NCBI GenBank assembly: GCA_028824715.1
Contig: JAPPCV010000039.1
Coordinates: 1 to 51,399, forward strand
Length of the DNA stretch: 51,399 nt
Direction of reading: 5' to 3'
DNA from: Boseongicola sp.
GTDB taxonomy: Bacteria > Pseudomonadota > Alphaproteobacteria > Rhodobacterales > Rhodobacteraceae
Part shown: one piece after another, positions 1 to 51,399 of the stretch
Layout: the number at the start of each line of letters is the position of its first letter
How positions within the stretch are numbered: the stretch's first letter is position 1
Position numbers and translations under genes: made by a program
Notes under the pieces: generated by a model
The model's database searches: none
What the model was told of the DNA's origin: nothing
Seen by the model: the letters and a program-made list of their open reading frames with translations, nothing else

Positions 1-397
1 CCCGCATCAAGCTGAAGTCGCTTTACCCATCAGTCCAATGAAGTTGAGGTACTAGTCGATATCCCCGAGCGAGAGCTGTTGCAGAGCGACCGTTGAGGCG
101 CAGAGTTCATGGGTGCATGGAAGACAGCCGACGGGCAGGACATCGACACGACGGGAAGTCGAACTCTTGGGCAAGACGTTCATGCGTCTCGAAGGCATCG
201 TGTACCCCTCGCAAGTGCGGCGGGATCACGGATGGCGGGCCCGCATCATCCTCGAACTCGGGTCCGGCTTGAGGTTGACGGGCGGCAAGCGGCCGACGGG
301 CATGTAGAAGGCTCCAGTCTGGTACTGGCATTCCCTGCATTCGCCTGATAGCGACGGGCACGGAAATTCCGTCCCTGAGTGATCTGGAACGCAACTG
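1..397. other. No gene recognised; upstream region of the SDR gene
   Basis: I recognise no protein family in any of the short open frames here, and there is no tRNA-like cloverleaf. The stretch ends at the start of the SDR gene and should hold the promoter of the sulfonate operon, but I cannot pick out a convincing -35/-10 pair. It may also contain the remains of a gene that extends beyond the window edge. Confidence 0.5.
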
Positions 398-1162
398 ATG
401 GCACTGCCCACCACTCCCTCATTTCGGCTCGATGGCAAGCGCGCGCTGGTCACGGGAGCGTCGTCCGGCATCGGACAAGCCTGTGCCGCAGCACTCGGTG
501 AGGCCGGTGCGCATGTCGTGGCGGCCGCTCGCCGTGTCGACAAGCTGAAAGAAACCGTCGGCGAAATCGCAGAACACGGGGGCAGTGCCGAGGTGCTCGC
601 GTTCGACCAGGCCGATCTGGACGACATGACGGCCGCACTCATCGCCCAGGCGCCATTCGACATCGTGTTGAACTCGGCCGGGATTGCCCGGCATGGACCG
701 GCCGCGGAAACCATGCCCGAAGACTACGACGCTGTCATGAACGTCAACCTGCGCGGGGCCTACTTTCTCTCGGTGGGTGCGGCAAAGGGCATGATGAAGT
801 CGGGCCGGGGAGGATCGATCATCCACATTTCCTCCCAGATGGGACATGTCGGGGGACAGGAACGCGCGGTCTATTGCGCGACCAAGTTCGGCGTCGAGGG
901 AATGGTCAAGGCAATGGCCATCGAATGGGCGGCGCACAGGATCCGCATCAACACGATCTGTCCGACATTCGTCATGACCGACTTTACGCGCAAGGCATTC
1001 GAGGACCCCGAACGGCGCGCCTGGATCATGGACAAGATCAAGCTGGACCGCCCGGCCGAGGTCGAGGACATCATGGGAGCAGCGGTCTATCTGGCCTCCG
1101 ACGCGTCAGCCATGATTACCGGCACATCCCTTCTCGTCGACGGCGGATGGACGGCAGGTTAG
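398..1162 (+). CDS. SDR-family oxidoreductase (possible dihydroxypropanesulfonate 2-dehydrogenase, HpsO type)
   Basis: Classical short-chain dehydrogenase of 254 residues, the usual family length. The N-terminal Rossmann motif TGASSGIG lies near residues 19-26, the NSAG motif near 90, and the catalytic Ser (HISSQMG) and YCATK Tyr-Lys pair follow in order, so it should be an active NAD(P)-dependent soluble enzyme. It is the first gene of an operon that continues with a HisD-like dehydrogenase, a zinc alcohol dehydrogenase and sulfopyruvate decarboxylase. In known dihydroxypropanesulfonate (DHPS) gene sets (hpsNOP) an SDR is thought to help interconvert the DHPS enantiomers via the 2-keto compound; that role here is inference from context. 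It could instead oxidise sulfolactate. The ribosome site ahead of the ATG is weak (GGAA). Confidence 0.85.
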   Translation: MALPTTPSFRLDGKRALVTGASSGIGQACAAALGEAGAHVVAAARRVDKLKETVGEIAEHGGSAEVLAFDQADLDDMTAALIAQAPFDIVLNSAGIARHGPAAETMPEDYDAVMNVNLRGAYFLSVGAAKGMMKSGRGGSIIHISSQMGHVGGQERAVYCATKFGVEGMVKAMAIEWAAHRIRINTICPTFVMTDFTRKAFEDPERRAWIMDKIKLDRPAEVEDIMGAAVYLASDASAMITGTSLLVDGGWTAG

Positions 1163-1178
1163 GCAGGGCAGACATCCA

Positions 1179-2486
1179 ATGAAGAGGGAATACCTCAAGA
1201 AGGCCACGTTGACCTCGACGTCCGATGCAGCGGATGTACGCGACGCCGTGCAAGGAATGCTCGACGCCATCAGGACAGGCGGAGACGCAACCGCGATGGA
1301 CTTCGCCGCGAGGTTCGACAGGTACGACGGCAACGTCATCGTCACCCCCGAAGAAATCGAGGCGGCATGTGCGGCAGTGCCTGACCGTCTCAAGGACGAC
1401 ATCCAGTTTGCCCACGACAATGTCCGCCGATTTGCCGAGGCCCAGAAGGACACGCTTCAAGACATGGAACTTGAGGTCGTTCCGGGGCTGGTGGCCGGAC
1501 AGAGGACCATTCCGGTGAGCGCGGCCGGCTGCTACGTGCCCGGCGGTCGCTACAGCCATGTCGCGAGCGCGATCATGACGGTCACGACCGCAAAGGTCGC
1601 CGGATGCGGGCATGTTGTCGCCGCTTCCCCTCCCCGGCCCGAACAGGGGATCGCACCCTCAATAGTCTACGCCGCACACCTTGCCGGCGCTGACACCATT
1701 CTTGCCATGGGTGGCGTTCAGGCCGTCGCATCCATGGCCTTCGGGCTGTTCGGGCTGCCAAGGGCAAGCATGCTCGTTGGCCCGGGCAACCAGTTCGTGG
1801 CCGAGGCGAAGAGAATTCTGTTCGGAGAGGTCGGAATAGACATGTTTGCCGGCCCAACCGACTCGCTCATCCTCGCGGACACCAATGCGGATCCCGACAT
1901 CGTGGCGGCCGATCTCGTAGGACAGGCCGAGCACGGCTACAACTCGCCCGTCTGGCTGGTCACGAATGACCGCACGCTCGCAGAAAGGGTGATGGCCATC
2001 ATTCCGGACCTGATCGCGGCTTTGCCCGAAACCAATCGCGAGAACGCCGAAGCCGCCTGGCGCGACTATGCCGAAATCATCCTTTGCCGGGATCGCGAAG
2101 AGATGGCGTCAACCGCAGACGAATACGCGCCAGAACACCTTACAGTGCAGGCGGGCGACACGGACTGGTGGCTCTCGCGCCTGAGATGTTACGGTTCGCT
2201 GTTCCTGGGAGAGGAGACCACGGTGGCATTCGGCGACAAGGCTTCCGGGCCGAACCATGTTCTCCCGACTTCGGGGGCCGCGTCCTACACGGGCGGCCTT
2301 TCAGTCCACAAGTTCCTGAAGATCGTGACCTGGCAAAGGGCGACGCGCGAAGGATCGAGACCGATAGCCGAAGCAACTGCACGCATCTCACGCCTCGAGG
2401 GCATGGAAGGGCATGCTCGAACTGCCGACATCCGGCTGGCCAAATACTTTCCTGGCGTGAATTTCGATCTGGGTGCCGATGACTAG
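1179..2486 (+). CDS. hpsN: Histidinol-dehydrogenase-like sulfopropanediol 3-dehydrogenase (HpsN type)
   Basis: A 435-residue protein of the HisD superfamily. Visible family signatures are GVQAVASMAFG, VGPGNQFVAEAKR, and the zinc-site elements AGPTDS followed by LVGQAEHG, GDKASGPNHVLPT, and a C-terminal GMEGHARTAD. No other histidine biosynthesis gene is nearby, so a catabolic paralogue is more likely than true HisD. HpsN is the known HisD homologue that oxidises (R)-2,3-dihydroxypropane-1-sulfonate to sulfolactate with NAD+, and the downstream ComDE pair makes a C3-sulfonate role the best fit. It starts 16 bp after the SDR stop, in the same operon. Substrate assignment is inference; the family assignment is firm. 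Confidence 0.82.
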   Translation: MKREYLKKATLTSTSDAADVRDAVQGMLDAIRTGGDATAMDFAARFDRYDGNVIVTPEEIEAACAAVPDRLKDDIQFAHDNVRRFAEAQKDTLQDMELEVVPGLVAGQRTIPVSAAGCYVPGGRYSHVASAIMTVTTAKVAGCGHVVAASPPRPEQGIAPSIVYAAHLAGADTILAMGGVQAVASMAFGLFGLPRASMLVGPGNQFVAEAKRILFGEVGIDMFAGPTDSLILADTNADPDIVAADLVGQAEHGYNSPVWLVTNDRTLAERVMAIIPDLIAALPETNRENAEAAWRDYAEIILCRDREEMASTADEYAPEHLTVQAGDTDWWLSRLRCYGSLFLGEETTVAFGDKASGPNHVLPTSGAASYTGGLSVHKFLKIVTWQRATREGSRPIAEATARISRLEGMEGHARTADIRLAKYFPGVNFDLGADD

Positions 2487-2537
2487 CGGGCTGCAATCGC
2501 ATGGGATGCCGCGCCGTCCAGAGGCCGGTGTCGAGCC

Positions 2538-3533
2538 GTGAAGGCGCTCGTCTATACCGGCCCCGAAGCGATCGAGTTTCGAGACGTGCCCGATCCCGTG
2601 CCCGGACCCAAGGACGAAACCGTTCGCATTGCGTTCGTCGGCATCTGCGGCAGCGACATGCACGCATATCTCGGCCATGACGAACGGAGGCCTGCACCGT
2701 TGATCCTCGGACACGAGGCCGCAGGCATTGTCGAGGACGGGCGCAATGACGGGCTGCGCGTAACGATCAACCCGCTGGTCACCTGCGGTGCCTGCAAGGC
2801 CTGCAGGTCCGGGCGCGACAATGTCTGCGCAGACCGCCAGATCATCTCGATGCCGCCGCGCGAAGGCGCCTTCGCCGAACGCGTCGCGATTCCGGGTCAG
2901 AACCTCGTCGAAGTGCCTTCGGAAATTCCGTTGCAAAGGGCGGCCCTGGCGGAACCGATGGCATGCGGCTGGCATGCCGCGCGCCTCGGCCTGACCGCCC
3001 TCGGTGAAATCCCGGAGAACGCCCTGGTCCTTGGCGGCGGCGCCATCGGACTTGGCGCGGCACTCGCGGCAAGAGCGCAGGGCGTGGCCGGCATCAGGAT
3101 CGTCGAGCCGCATGCCGGACGCCGCGCCACGCTGGAGCGCTCCGAATTGGACGCCATTCCGCCAGAGGACCTCAACCCGCACGGGTACTTTGATCTCGTG
3201 ATCGACGGCGTGGGCCAGGCAAGCACGCGCAAGACGGCGTCGGCGCATGTCCGGCCTGGCGGCGTGATCGCGCATGTCGGCCTCGGCGAGGCGGAGGGTG
3301 GTCTGGACGTCCGTAGATTGACACTACAGGAAATTACGTTCATCGGCACCTACGCCTACGCGGCACAGGACTTTCGCGACACCGCCATGGCCATCTTCGA
3401 CGGGCGCCTCGGACCTCTTGACTGGATCGAGATGCGGCCGCTCGCGGACGGTGCCGGCGCGTTTCGGGACATCCGCGCCGGTCGCGTGGACGCGCCCAAG
3501 ATCATTCTCTGCCCGGAAGGAGGGTTCACGTGA
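2538..3533 (+). CDS. Zinc-dependent alcohol dehydrogenase (HpsP-like)
   Basis: Medium-chain dehydrogenase/reductase of 331 residues starting at a GTG. Catalytic-zinc elements (GICGSDMH, LILGHEAAG) and the structural-zinc cysteine lobe (CGACKACRSGRDNVC) are both present, followed by a nucleotide-binding fold with GGGAIGLG near residue 160. In hps gene sets a zinc alcohol dehydrogenase (HpsP) is proposed to work with an SDR in racemising dihydroxypropanesulfonate before HpsN acts. The stop codon overlaps the ComD start (GTGA), so the two genes are translationally coupled. It could alternatively act on another polyol or on sulfolactate. Confidence 0.85.
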   Translation: MKALVYTGPEAIEFRDVPDPVPGPKDETVRIAFVGICGSDMHAYLGHDERRPAPLILGHEAAGIVEDGRNDGLRVTINPLVTCGACKACRSGRDNVCADRQIISMPPREGAFAERVAIPGQNLVEVPSEIPLQRAALAEPMACGWHAARLGLTALGEIPENALVLGGGAIGLGAALAARAQGVAGIRIVEPHAGRRATLERSELDAIPPEDLNPHGYFDLVIDGVGQASTRKTASAHVRPGGVIAHVGLGEAEGGLDVRRLTLQEITFIGTYAYAAQDFRDTAMAIFDGRLGPLDWIEMRPLADGAGAFRDIRAGRVDAPKIILCPEGGFT

Positions 3534-4027
3534 ACATTCACCAGCGGATAACCGGCGATCTCGTCGCCGCAGGGATCGGGTTCGTGACGACCGTGCCCTG
3601 CAAGCAGCTCGCTGGCGTGATCGAGGAAGTCGACAGGCATCCCGAGATTCTCCACGTTCCTTCCAACAAGGAAGACGAAGGCATGGGCCTTTGCGCCGGG
3701 GCGTGGATGGGCGGCCGACGTTCTGCCATAATCATGCAGAACACGGCGCTAGGCGTGACGATCAACACCCTTGCAACGCTGATCCAGTTCTACCGCATGC
3801 CGCTGCCGATGTTGATTTCCTATCGCGGAGAGCCTGGCGAACCTGTCGCCTGCCAGGTGGAAATGGCCGTGCATACCAAGGCGCTGCTCGCACAGCTCCA
3901 CATTCCGGCCTACCACTTCCATCGGCAGGAGGAGGTCGAGGAACTGCCGAAAGTCCTCGACTACACGTTCATGTGCTCCAAGCCGGTCGCAATCCTGACC
4001 GATGCGTCGTTCTGGGGAGGATACTGA
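3530..4027 (+). CDS. comD: Sulfopyruvate decarboxylase subunit alpha
   Basis: A 165-residue protein equivalent to the N-terminal (pyrimidine-binding) part of a thiamine-diphosphate decarboxylase; SNKEDEGMGLCAGAWMGG carries the expected catalytic-type glutamate, and TALGVTINTL follows. The short two-gene arrangement with the next gene is characteristic of ComDE, which converts sulfopyruvate to sulfoacetaldehyde and CO2, known from coenzyme M synthesis and from bacterial sulfolactate degradation. The GTG start overlaps the preceding stop. Phosphonopyruvate decarboxylase is the closest alternative, but that is normally one chain, and no phosphonate genes are nearby. Confidence 0.88.
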   Translation: MNIHQRITGDLVAAGIGFVTTVPCKQLAGVIEEVDRHPEILHVPSNKEDEGMGLCAGAWMGGRRSAIIMQNTALGVTINTLATLIQFYRMPLPMLISYRGEPGEPVACQVEMAVHTKALLAQLHIPAYHFHRQEEVEELPKVLDYTFMCSKPVAILTDASFWGGY

Positions 4028-4028
4028 G

Positions 4029-4586
4029 TTGATACGGTCCGAAATCCTTCAGGAAATCGCGCCTGTCCTGCGCGACCAGCTTGTCATCTGCAACATCGGC
4101 ATTCCAAGCCAGGAACTCCACGCCATTGATGACCAGCCGACGAACTTCTACATGCTCGGCACGATGGGGCTGGCGTCGTCCATCGGGTTGGGCCTTGCCC
4201 TGGTGCAGCCGAAACCCGTGATCGTGATCGACGGCGACGGCTCGATCCTCACCAATCTCGGAACGTTGCCCACGATAGCGAACAATCCGGCACCCAATTA
4301 CATTCTCCTCGTGATCGACAACGGCTCTTACGGCTCGACCGGCGACCAGCCGACCTATGCCGGCCGGAAGACGTCGCTCGCCGGCATGGCAAGGGCGGCG
4401 GGCTGCGAGCGCGTTGTCGAGTGTCGCGCCGAAGAGACCGGCGACGTGCTCAGCAGAGCACTGGAGGCCGGCGAGGCAACGGTCATCATATGCAAGTGCG
4501 AGAGCGGCAACGCGAAGATGCCGGTCATCAACCTGGATCCGGTCACCATTCGCGACCGTTTCATGCGGGCGGCGGCAGCTGATTGA
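4029..4586 (+). CDS. comE: Sulfopyruvate decarboxylase subunit beta
   Basis: The thiamine-diphosphate-binding half of the decarboxylase, about 185 residues, with the GDGS...N cofactor motif (VIDGDGSILTNLGT, then LLVIDNGSYGSTGDQ). I place the start at a TTG one base after the ComD stop, because GGGGAGGA at 4014-4021 sits seven bases ahead of it; an upstream ATG at 4002 in the same frame lies inside comD and has no such site. It would pair with ComD as a heteromeric enzyme. It ends 26 bp from the 3' end of the converging TRAP operon, with no clear terminator between. Confidence 0.88.
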   Translation: MIRSEILQEIAPVLRDQLVICNIGIPSQELHAIDDQPTNFYMLGTMGLASSIGLGLALVQPKPVIVIDGDGSILTNLGTLPTIANNPAPNYILLVIDNGSYGSTGDQPTYAGRKTSLAGMARAAGCERVVECRAEETGDVLSRALEAGEATVIICKCESGNAKMPVINLDPVTIRDRFMRAAAAD

Positions 4587-4612
4587 TCCTGCCTTCCACG
4601 CCCCCGCGCGCC

Positions 4613-5944
4613 TCAGTTGCCGTAGATGTACCCGGGAAGCCAGGTCGCGATTGCCGGGAAGAGGAACACGATTGCCAGGCCCAAGAGCTGGATCACCATG
4701 AACTGCATCATGCCGAGATAGATGTCCTTCAGGTCCCAGCTCGGCACGACGCCCTTCAGGAAATATGCCGATAACGCCACCGGTGGCGACAGCCATGCCG
4801 TCTGAAGGCAAACCGCCACGAGAATGGCGAACCAGACCTTGTCCACCTGCATCTCGATCAACAAGGGATAGAGGATCGGCAGGATGATTAGCACGATGGG
4901 CACCCATTCCAGGGGCCATCCGAGCAGGAAGATCAGGGCAAGGATCAGGATGACCACCATTGCCGCCGAGAGCTCCCACGAGAGCAGCAATTCCGTGATC
5001 ATGGTCGGCGTGCCAAGTCGCGAGAAGACTGCGCCGAAGAAATTCGAGGCCGCAACCAGAAAGAGGATCAAAACGGAGATTTCCAGCGTTTTCTTCAATG
5101 CGTCGTAGGTGCTCGACCAGGAGAACCTGCGATAGAGCAGCGTGAGCAAGATCGATCCGAACGCCCCCATTCCGGCACCTTCCGTGGGAGTCGCCCACCC
5201 CGTAAGGATCGAGCCGAGCGCAAAGGCGATCAGGATGGTCGGCGGCACGAGACCAAGGAAGAACTCCCGCCAGACATGCGACCGGTCACCGGGGATCAGT
5301 TCCTCCGGCAAGGGCGGGCCCAGTGACGGGTTCAGCCAGCACCGGACCATCGCGTAAACGAGATAGAGCACCGCCATCATGATGCCGGGGAATATCGCTG
5401 CCGCGAAGAGATCGGTCACCGGAATCTCGAGAACCGGTCCCATGACAACGAGCATGATCGAAGGCGGGATGAGAATTCCGAGCGTGCCGCCTGCGGTGAT
5501 CGTGCCGGAGGCGAGACGGACGTCGTAGCCCGAACGGTTCATCGTCGTTGCCGCCATGATGCCGAGTATGGTGACACTGGCGCCGACGATTCCGGTGGCG
5601 GCGCCAAATATCACGCTGACGAACAGGACGGCGACGAAGAGCGATCCTTTCATGCGTGCCAGCATCAGCTGCACGGCCGCGAACAGTCGCTCCATCAGCC
5701 CGGCCTGCTCCATCATGAACCCCATGAACACGAACAGCGGCACTGCCGCGAGCGTCTGTTCCATCATCGAGCCGTAGACCTGAAGCGTCATCAGGAAGAC
5801 AGTGAGCTTGATGCCGATGCCCCAGGCCCCGAAGACGAGCCCGAGGAAGATGAGCGTGAACGATATCGGGAACCCCACGAAAATCGCGAACAGCATCGCC
5901 CCGATCATCAGGAGCCCGATTACCTCGTTGGCAATCTCGAACAT
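4613..5944 (-). CDS. dctM: TRAP transporter large permease (DctM)
   Basis: A very hydrophobic protein of about 443 residues with roughly 12 membrane segments, typical of the DctM/SiaM large permease. Family-like stretches include GFPISFTLIFLG near the N terminus, GIVGASVTILGIMAA, and SGTITAGGTLGILIPPSIM. I start it at the ATG at 5944, whose codon overlaps the DctQ stop (TGATG); the open frame runs further upstream only as shadow inside dctQ. It is the last gene of the minus-strand operon GMC-TerC-DctP-DctQ-DctM and supplies sodium-driven uptake of an organic anion, by context probably a sulfonate. Confidence 0.93.
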   Translation of the reverse strand: MFEIANEVIGLLMIGAMLFAIFVGFPISFTLIFLGLVFGAWGIGIKLTVFLMTLQVYGSMMEQTLAAVPLFVFMGFMMEQAGLMERLFAAVQLMLARMKGSLFVAVLFVSVIFGAATGIVGASVTILGIMAATTMNRSGYDVRLASGTITAGGTLGILIPPSIMLVVMGPVLEIPVTDLFAAAIFPGIMMAVLYLVYAMVRCWLNPSLGPPLPEELIPGDRSHVWREFFLGLVPPTILIAFALGSILTGWATPTEGAGMGAFGSILLTLLYRRFSWSSTYDALKKTLEISVLILFLVAASNFFGAVFSRLGTPTMITELLLSWELSAAMVVILILALIFLLGWPLEWVPIVLIILPILYPLLIEMQVDKVWFAILVAVCLQTAWLSPPVALSAYFLKGVVPSWDLKDIYLGMMQFMVIQLLGLAIVFLFPAIATWLPGYIYGN

Positions 5945-6555
5945 CAGCGTGGCCACCGTCCGCGCGTCGCCGCATACCACGACTTCAGGATCTCGGAGAC
6001 GCCCTGGAGCACGAGGAAGAGGACCCCGGCGGCGAGGGCGATCTTCACGGGCCAGACAACCGGCGCCCAAGTGCTGTCCCCGGCGCGCTCGTTCTGCAGG
6101 AAGCTCTTTTCGGCGAAACCGTATCCCGCCCACAGAAGGAAGATCATCCCCGGCATGAAAAGCGTGACGTAGAGCAGGAGATCGACCCGACCCTGCGTCT
6201 TCACCGAGAAACCGCGGTAGATGAAGTCCGCACGAATATGAAGGCCGCGCATGAGGGCATAGGCGGCGCCAAGCATGAACGACGTGCCGTAAAGCATGCG
6301 CGAGATGTCAAATGCCCAGAGCGTGGGCGCGAGGAAGAACTTGCGGGCGATGACCTCGTAGACCATCGCGACGATGATCGGCGCAACCATCAGGCAGACT
6401 ATCCGGCCCTGCCACTCGGAAATCCAGTCCAGCGCCCAGACGAGCCACCTGGCAAGAGGATGCATGTCGTCCGGAAGGGGTGTGTTCGGCCCTCCGCGAG
6501 CCTCTGCCAGCAACTCGTCGCCAGCCTCAAGGTCAATGTCGTCGAGGTCGTTCAC
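5944..6555 (-). CDS. dctQ: TRAP transporter small permease (DctQ)
   Basis: A membrane protein of about 203 residues with four predicted helices (around IVCLMVAPIIVAMVYEVI, MLYGTSFMLGAAYALM, LLYVTLFMPGMIFLLWAGY and IALAAGVLFLVLQG), as expected for DctQ, which holds DctM to the complex. I choose the GTG at 6555 because GGGAGG lies seven bases upstream; a TTG at 6588 has no comparable site. A charged N-terminal extension of about 45 residues precedes the first helix. The stop overlaps the DctM start. Confidence 0.88.
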   Translation of the reverse strand: MNDLDDIDLEAGDELLAEARGGPNTPLPDDMHPLARWLVWALDWISEWQGRIVCLMVAPIIVAMVYEVIARKFFLAPTLWAFDISRMLYGTSFMLGAAYALMRGLHIRADFIYRGFSVKTQGRVDLLLYVTLFMPGMIFLLWAGYGFAEKSFLQNERAGDSTWAPVVWPVKIALAAGVLFLVLQGVSEILKSWYAATRGRWPR

Positions 6556-6662
6556 CTCTTGCCCTCCCAAGGAGCCTGCCCCTGTCAATCACTTGCGCGC
6601 CTCGTCTGCAAGCCTTGTCAATCCCTGCCCGTACCGGAACGGCCCGGCGTTCCATGGTGTCA

Positions 6663-6691
6663 GGGGGCCGCGACGGGTTCCCGCGGCCCCC
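6663..6691 (-). promoter_or_regulatory. Perfect GC hairpin between dctP and dctQ
   Basis: Ten-base arms GGGGGCCGCG (6663-6672) and CGCGGCCCCC (6682-6691) are perfectly complementary around a 9-base loop. It lies in the 146-bp gap just after the dctP stop. There is no T-run after it on the minus strand, so it looks like a partial attenuator or 3'-end stabiliser that would raise dctP mRNA over dctQM, rather than a full terminator. The function is inferred. Confidence 0.7.
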
Positions 6692-6701
6692 GGGGTTTCG
6701 C

Positions 6702-7814
6702 CTACTTGCCAAGAAGCTGGTCGGCGTAGGCCCGTCCCAGGTTCGCGTTCGACGTCTGCGCGCCTGCCCAGAACGGGATCGCGGTCTTCGCGAAATCCTT
6801 CTGGGATTGCCAGACCTCTGCGAAGAACTCGTTCTGGGCCGCATTGGTCTCGAGCGCGACGCTCGCAGCGTTCATGTATGCCGGAAAGTAGTCCGCCGGC
6901 GTGTCATGCAGCTGCACGCCATGGTCGTTGATGAGGCTGTCAAGCGCCTTGCCGTTCTCGTTGATGCGATAGGCCAGCGACTTCATCAGCGAGGCGTTGG
7001 CCGCCACTTCGATCGCCTTCTGCTGCAGCGGAGTCAGCGAATTGAACACGTCCTTGTTGATGTAGAGGTCCGCGTTCACGACAACCTGATGAAGGCCTTG
7101 CAGGTAGTAGTGCTTCAGCACCTTCTGGAAGCCGAAGACCGAATCCGGCTTCGGGCAGCACCATTCCGCAGCATCGATGGTGCCCTTCTCGAGCGCCGGG
7201 AGGATGTCACCCCCGCCCATGGCGACCGAGGCCACGCCAATGTCCTTGTAGGTCTGGCCTGGAATGCCCGGAGGCGTGCGGAAACGGTACTTGCGGAAAT
7301 CGTCCATCGACATGATCGGCTCCTTGAACCAGCCAAGGGCCTCGGGACCGACGGGCTGGAGCATGAAGCCCACCACGTTCACGCCCATCTCGTCCCAGAG
7401 CTGCTCGTAGAGCTCCTTGCCGCCTGCTGACAGGAACCAGCTCAGAAAGGCGATGTTGTCCATGCCGACCCCGGCGCCAGCAACGGGCGAACCGAAGAGC
7501 ATGGCGGCCGGATGCTTGCCCGACCAATAGTGCGTCCAGGCAAATCCGCCCTCGATGAGGCCCGCGTCCACCGCGTCCAGCGTTTCCTGCACGCCAACGA
7601 CGGCGCCGGCGGGCAACACCTCGATCACGACTCCGCCGTCGGTCAACGCCCTTACGTCTTCGGCGAAGTCCTTGAGCATCACGATCTCGTCGGCACTCGA
7701 CGGGATCACCGATTGAACTCGTATCACTGTTTCGGCGAACGAGGCCTGCGCCATCATCGCCACGCCGACGGCGGCTGCCGCGGCGGTTCTGGTCAGTCTT
7801 GGAATTGCGAACAT
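6702..7814 (-). CDS. dctP: TRAP transporter substrate-binding protein (DctP family)
   Basis: An exported solute receptor of about 370 residues. The N terminus has a basic start, a hydrophobic core (AAAAAVGVAMMAQASFA) and a likely signal-peptidase site after SFA, then a mature region starting ETVIRVQSVIPSS. Family features include the helix LKDFAEDVRALTDGGVVIEVLPAGAVVG and FRTPPGIPGQTY. I start at the ATG at 7814 because GGGAGT lies upstream at good spacing; earlier in-frame starts lack this. It would bind the substrate in the periplasm for DctQM. Neighbouring genes suggest a C2/C3 sulfonate; the residues that would show this cannot be assigned by eye. Confidence 0.92.
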   Translation of the reverse strand: MFAIPRLTRTAAAAAVGVAMMAQASFAETVIRVQSVIPSSADEIVMLKDFAEDVRALTDGGVVIEVLPAGAVVGVQETLDAVDAGLIEGGFAWTHYWSGKHPAAMLFGSPVAGAGVGMDNIAFLSWFLSAGGKELYEQLWDEMGVNVVGFMLQPVGPEALGWFKEPIMSMDDFRKYRFRTPPGIPGQTYKDIGVASVAMGGGDILPALEKGTIDAAEWCCPKPDSVFGFQKVLKHYYLQGLHQVVVNADLYINKDVFNSLTPLQQKAIEVAANASLMKSLAYRINENGKALDSLINDHGVQLHDTPADYFPAYMNAASVALETNAAQNEFFAEVWQSQKDFAKTAIPFWAGAQTSNANLGRAYADQLLGK

Positions 7815-7898
7815 TTTCGTACTCCCATTTTGCATGCCTTCCCGAACTTTCAGAAACCGGTCGCCGAAGGCGGTGCGACCGGGTTGTCTCAACCCCGC

Positions 7899-8570
7899 TC
7901 AATGCCCCTTGCCGAAGTCCATGCCTTCAATCAGGCCCAGCATGGGTCCCACCCCGTAGTTGATGTCGAACACGCCGCGAAACAGCATTTCGCCTGCGAC
8001 GTAGACCAGCACCAACAGTCCGACCCACGAAATCCATTGATAGCGGGCCAGGATCTTCATGATTATCGTTGCCGCAAACGCCATCAGCAGGATCGCGAGG
8101 GCGAGGCCGAAGACCAGGAGCCGCACGTCCCCGTCGGCAATCGCGGCAACCGCCAGCACGTTGTCGAGCGACATGGACACGTCCGCCAGAGTGATCGTCC
8201 AAAGCGCCGAGGCGAGGGTGCGCCGTGGCGCGCCCGTGTAGCCGGCATGCGAATCGCCTGCCGCCTCCAGCGCCAGTTCGGCCTTGGCGTCAACATTGCC
8301 CCGAATCTCGGAATAGAGTCTCCAGCACACCCAGCAGAGGAGAAGGCCGCCAACGAAGAGAAGCCCCGGAATGCCAAGCAGCGTCGTGGCAATGACCGCA
8401 AAGACCACCCGCAGAAGCGCCGCGATCACCATCCCGAACACGATTGCCTTCGCGCGAAGGCCGGGCGAGAGGCCGGCGGCGGCCATGCCGATGATCAACG
8501 CGTTGTCGCCGGAGAGAATCAGGTCCGCAATGATGATTGCGCCCACGTCAAAGATCAGCTCCATGTTCAT
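7899..8570 (-). CDS. TerC-family integral membrane protein
   Basis: A 223-residue polytopic protein of the TerC/YjbE-type family, with the two hallmark acidic intramembrane motifs: ADLILSGDNALIIGMAA near the N terminus and ADVSMSLDNVLAVAAIADGD in the second half. About six to seven helices are visible. TerC-type proteins include metal (Mn2+) exporters. Here the start codon overlaps the stop of the GMC dehydrogenase (ATGA) and the TRAP receptor gene follows, so it is embedded in a catabolic operon. An export role linked to that pathway is possible but unproven. Confidence 0.88.
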   Translation of the reverse strand: MNMELIFDVGAIIIADLILSGDNALIIGMAAAGLSPGLRAKAIVFGMVIAALLRVVFAVIATTLLGIPGLLFVGGLLLCWVCWRLYSEIRGNVDAKAELALEAAGDSHAGYTGAPRRTLASALWTITLADVSMSLDNVLAVAAIADGDVRLLVFGLALAILLMAFAATIIMKILARYQWISWVGLLVLVYVAGEMLFRGVFDINYGVGPMLGLIEGMDFGKGH

Positions 8571-10204
8571 GCCGCCCTGCCCTCGGACACGGCCTGCCCG
8601 GTTCGGCCGGTCATGGCGTCTTCAAGAACCATGTCGCTCGCCTTTTCGCCAATCATGATTGTCGGCGCGTTCGTGTTGCCCGACACGATGCTCGGCATGA
8701 TCGACGCATCAGCCACTCGAAGACCGCCGACCCCGTGCACGCGCAGCCTGGAATCAACAACTGACATTGAGTCGCTGCCCATCTTGCAGGTGCCTGTCGG
8801 GTGGTAGATCGTGGTGGACGTGCTGCGCGCCCAGTCGAGAACCGCCTCGTAATCCTCTTCCGCAACCTTCGCTCCGGGCGTGAATTCCCCGGCAATGACC
8901 TCGGCAAGCGGACTTTGGCACGCGATCCTGCGTGCGACGCGAATGCCCTCGACGATCGTGTCCTGGTCGGTCCGCGTCGCGAGGTAGTTCGGATGGATCT
9001 CCGGGTGGTCCTGCATGTCGGCGGAACGCAGGCGAATCTCGCCGCGACTTTCGGGCCTGAGCTGAAGGACACTCGCGGTGAAGGCATTGAAGCCGTGCGG
9101 TTGGTTGATCCTCTCCGACGTGCTGAAGGGCTGGATGTGGAACTGGATGTCCGGCGTGGCGAGTTCGGGTCGGGTCTTGAGGAATGCCGTGCCGAGGCTC
9201 GCTGCCATCGTCATGGGGCCGGAACGCGTCGCCGCGTAGCGAAGCGCAATCAGGCACTGCTTCACGAAACTGTTGATCTCGGTGTTGATGGTCGACAGGC
9301 TCGTCCTGTAGACCGGGCGGGCCTGAAGATGGTCCTGGAGGTTTTTCCCGACCCCCGGAAGATCCGCCACAACCTTGATTCCCTGCGCGCGAATCTCGTC
9401 CGCGGCGCCGATGCCCGAGACCATGAGAATCTGCGGCGAGGCGACGGTGCCCGCCGCAAGAATGACCTCGCGACCTGCCCGGACAGTCATGGGCCGCCCC
9501 TTGTGCCGCACCTTGACGCCGGTCACGCGGCGCTCGTCGAAGTCCAGCGCCTCGACAAGGCATTCCGTCAGGACGCTCAGATTGGCACGACGCATGGCCG
9601 GCCTGAGATACGCAACGGCCGCAGAGCAGCGCCGACCGTTCCTGAGCGTCAACTGGAAATGGCCGACGCCTTCCTGGGTTGCCCCGTTGTAGTCTGGATT
9701 GGCCGGGTAGCCTGCGTTCACGGCCGCCTCGACCCAGCGATCGACGATCTCGCGCTGAACTGCCGAATCCGAAACGCTGAGAGGTCCGTCCCGCCCCCGG
9801 AGCGCCGCATCGCCGTTGCCGTAGCTCTCCGACCGCCTGAAGAGTGGAAGGACATCGTCCCAGCCCCAGCCGACATTCCCGAGCTGGCGCCAGTGGTCGT
9901 AGTCCTCCGGCTGCCCACGCACGTACAGGAGTCCGTTGATCGAGCTTGATCCGCCAAGAACCTTGCCGCGCGGCCACATGATCGAGCGTCCGTTCAGCCC
10001 CGGGTCGGGTTCCGTTCGGTAGCACCAATCCGTACCCGGGTTGCCCATGGTCTTGAAATACCCGACGGGAATGTGGATCCAAGGATTGGTGTCACGACCG
10101 CCCGCCTCGAGAAGCGCGACCGAATGCTTGCCGTCTGCGGACAGCTTGTTCGCGATCACGCAGCCAGCCGACCCGGCACCCACGATGACATAGTCGAATT
10201 CCAC
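8567..10204 (-). CDS. GMC-family FAD dehydrogenase (choline-dehydrogenase-like; possible isethionate dehydrogenase, IseJ type)
   Basis: A 545-residue glucose-methanol-choline oxidoreductase. It has the N-terminal FAD motif GAGSAG (near residue 10), the signature region WPRGKVLGGSSSING, the second signature GTVASPQILMVSGIG, and C-terminal active-site elements HPTGTCKMG and GNTNAPTIMIGEKASD, giving the His/Asn pair seen in alcohol-oxidising members. I start at the GTG at 10204, after GGGGGAG; an upstream in-frame ATG falls in the operator. Known isethionate dehydrogenase (IseJ) is, to my knowledge, a GMC flavoprotein found with an IclR regulator and, in marine strains, a TRAP importer, the same layout as here. 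Choline or another alcohol remains possible. Confidence 0.9.
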   Translation of the reverse strand: MEFDYVIVGAGSAGCVIANKLSADGKHSVALLEAGGRDTNPWIHIPVGYFKTMGNPGTDWCYRTEPDPGLNGRSIMWPRGKVLGGSSSINGLLYVRGQPEDYDHWRQLGNVGWGWDDVLPLFRRSESYGNGDAALRGRDGPLSVSDSAVQREIVDRWVEAAVNAGYPANPDYNGATQEGVGHFQLTLRNGRRCSAAVAYLRPAMRRANLSVLTECLVEALDFDERRVTGVKVRHKGRPMTVRAGREVILAAGTVASPQILMVSGIGAADEIRAQGIKVVADLPGVGKNLQDHLQARPVYRTSLSTINTEINSFVKQCLIALRYAATRSGPMTMAASLGTAFLKTRPELATPDIQFHIQPFSTSERINQPHGFNAFTASVLQLRPESRGEIRLRSADMQDHPEIHPNYLATRTDQDTIVEGIRVARRIACQSPLAEVIAGEFTPGAKVAEEDYEAVLDWARSTSTTIYHPTGTCKMGSDSMSVVDSRLRVHGVGGLRVADASIMPSIVSGNTNAPTIMIGEKASDMVLEDAMTGRTGQAVSEGRAA

Positions 10205-10239
10205 AATGCTCCCCCGAGGACTTGCGCAAATTGTTAAAA

Positions 10240-10260
10240 AATGAGACAATTTGTCTCATT
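10240..10260. promoter_or_regulatory. 21-bp perfect palindrome, probable IclR operator
   Basis: Arms AATGAGACAA and TTGTCTCATT are exact inverse complements around one central T at 10250. The site lies in the AT-rich gap between the divergent GMC operon and the IclR regulator, the usual place for autoregulation and control of the divergent target. That IclR binds here is inference from position and symmetry. Confidence 0.75.
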
Positions 10261-10319
10261 ATTGAATTGCACCATGAAAGTCATGGATTTGCAAGCAAGT
10301 CGAACGGAGAAAGACCGGC

Positions 10320-11147
10320 ATGCCGGAGAATGGCGGTCCACGCATTCCCACGAACCTGCGCGCCATGCTCGTTCTTGAAGCCATGGGGCGACAGAGCGGG
10401 CCGCTGCCAGCGGCGGAAATCGGGCGGCTCGTCGGGCTGCCTAAACAGACTGCGCACCGGCTTTGCAACACCTTGGTCGAAGAAGGCTACCTTGCACGCG
10501 ACACAAGGCGCGGTCCCCTGCGCCCCGGGCGTCGGGCGCGCGAAATGGCATCGGGCATCCTGCACATCTCGTCAGGCCACATCGCGAGACACCAGATCCT
10601 GAAGTCCGTTGCCGACCAGGTGGGCGAAACGGTGAATTTCGTCATGCCGGAGGATCCGGGCATGAGCTACAAGGACCGCGTCGAGACGAACTGGCCGTTC
10701 CGCATCCAGCTGCCTGTGGGCAGCCACGTACCCTTCCACTGCACCGCCAGTGGCAAGACATTCCTGGCCACGCTGCCGGTTGCCGAGCGCCGGAGGGTCC
10801 TCGGCGGACTCAGGCTTGATCCCTTGACCAGAAACACGATCACGAAGATCGACGACCTCATGGACGAACTCGCGACGGTTGCCCGACAGGGATACGCGCT
10901 CGACAACGAGGAATTCCTTGACGCCATGGTCGCCGTTGCGGTTCCGGTGCGTGATCGATCAGGCCGCTACTTTGCCTCGCTTGCGACACACGGGCCGGTC
11001 CAGCGGCTTTCGCTTGAGAAGCTCGTGTCCCTCGCACCTCTCCTTCACGACGCCTCCAGGCGCCTGACCGCCGTGATCTTCGATGTGGGCGAGCGCCGGC
11101 ATCCGGACGAACGGGGTTCGTCAAGGGACAAGACCAGGGAAAGCTGA
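10320..11147 (+). CDS. IclR-family transcriptional regulator
   Basis: A 275-residue regulator: N-terminal winged helix-turn-helix of about residues 12-70 (LPAAEIGRLVGLPKQTAHRL is the recognition region) and a C-terminal effector-binding domain with the typical HCTASGKTFLATLP and VAVAVPVRDRSGRYFASLA stretches. It is divergent from the GMC-TerC-TRAP operon, with a palindrome between them. By analogy with IclR regulators of isethionate and DHPS clusters it probably senses a sulfonate or its product. The ATG at 10320 is preceded by CGGAGAAAG. Confidence 0.92.
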   Translation: MPENGGPRIPTNLRAMLVLEAMGRQSGPLPAAEIGRLVGLPKQTAHRLCNTLVEEGYLARDTRRGPLRPGRRAREMASGILHISSGHIARHQILKSVADQVGETVNFVMPEDPGMSYKDRVETNWPFRIQLPVGSHVPFHCTASGKTFLATLPVAERRRVLGGLRLDPLTRNTITKIDDLMDELATVARQGYALDNEEFLDAMVAVAVPVRDRSGRYFASLATHGPVQRLSLEKLVSLAPLLHDASRRLTAVIFDVGERRHPDERGSSRDKTRES

Positions 11148-11369
11148 TGCGGGCAGTGACTGCCGGCATCGGGAAGCCGATCGCCGCCCGAACCGACGAT
11201 GCGGGCTGGCATCGGGCCCGTCCGTGACGAAACTGCGGGGCGGGCGCTCGTGGACACCCTGGACTCCGGGACCATGGATGCCTGAACCTGCAAGCAGGTG
11301 AATGAAAGTTCTGGACAGGCTGTTTCAGGAATGGTGATTTCGCGCCGACAGGTTTCTTGGAGGCATGAA

Positions 11370-13778
11370 ATGAATTCGAACTATCGTATCGTCGTGATCG
11401 GGGGCGGCGTCGTCGGCTCCTCCGTTCTCTATCACCTCGCGAAATTCGGCTGGACCGACATCTGTCTCCTTGAGCGTTCGGTCCTGACCGCCGGATCCTC
11501 CTGGCATGCGGCAGGCGGGTTCCACGCCCTGAACGCCGATCCGAACATGGCCGCGCTCCAGGCCTACACGATCGACCTGCTGTCGGAGATCGAGAAGGAA
11601 TCGGGTCAGGACATCGGCATGCACATGACCGGTGGCCTGACCCTTGCCGGAACGCCCGAACGCTGGGAATGGCTGCAGGCCACCTATCGCATCTTCCAGT
11701 CGATCGGCATCCACGATTGCGAGCTGGTCACTCCGGAAGAGGCCCGGAAACGCTGCCCGATCATGTCGACGAACGGCGTCCTCGGTGCGATGTGGGCGGA
11801 CCGCGAGGGCTATCTCGACACGACCGGCACCGTGCATGCCTATGCAGGGGCCGCCCGCAGACGCGGTGCCGAGGTCATCGAGCACACGAAGGTGGAGGAA
11901 CTGGTCCAGACCGCCGATGGCTGGCAGGTCGTGACCGACAAGGGCACGATCGCCTGCGAGCATGTCGTCAATGCCGCGGGCCTCTGGGCCAAGCAGGTCG
12001 GGCGCATGGCAGGGATCGAACTGCCGGTATCGCCGCTCAAGCACCATTATCTCGTCACCGACACGATCCCCGAAGTCGCGGCGTGCGAATTCGAGATGCC
12101 GATGACGGTCGATCTCGAGGGCTTCACATACATGCGGCAGGACCAGAACGGCGTCCTGGTGGGCATATACGAGATCGACCACGAGCACTGGGCCATGGAT
12201 GGCGCACCATGGGACTACGGCATGGATCTCTTCCAGGAACAGCTTGACCGGATCGAGAACGAGGTGACGCTCGGCTTCGAGCGGTATCCGGCCATCCAGG
12301 ATGTCGGCATCAAGACCTGGGTCAACGGCGCTTTCACGTTCAGCCCGGACGGCAATCCGCTCGTCGGCCCCGTGGCCGGCAAGCCCGGCTACTGGTGCGC
12401 CTGCGCGGTCATGGCGGGCTTCCTGCAGGGCGGCGGCGTTGGCAAGACCCTGGCCGAATGGATGATTCACGGCGAGCCGGAGGCCGACGCCTGGTCGATG
12501 GATGTCGCGCGCTACGGCGCATTTGCCGAGAACCGCGAATACATCCGCCAGACCACCGGCCAGTTCTATTCGCGCCGTTTCGTCATGTCCTATCCCAACG
12601 AACAGCTGCCAGCTGGCCGACCGCTCAAGATGGCGCCTGCGCATGACGCGATGACGCAGGCAGGCTGCCGCTGGGGCGTGAGCTGGGACCTGGAAGCGCC
12701 GCTCTACTTCGCGCCGTCCGAGGACTTTGTCGAAAACCTGACCCTCAAGCGCTCGAATGCGCACGACATCGTGGCCGCCGAGTGCAGGAACGTGCGCACG
12801 AATGTCGGCATGGTCGATATCACGGGATTCTCGCGCTACGAGGTTACGGGGCCGAACGCCGAGACATGGCTCGACAACCTCTTGGCGTCCAGCCTCCCCG
12901 GCCCGGGACAGGCGCGGCTTGCGCCGATGCTGTCCCGAACCGGCCGCCTCAAGGGCGACCTGACATTGCTGAACTGGGGTGACGGGACCTGGTGGATCAT
13001 GGGATCCTACTACCTCCGCACATGGCACATGCGATGGTTCAAGGATCACCTGACCGACGGCGTCGGCATCCGCGACCTCGGCGAGGAGGTCGCTGGCTTC
13101 GCCCTGTCGGGCCCGAATTCGCGGGAGGTGCTGCAGGCGGTCGTGCATGACGACATCGGCGACATGCCCTTCATGGGTTGCGCCAGGCTCGACGTCGGCC
13201 TGGCCAGTGCGCGGGTTGCGAGAATCTCGGTGGCCGGCGAACTGGGATATGAAATCAACTGCCGATTTGGCGATCACGTCATGCTGCGGCGCATGCTGCT
13301 TGAGGCCGGCAAGGCGACCAGGCTTCGGGAATACGGGTTCAACGCAATGCTGTCGCTCCGGCTCGAGAAGTCGTTCGGCATCTGGTCTGCGGAGTTCCGG
13401 CAGGACTACACGCCTGGCGAAACCGGCATGGACCGCTGGATTGCCTGGGACAAGGGCGATTTCATCGGGCGCGCAGCTGCCGTCGCCGAGCGCGACGGAA
13501 ACGGCCCGAACCGGAAGGTCGTCACACTGGAAGTCGATGCGACGGACGCCGATGCAAGCGGCTACGAACCGGTTTGGCAGGACGGGAACCTGGTCGGATT
13601 CGTCACGTCAGGCGGCTATGGCCACACTGTCGGAAAGTCGCTCGCAATGGCCATGATCAATCGTGAAGCTGCGATGGAAGGCGCCGAGCTCTCGGTTCAC
13701 GTGGTCGGGGCGGAGCGCGCCGCACGGGTTATCCCGCCATCGCCCCATGACCCGGACGGCAAGGCGATGCGCGGCTGA
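11370..13778 (+). CDS. FAD-dependent oxidoreductase with GcvT domains (dimethylglycine/sarcosine dehydrogenase-like)
   Basis: About 802 residues, the normal length of the DMGDH/SARDH family. Domains in order: FAD-binding DAO domain with VVIGGGVVGSSVLYHL near residue 10; LTAGSSWHAAGG, whose His matches the covalent FAD attachment site of dimethylglycine dehydrogenase; a central FAO_M-type segment; and C-terminal GcvT/GcvT_C domains (FALSGPNSREVLQ, GELGYEINCRFG, TPGETGMDRW). It should oxidise an N-methyl amine and pass the one-carbon unit to tetrahydrofolate. GGAGG precedes the ATG at 11370. The stop overlaps the MttB start (TGATG). The exact amine is unknown. Confidence 0.9.
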   Translation: MNSNYRIVVIGGGVVGSSVLYHLAKFGWTDICLLERSVLTAGSSWHAAGGFHALNADPNMAALQAYTIDLLSEIEKESGQDIGMHMTGGLTLAGTPERWEWLQATYRIFQSIGIHDCELVTPEEARKRCPIMSTNGVLGAMWADREGYLDTTGTVHAYAGAARRRGAEVIEHTKVEELVQTADGWQVVTDKGTIACEHVVNAAGLWAKQVGRMAGIELPVSPLKHHYLVTDTIPEVAACEFEMPMTVDLEGFTYMRQDQNGVLVGIYEIDHEHWAMDGAPWDYGMDLFQEQLDRIENEVTLGFERYPAIQDVGIKTWVNGAFTFSPDGNPLVGPVAGKPGYWCACAVMAGFLQGGGVGKTLAEWMIHGEPEADAWSMDVARYGAFAENREYIRQTTGQFYSRRFVMSYPNEQLPAGRPLKMAPAHDAMTQAGCRWGVSWDLEAPLYFAPSEDFVENLTLKRSNAHDIVAAECRNVRTNVGMVDITGFSRYEVTGPNAETWLDNLLASSLPGPGQARLAPMLSRTGRLKGDLTLLNWGDGTWWIMGSYYLRTWHMRWFKDHLTDGVGIRDLGEEVAGFALSGPNSREVLQAVVHDDIGDMPFMGCARLDVGLASARVARISVAGELGYEINCRFGDHVMLRRMLLEAGKATRLREYGFNAMLSLRLEKSFGIWSAEFRQDYTPGETGMDRWIAWDKGDFIGRAAAVAERDGNGPNRKVVTLEVDATDADASGYEPVWQDGNLVGFVTSGGYGHTVGKSLAMAMINREAAMEGAELSVHVVGAERAARVIPPSPHDPDGKAMRG

Positions 13779-15298
13779 TGGCGCGACGAACGCGCCGGTC
13801 ATCGCCCACGGCCGGAACCCGGCCGAAGCGCGACGTCAACTACAGGGACCTTCGCAACCCGTTCCCGGTCATGGACCTCTTCGCGTCCGAAGAGATCGCC
13901 GGCATGCATGCTACGGCCCTGCGCGCGCTGGAGGAACTCGGGATCAAGGTGCTCCTGCCCGAGGCGAGGGAGATCTTCCGGACAGGCGGCGCACGCGTCG
14001 TGAACGAGATGGTCCATATTGGCCGCGAAATGGTCGAGGCGGCGCTGGCTTCCGCACCCCGGTCCGTCACCTGCCGTGCCGGCTCGCGCGACCGGGACGT
14101 GGTGCTTGAACTGGGGCGGCTGGTGTTTCAGCCGGGCGCCGGCGCGCCGCACGCGACCGACCTTGAACGTGGCCGCCGCCCGGGATCGGCGCGGGACTTT
14201 CGCGAACTGATCCAGCTCACGCATCACTACGACGTGCTCCAGATGCTGCCGCCGCTGGTCGAGCCGCAGGACGTGGAGACGCACGTTCGGCACTATTTCA
14301 CGCTTGAGGTGCAGCTCACGCAGTCCGACAAGTTTCCCTTCGTCTTTTCGCGCGGCACGCCACAGGCCCAGGACAGCTTCGAGATGCTGGCGGGCTTTCG
14401 CGGTCTCTCGGACAGCGCCTTTCAGGCCGAGCCCCATTGCTACACAATTGTCAACACGAACAGTCCGCGCACATTGGACATCCCGATGGCACAGGGATTG
14501 ATCGATTTCGCGCGGAACGGTCAGCTGTCGATCGTCACGCCATTCACGTTGATGGGCGCGATGGCACCGATCACCGTCGCAGGGTCGATCACGCTTTCCC
14601 ATGCCGAGGCGCTGGCCGCGATCACGCTGACCCAGCTTGCGCGACCGGGTGCTCCAGTCTGCTACGGCACCTTCACGTCGAATGTCGACATGAGATCCGG
14701 GTCGCCCGCCTTCGGAACGCCGGCGCATTTCCAGGCGTCGCTGGCGGCAGGGCAGCTCGCTAGATTGACGGGCTTGCCCTGGCGCTCTGCGGCAGGTTCG
14801 GCCGCCAACCTAAACGACGTGCAGGCCGCGAACGAGAACCAGTTGGGCCTCTGGGGGTGCCTGCTGGCGGGTGCCACGGTCATCATTCACGCCGCAGGCT
14901 GGCTGGAGGGCGGCCTGACCGTGTCCTACGAGAAGCTCGTGACGGACATCGAGATCCTGAACATGATCGCGGAACTCTGCGCAGGCGGTCGGGCCGGAAC
15001 CGACGAGATCGGTTTCGATGCGCTCGCGGAGGTTGGCCCGAGCGGACATTTCTTCTCAGCAGCCCAGACGATGGCTCGATACCGCACCGAGTTCTACGAG
15101 CCCCTGGTCCACGACTACGCGAACTTCGGAACGTGGAACGAACGCGGCGCACAGGATGCCACGGCTCGCGCAACCAAGATCTGGAAAAGGGTTCTCGCGG
15201 AGTTCAGCGCCCCAGAAGTTTCGGACGGGCGCATCGAGGAAATGCAGAAATTCATCGCCACGCGCACTGCCGAAGGCGGTGCACCGCCGGCAAGTTGA
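13778..15298 (+). CDS. Trimethylamine methyltransferase MttB family protein
   Basis: A 506-residue member of the MttB/COG5598 superfamily, whose members move methyl groups from quaternary or tertiary amines to a corrinoid. Matching segments include ALRALEELGIKVLLPEAREI at the start, a central MAQGLIDFARNGQLSIVTPF, and LTGLPWRSAAGSAANLNDVQ. The frame contains no in-frame TAG, so it belongs to the non-pyrrolysine group, where characterised examples act on glycine betaine and related compounds. It is translationally coupled to the DMGDH-like enzyme. No corrinoid protein or reactivase gene is nearby, so the methyl acceptor is unclear. Confidence 0.88.
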   Translation: MARRTRRSSPTAGTRPKRDVNYRDLRNPFPVMDLFASEEIAGMHATALRALEELGIKVLLPEAREIFRTGGARVVNEMVHIGREMVEAALASAPRSVTCRAGSRDRDVVLELGRLVFQPGAGAPHATDLERGRRPGSARDFRELIQLTHHYDVLQMLPPLVEPQDVETHVRHYFTLEVQLTQSDKFPFVFSRGTPQAQDSFEMLAGFRGLSDSAFQAEPHCYTIVNTNSPRTLDIPMAQGLIDFARNGQLSIVTPFTLMGAMAPITVAGSITLSHAEALAAITLTQLARPGAPVCYGTFTSNVDMRSGSPAFGTPAHFQASLAAGQLARLTGLPWRSAAGSAANLNDVQAANENQLGLWGCLLAGATVIIHAAGWLEGGLTVSYEKLVTDIEILNMIAELCAGGRAGTDEIGFDALAEVGPSGHFFSAAQTMARYRTEFYEPLVHDYANFGTWNERGAQDATARATKIWKRVLAEFSAPEVSDGRIEEMQKFIATRTAEGGAPPAS

Positions 15299-15373
15299 GG
15301 TACGGCGCGCTGCAGGACAAGACCCTCTCCTTGTCGGCGCACCGAACCAATCGGGCGCAGTGAATTCCCGAGT

Positions 15374-15871
15374 TCACGCTGCGGGCCGGACTTGGCTCAG
15401 GAATGCACGGGCGGCAGGTCGACGGACGCGCCGCAATGGCGGGAGACACTCCTCCGAGTAATGTCCGTTCACGTGCAGGAGGTTGATCGTCCCGAGGAAC
15501 CGGTTGCGGTCATGGACCGGCTGGTTGATCACGGCGCCCAGGCCCAGCGCCTCGATCTTTTCGTGATCGGGAAAGACATCGCGCAGCTCATCGATGCTCG
15601 CCGCGAGAAAGGGTTCCCGCCGGTCCAGGACGATGTCCGTCCATCGGTTTGGAATGATGTCCTTCAGGCCGGTCCGGGGATACGCCTCCTCGTCGCTCGT
15701 ATAGACCCGCTCGGCAGTGCGTGCGACCAGATCGAATCGGGAGCAGGTGAAGAGCTTGACGCCGACCAGCGCTTCGCACATCTCTTCCACGCGTCGGAAG
15801 AGGTCGTCTGGCGTCGCCGTGCGCAGCGCGTCGAGATTGTCGAGCAGATCATCCAAAGCACCGCACCTCAC
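15374..15871 (-). CDS. GAF-domain protein
   Basis: A 165-residue protein resembling a stand-alone GAF domain: CEALVGVKLFTCSRFD, IVLDRREPFLAAS, ALGLGAVINQPVHDRNRFLGTINLLH. Stand-alone GAF proteins bind small ligands; the role here is unknown. It is the last gene of the GntR-M24-GAF unit and overlaps the end of the M24 gene by 23 bp. The GTG start at 15871 has a poor ribosome site; a TTG at 15856 preceded by GAGG is an alternative. Confidence 0.72.
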   Translation of the reverse strand: MRCGALDDLLDNLDALRTATPDDLFRRVEEMCEALVGVKLFTCSRFDLVARTAERVYTSDEEAYPRTGLKDIIPNRWTDIVLDRREPFLAASIDELRDVFPDHEKIEALGLGAVINQPVHDRNRFLGTINLLHVNGHYSEECLPPLRRVRRPAARAFLSQVRPAA

Positions 15872-16946
15872 GAGGGAACCGGGTCAGGCTCTCCGCACCG
15901 TCTTCCGTGATCAAGACGTTGTCCTCGATCCGGACGCCGAGCTCGCCCGACCTGTAGAGACCTGGCTCGATGGTCACCACCATGCCCGCTGCCAGCGGCA
16001 TCTCGTTTCCAACCATCACGTGCGGCGCCTCATGTACATCGAGCCCCAGGCCGTGTCCGGTCTTGTGCCTGATCATTTCCGCGAAAGGCGATCCGGACAG
16101 CACTGCCGTTGTCTCCCTGTCGACGCTGTCGCAAGCTATGCCCGGGCCGACGACCTCCCTGCCCCGGGCATTGGCTGCAAGCACGGTATCGTAAATGGCG
16201 CGCGAACTCTCCGGTACGTGCTTGCAGAAAAAGGTTCGGGTGATGTCGGCGTTCATGCCGCCCCACGATGCACCGAAATCGACAAGGAGCGGCTCGCCCG
16301 GCGCGACGGTTCTGTTGCCCGGAGTTCCGTGCGGGTCTGCGCTCTTTGGGCCAGAAAGGACGATTGGATCAAAGGCGAAACCCTCCGCTCCCCGCGCGAG
16401 CATTGCCTGTTTCAGACGCGCGACAATCTCGACTTCACTATCGCCCGCTCCGGCCATTTCCAGTTGCTCATCCAACGCGGCCTCACTGATCGCGACAGCA
16501 TGGCGCAGGGCAACGATTTCCTCTCGGTCCTTGCAAATCCGGAGCTTGGCCAATGCTGGCTCGGCATCGACTACCGCGCCTTGCGGCAAGTGCGAGCGGA
16601 GCGCCTCGAACTCGAACATGCGCATCCGCATGCCCTCGACCCCGACCGGGCCCGCGAGTGTCGCAGAAAGCTCGCGAAATGCCTCCGCATAGCCCTCGCA
16701 ATCCTGCCAGAAAAATGTCCTGGCTTCGGGGAAGGCCTCGCGCCACCTTGATCGCTCCAGCTCCGGCATGATCGCGAGAACCCTGCCATCGGCAGTGAGC
16801 AAGAGGACCGTCGGCCGCTCCATCAGGTGAAACTCGAGGCCTGTCAGATAGCGGAAATTCGGGCCTGGCACAAAGGCGAGCGCACTGAACCCCGCCTCTC
16901 GGGCGAGCAGGGCGGCGCGTGTCCGCCGCTTGGAGAAGTCGGTCAC
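15849..16946 (-). CDS. M24-family metallopeptidase (Xaa-Pro dipeptidase-like)
   Basis: A 365-residue protein with an N-terminal creatinase/prolidase-like domain (FVPGPNFRYLTGLEFH) and a C-terminal pita-bread catalytic domain. All five metal ligands of M24 peptidases are visible: Asp in LLVDFGASWG, Asp in NADITRTFF, His in KTGHGLGLDVHE, Glu in VVTIEPGLY and Glu in VRIEDNVLI. This argues for a true dinuclear metallopeptidase or amide hydrolase rather than metal-free creatinase. The GTG start overlaps the GntR stop (GTGA). Sitting opposite a hydantoinase operon, it may cleave the linear amide product, which is inference. Confidence 0.9.
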   Translation of the reverse strand: MTDFSKRRTRAALLAREAGFSALAFVPGPNFRYLTGLEFHLMERPTVLLLTADGRVLAIMPELERSRWREAFPEARTFFWQDCEGYAEAFRELSATLAGPVGVEGMRMRMFEFEALRSHLPQGAVVDAEPALAKLRICKDREEIVALRHAVAISEAALDEQLEMAGAGDSEVEIVARLKQAMLARGAEGFAFDPIVLSGPKSADPHGTPGNRTVAPGEPLLVDFGASWGGMNADITRTFFCKHVPESSRAIYDTVLAANARGREVVGPGIACDSVDRETTAVLSGSPFAEMIRHKTGHGLGLDVHEAPHVMVGNEMPLAAGMVVTIEPGLYRSGELGVRIEDNVLITEDGAESLTRFPREVRCFG

Positions 16947-17665
16947 GTCGAGAACTCCCCGACCGCCAGATCAATCCTGTCGCCGAAGGCGGGATGAAGC
17001 GATCTGAGAATGACACCGATTTCGTGCCCGACCAGCGCCTTCATCGCGTCGTCGCCAGCATCGGCATCGCCCGAGACCACGGCCTTGATCAGGGCTTCAA
17101 GCAGTACGCTCGCCCGTGTTCGTTCCCCGGCATCCAGCTTGGGAAAGTAGAACAGGATCTTGGTGCGCATGCCGGCATCCAGACTGTGCGTGAAATAGCG
17201 AATCAAGAATATGTTCCCAGTCAGCCGGGCGAGCGCGCGGTGCAGCTTGAGCGAAGTCCGGAACGCTTGCTCCCAGGCGCCATCGAACATCGCCGTCTCG
17301 AATTTCCGGTGCAGCGAAAGCATGGACCCGCGATCGGCGCGCCCGGTGAGCGCTGCAGCGCGCGCCGCCATGCGCGCCAGCACGAGGTGGCTGTCGAAAT
17401 AATCGCCCGCATTGTTCAGTGTCAGCGGCGCAACGATGCTCGTGCGGTTGGGCAGGAACTGCACCAGCCAATCGCCGTGCAGGAGCAGGAGCGCCTCTCG
17501 AATCGGGGTCCGTGACGTCTTGAACCGTCGTGCAAGGGCAACTTCGTCGATCGCCTGGCCCGGCTCGATCCTTAGCCAAAGAATGTCGTCCCGCAACGCT
17601 TCGTAGACCAGAAGTGCGCCGCGCCGCTTCTGCTCGGTTGCGGGACTTTCTTCGATATCGAGCAT
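16943..17665 (-). CDS. GntR-family (FadR-type) transcriptional regulator
   Basis: About 240 residues: winged helix-turn-helix at residues 15-75 with ARRFKTSRTPIREALLLL, the GntR recognition signature, and an all-helical C-terminal FCD-type effector domain (DSHLVLARMAARAAAL...HRKFETAMFDG). I start at the ATG at 17665, preceded by GGAGAG at good spacing; two upstream in-frame ATGs lack ribosome sites and would place the start inside the divergent promoter. It is divergent from the ABC/hydantoinase operon and is its likely regulator. Confidence 0.9.
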   Translation of the reverse strand: MLDIEESPATEQKRRGALLVYEALRDDILWLRIEPGQAIDEVALARRFKTSRTPIREALLLLHGDWLVQFLPNRTSIVAPLTLNNAGDYFDSHLVLARMAARAAALTGRADRGSMLSLHRKFETAMFDGAWEQAFRTSLKLHRALARLTGNIFLIRYFTHSLDAGMRTKILFYFPKLDAGERTRASVLLEALIKAVVSGDADAGDDAMKALVGHEIGVILRSLHPAFGDRIDLAVGEFST

Positions 17666-17704
17666 TCTCTGGCTCTCCGAAAGCTGCGGCAAGGCAATTC
17701 CATG

Positions 17705-17723
17705 TTGCATAATGTTTGCATAA
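17705..17723. promoter_or_regulatory. Direct repeat TTGCATAA x2, candidate GntR operator
   Basis: TTGCATAA occurs at 17705-17712 and again at 17716-17723, 11 bp apart, about one helical turn, in the 103-bp gap between the GntR gene and the divergent solute-binding-protein gene. The spacing suits one regulator dimer on one face of the helix, or overlapping -10-like elements. Function is inferred. Confidence 0.45.
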
Positions 17724-17768
17724 CGAGTTTGATCGATATCAGCAACCACGCAGAAAGGGAGAGTCATC

Positions 17769-18758
17769 ATGAATAGACGTGCAGCTTTGCTCTTGGCATT
17801 GGCGGCGAGCCTTGGCGCACATGCCGGTGCGGTTCATGCCGAGGGGAAGATCGCCTACTTTGCCGCGGCCTCGCAGAACGGCTTCAATCAGGCAACCTAT
17901 GAAGGTGTGCAGGAAGCGGCGGCAAGACTGGGTTACGAAAGCGAGATTTTCGACGGCCAGTTCGACGCCGCCCTTCAGTACAGCCAGATCGAGGACGTTC
18001 TGGCCGGCGGACAGTTCGACGGGATGATCGTCGCGCCGAATGACAGCGTCGGCATTGCGGGCGCATTCGAGCAGGTGATTGCCGCTGGCGTTCCGATCGG
18101 CACGGTACTCTTTCCCGTCGGGCCGGAGTTGAACGTGCTGGAGCCGCAGGTCGAGGGCATCACTGTCACCGCGGCCTCTCCGCCGGTACCCGGAGCCACC
18201 CATCAGGCCGAACTGGTGGCTGCGCATTGCGCCGACAAGGACCCCTGCAACGTGGTCATAATCATTGGCGCGAAGATCTTCCCGTTCGACAACCTGCGGC
18301 TTGAAACCTTCGAAAAGGTGCTTGCGGGCCATGCAAACGTCAACGTCGTCGCGGTCGGCGAGGGCTGGTACGCACCGGATCCGAGCCTGCAGGCGATGAC
18401 CGACATCCTGCAGGCCAACTCTGACGTGCATGCCGTCCTCTCGAACGCAGACCAGCACCTCGTGGGCGTGGAAATCGCGCTCGAGGCGGCGGGCTACAAT
18501 CCCGCCGATCTCTATCTCACCGGGGGCGGCGCGGCGCAGATCGCCATCGATGCGATTCGCGAGGGACGCTGGGACGCAACGCTGGCATATTTCCCGAAGA
18601 CGATGGGCGCGCTTGCAGCCGAACAGGTCATCAATGCCATCGAGGGCAGGCCCGTGACCGATGTGATCAACATGGATACGGCAGGACCTATCGAGGCAAT
18701 GATCACCTCCGAGATACTCGCCGCGCATCCCGACTTCGTTGCAGAGTGGGAACAGTAG
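17769..18758 (+). CDS. ABC transporter periplasmic solute-binding protein (sugar-binding type)
   Basis: A 329-residue exported protein. The signal peptide (MNRRAALLLALAASLGAHAG, cut likely after VHA) leads to a periplasmic-binding type 1 fold: IAYFAAASQNGFNQATYEGV, GGQFDGMIVAPNDSVGI, ADIHVVLS-like NSDVHAVLSNADQ and YFPKTMGALAAEQVI. This fold serves RbsB/XylF-type sugar importers, but here the operon joins it to a hydantoinase, so the ligand may be a cyclic amide or nucleoside-like compound. GGGAGAG precedes the ATG. It is divergent from the GntR gene. Confidence 0.9.
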   Translation: MNRRAALLLALAASLGAHAGAVHAEGKIAYFAAASQNGFNQATYEGVQEAAARLGYESEIFDGQFDAALQYSQIEDVLAGGQFDGMIVAPNDSVGIAGAFEQVIAAGVPIGTVLFPVGPELNVLEPQVEGITVTAASPPVPGATHQAELVAAHCADKDPCNVVIIIGAKIFPFDNLRLETFEKVLAGHANVNVVAVGEGWYAPDPSLQAMTDILQANSDVHAVLSNADQHLVGVEIALEAAGYNPADLYLTGGGAAQIAIDAIREGRWDATLAYFPKTMGALAAEQVINAIEGRPVTDVINMDTAGPIEAMITSEILAAHPDFVAEWEQ

Positions 18759-18772
18759 TCCGCAAAGGGAAT

Positions 18773-18799
18773 CCGGCCGGGGCCAGCCGCCCCGGCCGG
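18773..18799 (+). promoter_or_regulatory. Perfect GC hairpin after the solute-binding protein gene
   Basis: Arms CCGGCCGGGG (18773-18782) and CCCCGGCCGG (18790-18799) pair perfectly around a 7-base loop, 14 bp after the stop. There is no T-run. The likely role is 3'-end protection or partial termination, keeping the binding protein more abundant than the enzymes and permease downstream. Confidence 0.7.
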
Positions 18800-18821
18800 T
18801 TCTGTCGGGAGGACAGGGCGC

Positions 18822-20846
18822 ATGGGAAACAACTACCGCGTTGCCGCCGATATCGGCGGGACGTTCACGGACATTGTCTACCAGGACAGCGAGACCGGCA
18901 CCTGCGGCGCGGCCAAGGTGCTTTCGACACCGGAGAACCCTGCCCTCGCAGTCCTGACGGGCATCAGCGAGGTCGTCGGCGAGTCTGACTCGATCGGGTT
19001 CTTCGTGCACGGCACGACGGTGGGGCTGAACGCCCTGCTTACGCGCTGCGGCGCAAGGGTCGCGCTTGTCACCAACGCGAACTTTCGTGACATTTACACG
19101 ATCCAGGGCAACGATCGGGGCGAGATCTTCTCCATCCGCTGGAACAAGCCCGCACCCCTTGCTCCTGTGGAACACACCTATACGCTGACTGGACGCATGT
19201 CGGCCGAAGGCAAGGAGGTCGATCCGCTGCACCTGCCGGATCTCGACCGGCTCGTCGATGCCGCCGCGACGGAAGGCTACGAGGCGATTGCGATCGCCTT
19301 GCTGTTCAGCTTCAAGAACCCGGAGCACGAACTGGATGCGGCCAGGTATCTCCAAGACCGCCTGCCCGGGATCCCGATTGCGCTGTCGCACCGCATCAGT
19401 CCGGAATGGCGCGAGTTCGAGCGCATCTCGACCACGGTGATGGACGCCTATCTCGCTCCGGTGGTGCGCCAATATCTCGAAACGCTGATCGAGGCGCTGG
19501 CCGACCGCCTGCCTGGCGGCGGGCTGCACGTGATGGAATCGAACGGCGGGGTGATGAGCGCCGGTGCGGCCTGCGAAACACCCTTGCAAACGTTGCTCTC
19601 CGGGCCTGTCGGAGGTGCCATTGGCGGCAGGGCGCTTGCGGCGGCAACCGGGCGGGCGAACCTGATCTGCGTCGACATGGGCGGGACTTCCTTTGATGCG
19701 AGCCTGATCGTCGACGGTCAGCCGTCGACCTCGAACGAGACCAAGCTCGAAGGGCTGCCCGTGCAGATGTCGGTGGTCGACATCCACGTGATTGGCGCAG
19801 GCGGCGGGTCAATCGCCTGGGAAGAAGCCGAGGCAATGCGCGTCGGGCCGCAATCGGCAGGCTCGAAACCCGGCCCGGTCTGCTATGGCCTCGGCGGGAC
19901 CGAGCCGACGGTGTCTGATGCGAACCTCGTGCTGGGCCGGCTCGACGGTTCGAATTTCGCGGGAGGAAGCATGGCGCTGGACCGCAGCGCAGCACGAGGC
20001 GCACTCGCGGCCATGGGGGATCGCTTCGGCATGAGTGCCGAAGGCATGGCACAGGGCGTGGTCGACATCGTCAACTCCAAGATGGCGGACGCGATCCGCA
20101 CAATCACGGTGCGGCGCGGCATCGATCCTCGCGACTTCTCGCTGGTGGCATTCGGTGGTGCCGGACCTGCCCAGGCGACGGCCCTGGCCGAGGAGCTACG
20201 AGTCGGCGAAGTGATCATCCCGGTCCACCCCGGCGCCTTTTCGGCTTGGGGCATGCTTCAGACGGATGTTCGACACGACTTCAAGGAAACGCTCTACGGT
20301 TTCTGGGATCGCATGGAGCTTTCGCGCCTCGAGGATGCCTTCGAGGCCCTTGCGGAGCGGGGTCGCGATCACCTGATCGCGGAGGGCATCGCGCCCGACG
20401 ACATCAGCTTTGAACGTGCGATCGACTTTCGCTACCATGGGCAGGAATACGTTCTGACGATCCCGCTGGCAGACGGTCCTATCGACATGGATTGCGTGCG
20501 CAACGGCTTTGACGCCGCCTATGCACGGCAATATGGCCACAACAGCCCGGAAAACCGGGTGGAAATGGCCAATATCCGGCTTGCCGCTCTCGGGCATCTC
20601 CCGCGACCCGAGAGTGCTCCGCCGACGCCGCTCGCAACCAAGGCCGCACGGGCGCGGGACGTCTATTTTGACGGGGTGGCGCAGGCAACGCAAATACTCG
20701 ACCGCAATGCGATCACGACGGACCGCATCGTTCACGGTCCCGCGATCATCGAGGAAGCCACGGCCACGACGTTGTTGCCTCCCACCTGGCAGGCACGTCT
20801 GACCGAAGGCGGAAATCTGGTGCTGACAAAGGGAGGCGCGTCATGA
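18822..20846 (+). CDS. hyuA: Hydantoinase/oxoprolinase subunit A
   Basis: A 674-residue HyuA. The actin-like ATPase core begins with ADIGGTFTDIVYQD near residue 7 (phosphate loop) and continues with SGPVGGAIGGRALA and VDMGGTSFDASLIVDG; the C-terminal region has YHGQEYVLTIPL. Such enzymes cleave cyclic amides (5-oxoproline, N-methylhydantoin, hydantoins) with ATP. GGGAGG lies upstream of the ATG. The stop overlaps the HyuB start (ATGA). The substrate is not readable from the sequence; the neighbouring sarcosine-dehydrogenase-like enzyme makes N-methylhydantoin one candidate. Confidence 0.93.
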   Translation: MGNNYRVAADIGGTFTDIVYQDSETGTCGAAKVLSTPENPALAVLTGISEVVGESDSIGFFVHGTTVGLNALLTRCGARVALVTNANFRDIYTIQGNDRGEIFSIRWNKPAPLAPVEHTYTLTGRMSAEGKEVDPLHLPDLDRLVDAAATEGYEAIAIALLFSFKNPEHELDAARYLQDRLPGIPIALSHRISPEWREFERISTTVMDAYLAPVVRQYLETLIEALADRLPGGGLHVMESNGGVMSAGAACETPLQTLLSGPVGGAIGGRALAAATGRANLICVDMGGTSFDASLIVDGQPSTSNETKLEGLPVQMSVVDIHVIGAGGGSIAWEEAEAMRVGPQSAGSKPGPVCYGLGGTEPTVSDANLVLGRLDGSNFAGGSMALDRSAARGALAAMGDRFGMSAEGMAQGVVDIVNSKMADAIRTITVRRGIDPRDFSLVAFGGAGPAQATALAEELRVGEVIIPVHPGAFSAWGMLQTDVRHDFKETLYGFWDRMELSRLEDAFEALAERGRDHLIAEGIAPDDISFERAIDFRYHGQEYVLTIPLADGPIDMDCVRNGFDAAYARQYGHNSPENRVEMANIRLAALGHLPRPESAPPTPLATKAARARDVYFDGVAQATQILDRNAITTDRIVHGPAIIEEATATTLLPPTWQARLTEGGNLVLTKGGAS

Positions 20847-22543
20847 GGAAGGCCGATCCAGTGACCACAGAAGTGGTGCGCAATTTCGTGATTTCCTGTG
20901 CCGAAGACATGAATGCCTCGCTTTGGCGCTCGGCCCATTCTGCCGTGATATACGAGGGCAAGGATTCGGCTGTGGCGCTGATGGACGAGCAAGGCAACAT
21001 GCTCGGCCAGTCGACCGGAGTGCCCCTCTTCATCGGTGCAATCGACGTCTGCGTGAACCACGTCAAGGACTATTACGGCGATGACATTTGCGAGGGCGAC
21101 ATCTTCGTGATGAACGACAGCTACATGCAGGGCACGCACTTGCACGACATCACCGCCATCGGACCGATCTTCTTCCATGGCGAGCTTGTGGGCTTCGGTG
21201 CAGCCCGGGCGCATTGGAACGATATCGGCGCCATGGATCCGGGCTCGGTCATGGGTTCGATGAACATCTTCCAGGAAGGGCTGAGGCTCGGGCCCACGAG
21301 GATCGTGTCGCGAGGCGAACCAATCCGTGAATGGTACGACCACTTTCGGCTGAACACGCGGTTCAAGGACGCCACGATCGGTGATCTCGGCGCCCAGATC
21401 GCGGCGATCCGCACCGGCGAACGGCGGCTCGCCCAGCTGCTCGACCGAATCGGGCCCGAAACCTATCGCGCCGCCTGTCATGACATATTCGAGCAAGCGC
21501 GCCAGCTTGATCGCGCGGCGATTTCCGCGATCACGGACGGAACATGGTCGCGCGAGGGCTATCTCGACGACGACGGAGTCGGCAAGGAGCCGATCAAGGT
21601 TGCGTTGACGCTCACGGTGAGGGGCGAGGAAGTGATCGTCGACCTCACCGGAACCTCCGGTCCGGTGCCGGGCTCGGTCAATTGCGGGGCGAGCCAGACG
21701 GAGAGCCTCCTGAGACTGGCCTACAAGACGATGATCAACCCCGACCGGGCCATCACCGGCGGCTCCTTCGAGACAATGAATGTCGTTCTGCCCGAGGACT
21801 GCATGTTCAATGCCAGGGAGCCCGCGGCCTGCGAGTGGTATTTCACCGGCCTCGGGCTCCTGGCCGACCTCTTCATCTCCTGCCTCAGCGAGGCCATGCC
21901 CGAACGTTCGACCGCGGCGCATTACGGCGACTCGATGGTGGCGGGGTTTTTCTCGGTGGACGAGCGGCGCGGCCAATGGATGTCGATCGAACCGACCGCC
22001 GGTGGCTGGGGTGGCCGTGCGGATGGCGACGGGGAAAGCGCGTTGATCAACCTGGTGAACGGTGGATTCCGCAACATTCCCGCCGAGGTGATGGAAACCA
22101 AGTTCCCGATTCGCCTCGAAGAGTTCTCCATTCGTCCCGATAGTGGCGGGCCCGGACGCTGGCGTGGTGGCTGTGGCGTAGTGCGCCGCTATCGCGCGCT
22201 TGAGGACTGCTTCGGCGCGATCTGGTTCGAACGTTCGCACACGCCGGCCTGGGGCTTGAATGGCGGTGGCGACGGAGCGGGTCCCGAAGTGACGATCACC
22301 CAACCCGACGGCAGGCAGGAATCGCTCCTGAAGATGGCGGCACGCGGCCTTGGTGCCGACACGGTCGTGGAGACGAAGACCGGTGGTGGAGGCGGGAACG
22401 GCGATCCGATGCAGCGCCCGCACGATGAGGTGGCACGGGACGTGAAGAAAGGGTTCCTTACCCCGAAAGCGGCGTGGCGTGACTACGGGGTCGCGGTCGA
22501 GGCGGACGGAACCGTGGATGAGGCTGCATCGTTGCCGCGATGA
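20843..22543 (+). CDS. hyuB: Hydantoinase/oxoprolinase subunit B
   Basis: A 566-residue HyuB. Recognisable blocks are TTEVVRNFVISCAEDMNASLWRS-type N terminus, GDIFVMNDSYMQGTHLHDIT, NCGASQTESLLRLAYKTMINPD and SGGPGRWRGGCGVVRRY. It forms the hydrolase with HyuA. Both ends overlap its neighbours by four bases (ATGA), so HyuA, HyuB, the ABC ATPase and the permease are one translationally coupled block. That arrangement ties uptake directly to amide-ring opening. Confidence 0.93.
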   Translation: MRKADPVTTEVVRNFVISCAEDMNASLWRSAHSAVIYEGKDSAVALMDEQGNMLGQSTGVPLFIGAIDVCVNHVKDYYGDDICEGDIFVMNDSYMQGTHLHDITAIGPIFFHGELVGFGAARAHWNDIGAMDPGSVMGSMNIFQEGLRLGPTRIVSRGEPIREWYDHFRLNTRFKDATIGDLGAQIAAIRTGERRLAQLLDRIGPETYRAACHDIFEQARQLDRAAISAITDGTWSREGYLDDDGVGKEPIKVALTLTVRGEEVIVDLTGTSGPVPGSVNCGASQTESLLRLAYKTMINPDRAITGGSFETMNVVLPEDCMFNAREPAACEWYFTGLGLLADLFISCLSEAMPERSTAAHYGDSMVAGFFSVDERRGQWMSIEPTAGGWGGRADGDGESALINLVNGGFRNIPAEVMETKFPIRLEEFSIRPDSGGPGRWRGGCGVVRRYRALEDCFGAIWFERSHTPAWGLNGGGDGAGPEVTITQPDGRQESLLKMAARGLGADTVVETKTGGGGGNGDPMQRPHDEVARDVKKGFLTPKAAWRDYGVAVEADGTVDEAASLPR

Positions 22544-24039
22544 CGCAGGCCGCCCTGACAGCGCAGGGGATCACGGTACGCTTCGGCGACGTCGAAGTGC
22601 TTTCGGGCATCGACGTCGAAATCGCCGCCGGGTCGATTCACGGGCTCATCGGCGAGAACGGTGCCGGCAAGTCGACACTTGGCAAGGTGCTGGGCGGGTA
22701 CTACCAGGCCAGCAGCGGGTCGCTCGCCGTTTTCGGCCAAGGGGTCGGTCGCTGGGATCCGCCGACAGCGCTTGCCCATGGGGTCGCGATCATGCACCAG
22801 GAACTGCAGCTGGTGCCTCACCTTACGGTGGCCGAGAACGTGTTCATGGGGCTGGAAGAGCACCGATGGGGCGTCCTGTACCGCAACGAGGCAGAGCGAC
22901 TCGAAGAAGTGATGCAGTCCAGCGGCCTCAGGCTGGATCCCCACGCGCTCACGGTCGAGTTGCCGATTGCCGACCAACAGAAGATCGAGATACTGCGCGC
23001 ACTGGCACGCGAGGCGCAGGTGATCATCATGGACGAGCCCACTTCGTCGCTCTCCAGCGAGGAAATCGAGCAACTTCATCGGATCATGGCGCAACTGCGC
23101 GAAGAAGGGCGCACCGTCATCTACGTGAGTCACTTTCTCGATCATGTGCTCGAGGTCTGCGACCGCATTACGGTGCTTCGTGACGGCCGGCATGTCATGA
23201 CCGAGAGCAGCACGGGACTGGGCAGGCAGGACCTGGTCAGCGCGATGCTGGGCATGCAAAGGACCGAAACGCTCTACCCGCCGAAGCGCAAGGCAGTTTC
23301 GGAGCTTGCGCTTTCGGTGCGGAACCTCAAGGGCAACGGGGTCGACGTGGAGGCGCTCGACATTCGCGCCGGCGAGATCATGGGACTGATCGGGCTCGTG
23401 GGCTCCGGCCGTTCCGAGATTGCGCGTGCAATCATTGGCGCGGACCGCGCGACAGGGGACATCGCGTTTCTTGGCCGCAGGCTCGACCACACGATCCGCG
23501 CCGCGACCGAGGCCGGGATCGTCATGGTTCCCGAGGACAGGCGGAGGCAGGGGCTGGTAATGAGCATGCCGGTGCGCGCCAACATCATCCTGCCTCATCT
23601 GCGACGATTCGCCCGGTTCGGCGTCATGGCGACGCGGCGCGAGCGGCGGCGCGCGCGTGAACTGATTGACAGGTTCAGCGTGCGTCCCGCGATAATCGAT
23701 GGCGATGTGTCACGTTACTCTGGCGGCAATCAGCAGAAGGTGCTGCTGGCCAAGTGGCTGGAGGGCGATCCGAAACTGGTGATTCTTGACGAGCCCTCGC
23801 GTGGTGTGGACGTCGGCGCGCGCGAGACGATCCATGCAGCCATCTGCGAACTGGCGGCGAGCGGCAGTGCGGTACTGTTGATCTCGTCGGAAATCGAGGA
23901 GGTCCTCGGCCTCGCGCACCGCGCCTGGCTGGTTGATCGCGGACGCCTCGTGCAGGAAATCGACCCCGATGCCGTGTCCGAGAGCGAAATCCTGGCCGCG
24001 CTCTTCCGGCATCAAGGCCTTGAGGGAGTCTCGACATGA
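22540..24039 (+). CDS. Sugar-type ABC transporter ATP-binding protein (double NBD, RbsA-like)
   Basis: A 499-residue protein with two nucleotide-binding domains. The first has Walker A GENGAGKST, a degenerate signature around ADQQKIEILRALA, and Walker B VIIMDEPTSSLS. The second has the non-canonical GLVGSGRSE in place of Walker A, with YSGGNQQKVLLAKW and LVILDEPSRGVDVGAR. This asymmetric pattern is normal for RbsA/XylG-type importers. It couples to the permease (ATGA overlap) and the solute receptor encoded at the head of the operon. Confidence 0.94.
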   Translation: MTQAALTAQGITVRFGDVEVLSGIDVEIAAGSIHGLIGENGAGKSTLGKVLGGYYQASSGSLAVFGQGVGRWDPPTALAHGVAIMHQELQLVPHLTVAENVFMGLEEHRWGVLYRNEAERLEEVMQSSGLRLDPHALTVELPIADQQKIEILRALAREAQVIIMDEPTSSLSSEEIEQLHRIMAQLREEGRTVIYVSHFLDHVLEVCDRITVLRDGRHVMTESSTGLGRQDLVSAMLGMQRTETLYPPKRKAVSELALSVRNLKGNGVDVEALDIRAGEIMGLIGLVGSGRSEIARAIIGADRATGDIAFLGRRLDHTIRAATEAGIVMVPEDRRRQGLVMSMPVRANIILPHLRRFARFGVMATRRERRRARELIDRFSVRPAIIDGDVSRYSGGNQQKVLLAKWLEGDPKLVILDEPSRGVDVGARETIHAAICELAASGSAVLLISSEIEEVLGLAHRAWLVDRGRLVQEIDPDAVSESEILAALFRHQGLEGVST

Positions 24040-24974
24040 CCCGCGCGCAGGTGCTCAGGTTCTTGCAGACCTATGCCGTTCTCATCCTGATCGTCGCGCT
24101 CATGGTCGCGCTTACGATCCTGTCCGACAGCTTTCTGACCCTGCGCAACCTCCTCAACATCCTGAACCAGAACGCCCCGCTGGCGATCATGGCATCAGCC
24201 ATGACATTGGTGATAATCGTGGGCGGCTTCGACCTCTCGGTCGGTGCGATCTTTGCCGTGGGTTCGGTCACGTCCGCATGGATCGCGCTCCATGTCGATC
24301 CTTATCTGGGGCTTCTTCTCGCACCGCTGATCGGTCTGGTGCTCGGCGTGGTGAACGGCATGGTGATCACCCGGCTCAACGTGCACTCCTTCCTCGCCAC
24401 CATCGCAACAAGCCTGATCTTCAAGGGTGTCGCGATCGTCATTTCCGACGGGCGCCTGATCTCGGTGCGCATCGATTCGTACATCTGGCTCGGTCGAGGG
24501 AAGTTCCTTGGCGTGTTCAACTCGATCTGGATCATGGTTACCTTCGCACTCATTCTCACCTTCCTTCTGACCCGCACCACCTTTGGCCGCCGCATTTTCT
24601 CCGTGGGCGGCAACGAAGAGGCCGCAATCCTTTCAGGCATCCGCACCCACCGGATCAAGATCGCCACCTTTGCGCTTGCAGGACTTGCCGCAGGTCTCGC
24701 CTCGATCATCACGACGAGCAGGGTGGCCTTGGGCCAGGCCTCCGCGGGCCAGGGGATGGAACTGCAGGCCATTGCCGCAGTGATTCTCGGCGGCACCAGC
24801 ATCTATGGCGGTCAGGGCGCCGTCTGGCGTTCGCTGGCCGGAGTCTTCCTGCTTGCGCTCATCAACAACGGCTTCAACATCCTGAATGCGGATCCCTTCT
24901 TCCGTGACCTGACCACGGGGCTGGTCATCCTCGCCGCCATCGGCGTGAGCGCAATCGGCCAGGCGCGTCGCTGA
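24036..24974 (+). CDS. Sugar-type ABC transporter permease (RbsC-like)
   Basis: A 312-residue permease with 8-10 membrane segments of the BPD_transp_2 family: NILNQNAPLAIMASAMTLVI, VGGFDLSVGAIFA (the conserved GG-DLSVG motif) and AIAAVILGGTSIYGGQGAVW. It is the last gene of the ABC/hydantoinase operon. Only one permease is encoded, consistent with a homodimer as in ribose importers. Confidence 0.94.
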   Translation: MTRAQVLRFLQTYAVLILIVALMVALTILSDSFLTLRNLLNILNQNAPLAIMASAMTLVIIVGGFDLSVGAIFAVGSVTSAWIALHVDPYLGLLLAPLIGLVLGVVNGMVITRLNVHSFLATIATSLIFKGVAIVISDGRLISVRIDSYIWLGRGKFLGVFNSIWIMVTFALILTFLLTRTTFGRRIFSVGGNEEAAILSGIRTHRIKIATFALAGLAAGLASIITTSRVALGQASAGQGMELQAIAAVILGGTSIYGGQGAVWRSLAGVFLLALINNGFNILNADPFFRDLTTGLVILAAIGVSAIGQARR

Positions 24975-25392
24975 TACCCGGATGTCGCCGTCGGTGAGAT
25001 TGCCCGGCCCTCGCAACGGGACGCGCCCGCGGGCATCGGCGAGACGCTCAGGCAATCTCGCGCATGTGTAGCGTCAGGACGCGAAGGGTCCCGCCAGACG
25101 GTGCGGCAGAGCCGAAACCAGGAGCGGCAAGATCACCAATCATGGCTGCTGCGCCTGGATCCTTTCGGGTTCAAAAGAAGCCTTTGCGGGGCTTGCTGCG
25201 GAGTCGCCAGGATTCTGGATGGAGGCGTCACCCCGGCCGGCGAACTTCAACCTCCCGCGTGGCCATTGGCCTTTGCGATGACCGATGGCCTGCGGTACTC
25301 TTTGACCATGCCACCGACGACAGCCTTGCCGACCCGGACAAGGCCGTATTGGCATCGGGCAGATGCCGGTCCAGCCCTGACGGAGAATTGAC
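24975..25392. other. Intergenic region, no gene recognised
   Basis: I see no coding region here. An inverted repeat GAGATTGCC (24996-25004) / GGCAATCTC (25051-25059) could form a long-loop hairpin after the ABC operon; it lacks a T-run. The rest presumably carries the putA promoter, but I cannot assign its elements. Confidence 0.4.
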
Positions 25393-28300
25393 GTGAGCCG
25401 CGACAAGATCCGAACATCCTGCCTGACCGAGGAGTCGGCGCTGGTGCGCAGCCTGGTCGAGGCGGCCGCGCTTGACGCCAGCGACCGGGCCGCCATCGGC
25501 AGGCATGCGGCTCGCCTCGTCGACAAAGTGCGCGCCAGCGGCCAGGCGGGCAGGATGGAGGCCTTCCTGGCCGAATACGGGCTCTCGACCAAAGAGGGCG
25601 TCGCACTCATGTGCCTTGCTGAAGCGATGCTTCGGGTGCCGGACGCACGGACGGTCGACGAACTGATCCGCGACAAGATCACGCCCCATGACTGGGCGGC
25701 ACATATCGGCGATTCCGGCTCCATCCTTGTCAATGCCTCGACATGGGCCCTGATGCTGACGGGCCGGGTTCTTGATGATGACGGCGAAGGCGTTGCCGGC
25801 ACGCTCCACGGCCTCGTACGTCGATTGGGCGAACCCGTGGTTCGAACCGCGGTCGGGCACGCCATGGCGGAAATGGGCACGCAGTTCGTTCTTGGCGAGA
25901 CCATCGAGAGAGCCATCGAACGCGGTGCGACGGTGTCGGACCAAGGCTGCACCTATTCCTTCGACATGCTGGGCGAAGCTGCCCGCACGGAGCGCGACGC
26001 CGAGCGCTACGGTGCAGCCTACGAAGCGGCAGTTTCCGCGATTGCACGTGAGGCCAGGGCCGCAGACGTCCGCGACAATCCGGGAGTATCCGTAAAGCTG
26101 TCGGCGCTTCATCCAAGATATGAGCGAAGCCAGGCGAAGACGATGTTGCCCGAGATGGCCGAACGCCTCCTGCCGCTGGCGTTGGCAGCGGCGAATGCGG
26201 GCATCGGTCTCAACATCGACGCGGAGGAGGCAGATCGACTGGATCTCTCGCTCGACGTGGCCGAATGCGTGCTTGCCAATCCTGGACTCGCGGCCTGGGA
26301 CGGATTCGGCGTGGTCGTGCAGGCCTACGGGCGCCGTGCAATGCCGACCATCGAGTGGCTCTACGACCTTGCAGCCAGACTGGACCGACGGATCATGGTC
26401 CGGCTCGTCAAGGGCGCCTATTGGGATACCGAAATCAAGCGTGCCCAGGTGCTCGGGCTGAAGGACTATCCGGTCTTCACCCGGAAGGCGCATACCGACA
26501 TCAGCTTTCTGGCGGGTGCGCGACGGCTCCTTGCCATGAAAGACCGGATCTACCCGCAGTTTGCGACCCACAATGCCCATTCTGTCGCCGCAGTCCTGCA
26601 CATGGCCAACGGAGATCGGTCTTCGTTCGAGTTCCAGAGACTTCACGGAATGGGCGACGCGCTTCACGAGGTGATACGACGTTCCGAGGGCACGCGCTGC
26701 CGCATCTATGCGCCGGTCGGCACTCACAAGGATCTGCTGGCATACCTGGTCCGGCGGCTTCTGGAGAACGGGGCGAATTCCTCGTTCGTCCATCAGATTG
26801 TAGATTCCTCGGTCACTGCTGAAGAAATCGCCCGCGACCCGGTCGCCGCGGCCGAAACGGGCGGATTTGCCCCGAACCCAGCCATACCTCTACCGTCGGA
26901 CATCTACGCGCCTCGCCTGAACAGCAAGGGCTGGGACATTGCGGACCCGCTTGATCTCGCCATGATCGACGCAGGACGAAAGCCGTACCTGGCTCCCTTC
27001 CAATGGCGCGCCGAGCCGCAATCGCCATGCACTCACGACGGTCAGGGACGCGACGTCATCAATCCTGCCGACCCGAATGACGTGGTCGGAAAAGTTGTCG
27101 AAACGCATCCCGACCGTGCCGTCGAATCCGTGACGGTCGCAATCAATGCACAACCGGATTGGGAGTCCTTGGGAGCACCCAAGCGCGCGGAAATCCTGCG
27201 CCGGATCTCCGGCCTTTACGAGGCCAATGCCGCCGAGATCTTCGCCCTTCTTGCTCGCGAGGCCGGGAAGACGCTCATCGACGCGGTGGCTGAGACTCGT
27301 GAGGCCGTGGACTTCCTGCGGTACTATGCCGACGAGGCCGAACGGGCGGGGGACAGCGGCGCGGCGCGCGGCGTCATTGCTTGCATCAGCCCGTGGAATT
27401 TCCCCCTTGCCATTTTCACGGGCCAGATCGCGGCGTCGCTTGCCGCCGGCAATGCTGTCATTGCAAAACCCGCTGAGCAGACGCCGCTGATAGCGTCGCG
27501 CGCAACGGCCTGGATGCGCGAGGCCGGCGTGCCGGACGGCGTAGTCCAGTTCCTGCCTGGCGAAGGTTCCGGAATTGGCGCCGCCCTGATCGCAGATTCC
27601 CGGATCGGCGGCGTCTGCTTCACGGGTTCGACCGACACCGCGCATGTCATCAACCGCCAACTGGCCGAGACTGCGCCCGACTCCCTGCTGATCGCCGAAA
27701 CGGGCGGCATGAACGCGATGATCGTTGACTCCACCGCGCTGCTCGAGCAGGCCACACGCGACATCGTCCGCAGCGCCTTTCAGTCATCCGGGCAACGCTG
27801 TTCATCGCTCCGGGCGCTCTACGTGCAGACGGACATCGAGGCCGAACTCGTCCGGATGCTCGAAGGCGCGATCGACACGCTCGTGATCGGCGATCCGAGG
27901 CGGATCGAGACCGACATCGGACCGGTCATCGACGCCGAAGCCCACGAGGACATCACTGCCTACATCGATGCGCAGGCCGCGGCGGGCCGGGTCATCAAGC
28001 GGATGCCGGTTCCGGCGAGCGGGTTCTTTGTTCCGCCAACTTTGATACGCGTCGACGGAATCGAGGATGTCGAGCGCGAGGTGTTCGGGCCCGTCCTGCA
28101 TCTGGCGCCCTTTGAGGGCGACCAGATCGACCACGTAATCGACAGGACAAACGCCAAGGGCTTCGGACTCACCTTCGGGCTTCATTCGCGGATCGACCGT
28201 CGCGTCCAGCGAATTCTGGATCGCATCAACGTCGGAAACGTTTACGTGAACAGGGACCAGGTGGGCGCCGTCGTCGGTTCACAGCCCTTTGGCGGGCACG

Positions 28301-29001
28301 GACTTTCGGGAACCGGTCCCAAGGCGGGCGGACCGAACTATCTGTCGCGACTGCACATCGGGCCCCGGAATCCCTGCGAGGTGCGCTGTCCGGGCAGCCC
28401 CGTTGGTGCGGGAGAGATCAGGGAGGCGATCGAGCACCTCGCATCCGAACCTGTCCCGAAATCCGCTGAACGCATGGAACTCATTCGCGCGTCGCTACGA
28501 GAAGGCTCCACGGCCAGCGTGTCCGCGAAGGCAGCCGTCGCCGCCGGGCCTTTCGACTTGCCGGGACCAACCGGGGAATCCAACCAGCTGGAACTTCGGC
28601 CAAAGGGGACGATTCTCTGCCTCGGCCCGGATGCCGGAGCAATCCTTGCCCAGGCAGTTCAGGCACTCGCGACCGGAAACCGGGTCGTGGTCGTTTCCGA
28701 GACCGGACTCCAGGCACTGAAGCGCCTTTCCGGCTCGGGTCTGCCGATGCGGGTTCTTCAAGGCGGCGTCGAGAATCTTGCGCCCCTTGGCTCCCTGCCG
28801 ATTGACGCCGTTGCCGTTGCCTCGATGCCGGACGATGCCAGGTTCGAATTGCGAAAGGCACTCGCGGCACGTGACGGTCCCATTGTCCAGCTCATCACCG
28901 AACTGAACGATCCGGTCGCGTTCTGCAACGAACGCAGCATTTGCATCGACACGACCGCCAGCGGCGGCAACGCGGCGCTCCTGGCCGAATCCGATCCGTG
29001 A
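25393..29001 (+). CDS. putA: Bifunctional proline dehydrogenase / L-glutamate gamma-semialdehyde dehydrogenase
   Basis: A 1202-residue PutA converting proline to glutamate. The FAD-dependent proline dehydrogenase barrel covers roughly residues 170-470 (SVKLSALHPRYE, MVRLVKGAYWDTEIKRAQ, FATHNAHSVA, YAPVGTHKDLLAYLVRRLLE). The aldehyde dehydrogenase covers about 540-1000 (ISPWNFPLAIFTGQ, catalytic Glu in AETGGMNA, catalytic Cys in SSGQRCSSLRALY). The last 200 residues match the vestigial ALDH-like tail of long PutAs. The N terminus lacks the ribbon-helix-helix DNA-binding domain, so this is a two-function type that does not self-repress. The start is GTG. No PutP or PutR gene is adjacent. Confidence 0.96.
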   Translation: MSRDKIRTSCLTEESALVRSLVEAAALDASDRAAIGRHAARLVDKVRASGQAGRMEAFLAEYGLSTKEGVALMCLAEAMLRVPDARTVDELIRDKITPHDWAAHIGDSGSILVNASTWALMLTGRVLDDDGEGVAGTLHGLVRRLGEPVVRTAVGHAMAEMGTQFVLGETIERAIERGATVSDQGCTYSFDMLGEAARTERDAERYGAAYEAAVSAIAREARAADVRDNPGVSVKLSALHPRYERSQAKTMLPEMAERLLPLALAAANAGIGLNIDAEEADRLDLSLDVAECVLANPGLAAWDGFGVVVQAYGRRAMPTIEWLYDLAARLDRRIMVRLVKGAYWDTEIKRAQVLGLKDYPVFTRKAHTDISFLAGARRLLAMKDRIYPQFATHNAHSVAAVLHMANGDRSSFEFQRLHGMGDALHEVIRRSEGTRCRIYAPVGTHKDLLAYLVRRLLENGANSSFVHQIVDSSVTAEEIARDPVAAAETGGFAPNPAIPLPSDIYAPRLNSKGWDIADPLDLAMIDAGRKPYLAPFQWRAEPQSPCTHDGQGRDVINPADPNDVVGKVVETHPDRAVESVTVAINAQPDWESLGAPKRAEILRRISGLYEANAAEIFALLAREAGKTLIDAVAETREAVDFLRYYADEAERAGDSGAARGVIACISPWNFPLAIFTGQIAASLAAGNAVIAKPAEQTPLIASRATAWMREAGVPDGVVQFLPGEGSGIGAALIADSRIGGVCFTGSTDTAHVINRQLAETAPDSLLIAETGGMNAMIVDSTALLEQATRDIVRSAFQSSGQRCSSLRALYVQTDIEAELVRMLEGAIDTLVIGDPRRIETDIGPVIDAEAHEDITAYIDAQAAAGRVIKRMPVPASGFFVPPTLIRVDGIEDVEREVFGPVLHLAPFEGDQIDHVIDRTNAKGFGLTFGLHSRIDRRVQRILDRINVGNVYVNRDQVGAVVGSQPFGGHGLSGTGPKAGGPNYLSRLHIGPRNPCEVRCPGSPVGAGEIREAIEHLASEPVPKSAERMELIRASLREGSTASVSAKAAVAAGPFDLPGPTGESNQLELRPKGTILCLGPDAGAILAQAVQALATGNRVVVVSETGLQALKRLSGSGLPMRVLQGGVENLAPLGSLPIDAVAVASMPDDARFELRKALAARDGPIVQLITELNDPVAFCNERSICIDTTASGGNAALLAESDP

Positions 29002-29160
29002 CCGGCGCAAACCGCTCAATGCGGGCCCACGCGAGCTCGGGCAATCCTCAGGGTTCCGGCCAACCTGCCCGGATCCTGCATCGGCAGGCGCATCCACCGC
29101 CATCGCCAGACCCGCACGGCGACCAAATGCGCAAGATGACTCATCCAGCCGAAGGACGGC

Positions 29161-30375
29161 CTACTCGCAGACGACCCCGTCGCCGTCGCCGTCCGTCATG
29201 AAGCGATAGGCGGGATGGCCGCGGGGCACAGGCGCGATGCCGTGCCGCCTTGCCTCCGCGCAGGTGATGTGCCCGTTTCCATTGTCATCGTACAGGCCGA
29301 GCGCATCGACCGTGCCACCGGAAATTCCGGTCCGTTGCACGGCTGGTTTCCCGGACGTTGGTACCGTCTCTCCGCGCGCCTCGCAGACGATTCCGTCGCC
29401 GTCGCCGTCCGTCATGAATCGGTAGGCGGGATGGTCGCGGGGGACAGGCGCGATGCCGTGCCGCCTTGCCTCCGCGCAGGTGATGTGCCCGTTTCCATTG
29501 TCATCGTACAGGCCGAGCGCATCGACCGTGCCACCGGAAATTCCGGTCCGTTGCACGGCTGGTTTCCCGGACGTTGGTACCGTCTCTCCGCGCGCCTCGC
29601 AGACGATTCCGTCGCCGTCGCCGTCCGTCATGAATCGGTAGGCGGGATGGTCGCGGGGGACAGGCGCGATGCCGTGCCGCCTTGCCTCCGCGCAGGTGAT
29701 GTGCCCGTTTCCATTGTCATCGTACAGGCCGAGCGCGTCGACCGTGCCACCGGAACTCCCGGGCTTTTGCGCGGCAGTTTTCTTTTCTGCCGGTACGACT
29801 TCTCCGTCCACAAACACCAATTCGGTGGACAAGCAACCTGAGAGCACTTGCTCAAGCGCCGCCGCCTCTCTCATGTCTACAGTAAGGTCGTACTTGAGCT
29901 TGACGGCAACGACCCGGCCGGCAAACCAGCAAACGTTCCTTGGCGGCAGCCATTCCCCGGCGTCATAGCCGCATTTGCCTCCGTGGCCACAGCGGTTCAC
30001 TTTCGGGGCGGCGAGGGTCAGGTTGAGCAGGTCCCCGGAAAATCGTCGACGGGTTGCAGGTTCGGCTGCACAGAGCCCGCTGTCATGCGCCTCGGAAACG
30101 GCGACGATGTGCTCGACATCGGTCTGTCGTCCACTGGCAAAGTAGCGACCGGTGTAGGGTCCGTAAACGCGACCGTCCATTGATGCGATGACAGCTGCCT
30201 CCACCGATCCTGAATAGGGATAGTCTCGACGAGCATAGGGCGTGCAGCGAGATTCCTGCGATACCGTCAGGCCCCGCCAACTTTCGCCAATCGCCTGCGC
30301 CGAAGCGGCGTCCCACAGCAATCCCGGCCCTGCGACCGGGACGGCAGCGAGGGCCGCGAACACGGCATGGCGCAT
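29161..30375 (-). CDS. Secreted HNH-type nuclease with three Excalibur calcium-binding repeats
   Basis: About 404 residues. An N-terminal signal peptide (MRHAVFAALAAVPVAGPGLL, cut likely after ASAQA) precedes an HNH/DUF1524-like nuclease domain: DVEHIVAVSEAHDSG, FSGDLLNLTLAAPKVN, then AGEWLPPRNVCWFAGRVVAVK and a closing Cys, the layout of secreted GmrSD-C-like nucleases. The C-terminal half is three 72-residue repeats, each with an EF-hand-like loop (DDNGNGHITCAE) and an Excalibur loop (DGDGDGIVCE) with two cysteines. It probably degrades DNA outside the cell in a Ca2+-dependent way. No clear ribosome site precedes the ATG at 30375, and the frame stays open for 217 further codons upstream to 31026, so the start is uncertain. 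Confidence 0.85.
   Translation of the reverse strand: MRHAVFAALAAVPVAGPGLLWDAASAQAIGESWRGLTVSQESRCTPYARRDYPYSGSVEAAVIASMDGRVYGPYTGRYFASGRQTDVEHIVAVSEAHDSGLCAAEPATRRRFSGDLLNLTLAAPKVNRCGHGGKCGYDAGEWLPPRNVCWFAGRVVAVKLKYDLTVDMREAAALEQVLSGCLSTELVFVDGEVVPAEKKTAAQKPGSSGGTVDALGLYDDNGNGHITCAEARRHGIAPVPRDHPAYRFMTDGDGDGIVCEARGETVPTSGKPAVQRTGISGGTVDALGLYDDNGNGHITCAEARRHGIAPVPRDHPAYRFMTDGDGDGIVCEARGETVPTSGKPAVQRTGISGGTVDALGLYDDNGNGHITCAEARRHGIAPVPRGHPAYRFMTDGDGDGVVCE
29164..29811 (-). repeat. Three tandem 216-bp repeats inside the nuclease gene
   Basis: The unit is 216 bp (72 codons), present three times in direct tandem with boundaries near 29380 and 29596. Copies are almost identical at the DNA level, including wobble positions; the copy nearest the stop differs by a few codons (for example Asp to Gly in VPRDHP). 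The near identity points to recent duplication or gene conversion, so copy number may vary between strains. Confidence 0.88.
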
Positions 30376-31111
30376 GCGAAGCAACTGCGTTGCGACGCCA
30401 CGAATCGCAGTTCCCCACCGTCCGGCAGCAAAGGACCGGGCATTCGGACCTGCATGATCGCTTCGACGAGTGTCAGGGTTCGGAGACCATTCCTCGAACA
30501 GCAACCTGCGAAGATGCTTCGTCACGACTTCGCCTGCGCATTCATCTGCTGCTTCCCTGGATGAGGACGGCACCGAAGCCCGGCGGCGCGCCAGATCGTG
30601 CAAACCTGTGTATTGGATTTCGATGGTCGGCATTCCCGGTGAATCTGAACGCTTGTTCGCCATTGAATAGATGATCTCCCTGCGCGCGGCAAATGACCAC
30701 GAAAGCGCGTTCGACGACGATTTGAGCCCGGCCAGAAGAGACACGCAGGATCTGCCGGCCACGGGTCCGGAAGGAAGCGGTCTTCGGCGGAAGTTGCAAT
30801 GCAAGAGATTCTCGAAGTTCCAGAACGACAGCCTGGCGACGCGTCGAATGCGTATCGAAGCACCAGCGTGGCAGTGCCAATCGTCCTGTCGCCCAAGGGA
30901 GTGTCCGCACAGTTCACTTGCGCATCGAGCGACCTTGTCGGCAGCAATCGCATCCAACGCACATCCAGCCGGGAACTGGTCCAGCGATTGGGTCGAGGCA
31001 AGGGATTCCATATCCGACAGGAGCATGATACCGTCCTCCTAGCCGCGACGTGGCCGCGCTCTGACGTGGCGGCGCATACTACGGCAACGGCCTCCACGAA
31101 AGCTGACGCGC
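30376..31111. other. Long gap with no recognised gene
   Basis: On the minus strand the nuclease frame remains open through most of this stretch (to 31026), but the translation upstream of the signal peptide matches no family I know. Short plus-strand frames look like chance. The region may hold the nuclease promoter or a decayed gene, and ends with the start of the DHDPS-family gene. Confidence 0.45.
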
Positions 31112-32020
31112 ATGGCTCCCAACATCCAGCTGACTGGCATCTCCGGAATCCTCGTCACCCCGTTTGACGCGGAGGGCAACATTGCCGCCGACCGGCTCGC
31201 GCCCGTTGTGGACCGGGCAGTCGCGGCGGGCATCCACGCCCTGACAATCAATGGGAACACGAGCGAATTCTACGGTCTGACGCTTAACGAGGCATTGACA
31301 ATGGTGGATGCCGCCGCTGCAACGATCAACAGGCGTGCGCCCTTGATCGGCGGAGTCGGGCGTTCGGTGCACGAGGCCTGCGCGCTGGCTCGCGCTTCCG
31401 TTGCGGCAGGTGCAGCAGCGATCATGGTCCACCAACCGCCCGATCCGTTCGTCTCGCCAAGGGGCCTGAAGGACTACGTCGCGCATGTGTCGGACTCTGC
31501 CCAAGGCACTCCAGTCCTGCTCTACCTTCGCAACGACGGCATCGGCACACGCACGATTGCGGACCTTTGCAAAGTCGATAACGTTGTTGGCGTAAAGTGG
31601 GCAACACCCTCGCCCGAGAAGCTGGCCCAGGCCATGGCCGCCTCGCCGGATCACATCGCCTGGGTCTGCGGATTGGCCGAGATCTGGGCTCCGCAATTCT
31701 ACGCGGTCGGGGTCCGCGGTTTCACGTCAGGCCTCATAAATGTCTGGCCGGAACGTTCTGCCGAGATTCACGCAGCGCTTGATGCAGGGAATCTCGACAA
31801 GGCGGCGAACCTCATTGACAGCATTCGGGCCTTCGAAGAGCTCCGCGCGGAGGAAATGGGCGGCACGAACGTTTCGATCGTGAAAACCGCCTTGGCCCTG
31901 ATGGGCGAGGATTGCGGGCCGACGCGTCCACCGTCGTCCTGGCCGCTTTCCGAGGCGCAGGAATCGCGACTTCGTGAATTCCTGAACGAGCATTGCATCG
32001 ACTCTCGCGCGGATTGCTGA
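31112..32020 (+). CDS. Dihydrodipicolinate synthase (DapA/NAL) family protein
   Basis: A 302-residue class I aldolase-type TIM barrel. The Schiff-base lysine lies in VVGVKWATPS (about residue 158), the partner tyrosine in VLLYLRND (about 133), and the usual N-terminal GISGILVTPFDAEGNI and GNTSEFYGLT loop (in place of the GTTGE-type motif) are present. The altered loop and the stand-alone location argue against lysine synthesis; a catabolic lyase or dehydratase of a keto-sugar acid is more likely. The substrate cannot be told. Confidence 0.9.
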   Translation: MAPNIQLTGISGILVTPFDAEGNIAADRLAPVVDRAVAAGIHALTINGNTSEFYGLTLNEALTMVDAAAATINRRAPLIGGVGRSVHEACALARASVAAGAAAIMVHQPPDPFVSPRGLKDYVAHVSDSAQGTPVLLYLRNDGIGTRTIADLCKVDNVVGVKWATPSPEKLAQAMAASPDHIAWVCGLAEIWAPQFYAVGVRGFTSGLINVWPERSAEIHAALDAGNLDKAANLIDSIRAFEELRAEEMGGTNVSIVKTALALMGEDCGPTRPPSSWPLSEAQESRLREFLNEHCIDSRADC

Positions 32021-32296
32021 CGATCGCCCGAACCTGATCGGCTTCATGGATGCTGGCAGGACATCGACACGGTCAGGCGCATCCCCGCGGCGCCTGGAGA
32101 CCGGCTGGCATGGCTCTCTGTGTCCGGCGCGCAGCGCAGAGAAACACCTGAGGAGGATCGCTCCCGAACTCGTGCCGCTTTTCCTGAAAGCGCGAGCAGT
32201 TCCAAGTTGCCAATGACAGATGCAAGCGGCCGCCGAGCATCATGAACTCGCCGATGCCAGGTTCGATGTGCACCGTCGCGTGATTTTCAGGCCCGC
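32021..32296. other. Convergent intergenic region
   Basis: Between the 3' ends of the DapA-family and epimerase genes. A 66-codon minus-strand frame at 32073-32273 matches no family I recognise. No T-tailed terminator is evident. Confidence 0.4.
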
Positions 32297-33289
32297 TTAG
32301 GTCTCAAAAGTCCACTTCGTGACTTGTCGCCAGTCCTGGTCAGGACGCAACGTGATGTCGGGAAATCCCGGTTCGTGCGGCGCGTTGGGCCAGAACTGCG
32401 CTTCGAGAGCAAGGCCGCAATACGGAACCGGTGCAAACCCGTCGTTTGTGCGCCGGTCCGGATAGCCAAGTATGTGCCCGTCGAAGACCTGAAGGCCGGG
32501 CTCGGTGCTTGCCATCACCATCATGGCGTCGGGACCGGTCAGGCGCGCAACCTCCCTGAGGGGCTGGCGGGAATCGGACAGGCAGAAATTCGTGTCAAGA
32601 AGGCCGTCGGCGCCGTCCCTCAATGTGCGGCCGCCGCGGTAGTCGAAGCGCGTGTCGGCCACATCCGCAATCTCGCCCGTCGGAATCGTGGTTTCTGGAT
32701 CGCCAGGCAGATACCGGTCTGCGTGAACCTGCAACACGTGACCTCCGGTCGTGGACGCTTCACCCAGACGCCAGTAGCTGTGGTTTGCGAGATTCAGGAT
32801 CGTCGGGGCGTCGGTCCTTGCCGTGAGCGTGAGGGACAGGCTCCGGCCTGCCGTTTCGAATCTCGCCTCGACGCGACGTGTGCCGGGGAACCCGCCTTCC
32901 CCGTCGGGCGCCACGAGCACGAGCGTCGCGTGACGGTCGGAATGATCCACCAGGTCCCAGACCCTCTTGTGAAACGCGCCCCCGCCGCCATGGAGAGTGT
33001 GGGCATTCAGGAAGTTCTTCTCAAAGCGGTACTCGATGCCGTCTATCCTGGCACGGGCGCCTGCAATGCGGTTTGCGACCGGGCCCATGATCGTTCCGCA
33101 ATGACCGAGCGGCCCCTCATATGCCGAGATGTCCGGACTCCCGACGGTCAGGCTGTGCTTCAGGCCTTCAAGTCGGACATCCTGCAGCGCGCCACCGAAC
33201 GTGGTGACACGTGCCACGAGCGGGCCGTCCTGAAGAGTCACGCGATGAACCTCCCGGCCCGAAGCGGTGATGCCGAATTTCTCAATCAT
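32297..33289 (-). CDS. Aldose 1-epimerase
   Basis: A 330-residue galactose-mutarotase-family protein. The substrate-binding GPVANRIAGARARIDG near residue 70, the HGGGGAFHKRVW stretch near 100, the catalytic His in LANHSYWRLG (about 170) and the catalytic Glu in GLALEAQFWPNAPHEPGFP near the C terminus are all present. It interconverts sugar anomers in the cytoplasm. It faces the DapA-family gene convergently and has no sugar operon attached here. Confidence 0.92.
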   Translation of the reverse strand: MIEKFGITASGREVHRVTLQDGPLVARVTTFGGALQDVRLEGLKHSLTVGSPDISAYEGPLGHCGTIMGPVANRIAGARARIDGIEYRFEKNFLNAHTLHGGGGAFHKRVWDLVDHSDRHATLVLVAPDGEGGFPGTRRVEARFETAGRSLSLTLTARTDAPTILNLANHSYWRLGEASTTGGHVLQVHADRYLPGDPETTIPTGEIADVADTRFDYRGGRTLRDGADGLLDTNFCLSDSRQPLREVARLTGPDAMMVMASTEPGLQVFDGHILGYPDRRTNDGFAPVPYCGLALEAQFWPNAPHEPGFPDITLRPDQDWRQVTKWTFET

Positions 33290-33421
33290 GGTGACAACTT
33301 GTGCATCCTGGCAGACGGAGCCGCAAGTCCGTCAACTGTCCCGCCTTGTCGCAATCAGGAGCGTCCGAACCAACGCATGACGCATTCTGGCCACGTCTTT
33401 CTGCGACAGTGCCCATGGGCC

Positions 33422-34591
33422 TTAGGCAATGACCGGCGACCCGGAATCTCCTGGATGAATTGCAACGACCGGATTCCCGGACAAGTCGCCCGCTTGCGTC
33501 ATCAACCAGTCGCATGCCGCCTGGGCCGCCGAGGCCGCCTTGAGGATCGCGCGATGATCCGATTTCAGGATCCTGATCCACTCCTTCAGGTAGGCTGCGT
33601 TCTCATCGAAGCGGGGCTCAATGCCGAGCAATGCTCCCGCCATGGCCGAGCCAAGTTCGGCTACGAGCTCTTCGTGCGCATAACGCGTGTCGCTGAATGC
33701 CTCGCCCAAGCGCCGGTCGAGCCGATGCGGGGCCCCGGTCGCATGAATCGTCTCATGCAGGAGCACGCCGGCGTAGGTGGCGCCGTCCTTGAAACAGTCC
33801 TCGGGCGGCATGTGGATCACGTCACGGGCAACATCATAGAATGCGCGAGGCGCCCCGGAAGTCTCGAGTCCAACGTCCAGCCGCCGGAACCATGCCATCA
33901 GGGCGGGGTCAATGCCTGCTCCTGAGACCTTCGGCCGATCAGCCGATGCGCGAAACTGATCGTCCAAGCCATCAATCTGGTCGAGGTTGAAGACTCGATA
34001 TGATCGCAAGTATCCGTAACTTGTCGGCTCCTCACCCGGAATTTCACTTTCGCGCACCACGGTACCGACCTTTATCACCGTCGTGCCGCGCTCGCCCCTG
34101 CGCACCTGTCCGCCGCGTGCCGCTGCCTGACGATAGGTCATCCAGAACGGCGCCGAGTATCCCATGGCAATTGCCTTGCGCCAGAGCATGACCACGTTTA
34201 TTCCGCGGTATGGCGTGCCACAGACCCGAAGCGGCAACTGGGCCGCACCGCCCCCGGGTTTCCAGGGGCTACGCCATGGCGGGGAGCCTTGTGTCAGGGC
34301 ATCGACAATTGCCTCGGTCACATAGCCGCAAATCTCGCGCGTCCTGCTGACCGTTCCTGGCGTCTTCCTCGACTTGCCGCTTCCCTTGTGCCCGCCGGAA
34401 GCGGCCGCGCCTCCCTCGACCCCAGGACTTGCCGCGGACCTGGAGTCCCTTGCGATACGCCACACTGCCGGTTCGACCGCATCGTCACCTTCCTGGAACG
34501 GCCCCCTGAAATTGAGCCGGATCGACTTGCACTTGCGCCTGGGCCGATTCCGCCGGGGACCGACTCCGGACGTTCTGGTCTGCAGATCCAT
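33422..34591 (-). CDS. ardC: ArdC-type antirestriction protein (ssDNA-binding domain plus zincin)
   Basis: About 389 residues. The N-terminal ArdC ssDNA-binding domain (residues about 85-200) shows GSPPWRSPWKPGGG, YRGINVVMLW, FWMTYRQAAARGGQVRRGERG and YRVFNLDQ. The C-terminal metallopeptidase-like domain has HETIHATGAPHRLDR (HExxH) and a third-ligand Glu in EELVAELGSAM. ArdC proteins are encoded on plasmids and conjugative elements, bind ssDNA and protect incoming DNA from restriction. A basic, low-complexity extension of about 80 residues precedes the domain. I start at the ATG at 34591; a TTG at 34600 is in frame. It is divergent from two small accessory genes. Confidence 0.92.
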   Translation of the reverse strand: MDLQTRTSGVGPRRNRPRRKCKSIRLNFRGPFQEGDDAVEPAVWRIARDSRSAASPGVEGGAAASGGHKGSGKSRKTPGTVSRTREICGYVTEAIVDALTQGSPPWRSPWKPGGGAAQLPLRVCGTPYRGINVVMLWRKAIAMGYSAPFWMTYRQAAARGGQVRRGERGTTVIKVGTVVRESEIPGEEPTSYGYLRSYRVFNLDQIDGLDDQFRASADRPKVSGAGIDPALMAWFRRLDVGLETSGAPRAFYDVARDVIHMPPEDCFKDGATYAGVLLHETIHATGAPHRLDRRLGEAFSDTRYAHEELVAELGSAMAGALLGIEPRFDENAAYLKEWIRILKSDHRAILKAASAAQAACDWLMTQAGDLSGNPVVAIHPGDSGSPVIA

Positions 34592-34615
34592 CGTTAACAA
34601 CGCTCCAGGATTGGC

Positions 34616-34643
34616 TTGACATTCGCACTATGGAACATATTAT
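34616..34643 (+). promoter_or_regulatory. Sigma-70-like promoter ahead of the DUF6878-like gene
   Basis: TTGACA at 34616-34621 and TATTAT at 34638-34643 with a 16-bp spacer, in a stretch much richer in A and T than its surroundings. It would drive the DUF6878/DUF6915 gene pair. GAACA motifs at 34633, 34644, 34661 and 34666 overlap and follow it and could be regulator half-sites. Confidence 0.65.
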
Positions 34644-34732
34644 GAACATCTTCAAGCAAGGAACAGAACATAAATCGAACAAAACGTATCTTGAAACCGC
34701 CTTAATTGAGATTGCAGAGGAGGCATTCGACA

Positions 34733-35146
34733 ATGACCGAGAACCCTGGTGCCCCAAACGGGGACATCCGCCCAAGGACTCCTGCGGCTGCGGACTGGGC
34801 CGAAAGGGAGCGCAAGGCGGAAGAGGCGCGGCAAAGGGAACGTGTCGAGTTGCGGGACCTGTTGCGCGCCAAGGGCGTGGAGAGGATCGAAGCCGGCTAC
34901 GACGGCTACGGCGATTCTGGCAATGTAAATCAGGTCACCGTGTCGCCGACGGATGCCGAGGTCAAGGAACTGGCCACCAGGCTTGCAGACTTCATTTGGA
35001 CGATCGCGTACAACCTGAATCCGGGATTCGAAATCGACCACGGTGGCGAAGGCACGCTAACGTGGGACATTGGCAGGGACCGGATCGACGTCAGTCACGT
35101 CGCGTTCATCTACGAGAGCCTTGAATCGGTCCACGAGGACGTCTGA
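34733..35146 (+). CDS. DUF6878-like small accessory protein
   Basis: A 137-residue acidic protein. A charged helical N terminus (AADWAERERKAEEARQRE) leads to a compact domain with GYDGYGDSGNVNQVTV and a C-terminal NPGFEIDHGGEGTLTWDI, which I recognise as the DUF6878 pattern (GYDGxGDSG ... PGWExxxGxxGxxxxD). Function is unknown. Such proteins are found in alphaproteobacterial accessory islands, often near ArdC. AGAGGAGG precedes the ATG at 34733. It is followed one base after its stop by the DUF6915-like gene, so the two form an operon. Confidence 0.75.
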   Translation: MTENPGAPNGDIRPRTPAAADWAERERKAEEARQRERVELRDLLRAKGVERIEAGYDGYGDSGNVNQVTVSPTDAEVKELATRLADFIWTIAYNLNPGFEIDHGGEGTLTWDIGRDRIDVSHVAFIYESLESVHEDV

Positions 35147-35147
35147 G

Positions 35148-35618
35148 ATGGCTCATCCCAATCACCATGCCGAAAGTTCCGCGCGCAAGTTCGGTGGGGT
35201 GCCTTGTGACTACCATGCGATTCATGACTGGTTCGATGCGTCGAAGGCGCATGAAGCGCTTCCGGTACACCGCGCCCTGAGGCATCACAGCCACGGGATC
35301 TTTGAGGCGCAGCAGATATTCGGCCGCTCGCTCGTCAATTCCGACGGGCGAGAGGTGCCCGTGCGCTTTGTAGCGGAACAGCATGTCCGTGAAGATTGTC
35401 GGCGAATTCCCTCTGTCTCGGATTGGTTGAGGTGCATCCCCGTCGCATCATGGATGGTGAACGGAGTGATCCTTCCGGATTCAGAGCCGGTGGCTCCCGA
35501 CAATCAGGCGGATTGGCGTGCGTCCGTAGCCGCCGGGCAAACGATCCTGGGATTTGCAGACTGGCTGGCTGATCGCGAGGCACGGGAACGAACCGTCGCG
35601 GCCCGGATCGGATCGTAG
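35148..35618 (+). CDS. DUF6915-like accessory protein
   Basis: A 156-residue protein whose first 110 residues match the DUF6915 pattern: MAHPNHHAESSARKFGG, YHAIHDWFDASKAHEALP, HRALRHHSHGIFEAQQIFG and FVAEQHVREDCRRIPSVSDW. It is rich in histidine, with several conserved His/Asp positions that could bind a metal; the activity is unknown. It starts one base after the DUF6878-like stop (TGAGATG). The IS1595-like transposon begins 32 bp after its stop, so the gene itself is intact. Confidence 0.75.
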   Translation: MAHPNHHAESSARKFGGVPCDYHAIHDWFDASKAHEALPVHRALRHHSHGIFEAQQIFGRSLVNSDGREVPVRFVAEQHVREDCRRIPSVSDWLRCIPVASWMVNGVILPDSEPVAPDNQADWRASVAAGQTILGFADWLADREARERTVAARIGS

Positions 35619-35641
35619 CGTCAGCGTGCCTGAAGGAAGGG

Positions 35642-35649
35642 CAATGAAG
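35642..35649. repeat. Left target-site duplication (imperfect)
   Basis: CAATGAAG directly abuts the left inverted repeat and matches CAATGGAG at the right end at 7 of 8 positions. Eight-base duplications are expected for the IS1595 family. The single mismatch implies an old insertion. Confidence 0.65.
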
Positions 35650-35676
35650 GGGACTCATATACGAGAATCCCAATTT
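35650..35676. repeat. Left terminal inverted repeat
   Basis: Begins GGGACTCAT and contains TACGAGAATCCCAATTT (35660-35676), identical to the inner part of the right end. A further AGAATCCCA occurs at about 35709, possibly a subterminal transposase-binding site. Confidence 0.85.
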
Positions 35677-35736
35677 CCTCGTGACGCCGCCGCAGACTCC
35701 GTTACAGTAGAATCCCAAAAAAGACAGAGATTCGGA

Positions 35737-36723
35737 ATGGCACTGCAGGCACCGGGAAGATCGCACCGCAAGGGACTCAGCAACAGGCAGCTGATGAAGA
35801 TGTTTCCGACAGAGGACACCGCTCGCGAGTGGCTGGAGTCCGAAATATGGCCTGATGGCCCTTATTGTCCGCACTGCGGCAGCTTCAACGTGCAGTCCGG
35901 CATCAAGCATAGCAGCATGACCCACCGTTGCCGGGACTGTCCCAATCGACCGCAGTTCAGCGTCAAGTCCGGCACGGTGATGAAGGGAACCAAGCTGGAA
36001 TGCCGGGATTGGGCTATCGCCGTCCATTTGCTGACGACGAACCTGAAAGGCGTATCCAGCATGAAATTGCACCGGGAACTGGAAATCACGCAGAAGTCTG
36101 CGTGGCACCTGATGCACCGCCTGCGCAAGACCTTCGAGACTACCGGAACGATTTTCGGCGGGCCGGTTGAAGCCGATGAGACTTACATCGGCGGTCTTGA
36201 GAAGAACAAGCACAAGGCAAAGAAGCTGAACGCCGGACGGGGTGGCGCGGGCAAGGCGATCGTTGCCGGCGTGAAGGATCGGGAGACCAATCAGGTCGTC
36301 GCCAAGGTGGTCCCGGATACGGCCGCCAGGACGCTTCAGGGCTTCGTGGAAGGCCACGCAGAGGAAACCGCGCAGGTGGTCGGTCTGGTGGTCTACACCG
36401 ATACGGGCGGCCGCTACGTGGGCATGGACAGGGCGCACGAGAGCGTGAATCACAGTGTAGGGGAGTATTTGCGGGACATCGCACACACGAACGGCATTGA
36501 ATCCTTCTGGGCGACGATGGAACGCGCCCATAGAGGCGTATATCTCAAGTTCAGCAAGAAGCACTTGCAACGGTATGTCGATGAGTTCTCCGGACGGCAA
36601 AACGCTCGGAGCGCGGACACGCTGGTGCAGATGCGCGGCATTGTCTCCGGGATGGCCGGCAAGGAACTGCGCTACGAGGACCTCACGGCAGACTGCGGCC
36701 TGGCTTCGGGAGCGTGGTCATGA
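35737..36723 (+). CDS. IS1595-family transposase
   Basis: A 328-residue transposase. The N terminus carries a zinc-ribbon (YCPHCGS ... HRCRDCPNR). The catalytic core has the IS1595/ISXO2-like signature: EADETYIGGLEKNKH (first Asp), VVYTDTGGRYVGM (second Asp) and NGIESFWATMERAHRGVYLK (third acidic position), followed by HLQRYVDEFSGRQNAR. The ATG at 35737 gives the usual N terminus. No stop or frameshift is visible, so it may still be active. The stop overlaps the methyltransferase start (ATGA). Confidence 0.95.
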   Translation: MALQAPGRSHRKGLSNRQLMKMFPTEDTAREWLESEIWPDGPYCPHCGSFNVQSGIKHSSMTHRCRDCPNRPQFSVKSGTVMKGTKLECRDWAIAVHLLTTNLKGVSSMKLHRELEITQKSAWHLMHRLRKTFETTGTIFGGPVEADETYIGGLEKNKHKAKKLNAGRGGAGKAIVAGVKDRETNQVVAKVVPDTAARTLQGFVEGHAEETAQVVGLVVYTDTGGRYVGMDRAHESVNHSVGEYLRDIAHTNGIESFWATMERAHRGVYLKFSKKHLQRYVDEFSGRQNARSADTLVQMRGIVSGMAGKELRYEDLTADCGLASGAWS

Positions 36724-37433
36724 GCGAGACGCTGCAAGCCATGCCATTCGACGCCATTGGAGACATTGCGCCCAGCCTGGCAGTGAAGGACGATCCGGTT
36801 TACGCCCCAATCAGCAGCGTATGGGAAGGGAGCGACGGCGAACTCTTGGAAAGGATGCTTGGATTCTATCCGTCCATTCCGCCTGAGCCCATACTGGATT
36901 CGACGTTCAACCGCGGCAGATTCTGGAAGGGTTCCGATCGCCGCGTCGTTTCCATGGACATCAATCCGAAATTCAACCCCATGATCCTTGGAGACAACCG
37001 GAAGATGGAAGGCGTTCCGGACTCCTCCTTTGGCGTGGTCGTTTACGACCCGCCGCACGTCGGCCCGCAAGGACGCGACAAAAGCGGCAAGAAGTTCGAC
37101 GAGGATTTCGGGGCGACAGTTGTTTGCGGCAAGGAGCAGGGATGGAAACTGTCTTACCTGTATCCGCCGTCTCTGCAACAGGCAAAGCGCGTCCTGAAAC
37201 CCTAGGGTCTCTTGCTGGCGAAGATAACTGACATGGTGAACTGCCACCGTTCGCAATGGGCGCATTGCGACTTCATGGCAATGGCCGCCGAAGCCGGTTT
37301 CACGGTCTGCGACCTGATCGTCAAGGTGAGGACCGGGCCTATGGTATCCAATAAGTGGAAAGTTGCGCATCACGCCAGAAAGCGGCATTGCTTCTGGATC
37401 ATCTGCCGGAACGGCACCAGTTGTGAGCGATAG
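36720..37433 (+). pseudogene. DNA methyltransferase interrupted by one in-frame amber codon
   Basis: A SAM-dependent methyltransferase of 237 codons. The cofactor region is PILDSTFNRGRFWKG with VVSMDINP, and the catalytic motif is VVYDPPHVG, of the DPP(Y/H) amino-methyltransferase type. A TAG at 37203-37205 falls between AKRVLKP and GLLLAKITDMVN; the frame before and after is the same and both halves match one continuous family, so this is a single nonsense mutation. It starts inside the transposase stop (ATGA) and ends three bases before the endonuclease GTG. Readthrough of TAG is the alternative to inactivation. It is the presumed protective partner of the endonuclease. Confidence 0.82.
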
Positions 37434-37436
37434 TCC

Positions 37437-38023
37437 GTGCGCTCATACGACCCACTCAGCGTTGACGAACTGGGGAAGAATGCAGCCAGGGCCCTGCGGG
37501 AGCATCCGTCCGTGAGCTTGCCGCCAGACCCTTTCGAAGGGGCTGGCGTCTACACTCTCCATTATGCCGGAGCGTTTCGGCCATATGCCGGCATGGATGA
37601 CGCGACTGAAGCGATTTATGTCGGGAAGGCAAGCCCGCCTGGAGGACGTCACGGACGGGATGCCGCGGCAAGTCCAGGGAAGGCGCTTCACGCCCGTCTC
37701 TCCAGGCACGCGCGTTCGATAGATGCCGTCCAGAATCTCAATCTTGCGGACTTTCGGTGCCGATGGCTTGTTCTTGACCCCGTCTGGACGGGATTGACCG
37801 AACAGGTCCTGACCTCAGAATGCCGACCGTCGTGGTCGGAGGGTTCGGCATCAACGCGCCAGGTCGCGGGCGCGGCAGACAGACGCGGTCGCAATGGGAT
37901 ACAGTTCATCCCCGACGCCCGGAAGTGGCCGACCTCCCGGACCGTGAAGAAACCGTTGACGAAATCCTGGATTCAATTGCGGCACATCGACTTGCCAATA
38001 CGCAAATGGGAGGAACCCAATGA
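37437..38023 (+). pseudogene. Eco29kI-like GIY-YIG restriction endonuclease, frameshifted
   Basis: The first 133 codons match the Eco29kI family: YDPLSVDELGKNAARALRE, GAGVYTLHYAGAFRPYA, EAIYVGKASPPGGR (the GIY-YIG core), LHARLSRHARSI and LADFRCRWLVLDPVWTGLTE. After RPSW (ending 37835) the family continues in another frame as VVVGGFGINAPGRGRGRQ, SQWDTVHPRRPEVADLPDR and ends at the TGA at 38021-38023. A 10-bp deletion between two 8-bp CGTCGTGG repeats would explain the shift exactly. The repaired protein would be about 198 residues, close to Eco29kI (about 214). In the unrepaired frame a fused tail runs to 38093. Start is GTG. Confidence 0.85.
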
Positions 38024-38199
38024 CGATGCCGGAAGACCGCCCGACGGTGCGGGTAAAGCCGCACAGCTATCAGCCGAGCAAGGCAGAGCTTGAGGAGCCC
38101 TTCGTGATCCGCAAGCCGGACGGGTCGGTTCCGACGCCCGCCGAACTTGTCCGGGCCGCGCTCCGGCCTGTGAATGTTGTCGAGGATCCCGCCGCCTGA
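38020..38199 (+). CDS. Small conserved protein of the transposon cargo (59 residues)
   Basis: Starts at the ATG overlapping the endonuclease stop (ATGA). It contains TVRVKPHSYQPSKAELEEPF and PTPAELVRAALRPV, a pattern I have seen as small uncharacterised proteins in alphaproteobacteria. Function is unknown. It could be a controller or accessory protein of the restriction-modification unit, but it lacks an obvious helix-turn-helix. It is the last gene before the right inverted repeat. Confidence 0.7.
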   Translation: MTMPEDRPTVRVKPHSYQPSKAELEEPFVIRKPDGSVPTPAELVRAALRPVNVVEDPAA

Positions 38200-38230
38200 A
38201 AGGTGAACGCCCCGCAGTCAGGGGACCGGC

Positions 38231-38257
38231 AAATTGGGATTCTCGTAAATGAACCTC
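38231..38257. repeat. Right terminal inverted repeat
   Basis: Reads outward (minus strand) GAGGTTCAT then TTACGAGAATCCCAATTT; 23 of 27 positions match the left end, with 17 identical in a row. Confidence 0.85.
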
Positions 38258-38265
38258 CAATGGAG
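38258..38265. repeat. Right target-site duplication (imperfect)
   Basis: CAATGGAG, 7 of 8 matching CAATGAAG at 35642-35649. Confidence 0.65.
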
Positions 38266-38451
38266 CACGGTCGAATGAATCGTCGAGCCGCCTCCGGCAA
38301 GACCACGTCACCCTGCAGGACGGTCCGCCCTCGTCCTTAGACCAGTCAAATGTTGCCCAAGTCCGGAAATTTCCCCGGACCCCATTGATCCGGACTGGAA
38401 TTCCGGTTTCAAGGCATAACGCTTGGAGCAGCGCGAACGAAAGGCGGCGAC

Positions 38452-40314
38452 GTGGAGGCAATTGGCCTTACATTCGAGATGACTGTTGTTCTGGCAATCC
38501 TGGCAGTCACGGTCGGGCTCTTCGTCTCGGAAATCGTGCGAGTCGATGTTGCCGCGTTCTCGATCATGGTGCTTCTGGGACTTCTGACAATGGTGCCCGG
38601 CCTCGAAGGTCTGGCCAACCTCCGTCAGCTGTTCAGCGGGTTCGGCTCCAACGCGGTCATCTCCATCATCGCGGTCATGATCATCGGCGCGGGACTTGAC
38701 CGAACCGGCGCGATGTCAACCGTGGCAGCATGGATCACGAGAGTCGGCGGCAAGACGGAATCCCGGATCATCTTCCTGATCTCCTCCACGGTCGGCGTGA
38801 TCTCCAGTTTCATGCAGAACGTCGGCGCGGCGGCCCTGTTCCTGCCCGTGGTCAGCCGGGTGTCCACAAGAACCGGCCTGCCCATGTCACGGCTTTTGAT
38901 GCCGATGGGCTTCTGCGCCATCCTCGGCGGCACCATGACCTTGGTCGGCTCGTCGCCCCTGATCCTCCTGAACGACCTGCTCGTTTCCATAAACGAGACG
39001 CTTGGAGAAGACGACCGCATGGACACCTTCTCGCTCTTTTCGGTCACGCCGATCGGAATTGCATTGGTGGCAAGCGGCCTCCTCTACTTCATCCTGTTCG
39101 GCAAGTTCGTGCTGCCGAGCACCGCACGCGACGATTCCGGCACGGCGCAGTCGACACTTGAGTACTTCAACGCGACCTACGGGCTCGACGGCGTCATCCA
39201 CGAAATCGACGTGCCCCACGGAAGCCTTCTCGCCGGCCATACGCTGGGCGACCTCCAGCGCGCCTTCAACGTCCAGGTCATTGCGACGGCATTCCAGGGC
39301 CGGACCTACACCGCTCCGCCACGGGATGTCCTCATCGAGGCGCCAGCCAAGCTCGCCATAATCTCCGACGCCCGGGACATAGCGGATTTCAAGGACGCGT
39401 TCGAGCTTCCCGAAGCATCGGAACTCGAGACTTTTGCGGAAACGCTCCATCCGGGCAAGGCCGGCATTGCCGAAGTCGTGATCCCGCCAGGATCCGGGGT
39501 TATCGGCAAAAGCATGCGGGAGCTTTGGCTCCGCAAGGTCTACGGGCTTTCCCCGTTGATCGTCTACCGTGGCGGAAACGCGGTCACGCAGGACAGCCCG
39601 GACTTTGGCACCATGCCGCTCGCGGCCGGAGACACGCTGGTCTGCCATACGCCTTGGGAGGCCCTGGTACGACTTGAAGCGGACCGTGACTTCGTGGTGG
39701 TGACAACCGACTTTCCTCACGAGGACATCAGGCCCAAGAAGATCGGCTGGGCGCTCCTGTTCTTCGCCATTGCAATCGCGCTGGTCCTGTTCTCCGACCT
39801 GATTCTCTCACTTTGCCTGCTGGTCGGCGCCGTCGGAATGATTCTCAGTCGCGTGATTTCCGTCGAGGAAGCCTACGCCGCAGTCAGTTGGCAAACCGTC
39901 TTTCTGCTGGCCAGTCTCATTCCCTTGGGACAGGCCGTGCAGGCGACAGGAACGGCCGCCTGGATCGCAGACCTGATCCTTGTTGCCCTGGACGGAATGC
40001 CCCTCTGGGTTCTCCAGGCCGCCATTGCGGTCCTGGCCACGTTCTTCACGCTCGTGATGTCAAACGTCGGTGCGACCGTTCTCCTAGTGCCCCTGGCGGT
40101 GAACATTGCCCTCGGCGCAGATGCGGACCCTGCCCTCTTTGCCCTGACGGTCGCGATATCGACCTCGAATTCCTTCCTGATCCCGACGCATCAGGTCAAC
40201 GCGCTTGTCATGGGACCGGGCGGCTACTCGGTCGTTGATTTCATGCGGGCCGGAGGAGTCATGTCAATCCTTTTCCTCGTCGTCTCGCTCGGTGTCCTGA
40301 ACCTGCTGTACTGA
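38452..40314 (+). CDS. SLC13/DASS-type anion transporter with internal TrkA-C (RCK_C) domain
   Basis: A 620-residue membrane protein. The N-terminal half has about six helices (LTFEMTVVLAILAVTVGLFV, IISIIAVMIIGAGLDRTGAM), a cytosolic middle of about 200 residues with TrkA-C-like blocks (HGSLLAGHTLGDL and PPGSGVIGKSMREL), and a C-terminal half of helices ending in SNVGATVLLVPLAVNIAL and ISTSNSFLIPTHQVNALV. This helix-RCK-helix layout is typical of SLC13-type carriers for sulfate, dicarboxylate and other anions. The start is GTG with a modest AAAGG site. Sulfate or sulfite export or import linked to the sulfonate genes is a thought, not a conclusion. Confidence 0.88.
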   Translation: MEAIGLTFEMTVVLAILAVTVGLFVSEIVRVDVAAFSIMVLLGLLTMVPGLEGLANLRQLFSGFGSNAVISIIAVMIIGAGLDRTGAMSTVAAWITRVGGKTESRIIFLISSTVGVISSFMQNVGAAALFLPVVSRVSTRTGLPMSRLLMPMGFCAILGGTMTLVGSSPLILLNDLLVSINETLGEDDRMDTFSLFSVTPIGIALVASGLLYFILFGKFVLPSTARDDSGTAQSTLEYFNATYGLDGVIHEIDVPHGSLLAGHTLGDLQRAFNVQVIATAFQGRTYTAPPRDVLIEAPAKLAIISDARDIADFKDAFELPEASELETFAETLHPGKAGIAEVVIPPGSGVIGKSMRELWLRKVYGLSPLIVYRGGNAVTQDSPDFGTMPLAAGDTLVCHTPWEALVRLEADRDFVVVTTDFPHEDIRPKKIGWALLFFAIAIALVLFSDLILSLCLLVGAVGMILSRVISVEEAYAAVSWQTVFLLASLIPLGQAVQATGTAAWIADLILVALDGMPLWVLQAAIAVLATFFTLVMSNVGATVLLVPLAVNIALGADADPALFALTVAISTSNSFLIPTHQVNALVMGPGGYSVVDFMRAGGVMSILFLVVSLGVLNLLY

Positions 40315-40327
40315 CCGGCCCTGCCTT

Positions 40328-41284
40328 TCAGGGGCGACCCGGCATCTCTCTCAACATCGCCTTGACCACGGCGGCCGCGTTGCCCGCCGCGAGGTCGAGG
40401 AATGTCTCCATCTGGTTCGCGCCTTCGCCGCCGCCAGCAAGGTCGGCGAGACTGCGCACCGCGACGAACGGTACGTCGTTCGCGTAGGCGACATGGGCAA
40501 CTGCGGCGCTCTCCATGTCCAGAAGCCGTGCGCCGAACGTCTCGAAGACCCACGTCCGGAACGCCGCATTGTCGACGAAGGCTCCGCCCGAGACCCCGGA
40601 ACCGCCGACCGCAATGCGTGGATGCCTGTCGAGGCAGCGGCCGTCGGCGGTGCAGCGCGCGAGCGTCACCTTGTCCGCCGCGCTGCGCGCCGCCTCCAGC
40701 AGCGCCGCGTCCACCGGGAACCAGAAGCGAGCCTCGGGCTCGTCAGCTCCGGATCGCAACACCGTGACCGAGCGCGGAAACATCATGCCGAAGTTCCCGT
40801 ACGGATACTCGAAGAACGGCATTGTCGCCCAGCCGCTGTCGACCTCGCGCGCAAACAGCATTTCCAGGTACTGCCCCCAACGCTCCGCGACCGCCACGTC
40901 GCCGATGCCCAGCGAAGGGTCGACGCCGCCCGCGATGCCGGAAAAAACGATCCTGTCGATGGCAAATCGGTCAAGCGCAAGCTGCGCAGTCATCGCGGCG
41001 TTGACGACACTGATCCCGCTCAGGAACAACACGACCCCATGTCCTTCCAGCACACCGGTTGTGAACCTCACGCCGTTTGCAGAATGCGCCGACCTGTCCC
41101 GCAGTTCCCGCTTGAGGATTTCCAGTTCCGGAGCGAAGGCAGAAACCACGGCGATGCGCGGGGTCCCGTCCCGGACGTCTTGCGCCTCCGCCAGATCCGG
41201 CATGTTCGCCGCGATCAGCAGCGCGGACAACAGGCCTGCAAAATGGTTTCGAGCAGCACGCGGAATGAACGTCAGAAAGGTCAT
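40328..41284 (-). CDS. Exported 5'-methylthioadenosine/S-adenosylhomocysteine nucleosidase-like protein
   Basis: A 318-residue protein with an N-terminal signal or membrane segment (FAGLLSALLIAANM, cut likely after LAEA) followed by a nucleoside phosphorylase/MTAN fold: IAVVSAFAPELEIL (acid/base Glu), FSGIAGGVDPSLGIGDVAV, LLDMESAAVAHVAYANDVPF and VRSLADLAGGG with the catalytic Asp. It is about 80 residues longer than cytosolic MTAN because of the leader and an insertion near residues 140-210. A periplasmic nucleoside hydrolase is the likely role. It converges on the SLC13 gene with a 13-bp gap. Confidence 0.87.
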   Translation of the reverse strand: MTFLTFIPRAARNHFAGLLSALLIAANMPDLAEAQDVRDGTPRIAVVSAFAPELEILKRELRDRSAHSANGVRFTTGVLEGHGVVLFLSGISVVNAAMTAQLALDRFAIDRIVFSGIAGGVDPSLGIGDVAVAERWGQYLEMLFAREVDSGWATMPFFEYPYGNFGMMFPRSVTVLRSGADEPEARFWFPVDAALLEAARSAADKVTLARCTADGRCLDRHPRIAVGGSGVSGGAFVDNAAFRTWVFETFGARLLDMESAAVAHVAYANDVPFVAVRSLADLAGGGEGANQMETFLDLAAGNAAAVVKAMLREMPGRP

Positions 41285-41858
41285 TGTACGACCCTCAACT
41301 TACGATGAAGGCTGTCAAGGCCCTGGTTGCAATTCGAATGCGTGGCCTGTCGATTCCCTCCGCAAGGCCCGTGCCGGGCAGGGCTTGCCCCAGCGCGATT
41401 GCGGTGAATCCGTCACGGACATTCGTCGAGACATCTGGTCGGGATGCTGCGACAGCGCCAACCAGGAGCCTCTTCAACCGACCGTGCCGGCTGTTGTCCG
41501 CCCGTACGTGAATGGCGTCCCGAGCTCCGGACGCCCGCCCAGCGCCGTTCTGGGCTCTCGTCACGAAAAGCCGAAACCGGCTGCTCCTTCGGCCTCCGCA
41601 AAACCGGGCTGGGCGCGAGGCAGTTCGGTTCGGACGCGATCGCGATCTACGTCAAGGCGCTGCGGCGTTCCCTCGATGCAGCCGCAAGGCGTCTGCCGCT
41701 GCACGCCGCCGTCGCCTTCGTTGCCGGGATACGCCTGACTTTCGACCGGTTAGGGGTCCATTATCGGTCAAAGGAGATCACGGCGATGCCGGAACTTCTT
41801 GACCTCGGCAAGAAGACGCGGACGGATGCATGAGCCTTCCCGCCAGCCTCACGCCTGT
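41285..41858. other. Intergenic region, no gene recognised
   Basis: Open frames exist on both strands, but none matches a known family or has a ribosome site I trust. It lies between the 5' end of the nucleosidase gene and the 3' end of iolE, and should hold the nucleosidase promoter. Confidence 0.45.
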
Positions 41859-42755
41859 TCAACTATCCCTGAATCCGATGGACCTGAGGTAATCGCGATT
41901 GTAGCGCGCATCCTCAACCGGCGACGTCGCACCAGCCGGGTCACAGTCCTGCTCGACTGTGCACCAGCCATCGAAACCGTGCTCCAGGAGAATGCCCCTG
42001 ACACGCGGGAAGTCCACGTCACCGTTGCCCAGCGTACAGAAGATTCCCTGCCCGCAGGCGTCATAAAACCCGATCCTGTCTGCAATCACCCTGGACTTGA
42101 CGGCGGGATCTATGTCCTTGAAGTGCACGTAGCTGATGCGCGCCATGTGCCGTTCCATGAAGGCCACTGGATCGAAGCCCGCATACGAATGGTGCCCGGT
42201 ATCGAAGCAGATCTTCAGGATGTTCTCGTCAACCTCGTTCAAAAGCCTCTCGAGTTCGGGCTCGAAATCCATGAACCCCGCGGCATGCGCATGAATGCCA
42301 ACCGTCAGACCGTACTCTTCGGCTCCCATCTTCGACACGGCAACAATCCGGTTGCGATAGGCCTCCCACTCAGCCTTGTCCATCTGTTCGGCCTCGCCCG
42401 CACGGCCCGCCGTGGCCGCGCGGCGTTCCGAAATCGAATCGATCAGGACCAGGTGCCTCGCCCCATGAGCCACAAGCGCCTTGCAGGTCCGAACCGAGCC
42501 GTCCAGCACGTCCTCCCACTCGGCCGGATCATGGAATGGACGAAACACGACGCCGCCGATCAGTGTCTGGTCGAACTCGTCCAAGGCCTCCGAGAGCACC
42601 GACGGATCCTCGGGCATGTACCCGACAGGACCGAGCTCGATCCCCGTGTATCCGGCGCCCCGGTTTTCCTCCAGGACCTGCCGCCAAGGCGGGTTCCTCG
42701 GATCATCGGCGAATTCCACGCCCCAGCTGCATGGTGCGTTGCCAATCTGGATCAT
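41859..42755 (-). CDS. iolE: IolE-like sugar isomerase/dehydratase (myo-inosose dehydratase candidate)
   Basis: A 298-residue TIM barrel of the xylose-isomerase-like/AP-endonuclease-2 superfamily. Its N terminus, IGNAPCSWGVEF followed by DPRNPPWRQVLEE and GYTGIELGPVGYMPED, is the pattern of IolE-like proteins; metal-binding positions lie in GIHAHAAGF, ICFDTGHHSYAG, YVHFKDID and CTVEQDCD. IolE dehydrates 2-keto-myo-inositol. GGAGG precedes the ATG at 42755. It lies 16 bp after the Gfo/Idh gene and forms an operon with it. Confidence 0.8.
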   Translation of the reverse strand: MIQIGNAPCSWGVEFADDPRNPPWRQVLEENRGAGYTGIELGPVGYMPEDPSVLSEALDEFDQTLIGGVVFRPFHDPAEWEDVLDGSVRTCKALVAHGARHLVLIDSISERRAATAGRAGEAEQMDKAEWEAYRNRIVAVSKMGAEEYGLTVGIHAHAAGFMDFEPELERLLNEVDENILKICFDTGHHSYAGFDPVAFMERHMARISYVHFKDIDPAVKSRVIADRIGFYDACGQGIFCTLGNGDVDFPRVRGILLEHGFDGWCTVEQDCDPAGATSPVEDARYNRDYLRSIGFRDS

Positions 42756-42771
42756 CGGCCTTCCTCCGTTC

Positions 42772-43875
42772 TCAGAAGTCATTGACGCTCTTCCAGCTTC
42801 CCTCGACATGCGATGCATGGACCGCCGCGATCACGCGGTTCACCTGAAGCCCCTCCCTGAAATCCGGCCAAAGGGACTCGCCCTGCGCGATTGCCGCGAG
42901 AAAGTCCTTGGCCTCGATGATGACCTGGTCCTGGAAGCCGGTCCCGTGTCCCGGCCCCTGGCAGAAGGCAAGATAGTCCGGATGGTCCGGCCCGGTCAGT
43001 ATCTTGCGGAACCCGCGCTCCGCGTCCGGACCCTCCGCTGAATACAGCCAGAGCGCGTTCTGATCCTCTCCGTCAAACCGGATCGCGCCTCGCGTGCCGT
43101 CGATCTGGTAGGCGTAGCCCATCTTGCGACCCGTCGCCACGCGGCTCACGAATATGCTGCCCGCCACGCCGCTTTCGAAACGCACCATCATCAGTGCCTG
43201 GTCGTCATTGGTGACGCTCTGCCCGGAACGTTCGGCGTGGACCGTCTCGACCAGTCCGATGACTTGCGCAATCGGCCCCATCAGCCTGTGTGCGGCATTG
43301 ATGATGTGAGGGGAAAGATCTCCCATCGTGCCGTTCGCGAGACCCTGTGTTCGCCAAGTGGCCGGTGCCTCCGGGTCGGCAAGGAAATCCTCGGTATGTT
43401 CGGCCCGAAAGCACGTCACGTCGCCGATCCGGCCGTCCAGCAGAAGCTTGCGCGCAAACTGCGAGGCTGGCGTGCGAATGTAGTTGAATCCCATCATGTT
43501 GACGGCGCCTGACGCTTCGGCCGCCGCAACCATCGCGCGGCTGTCCTCAAGAGAGGCACCGAGCGGCTTTTCGCAGAGCACCGGCTTGCCAAGCGCAAGC
43601 GCCGCGCAGGCAATGTCCCTGTGCAGGCTTTGGGGCGTGGCGATGATGACTGCCTCGACCCGGTCGTCATCAACCAGTTCGCGCCAGTCCGCCACAGCGC
43701 GCCTGAACCCGTACTGCTTTCTGTATCGCTCGGAGGCCTCCGGCGAGGAGGCGGCAACCATCTCGAGCCGTGGCCGGAGCGCGGTGTCAAAGACCGCTCC
43801 AACTGCAGAAAACGCCACGGCATGGGCCTTGCCCATGTAGCCCCCGCCAACGATTCCTATGCCAAGCTCGGGCAT
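42772..43875 (-). CDS. iolG: Gfo/Idh/MocA-family oxidoreductase (inositol 2-dehydrogenase candidate)
   Basis: A 367-residue NAD(P)-dependent dehydrogenase: Rossmann motif GIVGGGYMGKAHAVAF at the N terminus, VIIATPQSLHRDIA, the catalytic-lysine motif CEKPLGASLEDS and GDLSPHIINAAHRLMG in the C-terminal domain. With IolE and IolDCB around it, myo-inositol or a stereoisomer (scyllo-, D-chiro-) is the expected substrate. It is divergent from iolD, with a LacI-type operator between. A sugar dehydrogenase outside inositol breakdown is possible because the family is broad. Confidence 0.85.
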   Translation of the reverse strand: MPELGIGIVGGGYMGKAHAVAFSAVGAVFDTALRPRLEMVAASSPEASERYRKQYGFRRAVADWRELVDDDRVEAVIIATPQSLHRDIACAALALGKPVLCEKPLGASLEDSRAMVAAAEASGAVNMMGFNYIRTPASQFARKLLLDGRIGDVTCFRAEHTEDFLADPEAPATWRTQGLANGTMGDLSPHIINAAHRLMGPIAQVIGLVETVHAERSGQSVTNDDQALMMVRFESGVAGSIFVSRVATGRKMGYAYQIDGTRGAIRFDGEDQNALWLYSAEGPDAERGFRKILTGPDHPDYLAFCQGPGHGTGFQDQVIIEAKDFLAAIAQGESLWPDFREGLQVNRVIAAVHASHVEGSWKSVNDF

Positions 43876-43897
43876 GCCCGGACACTCCCGTTGCCTG

Positions 43898-43913
43898 TTG
43901 CAACCGGTTGCAA
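43898..43913. promoter_or_regulatory. Perfect 16-bp LacI-type operator
   Basis: TTGCAACCGGTTGCAA is a perfect palindrome with the central CG and flanking TGCAA/TTGCA half-sites typical of LacI/PurR-family operators. It sits midway between the divergent iolG-iolE and iolDCBJ units. The cognate regulator is not in the window. Confidence 0.75.
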
Positions 43914-43976
43914 ATTCCGTATCTTTTCTGTTCTTTCGCGCAAGCGGTCAACATCAGAATTGCAAGGAGGCCAGGG

Positions 43977-45839
43977 ATGGCTGAAAGAACGGTGACGCTG
44001 ACAGTGGCGCAGGCCATCGTGCGTTTTCTTGAATGCCAGTTCATCGAGATAGACGGCACCGAATACCGGCTTTGCGGAGGCGGCTTCGGCATCTTCGGCC
44101 ACGGCAATGTCACCTGCCTCGGCGAGGCGCTCGCAGACGTCAAGGACACGTTGCCGCTATATCGCGGCCAGAACGAACAGGGGATGGGTTTCGCCGCAGC
44201 GGGATACGCCAAGGCATGGCTGCGCCGGCGCTTCATGTTCTGCACCGCATCCGCCGGACCCGGCACCGCAAACCTCCTCACGAGCGCCGCCCTTGCCCAT
44301 GCCAACCGGTTGCCTGTCCTGATGCTCTGCGGAGACACGTTCCTGACACGGCTGCCTGACCCCGTGCTGCAGCAGGTCGAGCACTTCGGCAATCCCGCCT
44401 TCGGCCTGAATGACGCCTTCAAGGCGGTGAGCCGGTACTGGGACCGGATCACGCATCCTGCGCAGGTCGTCCAGTCGCTGCCGGCGGCTGTTGGCACGAT
44501 GCTTGACCCGGCGGATTGCGGGCCCGCCTTCATCGCCCTGCCGCAGGACACCCAGGGATGGACATATGACTATCCCGCTGAACTCTTCGAAAGGCGCGTG
44601 CACCACATTCGGTCGCAACCCGCCGATTCTTCCGAGATCGCCAGCGCGGCCGCGCTTCTAAAGTCCTCGAAGCGCCCCATGGTCATCGCGGGCGGCGGCG
44701 TTCAATATGGCGACGCCGTTGCCGAACTCACGGCATTTGCCGAGGCCACCCGGATTCCCGTCGTGGAGACGATCGCCGGGCGTGCCAATCTCTTGAACGA
44801 CCACCCGCTGAACGCAGGACCGATCGGCGTTACCGGATCCGACAGCGCAAATTCCATCGCCGAGAACGCCGACCTTGTACTGGCCGTCGGCACCCGGCTT
44901 CAGGATTTCACCACGGGTTCCTGGACTGCATTTGCAAAGGATGCCAAGTTCGTCGGCCTGAACGTGGCTCGGCACGATGCCGCCAAGCACCTGGCCGCAA
45001 CCGTGATCGGCGACTGCAAGCGGACCCTTCCCGAACTTCAGTCCGCCTCTGGGTATGTTGCGCCTGGCGAATGGACCTCGCAGGCACAGGCCGAACGGGC
45101 CAAATGGAACGACTATGTCGTGAACAACACGCGTGTCGGAAACCGACCGAATTCCTATGCGCAGGCGATCGGCATCGTGAACGGACTTTGCCACGAACGT
45201 GACAGGATCGTGGCGGCAGCAGGTGGCCTGCCCGCGGAGGTGACCGCCAACTGGAAGACACTGGCCACCGGCACCGTTGATGTCGAGTTCGGCTTTTCAT
45301 GCATGGGCTACGAGATTGCCGGCGCCTGGGGCGCGCGCATTGCCCAGATGGAGCGCGAACCCGAACGCGACACGATCAGTTTCTGCGGCGACGGATCGTA
45401 TCTGATGATGAACTCGGACATATTCTCGTCGGTCCTGACGGAAAGGAAACTGATCGTCCTTGTCCTGGACAACGGCGGATTCGCGGTCATTAACAAGCTT
45501 CAGAACAACGTCGGCCAGGAGAGTTTCAACAACCTCTTTGCGGATACGCCCACTGCCACAAACCTGGTTGAAGTCGATTTCGAGGCACATGCACGCGCCA
45601 TGGGGGCCGAGGCGGAGACGGTCGAACACGCCAAGGATCTCGGCGAGGCATTCAAGCGGGCGCAGGACAGTGAAGGGACCTATGTCATCGTGATGAAGGT
45701 GGACGCCCACGAAGGCTGGACAACGGAAGGCCACACATGGTGGGAAGTCGGCACCCCCCATGTCACCGAAAATGCCAACGTCCGCGAGAAGCATCTCGAG
45801 GTCGAGGCGGCTCGTGAACGCCAGCGAAAGGGCGTCTGA
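43977..45839 (+). CDS. iolD: 3D-(3,5/4)-trihydroxycyclohexane-1,2-dione hydrolase
   Basis: A 620-residue thiamine-diphosphate enzyme. The catalytic-type Glu lies in RGQNEQGMGFAAAGYAKA; the cofactor motif is CGDGSYLMMNSD ending at VLDNGGFAVINK near residue 500. It opens the inosose-derived ring to 5-deoxy-glucuronate. GGAGG lies upstream of the ATG at 43977; the open frame extends further back only through the promoter. The stop overlaps the IolC start (TGATG), heading the operon iolD-iolC-iolB-iolJ. Confidence 0.95.
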   Translation: MAERTVTLTVAQAIVRFLECQFIEIDGTEYRLCGGGFGIFGHGNVTCLGEALADVKDTLPLYRGQNEQGMGFAAAGYAKAWLRRRFMFCTASAGPGTANLLTSAALAHANRLPVLMLCGDTFLTRLPDPVLQQVEHFGNPAFGLNDAFKAVSRYWDRITHPAQVVQSLPAAVGTMLDPADCGPAFIALPQDTQGWTYDYPAELFERRVHHIRSQPADSSEIASAAALLKSSKRPMVIAGGGVQYGDAVAELTAFAEATRIPVVETIAGRANLLNDHPLNAGPIGVTGSDSANSIAENADLVLAVGTRLQDFTTGSWTAFAKDAKFVGLNVARHDAAKHLAATVIGDCKRTLPELQSASGYVAPGEWTSQAQAERAKWNDYVVNNTRVGNRPNSYAQAIGIVNGLCHERDRIVAAAGGLPAEVTANWKTLATGTVDVEFGFSCMGYEIAGAWGARIAQMEREPERDTISFCGDGSYLMMNSDIFSSVLTERKLIVLVLDNGGFAVINKLQNNVGQESFNNLFADTPTATNLVEVDFEAHARAMGAEAETVEHAKDLGEAFKRAQDSEGTYVIVMKVDAHEGWTTEGHTWWEVGTPHVTENANVREKHLEVEAARERQRKGV

Positions 45840-46819
45840 TGGCGGATCTGTTGGACGGGATCCGTCAGAACAACTTTATCATCCTTGGGCGTGCGGGCAT
45901 CGACTTCTTCACTGATGCAGGCATACGGCTGGAGGATGCCGGGCGCATGACAGTCGATCTCGGGGGAAGCTCGGCGAATATCGGCGCAGGAATCTGCAAG
46001 CTCGGTGGCAAGGCTGCCCTCGTGACTCGGACGTCTGACGATTCGATCGGAAGCTACTGCATCAACCGGCTGAGACATTACGGGGTTGGCACGGCCCATG
46101 TCACCAAGGTGGGCGGGGAATTCCGCAACTCGCTTGCCGTCTACGAGAGCGTGGTCGAAGGCCACCGGAACGTCATCTACAGAAACGGTGCAGCGGACTT
46201 CCAGATGGACGAGAGCGATGTCGAAGCCGTGGAATACGAGCGCTTCGGCGCACTCATCACGGCGGGCACGGTGTTCGCGGCGGAGCCATCACGATCCGCC
46301 ACGTTCAGGGCATTCGAGCTTGCAAGGGCGGCCGGGCTGCCGATCATATTTGACGTAGACTACCGCCCCTATTCCTGGCCGTCTCCTGAAGTTGCCGCCA
46401 ACGTTCTGAGCCGTGCAGCCGCGGGATGCGACATGATCGTCGGGAATGACGAGGAATTCGGATTCGTGGCAGGGGACTACGACAAGGGATTGGACAAGGC
46501 CCGGAGCCTCTCGGAAACTTCCGCTGACATCGTGGTCTACAAGATGGGCCATGAAGGCGCGATCACCTTCGCGGGCCGCAAGGAAATCCGGACGGGGATC
46601 TATCCGGTCGACGCGCTGAAGCCCACAGGTGCCGGAGACAGCTTCATGGCCGGCCTCATGACCTCGCTGGCCGACGGGCATGACCTGAGATCGGCGATAC
46701 TTCGGGGCTCCGCCTGTGCATCTATCACCGTCTCTCGCCCCGGGTGCGCCCCGGCCCTGCCCGACGTCCCAACGCTTGAAGCATTCCTGGCCGATCATCC
46801 CGGCCCGACTGAAGGATAA
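45839..46819 (+). CDS. iolC: 5-dehydro-2-deoxygluconokinase
   Basis: A 326-residue PfkB-family kinase. GRAGIDFF near the N terminus is typical of IolC, followed by VDLGGSSANIGAGICKLGG and the C-terminal ATP/anion-hole signature PTGAGDSFMAGL. It phosphorylates 2-deoxy-5-keto-gluconate. It is translationally coupled to iolD, and iolB starts five bases after its stop. Confidence 0.95.
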   Translation: MADLLDGIRQNNFIILGRAGIDFFTDAGIRLEDAGRMTVDLGGSSANIGAGICKLGGKAALVTRTSDDSIGSYCINRLRHYGVGTAHVTKVGGEFRNSLAVYESVVEGHRNVIYRNGAADFQMDESDVEAVEYERFGALITAGTVFAAEPSRSATFRAFELARAAGLPIIFDVDYRPYSWPSPEVAANVLSRAAAGCDMIVGNDEEFGFVAGDYDKGLDKARSLSETSADIVVYKMGHEGAITFAGRKEIRTGIYPVDALKPTGAGDSFMAGLMTSLADGHDLRSAILRGSACASITVSRPGCAPALPDVPTLEAFLADHPGPTEG

Positions 46820-46824
46820 CAGCC

Positions 46825-47667
46825 ATGCACATCGCCCCTTACGACAACCAGAACAGGCCCGTCGTCGATGCCGACAACACGACGGTGCCGCTCAACTACT
46901 TCAATATCGTAAACCTGAAGGAGGGAGACGCGTTTGACTACAGAGTCCCGGGATACGAGACCTGTATCGTTCCCGCGACAGGCACCATCGACGTGAATGT
47001 CGAGGGCGCGAGGTTCGAAAACCTTGGCGGGCGCGTTGAAGACGTCTGGGACGGCGAACCCGAAGGCGTCTATGTGCCCACCGGCGCAAAGGCGGAAATG
47101 GTCTGCAAGTCAGACAGCGCCGAGGTCTTTGTCGCCGGCGCGAAGTTCGATGAAGTGCTTGAGGCGTTTGCCGTGCGTTCAGACGAACTCGACCTCGTCC
47201 AGTACGGCTCCGACGACACCAAGACGCATCGCAAGATCAAGCACATCCTGGGTCAGAAGCAGCACGGCAAGGTGGGTCGGCTGTTGGTCAGCGAACTCTT
47301 CACCGTGGGTGCCGGCGGCTGGTCGGGGTTCCCCAGCCACAAGCACGACACCGACCGCCTGCCCGACGAGACGCGCCACGACGAGACCTACAACTTCCGG
47401 TTCCGTCCGAGGCACGGCTCCGGCGTGCAAATGCTTCAGCGCGAGGACGGCAAGCCCGGGGACGCCTATCACATCGTCGACGGGTCCACGATCTGCCTTG
47501 ACCGCGGATACCACCCTTGCTGCGTGCTGCCGGGATACGAAATGTACTATTTCACCATCCTCGGCGGGCTCAGCCAACGATCTCTCATTCAGTATTTTCA
47601 ACCCTCGCATGCCGACCAGCTCGAAACGATTCCCGGCATCAAGGACATGATCGCCAAGTTCAAATGA
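46825..47667 (+). CDS. iolB: 5-deoxy-glucuronate isomerase
   Basis: A 280-residue bicupin-type isomerase (KduI/IolB family). Metal-binding positions are visible in SGFPSHKHDTDRLPDETRHDE and in the second cupin around GSTICLDRGYHPCCVLPGYEMYY-type residues (His and neighbouring positions). It converts 5-deoxy-glucuronate to 2-deoxy-5-keto-gluconate, the IolC substrate. The stop overlaps the aldolase start (ATGA). Confidence 0.95.
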   Translation: MHIAPYDNQNRPVVDADNTTVPLNYFNIVNLKEGDAFDYRVPGYETCIVPATGTIDVNVEGARFENLGGRVEDVWDGEPEGVYVPTGAKAEMVCKSDSAEVFVAGAKFDEVLEAFAVRSDELDLVQYGSDDTKTHRKIKHILGQKQHGKVGRLLVSELFTVGAGGWSGFPSHKHDTDRLPDETRHDETYNFRFRPRHGSGVQMLQREDGKPGDAYHIVDGSTICLDRGYHPCCVLPGYEMYYFTILGGLSQRSLIQYFQPSHADQLETIPGIKDMIAKFK

Positions 47668-48521
47668 CGCTGGCGACGCTTTCGGACGTGCTGCAACCGG
47701 CGCTCGCCGGAAACTATGCGGTCGCAGGCCTCGTGACGTTGGGCTGGGAGGACATGCGGGCCTACGTCGAGGCCGCGGAAGCGGAGAGCTGCCCTGTCAT
47801 ACTGCAGGCGGGACCGTCCTGCCGGGCACATACGCCGCTGACGGTTCTTGGTCCGATGTTTCGTCACCTAGCGAATGAAACGGACGTGCCAGTGGTCGCG
47901 CATCTCGACCACGGATACACCATGGACGAGTGCAAGGCGGCGCTGGACGCGGGCTTCACGTCCCTGATGTTCGACGGCTCCCGCAAGCCGCTGGCGCAGA
48001 ACATCGACGAGACTGCGGCGGTTGCCGAACTGGCGCACGGCGCCGGCATTTCCTGCGAGGGCGAAATCGGCTTCGTGGGATATGACGACGGCGAACCTTC
48101 CGCCGGCACCGACCCTGAAGAGGCAGCTCAGTTTGCCCACGATACCGGCATCGACGCGATGGCAGTCTCGGTGGGCAACGTGCACCTGCAACAGGACCAG
48201 TCGGGCGGGCTCGACGAATCCCGCATCGCCGCGATCGAGGCATTGACGGACATTCCCCTGGTGATTCACGGCGGCTCGGGCGTCCCGTCCGCTCAACGCA
48301 GGCGCCTCGCCCGCGAGTCCGCCATCTGCAAGTTCAACATCGGCACCGAGCTGCGCATGGCATTTGGACAAGCGCTTAGAGAATCCGTGAACCGCGATCC
48401 TGACCGCTTCGACCGCGTGCAGATCCTCAAGGAAGTTGAGGCGCCGCTTGTCTCGGCAACGCGGAAGGTGCTGGCAACTCTCAGGGCGGACTGTCCGGAT
48501 TCGGCGTGCCTGCCGAATTGA
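47664..48521 (+). CDS. iolJ: Class II (zinc) ketose-bisphosphate aldolase, DKGP aldolase candidate
   Basis: A 285-residue fructose-bisphosphate-aldolase class II/tagatose-type barrel: zinc ligands in AHLDHGYTMDECKAAL, SLMFDGSRKPLAQNI, GEIGFVGYDDGE, VIHGGSGVPS and CKFNIGTELRMAF. As the last gene coupled to iolB it should split 2-deoxy-5-keto-gluconate 6-phosphate into dihydroxyacetone phosphate and malonate semialdehyde (IolJ). I start at the ATG at 47664 overlapping the iolB stop; the frame is open further upstream only inside iolB. Confidence 0.9.
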   Translation: MTLATLSDVLQPALAGNYAVAGLVTLGWEDMRAYVEAAEAESCPVILQAGPSCRAHTPLTVLGPMFRHLANETDVPVVAHLDHGYTMDECKAALDAGFTSLMFDGSRKPLAQNIDETAAVAELAHGAGISCEGEIGFVGYDDGEPSAGTDPEEAAQFAHDTGIDAMAVSVGNVHLQQDQSGGLDESRIAAIEALTDIPLVIHGGSGVPSAQRRRLARESAICKFNIGTELRMAFGQALRESVNRDPDRFDRVQILKEVEAPLVSATRKVLATLRADCPDSACLPN

Positions 48522-48592
48522 CAAGCCGTGGATTTGGGTCAACCTGTTCAGGACACCTGGTCCGAAACGTCCGGCCCGCTGAAAGGAAAGCC

Positions 48593-49045
48593 ATGCTGAA
48601 AGGAATCGATCCCCGGCTGAACGCCGATGTTCTCTACGCGTTGCGGGCGATGGGTCACGGGGACGTCCTGATCATCGCGGACACGAACTTTCCTGCAGAT
48701 TCGATCGCGCGTGACACGACGCTGGGCGAGCTCCTGCACATGGACAACCTGACGGCAGTCGAAGCGGCCGAGGCCGTGCTGTCGGTCCTGCCGCTCGACA
48801 CGTTCGTCGACGACTTCGCCGGGCGCATGGAAGTCGTTGACGCTCCGAAGGAGATCCCGCCCGTGCAGGAAGAGGTGCAGGCCGCCATCGACTCCGCCGA
48901 AGGAATGCACCGTGCGCTTATCGGCATAGAGCGCTTCGCCTTCTACGACCTTGCCCGTGATTCCTATGCCGTGATCCAGACCGGGGAACGGCGATTCTAC
49001 GGTTGCTTCATGTTCCGCAAGGGCGTGATTCCGCCGGACGCGTGA
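48593..49045 (+). CDS. RbsD/FucU-family sugar mutarotase
   Basis: A 150-residue protein of the RbsD/FucU fold. The catalytic-type His lies in RAMGHGDVLIIADTNFPA, and the C-terminal substrate-site stretch AFYDLARDSYAVIQTGERRFYG resembles FucU more than RbsD. It converts sugar anomers (fucose or ribose). AAAGGAAAG precedes the ATG at 48593. The ribokinase gene follows seven bases after its stop, so the two work together. Confidence 0.9.
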   Translation: MLKGIDPRLNADVLYALRAMGHGDVLIIADTNFPADSIARDTTLGELLHMDNLTAVEAAEAVLSVLPLDTFVDDFAGRMEVVDAPKEIPPVQEEVQAAIDSAEGMHRALIGIERFAFYDLARDSYAVIQTGERRFYGCFMFRKGVIPPDA

Positions 49046-49052
49046 TCGATCA

Positions 49053-49988
49053 ATGAGCGGGGAGATCGTCATCCTTGGCGTGTTCGTCGCCGACACCTCC
49101 TATCGCGCCGAGCGCATGCCCCGGATCGGCGAAACGATCCTTGGCAACAGTTTCGTCCTGGGTCCGGGCGGAAAGGGCTCGAACCAGGCGGTCGCGGCGG
49201 CAAGAGCGGGCGGAAACGTGCATTTCGTGACCCGACTTGGCAAGGATGCCTTCGCAGACATTGCGCTTGAGACCTGGAGGAGTGCGGGAGTCACGCCGGT
49301 CGTCACCCAACACTCCGACAGCTACACGGGCGCAGCCTTCATCTTTGTAGATGACAGGACTGGCGACAACGCGATCATCGTTTCCCCGGGAGCCGCACGG
49401 GAGATTTCCGTGGAGGATGTTGAAGCGCGCAGAACCCTGATCGAGAGCGCCAGCATCCTTGTCACCCAGCTCGAGCAGCCAATCGACGCGGCGTTCAGGG
49501 CACTTGAGATTGCACGAGGCGCTGCAGTTCGTACAATTCTCAACCCGGCCCCGGCTGCGGACTTGCCGTCCGGCATGCTCTCGCTCTGCGATTTCGTGAC
49601 ACCGAACGAATCCGAAGCGGAGGGACTCACCCAAATCCCGGTCGCCAACGTCGAGGATGCCGACCGCGCGGCTGACGCGATTCTCGCTGCCGGAGCGGAG
49701 GCCGCCATCATAACGCTTGGGGAACACGGCGCACTCTACAAGGACGTGTCTGGATCGGTTCATGTGCCCGCGGTCACCGTCGGCGAAGTCGTCGAGACCA
49801 CCGGGGCCGGCGACGCATTCAATGGCGGGTTTGCAACCGCACTTGCGGAGGGACAGACGCCCGTCGACGCCGTTCGTTTCGCCTGCGCGGCGGCGGGCAT
49901 CTCGGTGACGCGTCCCGGCACCGCACCGTCAATGCCGTCGCGACGTGAAATCGACCGGCTTCTGGCCAGTGGCACAGGTGGTGCATAG
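49053..49988 (+). CDS. rbsK: Ribokinase
   Basis: A 311-residue PfkB-family kinase with the ribokinase-type GPGGKGSNQAVAAARAGG near residue 40 and the C-terminal signature TTGAGDAFNGGFATAL. NPAPAADLP and TPNESEAEGLTQI also match ribokinases. It phosphorylates ribose or a related pentose or deoxyribose. The gene runs from the mutarotase gene without a promoter gap. No dedicated sugar transporter is next to it. Confidence 0.92.
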   Translation: MSGEIVILGVFVADTSYRAERMPRIGETILGNSFVLGPGGKGSNQAVAAARAGGNVHFVTRLGKDAFADIALETWRSAGVTPVVTQHSDSYTGAAFIFVDDRTGDNAIIVSPGAAREISVEDVEARRTLIESASILVTQLEQPIDAAFRALEIARGAAVRTILNPAPAADLPSGMLSLCDFVTPNESEAEGLTQIPVANVEDADRAADAILAAGAEAAIITLGEHGALYKDVSGSVHVPAVTVGEVVETTGAGDAFNGGFATALAEGQTPVDAVRFACAAAGISVTRPGTAPSMPSRREIDRLLASGTGGA

Positions 49989-50176
49989 CTTCCAGACGAA
50001 ACCTCGAGCCCGACGGTGACTGCCGGCGGCGGATCGCTGTCTTGCGGAATCTGCACGTTTCGACGGGCGTCCGGGATTTGCCTGTTTTTCCGAAAGGTGC
50101 TGTCGCGAAGTTCCGTATGTTCGCTAGTGGCGTGCACGCTCTATTCTGTCGTAGTGTCGCCATTCCTGGAGTTGTC

Positions 50177-51019
50177 ATGACCTCACGCTACTTCGCCCCG
50201 GTCGGAGGGCACCCGCCGCAGGAGCAATTGCTGACGGACCGTGCCATGTTCACGGAGGCGTACGCTGTCATTCCCAAGGGCACCATGCAGGACATCGTCA
50301 CGAGCTGCCTGCCCTTCTGGACGGACACGCGACTATGGGTTTTGTCGCGTCCGCTCAGCGGGTTTGCCGAGACCTTCTCCCAATACATCATGGAGGTCGC
50401 CCCGGGCGGCGGATCCGAGAGGCCGGAAACAGACTCCCGTGCAGAAGGAGTCATCTTTGTTGTCGACGGCACGGCCAGGATCGCCATCGAAGGAAAGGGA
50501 CACGCTCTCGGGCCCGGGAGCTATGTCTTCCTGCCGCCGGAAACCACGTGGACGCTCAGGAATGACGGCGACGCTGCATGCCGCTTTCACTGGATCCGCA
50601 AGGCGTATGAACGCGTCGACGGTCTTCCCGACCCCGACGTCATCGTCGTAGACGAGCAGGACATCGCGCCGACACCAATGCCCGGAACGGACGGAAAGTG
50701 GGCCACAACACGGTTCGTAGATCCGGGAGACATGCGCCATGACATGCACGTCAACATCGTGACTCTTGAACCCGGTGCCGTCATTCCATTCGCCGAAACC
50801 CACGTCATGGAACACGGCCTCTACGTGCTCGAAGGCAAGGCGGTCTACCGGCTCAACCAGGATTGGGTCGAGGTGGAGGCCGGAGACTACATGTGGCTCC
50901 GCGCCTTCTGCCCGCAGGCATGCTACGCTGGCGGTCCCGACCGCTTCCGCTACCTTCTCTACAAGGACGTCAACCGTCACATGGCGCTCAGACCCGTCGC
51001 AGGCGCGACCGACATGTAA
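50177..51019 (+). CDS. allE: (S)-ureidoglycine aminohydrolase (bicupin)
   Basis: A 280-residue bicupin. The N terminus MTSRYFAPVGGHPPQEQLLT and AVIPKGTMQDIVTS are typical of AllE/UGlyAH. The second cupin holds the four manganese ligands: Glu and His in FAETHVMEHGLYVLEG (E, H, H) and Gln in FCPQACYAGG. It converts ureidoglycine to ureidoglycolate in allantoin breakdown. GGAG precedes the ATG at 50177; the frame is open upstream but without a better start. No other purine-degradation gene is in the window; partners may lie beyond the right edge. Confidence 0.93.
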   Translation: MTSRYFAPVGGHPPQEQLLTDRAMFTEAYAVIPKGTMQDIVTSCLPFWTDTRLWVLSRPLSGFAETFSQYIMEVAPGGGSERPETDSRAEGVIFVVDGTARIAIEGKGHALGPGSYVFLPPETTWTLRNDGDAACRFHWIRKAYERVDGLPDPDVIVVDEQDIAPTPMPGTDGKWATTRFVDPGDMRHDMHVNIVTLEPGAVIPFAETHVMEHGLYVLEGKAVYRLNQDWVEVEAGDYMWLRAFCPQACYAGGPDRFRYLLYKDVNRHMALRPVAGATDM

Positions 51020-51399
51020 GCACGCAGGACGGTTCGCTTCCTCGTCGTAGTGCCTGTCCCGTTCACTGCCACCGACATCTGCGTCCCAAAAGCTCTCCAA
51101 CAGGCTTGCGTTCTCCCAATTCAATCAGAAACGCGCAAACTGCTCGGTTTCCCAAGGCACGGGCACACTCGGACTGAAGAGCCGGCGAGCAAGATCGGGT
51201 TCCGGCTTTCAGTCTGATCTTGCGTCAAGTTTGCGAAACGCTTCCGGCCGACACCCAAAGGAAGGGCCCGCCCGACTTGAGCGGGCCATTGCCATAGAAC
51301 TCGCGCAGGGGACTGTCGCGTTCAGGCGACAGGTGAATGCGCGACTTTTGTTGCAATAGGCGTCTGCCGTCTGTATGTCGCCCTCATGGTCGGCAGGTA
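51020..51399. other. Right-edge region without a recognised gene
   Basis: No family is recognisable in the last 380 bp. Two inverted repeats occur: GCAAGATC (51189-51196) / GATCTTGC (51216-51223), and the GC hairpin annotated separately. They may be terminators for allE or for a gene entering from the right on the minus strand. Confidence 0.45.
51265..51287 (-). terminator. GC hairpin, possible terminator
   Basis: GGCCCGC (51265-51271) and GCGGGCC (51281-51287) pair around a 9-base loop. On the minus strand it is followed by CTTCCTTT, a weak pyrimidine tract, which would suit the end of a minus-strand gene lying further right; on the plus strand the tail is ATTGCC. Direction is uncertain. 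Confidence 0.4.

What the first reader, a model, noticed from the sequence alone, without database searches (positions are those of the whole stretch)
35650..38257. A transposon of the IS1595 family that carries a type II restriction-modification cassette
Direct observation: 27-bp inverted ends (23/27), an imperfect 8-bp target duplication (CAATGAAG / CAATGGAG), a full IS1595-type transposase, and in the same direction a DPPH-type DNA methyltransferase, an Eco29kI-like GIY-YIG endonuclease and a 59-residue protein. Restriction-modification systems are known to be mobile, but being an integral cargo of a simple two-ended IS1595 element, co-transcribed with the transposase, is unusual. Such a unit could address itself: loss of the element would expose the host to the persisting endonuclease.
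Basis: partly seen in the sequence, partly recalled or inferred. Interest (0 to 1): 0.88.

Follow-up and report, generated by a model that had tools for sequence, protein, structure and literature searches.

The report
Jumping element with exchangeable restriction-modification slot
This is a decayed member of a group of small bacterial jumping elements that often carry a DNA-cutting-and-protecting (restriction-modification) system as cargo, and whose close relatives hold quite different such systems in the same slot.

Summary
The element is real: end repeats 23/27, an 8-bp duplication differing at one base, an open IS1595-type transposase, a DPPH methyltransferase, an Eco29kI-type endonuclease and a 59-residue protein. 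In 5 of 7 other genomes of the genus exactly this segment is missing, so it moved as a unit.

It is not alone. Of 25 non-redundant elements of its transposase clade with paired ends and matching duplications, 17 carry a DNA methyltransferase and 10 of these a partner (endonuclease or specificity subunit; one by eye only). Cargo includes Eco29kI, NotI, XcyI, C5 and specificity-subunit types; SacI, BglII and type IIG types occur at less well bounded or more distant loci. None of 13 distant IS1595 elements has one. A second R-M element of this genome has clean empty sites in 7 of 7 congeners; another exists as four copies in a one-contig genome.

Sister elements share ends, transposase and terminal small gene but hold unrelated R-M pairs: cassette exchange. 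Carrier IS1595 elements are known; my searches showed no report of this R-M platform. Addiction is plausible and untested.

The parts
35642..35649 (.). left target duplication CAATGAAG
   Evidence: 7/8 match to the right copy; junction agrees with empty sites L174-L178
35650..35676 (+). left terminal inverted repeat
   Evidence: 23/27 to the right end; 0 of 300 shuffles reach the score
35737..36723 (+). IS1595-family transposase, open, 328 aa
   Evidence: PF12762 6.5e-32, PF12760 2.4e-9
36720..37433 (+). DPPH methyltransferase gene, broken by an in-frame TAG at 37203-37205; start overlaps the transposase stop (ATGA)
   Evidence: 19 of 19 aligned relatives read on; 73-81% identical to L022, L018, L009 proteins
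37437..38023 (+). Eco29kI-type GIY-YIG endonuclease gene, frameshifted near 37837
   Evidence: PF09517 5.2e-26 for the N-terminal part; C-terminal part in another frame 37820-38023
38020..38199 (+). small terminal protein, 59 aa; start overlaps the endonuclease stop
   Evidence: 91.5% identical in L157; profile matches in elements with unrelated cargo
38231..38257 (-). right terminal inverted repeat
38258..38265 (.). right target duplication CAATGGAG

Best explanation
The window holds an old, decaying copy of a carrier IS1595 transposon whose cargo slot, between the transposase gene and a small terminal gene, held a type II R-M pair. Shown by sequence comparison: (1) the 2.6-kb unit went in between two octamers and nothing else moved; (2) the same transposase clade carries many unrelated R-M systems inside its ends; (3) the R-M pair behaves as an exchangeable cassette, since sister elements keep ends, transposase and terminal gene but differ completely in between; (4) one complete R-M member is present as four copies with one identical core sequence in a single genome. 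Inferred: transposase, methyltransferase, endonuclease and small protein are made from one message, methylase before nuclease; homologous recombination in the two conserved flanks swaps cassettes; the R-M pair helps the element persist, by killing cells that lose it, by defending the host, or both. The window copy can no longer do this, because both cargo genes are broken.
For: Empty sites for the window element in 5 of 7 congeners and for the C94 element in 7 of 7, with one CAGTCAAC. 17 of 25 bounded non-redundant elements with a methyltransferase; 16 of 29 full-length genus copies, in 7 of 8 genomes. Distant IS1595 elements 0 of 13, 0 of 26 cargo ORFs with an MTase or restriction Pfam. Cassette swap: window vs L157, C94 vs L161 vs L160, L088/L154 vs L197. 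Endonuclease and methyltransferase family matches. Four identical copies in G597.
Against: Both cargo genes of the window copy are broken. 8 of the 25 bounded elements, and 34 of 62 clade members overall, show no methyltransferase (some are cut by contig ends). Seven of the 17 have no separate endonuclease recognised, some of them being fusions to HNH or Mrr domains. The methyltransferase seeds came from the same loci, though most were checked with Pfam or PADLOC. In the window's empty sites the octamer region has diverged, so it is only roughly recognisable. Two of the four G597 copies lack matching duplications. No activity was measured.
Confidence: 0.85

Rival explanations
1. The R-M cargo is an addiction module that keeps the transposon: loss of the element leaves nuclease without fresh methylase and kills the cell. 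(A sharper form of the best explanation.)
For: [quoted passage not shown] Methylase precedes nuclease with overlapping or adjacent starts in several elements.
Against: The window copy is broken in both genes. For IS1595-type mobile elements a replicative, copy-out excision has been suggested (PMC5704250, passages), so donors would rarely be lost.
Confidence: 0.35
2. The R-M cargo is kept because it defends the host against phages; the transposon merely benefits.
For: Many different specificity families are carried, as expected if new specificities are favoured.
Against: No phage data; decay of the window copy shows the benefit is not constant.
Confidence: 0.35
3. An ordinary IS landed beside a resident R-M system, so the association is neighbourhood and not cargo.
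For: The same methyltransferase-endonuclease pair lies without a transposase match in most of 20 related loci.
Against: Empty sites show transposase and R-M arrived together; R-M lies inside paired ends with matching duplications in many elements.
Confidence: 0.03
4. The breaks in the window cargo are assembly errors and the copy is intact.
For: Draft assembly; reads not available.
Against: Two separate breaks in one element, with a diverged end repeat and duplication, fit old age.
Confidence: 0.1

Closest known systems
Transporter insertion sequences (tIS) of the IS1595 family (Siguier et al. 2009, seen only as cited in PMC11891212 and PMC3129680), tISCpe8, MTnSag1
   Same: IS1595-type transposase, two ends, target duplication, passenger genes not needed for transposition (passages)
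   Different: Passengers named there are a transcription regulator (ISNha5) and lincomycin resistance; here complete type II R-M systems of many unrelated types, exchangeable between sister elements
R-M units with inverted ends and short target duplications, and IS-flanked R-M (Furuta et al. 2010 as cited in PMC3874152; PMC3031569)
   Same: R-M as the moving unit (passages)
   Different: Those are described as moving unlinked to a mobile element or between two IS copies; here one transposase gene sits inside the same ends
Eco29kI restriction system
   Same: Endonuclease family: intact relative L022 matches Eco29kIR in the PDB at 5.1e-37
   Different: The partner here is a small DPPH-motif methyltransferase; that the Eco29kI partner is a C5 methyltransferase is recalled, not tested
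Defence cargo of Tn7-like transposons (PMC8649781, abstract start in a search listing only)
   Same: A transposon carrying defence genes
   Different: Far larger elements with other transposition genes; here 2.4-5.3 kb with one transposase

Membership tests
IS1595 family | transposase with IS1595 DDE and zinc-ribbon domains | tested here: met
   PF12762 6.5e-32, PF12760 2.4e-9
IS1595 family | terminal inverted repeats of about 20-27 bp | tested here: met
   23/27; 0 of 300 shuffles
IS1595 family | 8-bp target duplication | tested here: met
   7/8 at the window, 8/8 at C94, with single copy in empty sites
Transporter IS (tIS) | passenger genes unrelated to transposition inside one pair of ends | tested here: met
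Type II R-M system | methyltransferase and endonuclease genes side by side | tested here: met
   20 of 20 related loci; window copy has both genes but broken
Type II R-M system | open reading frames for both enzymes in the window copy | tested here: not met
   TAG at 37203-37205 and frameshift near 37837
Type II R-M system | matching methylation and cleavage specificity | not testable with these tools
   needs an experiment
DNA methyltransferase (DPPH protein) | SAM-dependent methyltransferase fold acting on DNA | tested here: inconclusive
   weak family matches; model pTM 0.68 matches SAM methyltransferases; substrate not shown
Addiction module | cells that lose the unit die | not testable with these tools
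   needs an experiment; window copy broken

The most novel reading that the evidence does not exclude
A lineage of IS1595 transposons has become a dedicated restriction-modification vehicle: its transposase gene and a new family of small terminal proteins act as constant arms around one slot in which whole R-M systems are exchanged, and the R-M pair serves the transposon itself (retention, exclusion of rival elements), with the small protein controlling transposition or R-M expression.
Probability: 0.35. Interest if true: 0.88.

Novelty: new variant of a known kind. Interest (0 to 1): 0.74.

Why it matters
How type II R-M systems travel between bacteria is an old question. Here are short transposons that carry their own transposase and repeatedly hold R-M systems of unrelated families, with junctions precise enough to show cassette exchange. 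That makes R-M mobility, R-M addiction and the gain of new specificities testable with elements of 2.4-5.3 kb. The clade is also a place to look for new restriction enzymes, since some cargo pairs have weak or no family matches, and for the role of a small protein for which I found no family.

Tried and rejected
Chance ends: rejected (0 of 300 shuffles). IS beside a resident R-M: rejected for the window and C94 by empty sites. I first took the C98 copy for degenerate; its methyltransferase and endonuclease frames are continuous and only the transposase is a remnant, though the methyltransferase departs from otherwise conserved positions. No transposase match at E<=1e-2 and no convincing flanking repeats were found beside the Chloroflexota-titled loci. 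Plasmids: of 313 records with a transposase match, all under 60% identical, three were opened and none has R-M annotated beside the transposase. The phylum sample (398 genomes) held the clade at E<=1e-70 in 5 genomes, all in the window's class. A PDB sequence search with the C94 endonuclease and with the DPPH methyltransferase gave nothing useful. The small protein's model (mean pLDDT 76, pTM 0.42) had no PDB match at E<=0.001. NCBIfam added little. Some end pairs found by the script are chance or other repeats (for example L219, L224), which is why only pairs with matching duplications were counted.

Full report
Observation. The element spans 35650-38257. Its ends match at 23 of 27 positions and are flanked by CAATGAAG and CAATGGAG; 0 of 300 shuffles reach the inverted-repeat score. 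The transposase is open and has both IS1595 domains; the endonuclease gene matches Eco29kI. The methyltransferase gene carries TAG at 37203-37205, where 19 of 19 aligned relatives continue; the endonuclease leaves its frame near 37837. Intact copies of both genes exist elsewhere, for example in L022, a Gammaproteobacteria record, inside 26-bp ends together with an open transposase.

Movement as a unit. Sixty-one genomes, 7 of them other members of the genus, were searched with the window locus. In 5 of the 7 (G298, G296, G295, G300, G201) the two flanks lie together with an octamer-sized stretch at the junction; this intergenic stretch has diverged, so the octamer is only roughly recognisable. 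G299 differs around the site, and G297 has another IS1595 element (L154) in the same gap. For a second element of the same genome (contig C94, L042) 7 of 7 congeners show the exact empty site with one CAGTCAAC. That element has an 8/8 duplication and carries MTase_II PDLC03306 (1.5e-112) and REase_II PDLC03525 (2.1e-57). A third element (C39, L008/L043) has 23/23 ends and a 7/8 duplication, a D12 methyltransferase (PF02086 1.2e-27) and, on the opposite strand, REase_II PDLC03566 (2e-48). The window genome has 8 IS1595 transposase places in all.

How general it is. I searched 295 genomes of the family, 8 of the genus, 385 of the class and 398 of the phylum with the window transposase. The tool scored only some candidates per genome in the larger searches, so these are lower bounds. 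I fetched all 29 genus places of 250 bits or more, every family place of 224 bits or more, 31 of the 34 class places outside the window genome (not G364 C93, G645 C49, G483 C162) and two places of the phylum search. An end pair was found by script in 57 of 94 loci. After joining transposases at least 95% identical and leaving out L018 and L022, which were found through their cargo, 62 remain at 295 bits or more: 28 with a methyltransferase, 12 of these with a recognised partner. With paired ends and a duplication of at least 7/8 there are 25: 17 with a methyltransferase, 9 of these with a partner; a tenth partner, XcyI in L221 (PF09571 6.8e-13), came. One of the ten partners (L226, GIY-YIG-like) rests on my reading of the sequence, since PADLOC gave no match, and one (L234) is a specificity subunit. 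The window was put among the 25 by hand, because the script's octamers missed its true ends. At 225-295 bits there are 14, of which 4 have a methyltransferase. Of the 29 full-length genus copies 16 have one, in 7 of 8 genomes.

Kinds of cargo in the clade: Eco29kI; NotI (PF12183 3.2e-38) with D12; SacI (PF09566 3.6e-29) with D12; BglII (PF09195 5.2e-28) with MT-A70; XcyI; REase_II PDLC03515 (1.3e-13), 03525, 03566, 03508 (3.4e-74, with C5 PF00145 4.5e-58) and 03442 (3.3e-84); HNH with N6_N4; a methyltransferase-Mrr fusion; methyltransferase-HNH fusions; an N6 methyltransferase with a specificity subunit; a type IIG-like protein; an EcoRI-type methyltransferase cut by a contig end. The SacI locus has no ends found and its transposase is broken; the BglII and type IIG transposases score 248-284 bits; so these are outside the strict 25. 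Elements without a methyltransferase carry other or unknown genes; Pfam scans of 31 of their ORFs (one element, L221, proved to be R-M) named among others an EamA transporter, a SocA-like antitoxin and outer-membrane proteins.

Control. Thirteen more distant IS1595 elements (34-39% transposase identity), 11 with an end pair, gave 0 methyltransferases by the same seed search. The seeds came from the clade, so I also scanned their 26 cargo ORFs with Pfam: 0 methyltransferase or restriction matches, but DUF3800 (3), PIN (2) and SocA (1). Cargo is thus common in this family, while R-M cargo goes with this clade. PF01555 methyltransferases are few in the window genome: 4 places in 5.2 Mb, 3 above the cut-off.

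Cassette exchange. The closest relative of the window element is L157: transposase 84% identical, small protein 91.5% identical, similar ends, yet its cargo is D12 plus NotI. DNA similarity covers the left 1077 bp and then only stretches of 194 and 20 bp at the right, with the breaks at gene junctions. C94, L161 and L160 form a second set, and L088, L154 and L197 a third; the transposase tree joins each set (branch support 87 or more). In the other direction, the DPPH/Eco29kI cassette sits on transposases 39-50% identical to the window's while the methyltransferases are 73-81% identical. For NotI the contrast is weaker: L157 and L225 are 50% identical in transposase and 59% in both cargo proteins. 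Transposase stop and methyltransferase start overlap as ATGA or GTGA in 8 of 12 junctions inspected.

Activity. In G597, a single-contig genome, four copies share one 2744-bp core sequence. Two have matching octamers (AATTTTAA, TTTTTTTA). Two do not; the left octamer of one equals the right octamer of the other, as recombination between copies could give. This suggests recent movement of a complete R-M element; movement itself was not observed.

The methyltransferase. The DPPH protein lies next to the endonuclease in 20 of 20 related loci (one is cut by its contig end), whose record titles name Chloroflexota and Dehalococcoidia, Gammaproteobacteria, Boseongicola, Rhodobacter, Cyanobacteria and Limisphaerales. 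Two of the 20 (L018, L022) have a nearly full transposase beside it and two (L017, L027) a fragment. Family matches are weak, but the predicted model (mean pLDDT 64.5, pTM 0.68) matches SAM-dependent methyltransferases of various substrates. That supports the fold, not DNA as substrate.

The small terminal protein. A profile from 11 examples finds it near the right end of elements with unrelated cargo. Scores fall off gradually; matches on the opposite strand and those above about 1e-6 should not be counted. Its function is unknown.

Literature. I saw passages, not whole papers, of PMC11891212, PMC7371123, PMC5704250, PMC3129680, PMC6563490, PMC3031569 and PMC3874152. Carrier IS1595 elements and R-M units with inverted ends are known. 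In eight full-text searches I saw no report of complete R-M systems as IS1595 cargo; I looked at listings and the passages named. Siguier 2009 was not looked up and is known to me only through citing passages; of four further look-ups, a DOI and a PMC id that I took for Furuta 2010, one for a 2014 IS review and one for Zheng 2016 were not held. Prior mention there is possible.

Limits. Most assemblies are draft and contig ends hide cargo in several loci. Family models name a likely function only. R-M activity, specificity and addiction are untested. That IS1595 transposases use a DDE/N active site, and that many of the record titles point to sponge symbionts, is recalled and not tested.

Noticed in passing
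L006 (G000 C98), L155 (G201 C102), L156 (G298 C81): A related DPPH methyltransferase-endonuclease pair lies in collinear DNA in three genomes of the genus (88.5% over 5.5 kb between C98 and L156); C98 and L155 keep only an N-terminal transposase remnant. It looks like an immobilised former cargo.
   Followed up: partly
L156 and L017: G298 is the genome of GenBank record VXSG01000108.1 (Boseongicola sp. SB0665_bin_10): 100% identity over 7001 bp, so the window's genus can be named through it.
   Followed up: yes
L154 (G297 C455), 3983-6528: A BglII-type R-M IS1595 element sits in the same intergenic gap, in another genome, as the window element: two different elements used the same gap.
   Followed up: partly
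L169 (G297 C208): A 3354-bp contig begins and ends exactly with 23/23 inverted ends, as an assembly collapse of a multi-copy element would; its cargo was not identified.
   Followed up: no
L037 (G000 C145), 4590-5156: An IS1595 transposase is followed by an ORF that looks nuclease-like by eye, with no methyltransferase; NCBIfam and PADLOC gave no match for its 148-aa core.
   Followed up: partly
L101, L105, L109, L111: More distant IS1595 elements carry toxin-antitoxin-like cargo: PIN-type proteins by sight or Pfam (two Pfam matches among 26 ORFs) and one SocA-like protein.
   Followed up: partly
L089-L095, L238, L239: A sister group with ends GGGGCCTATATACTTAACTAGCC carries a protein of about 310-350 aa, P63C-like by recollection, sometimes with a DUF3800-like protein, and no methyltransferase except L094, which is outside that group.
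   Followed up: no
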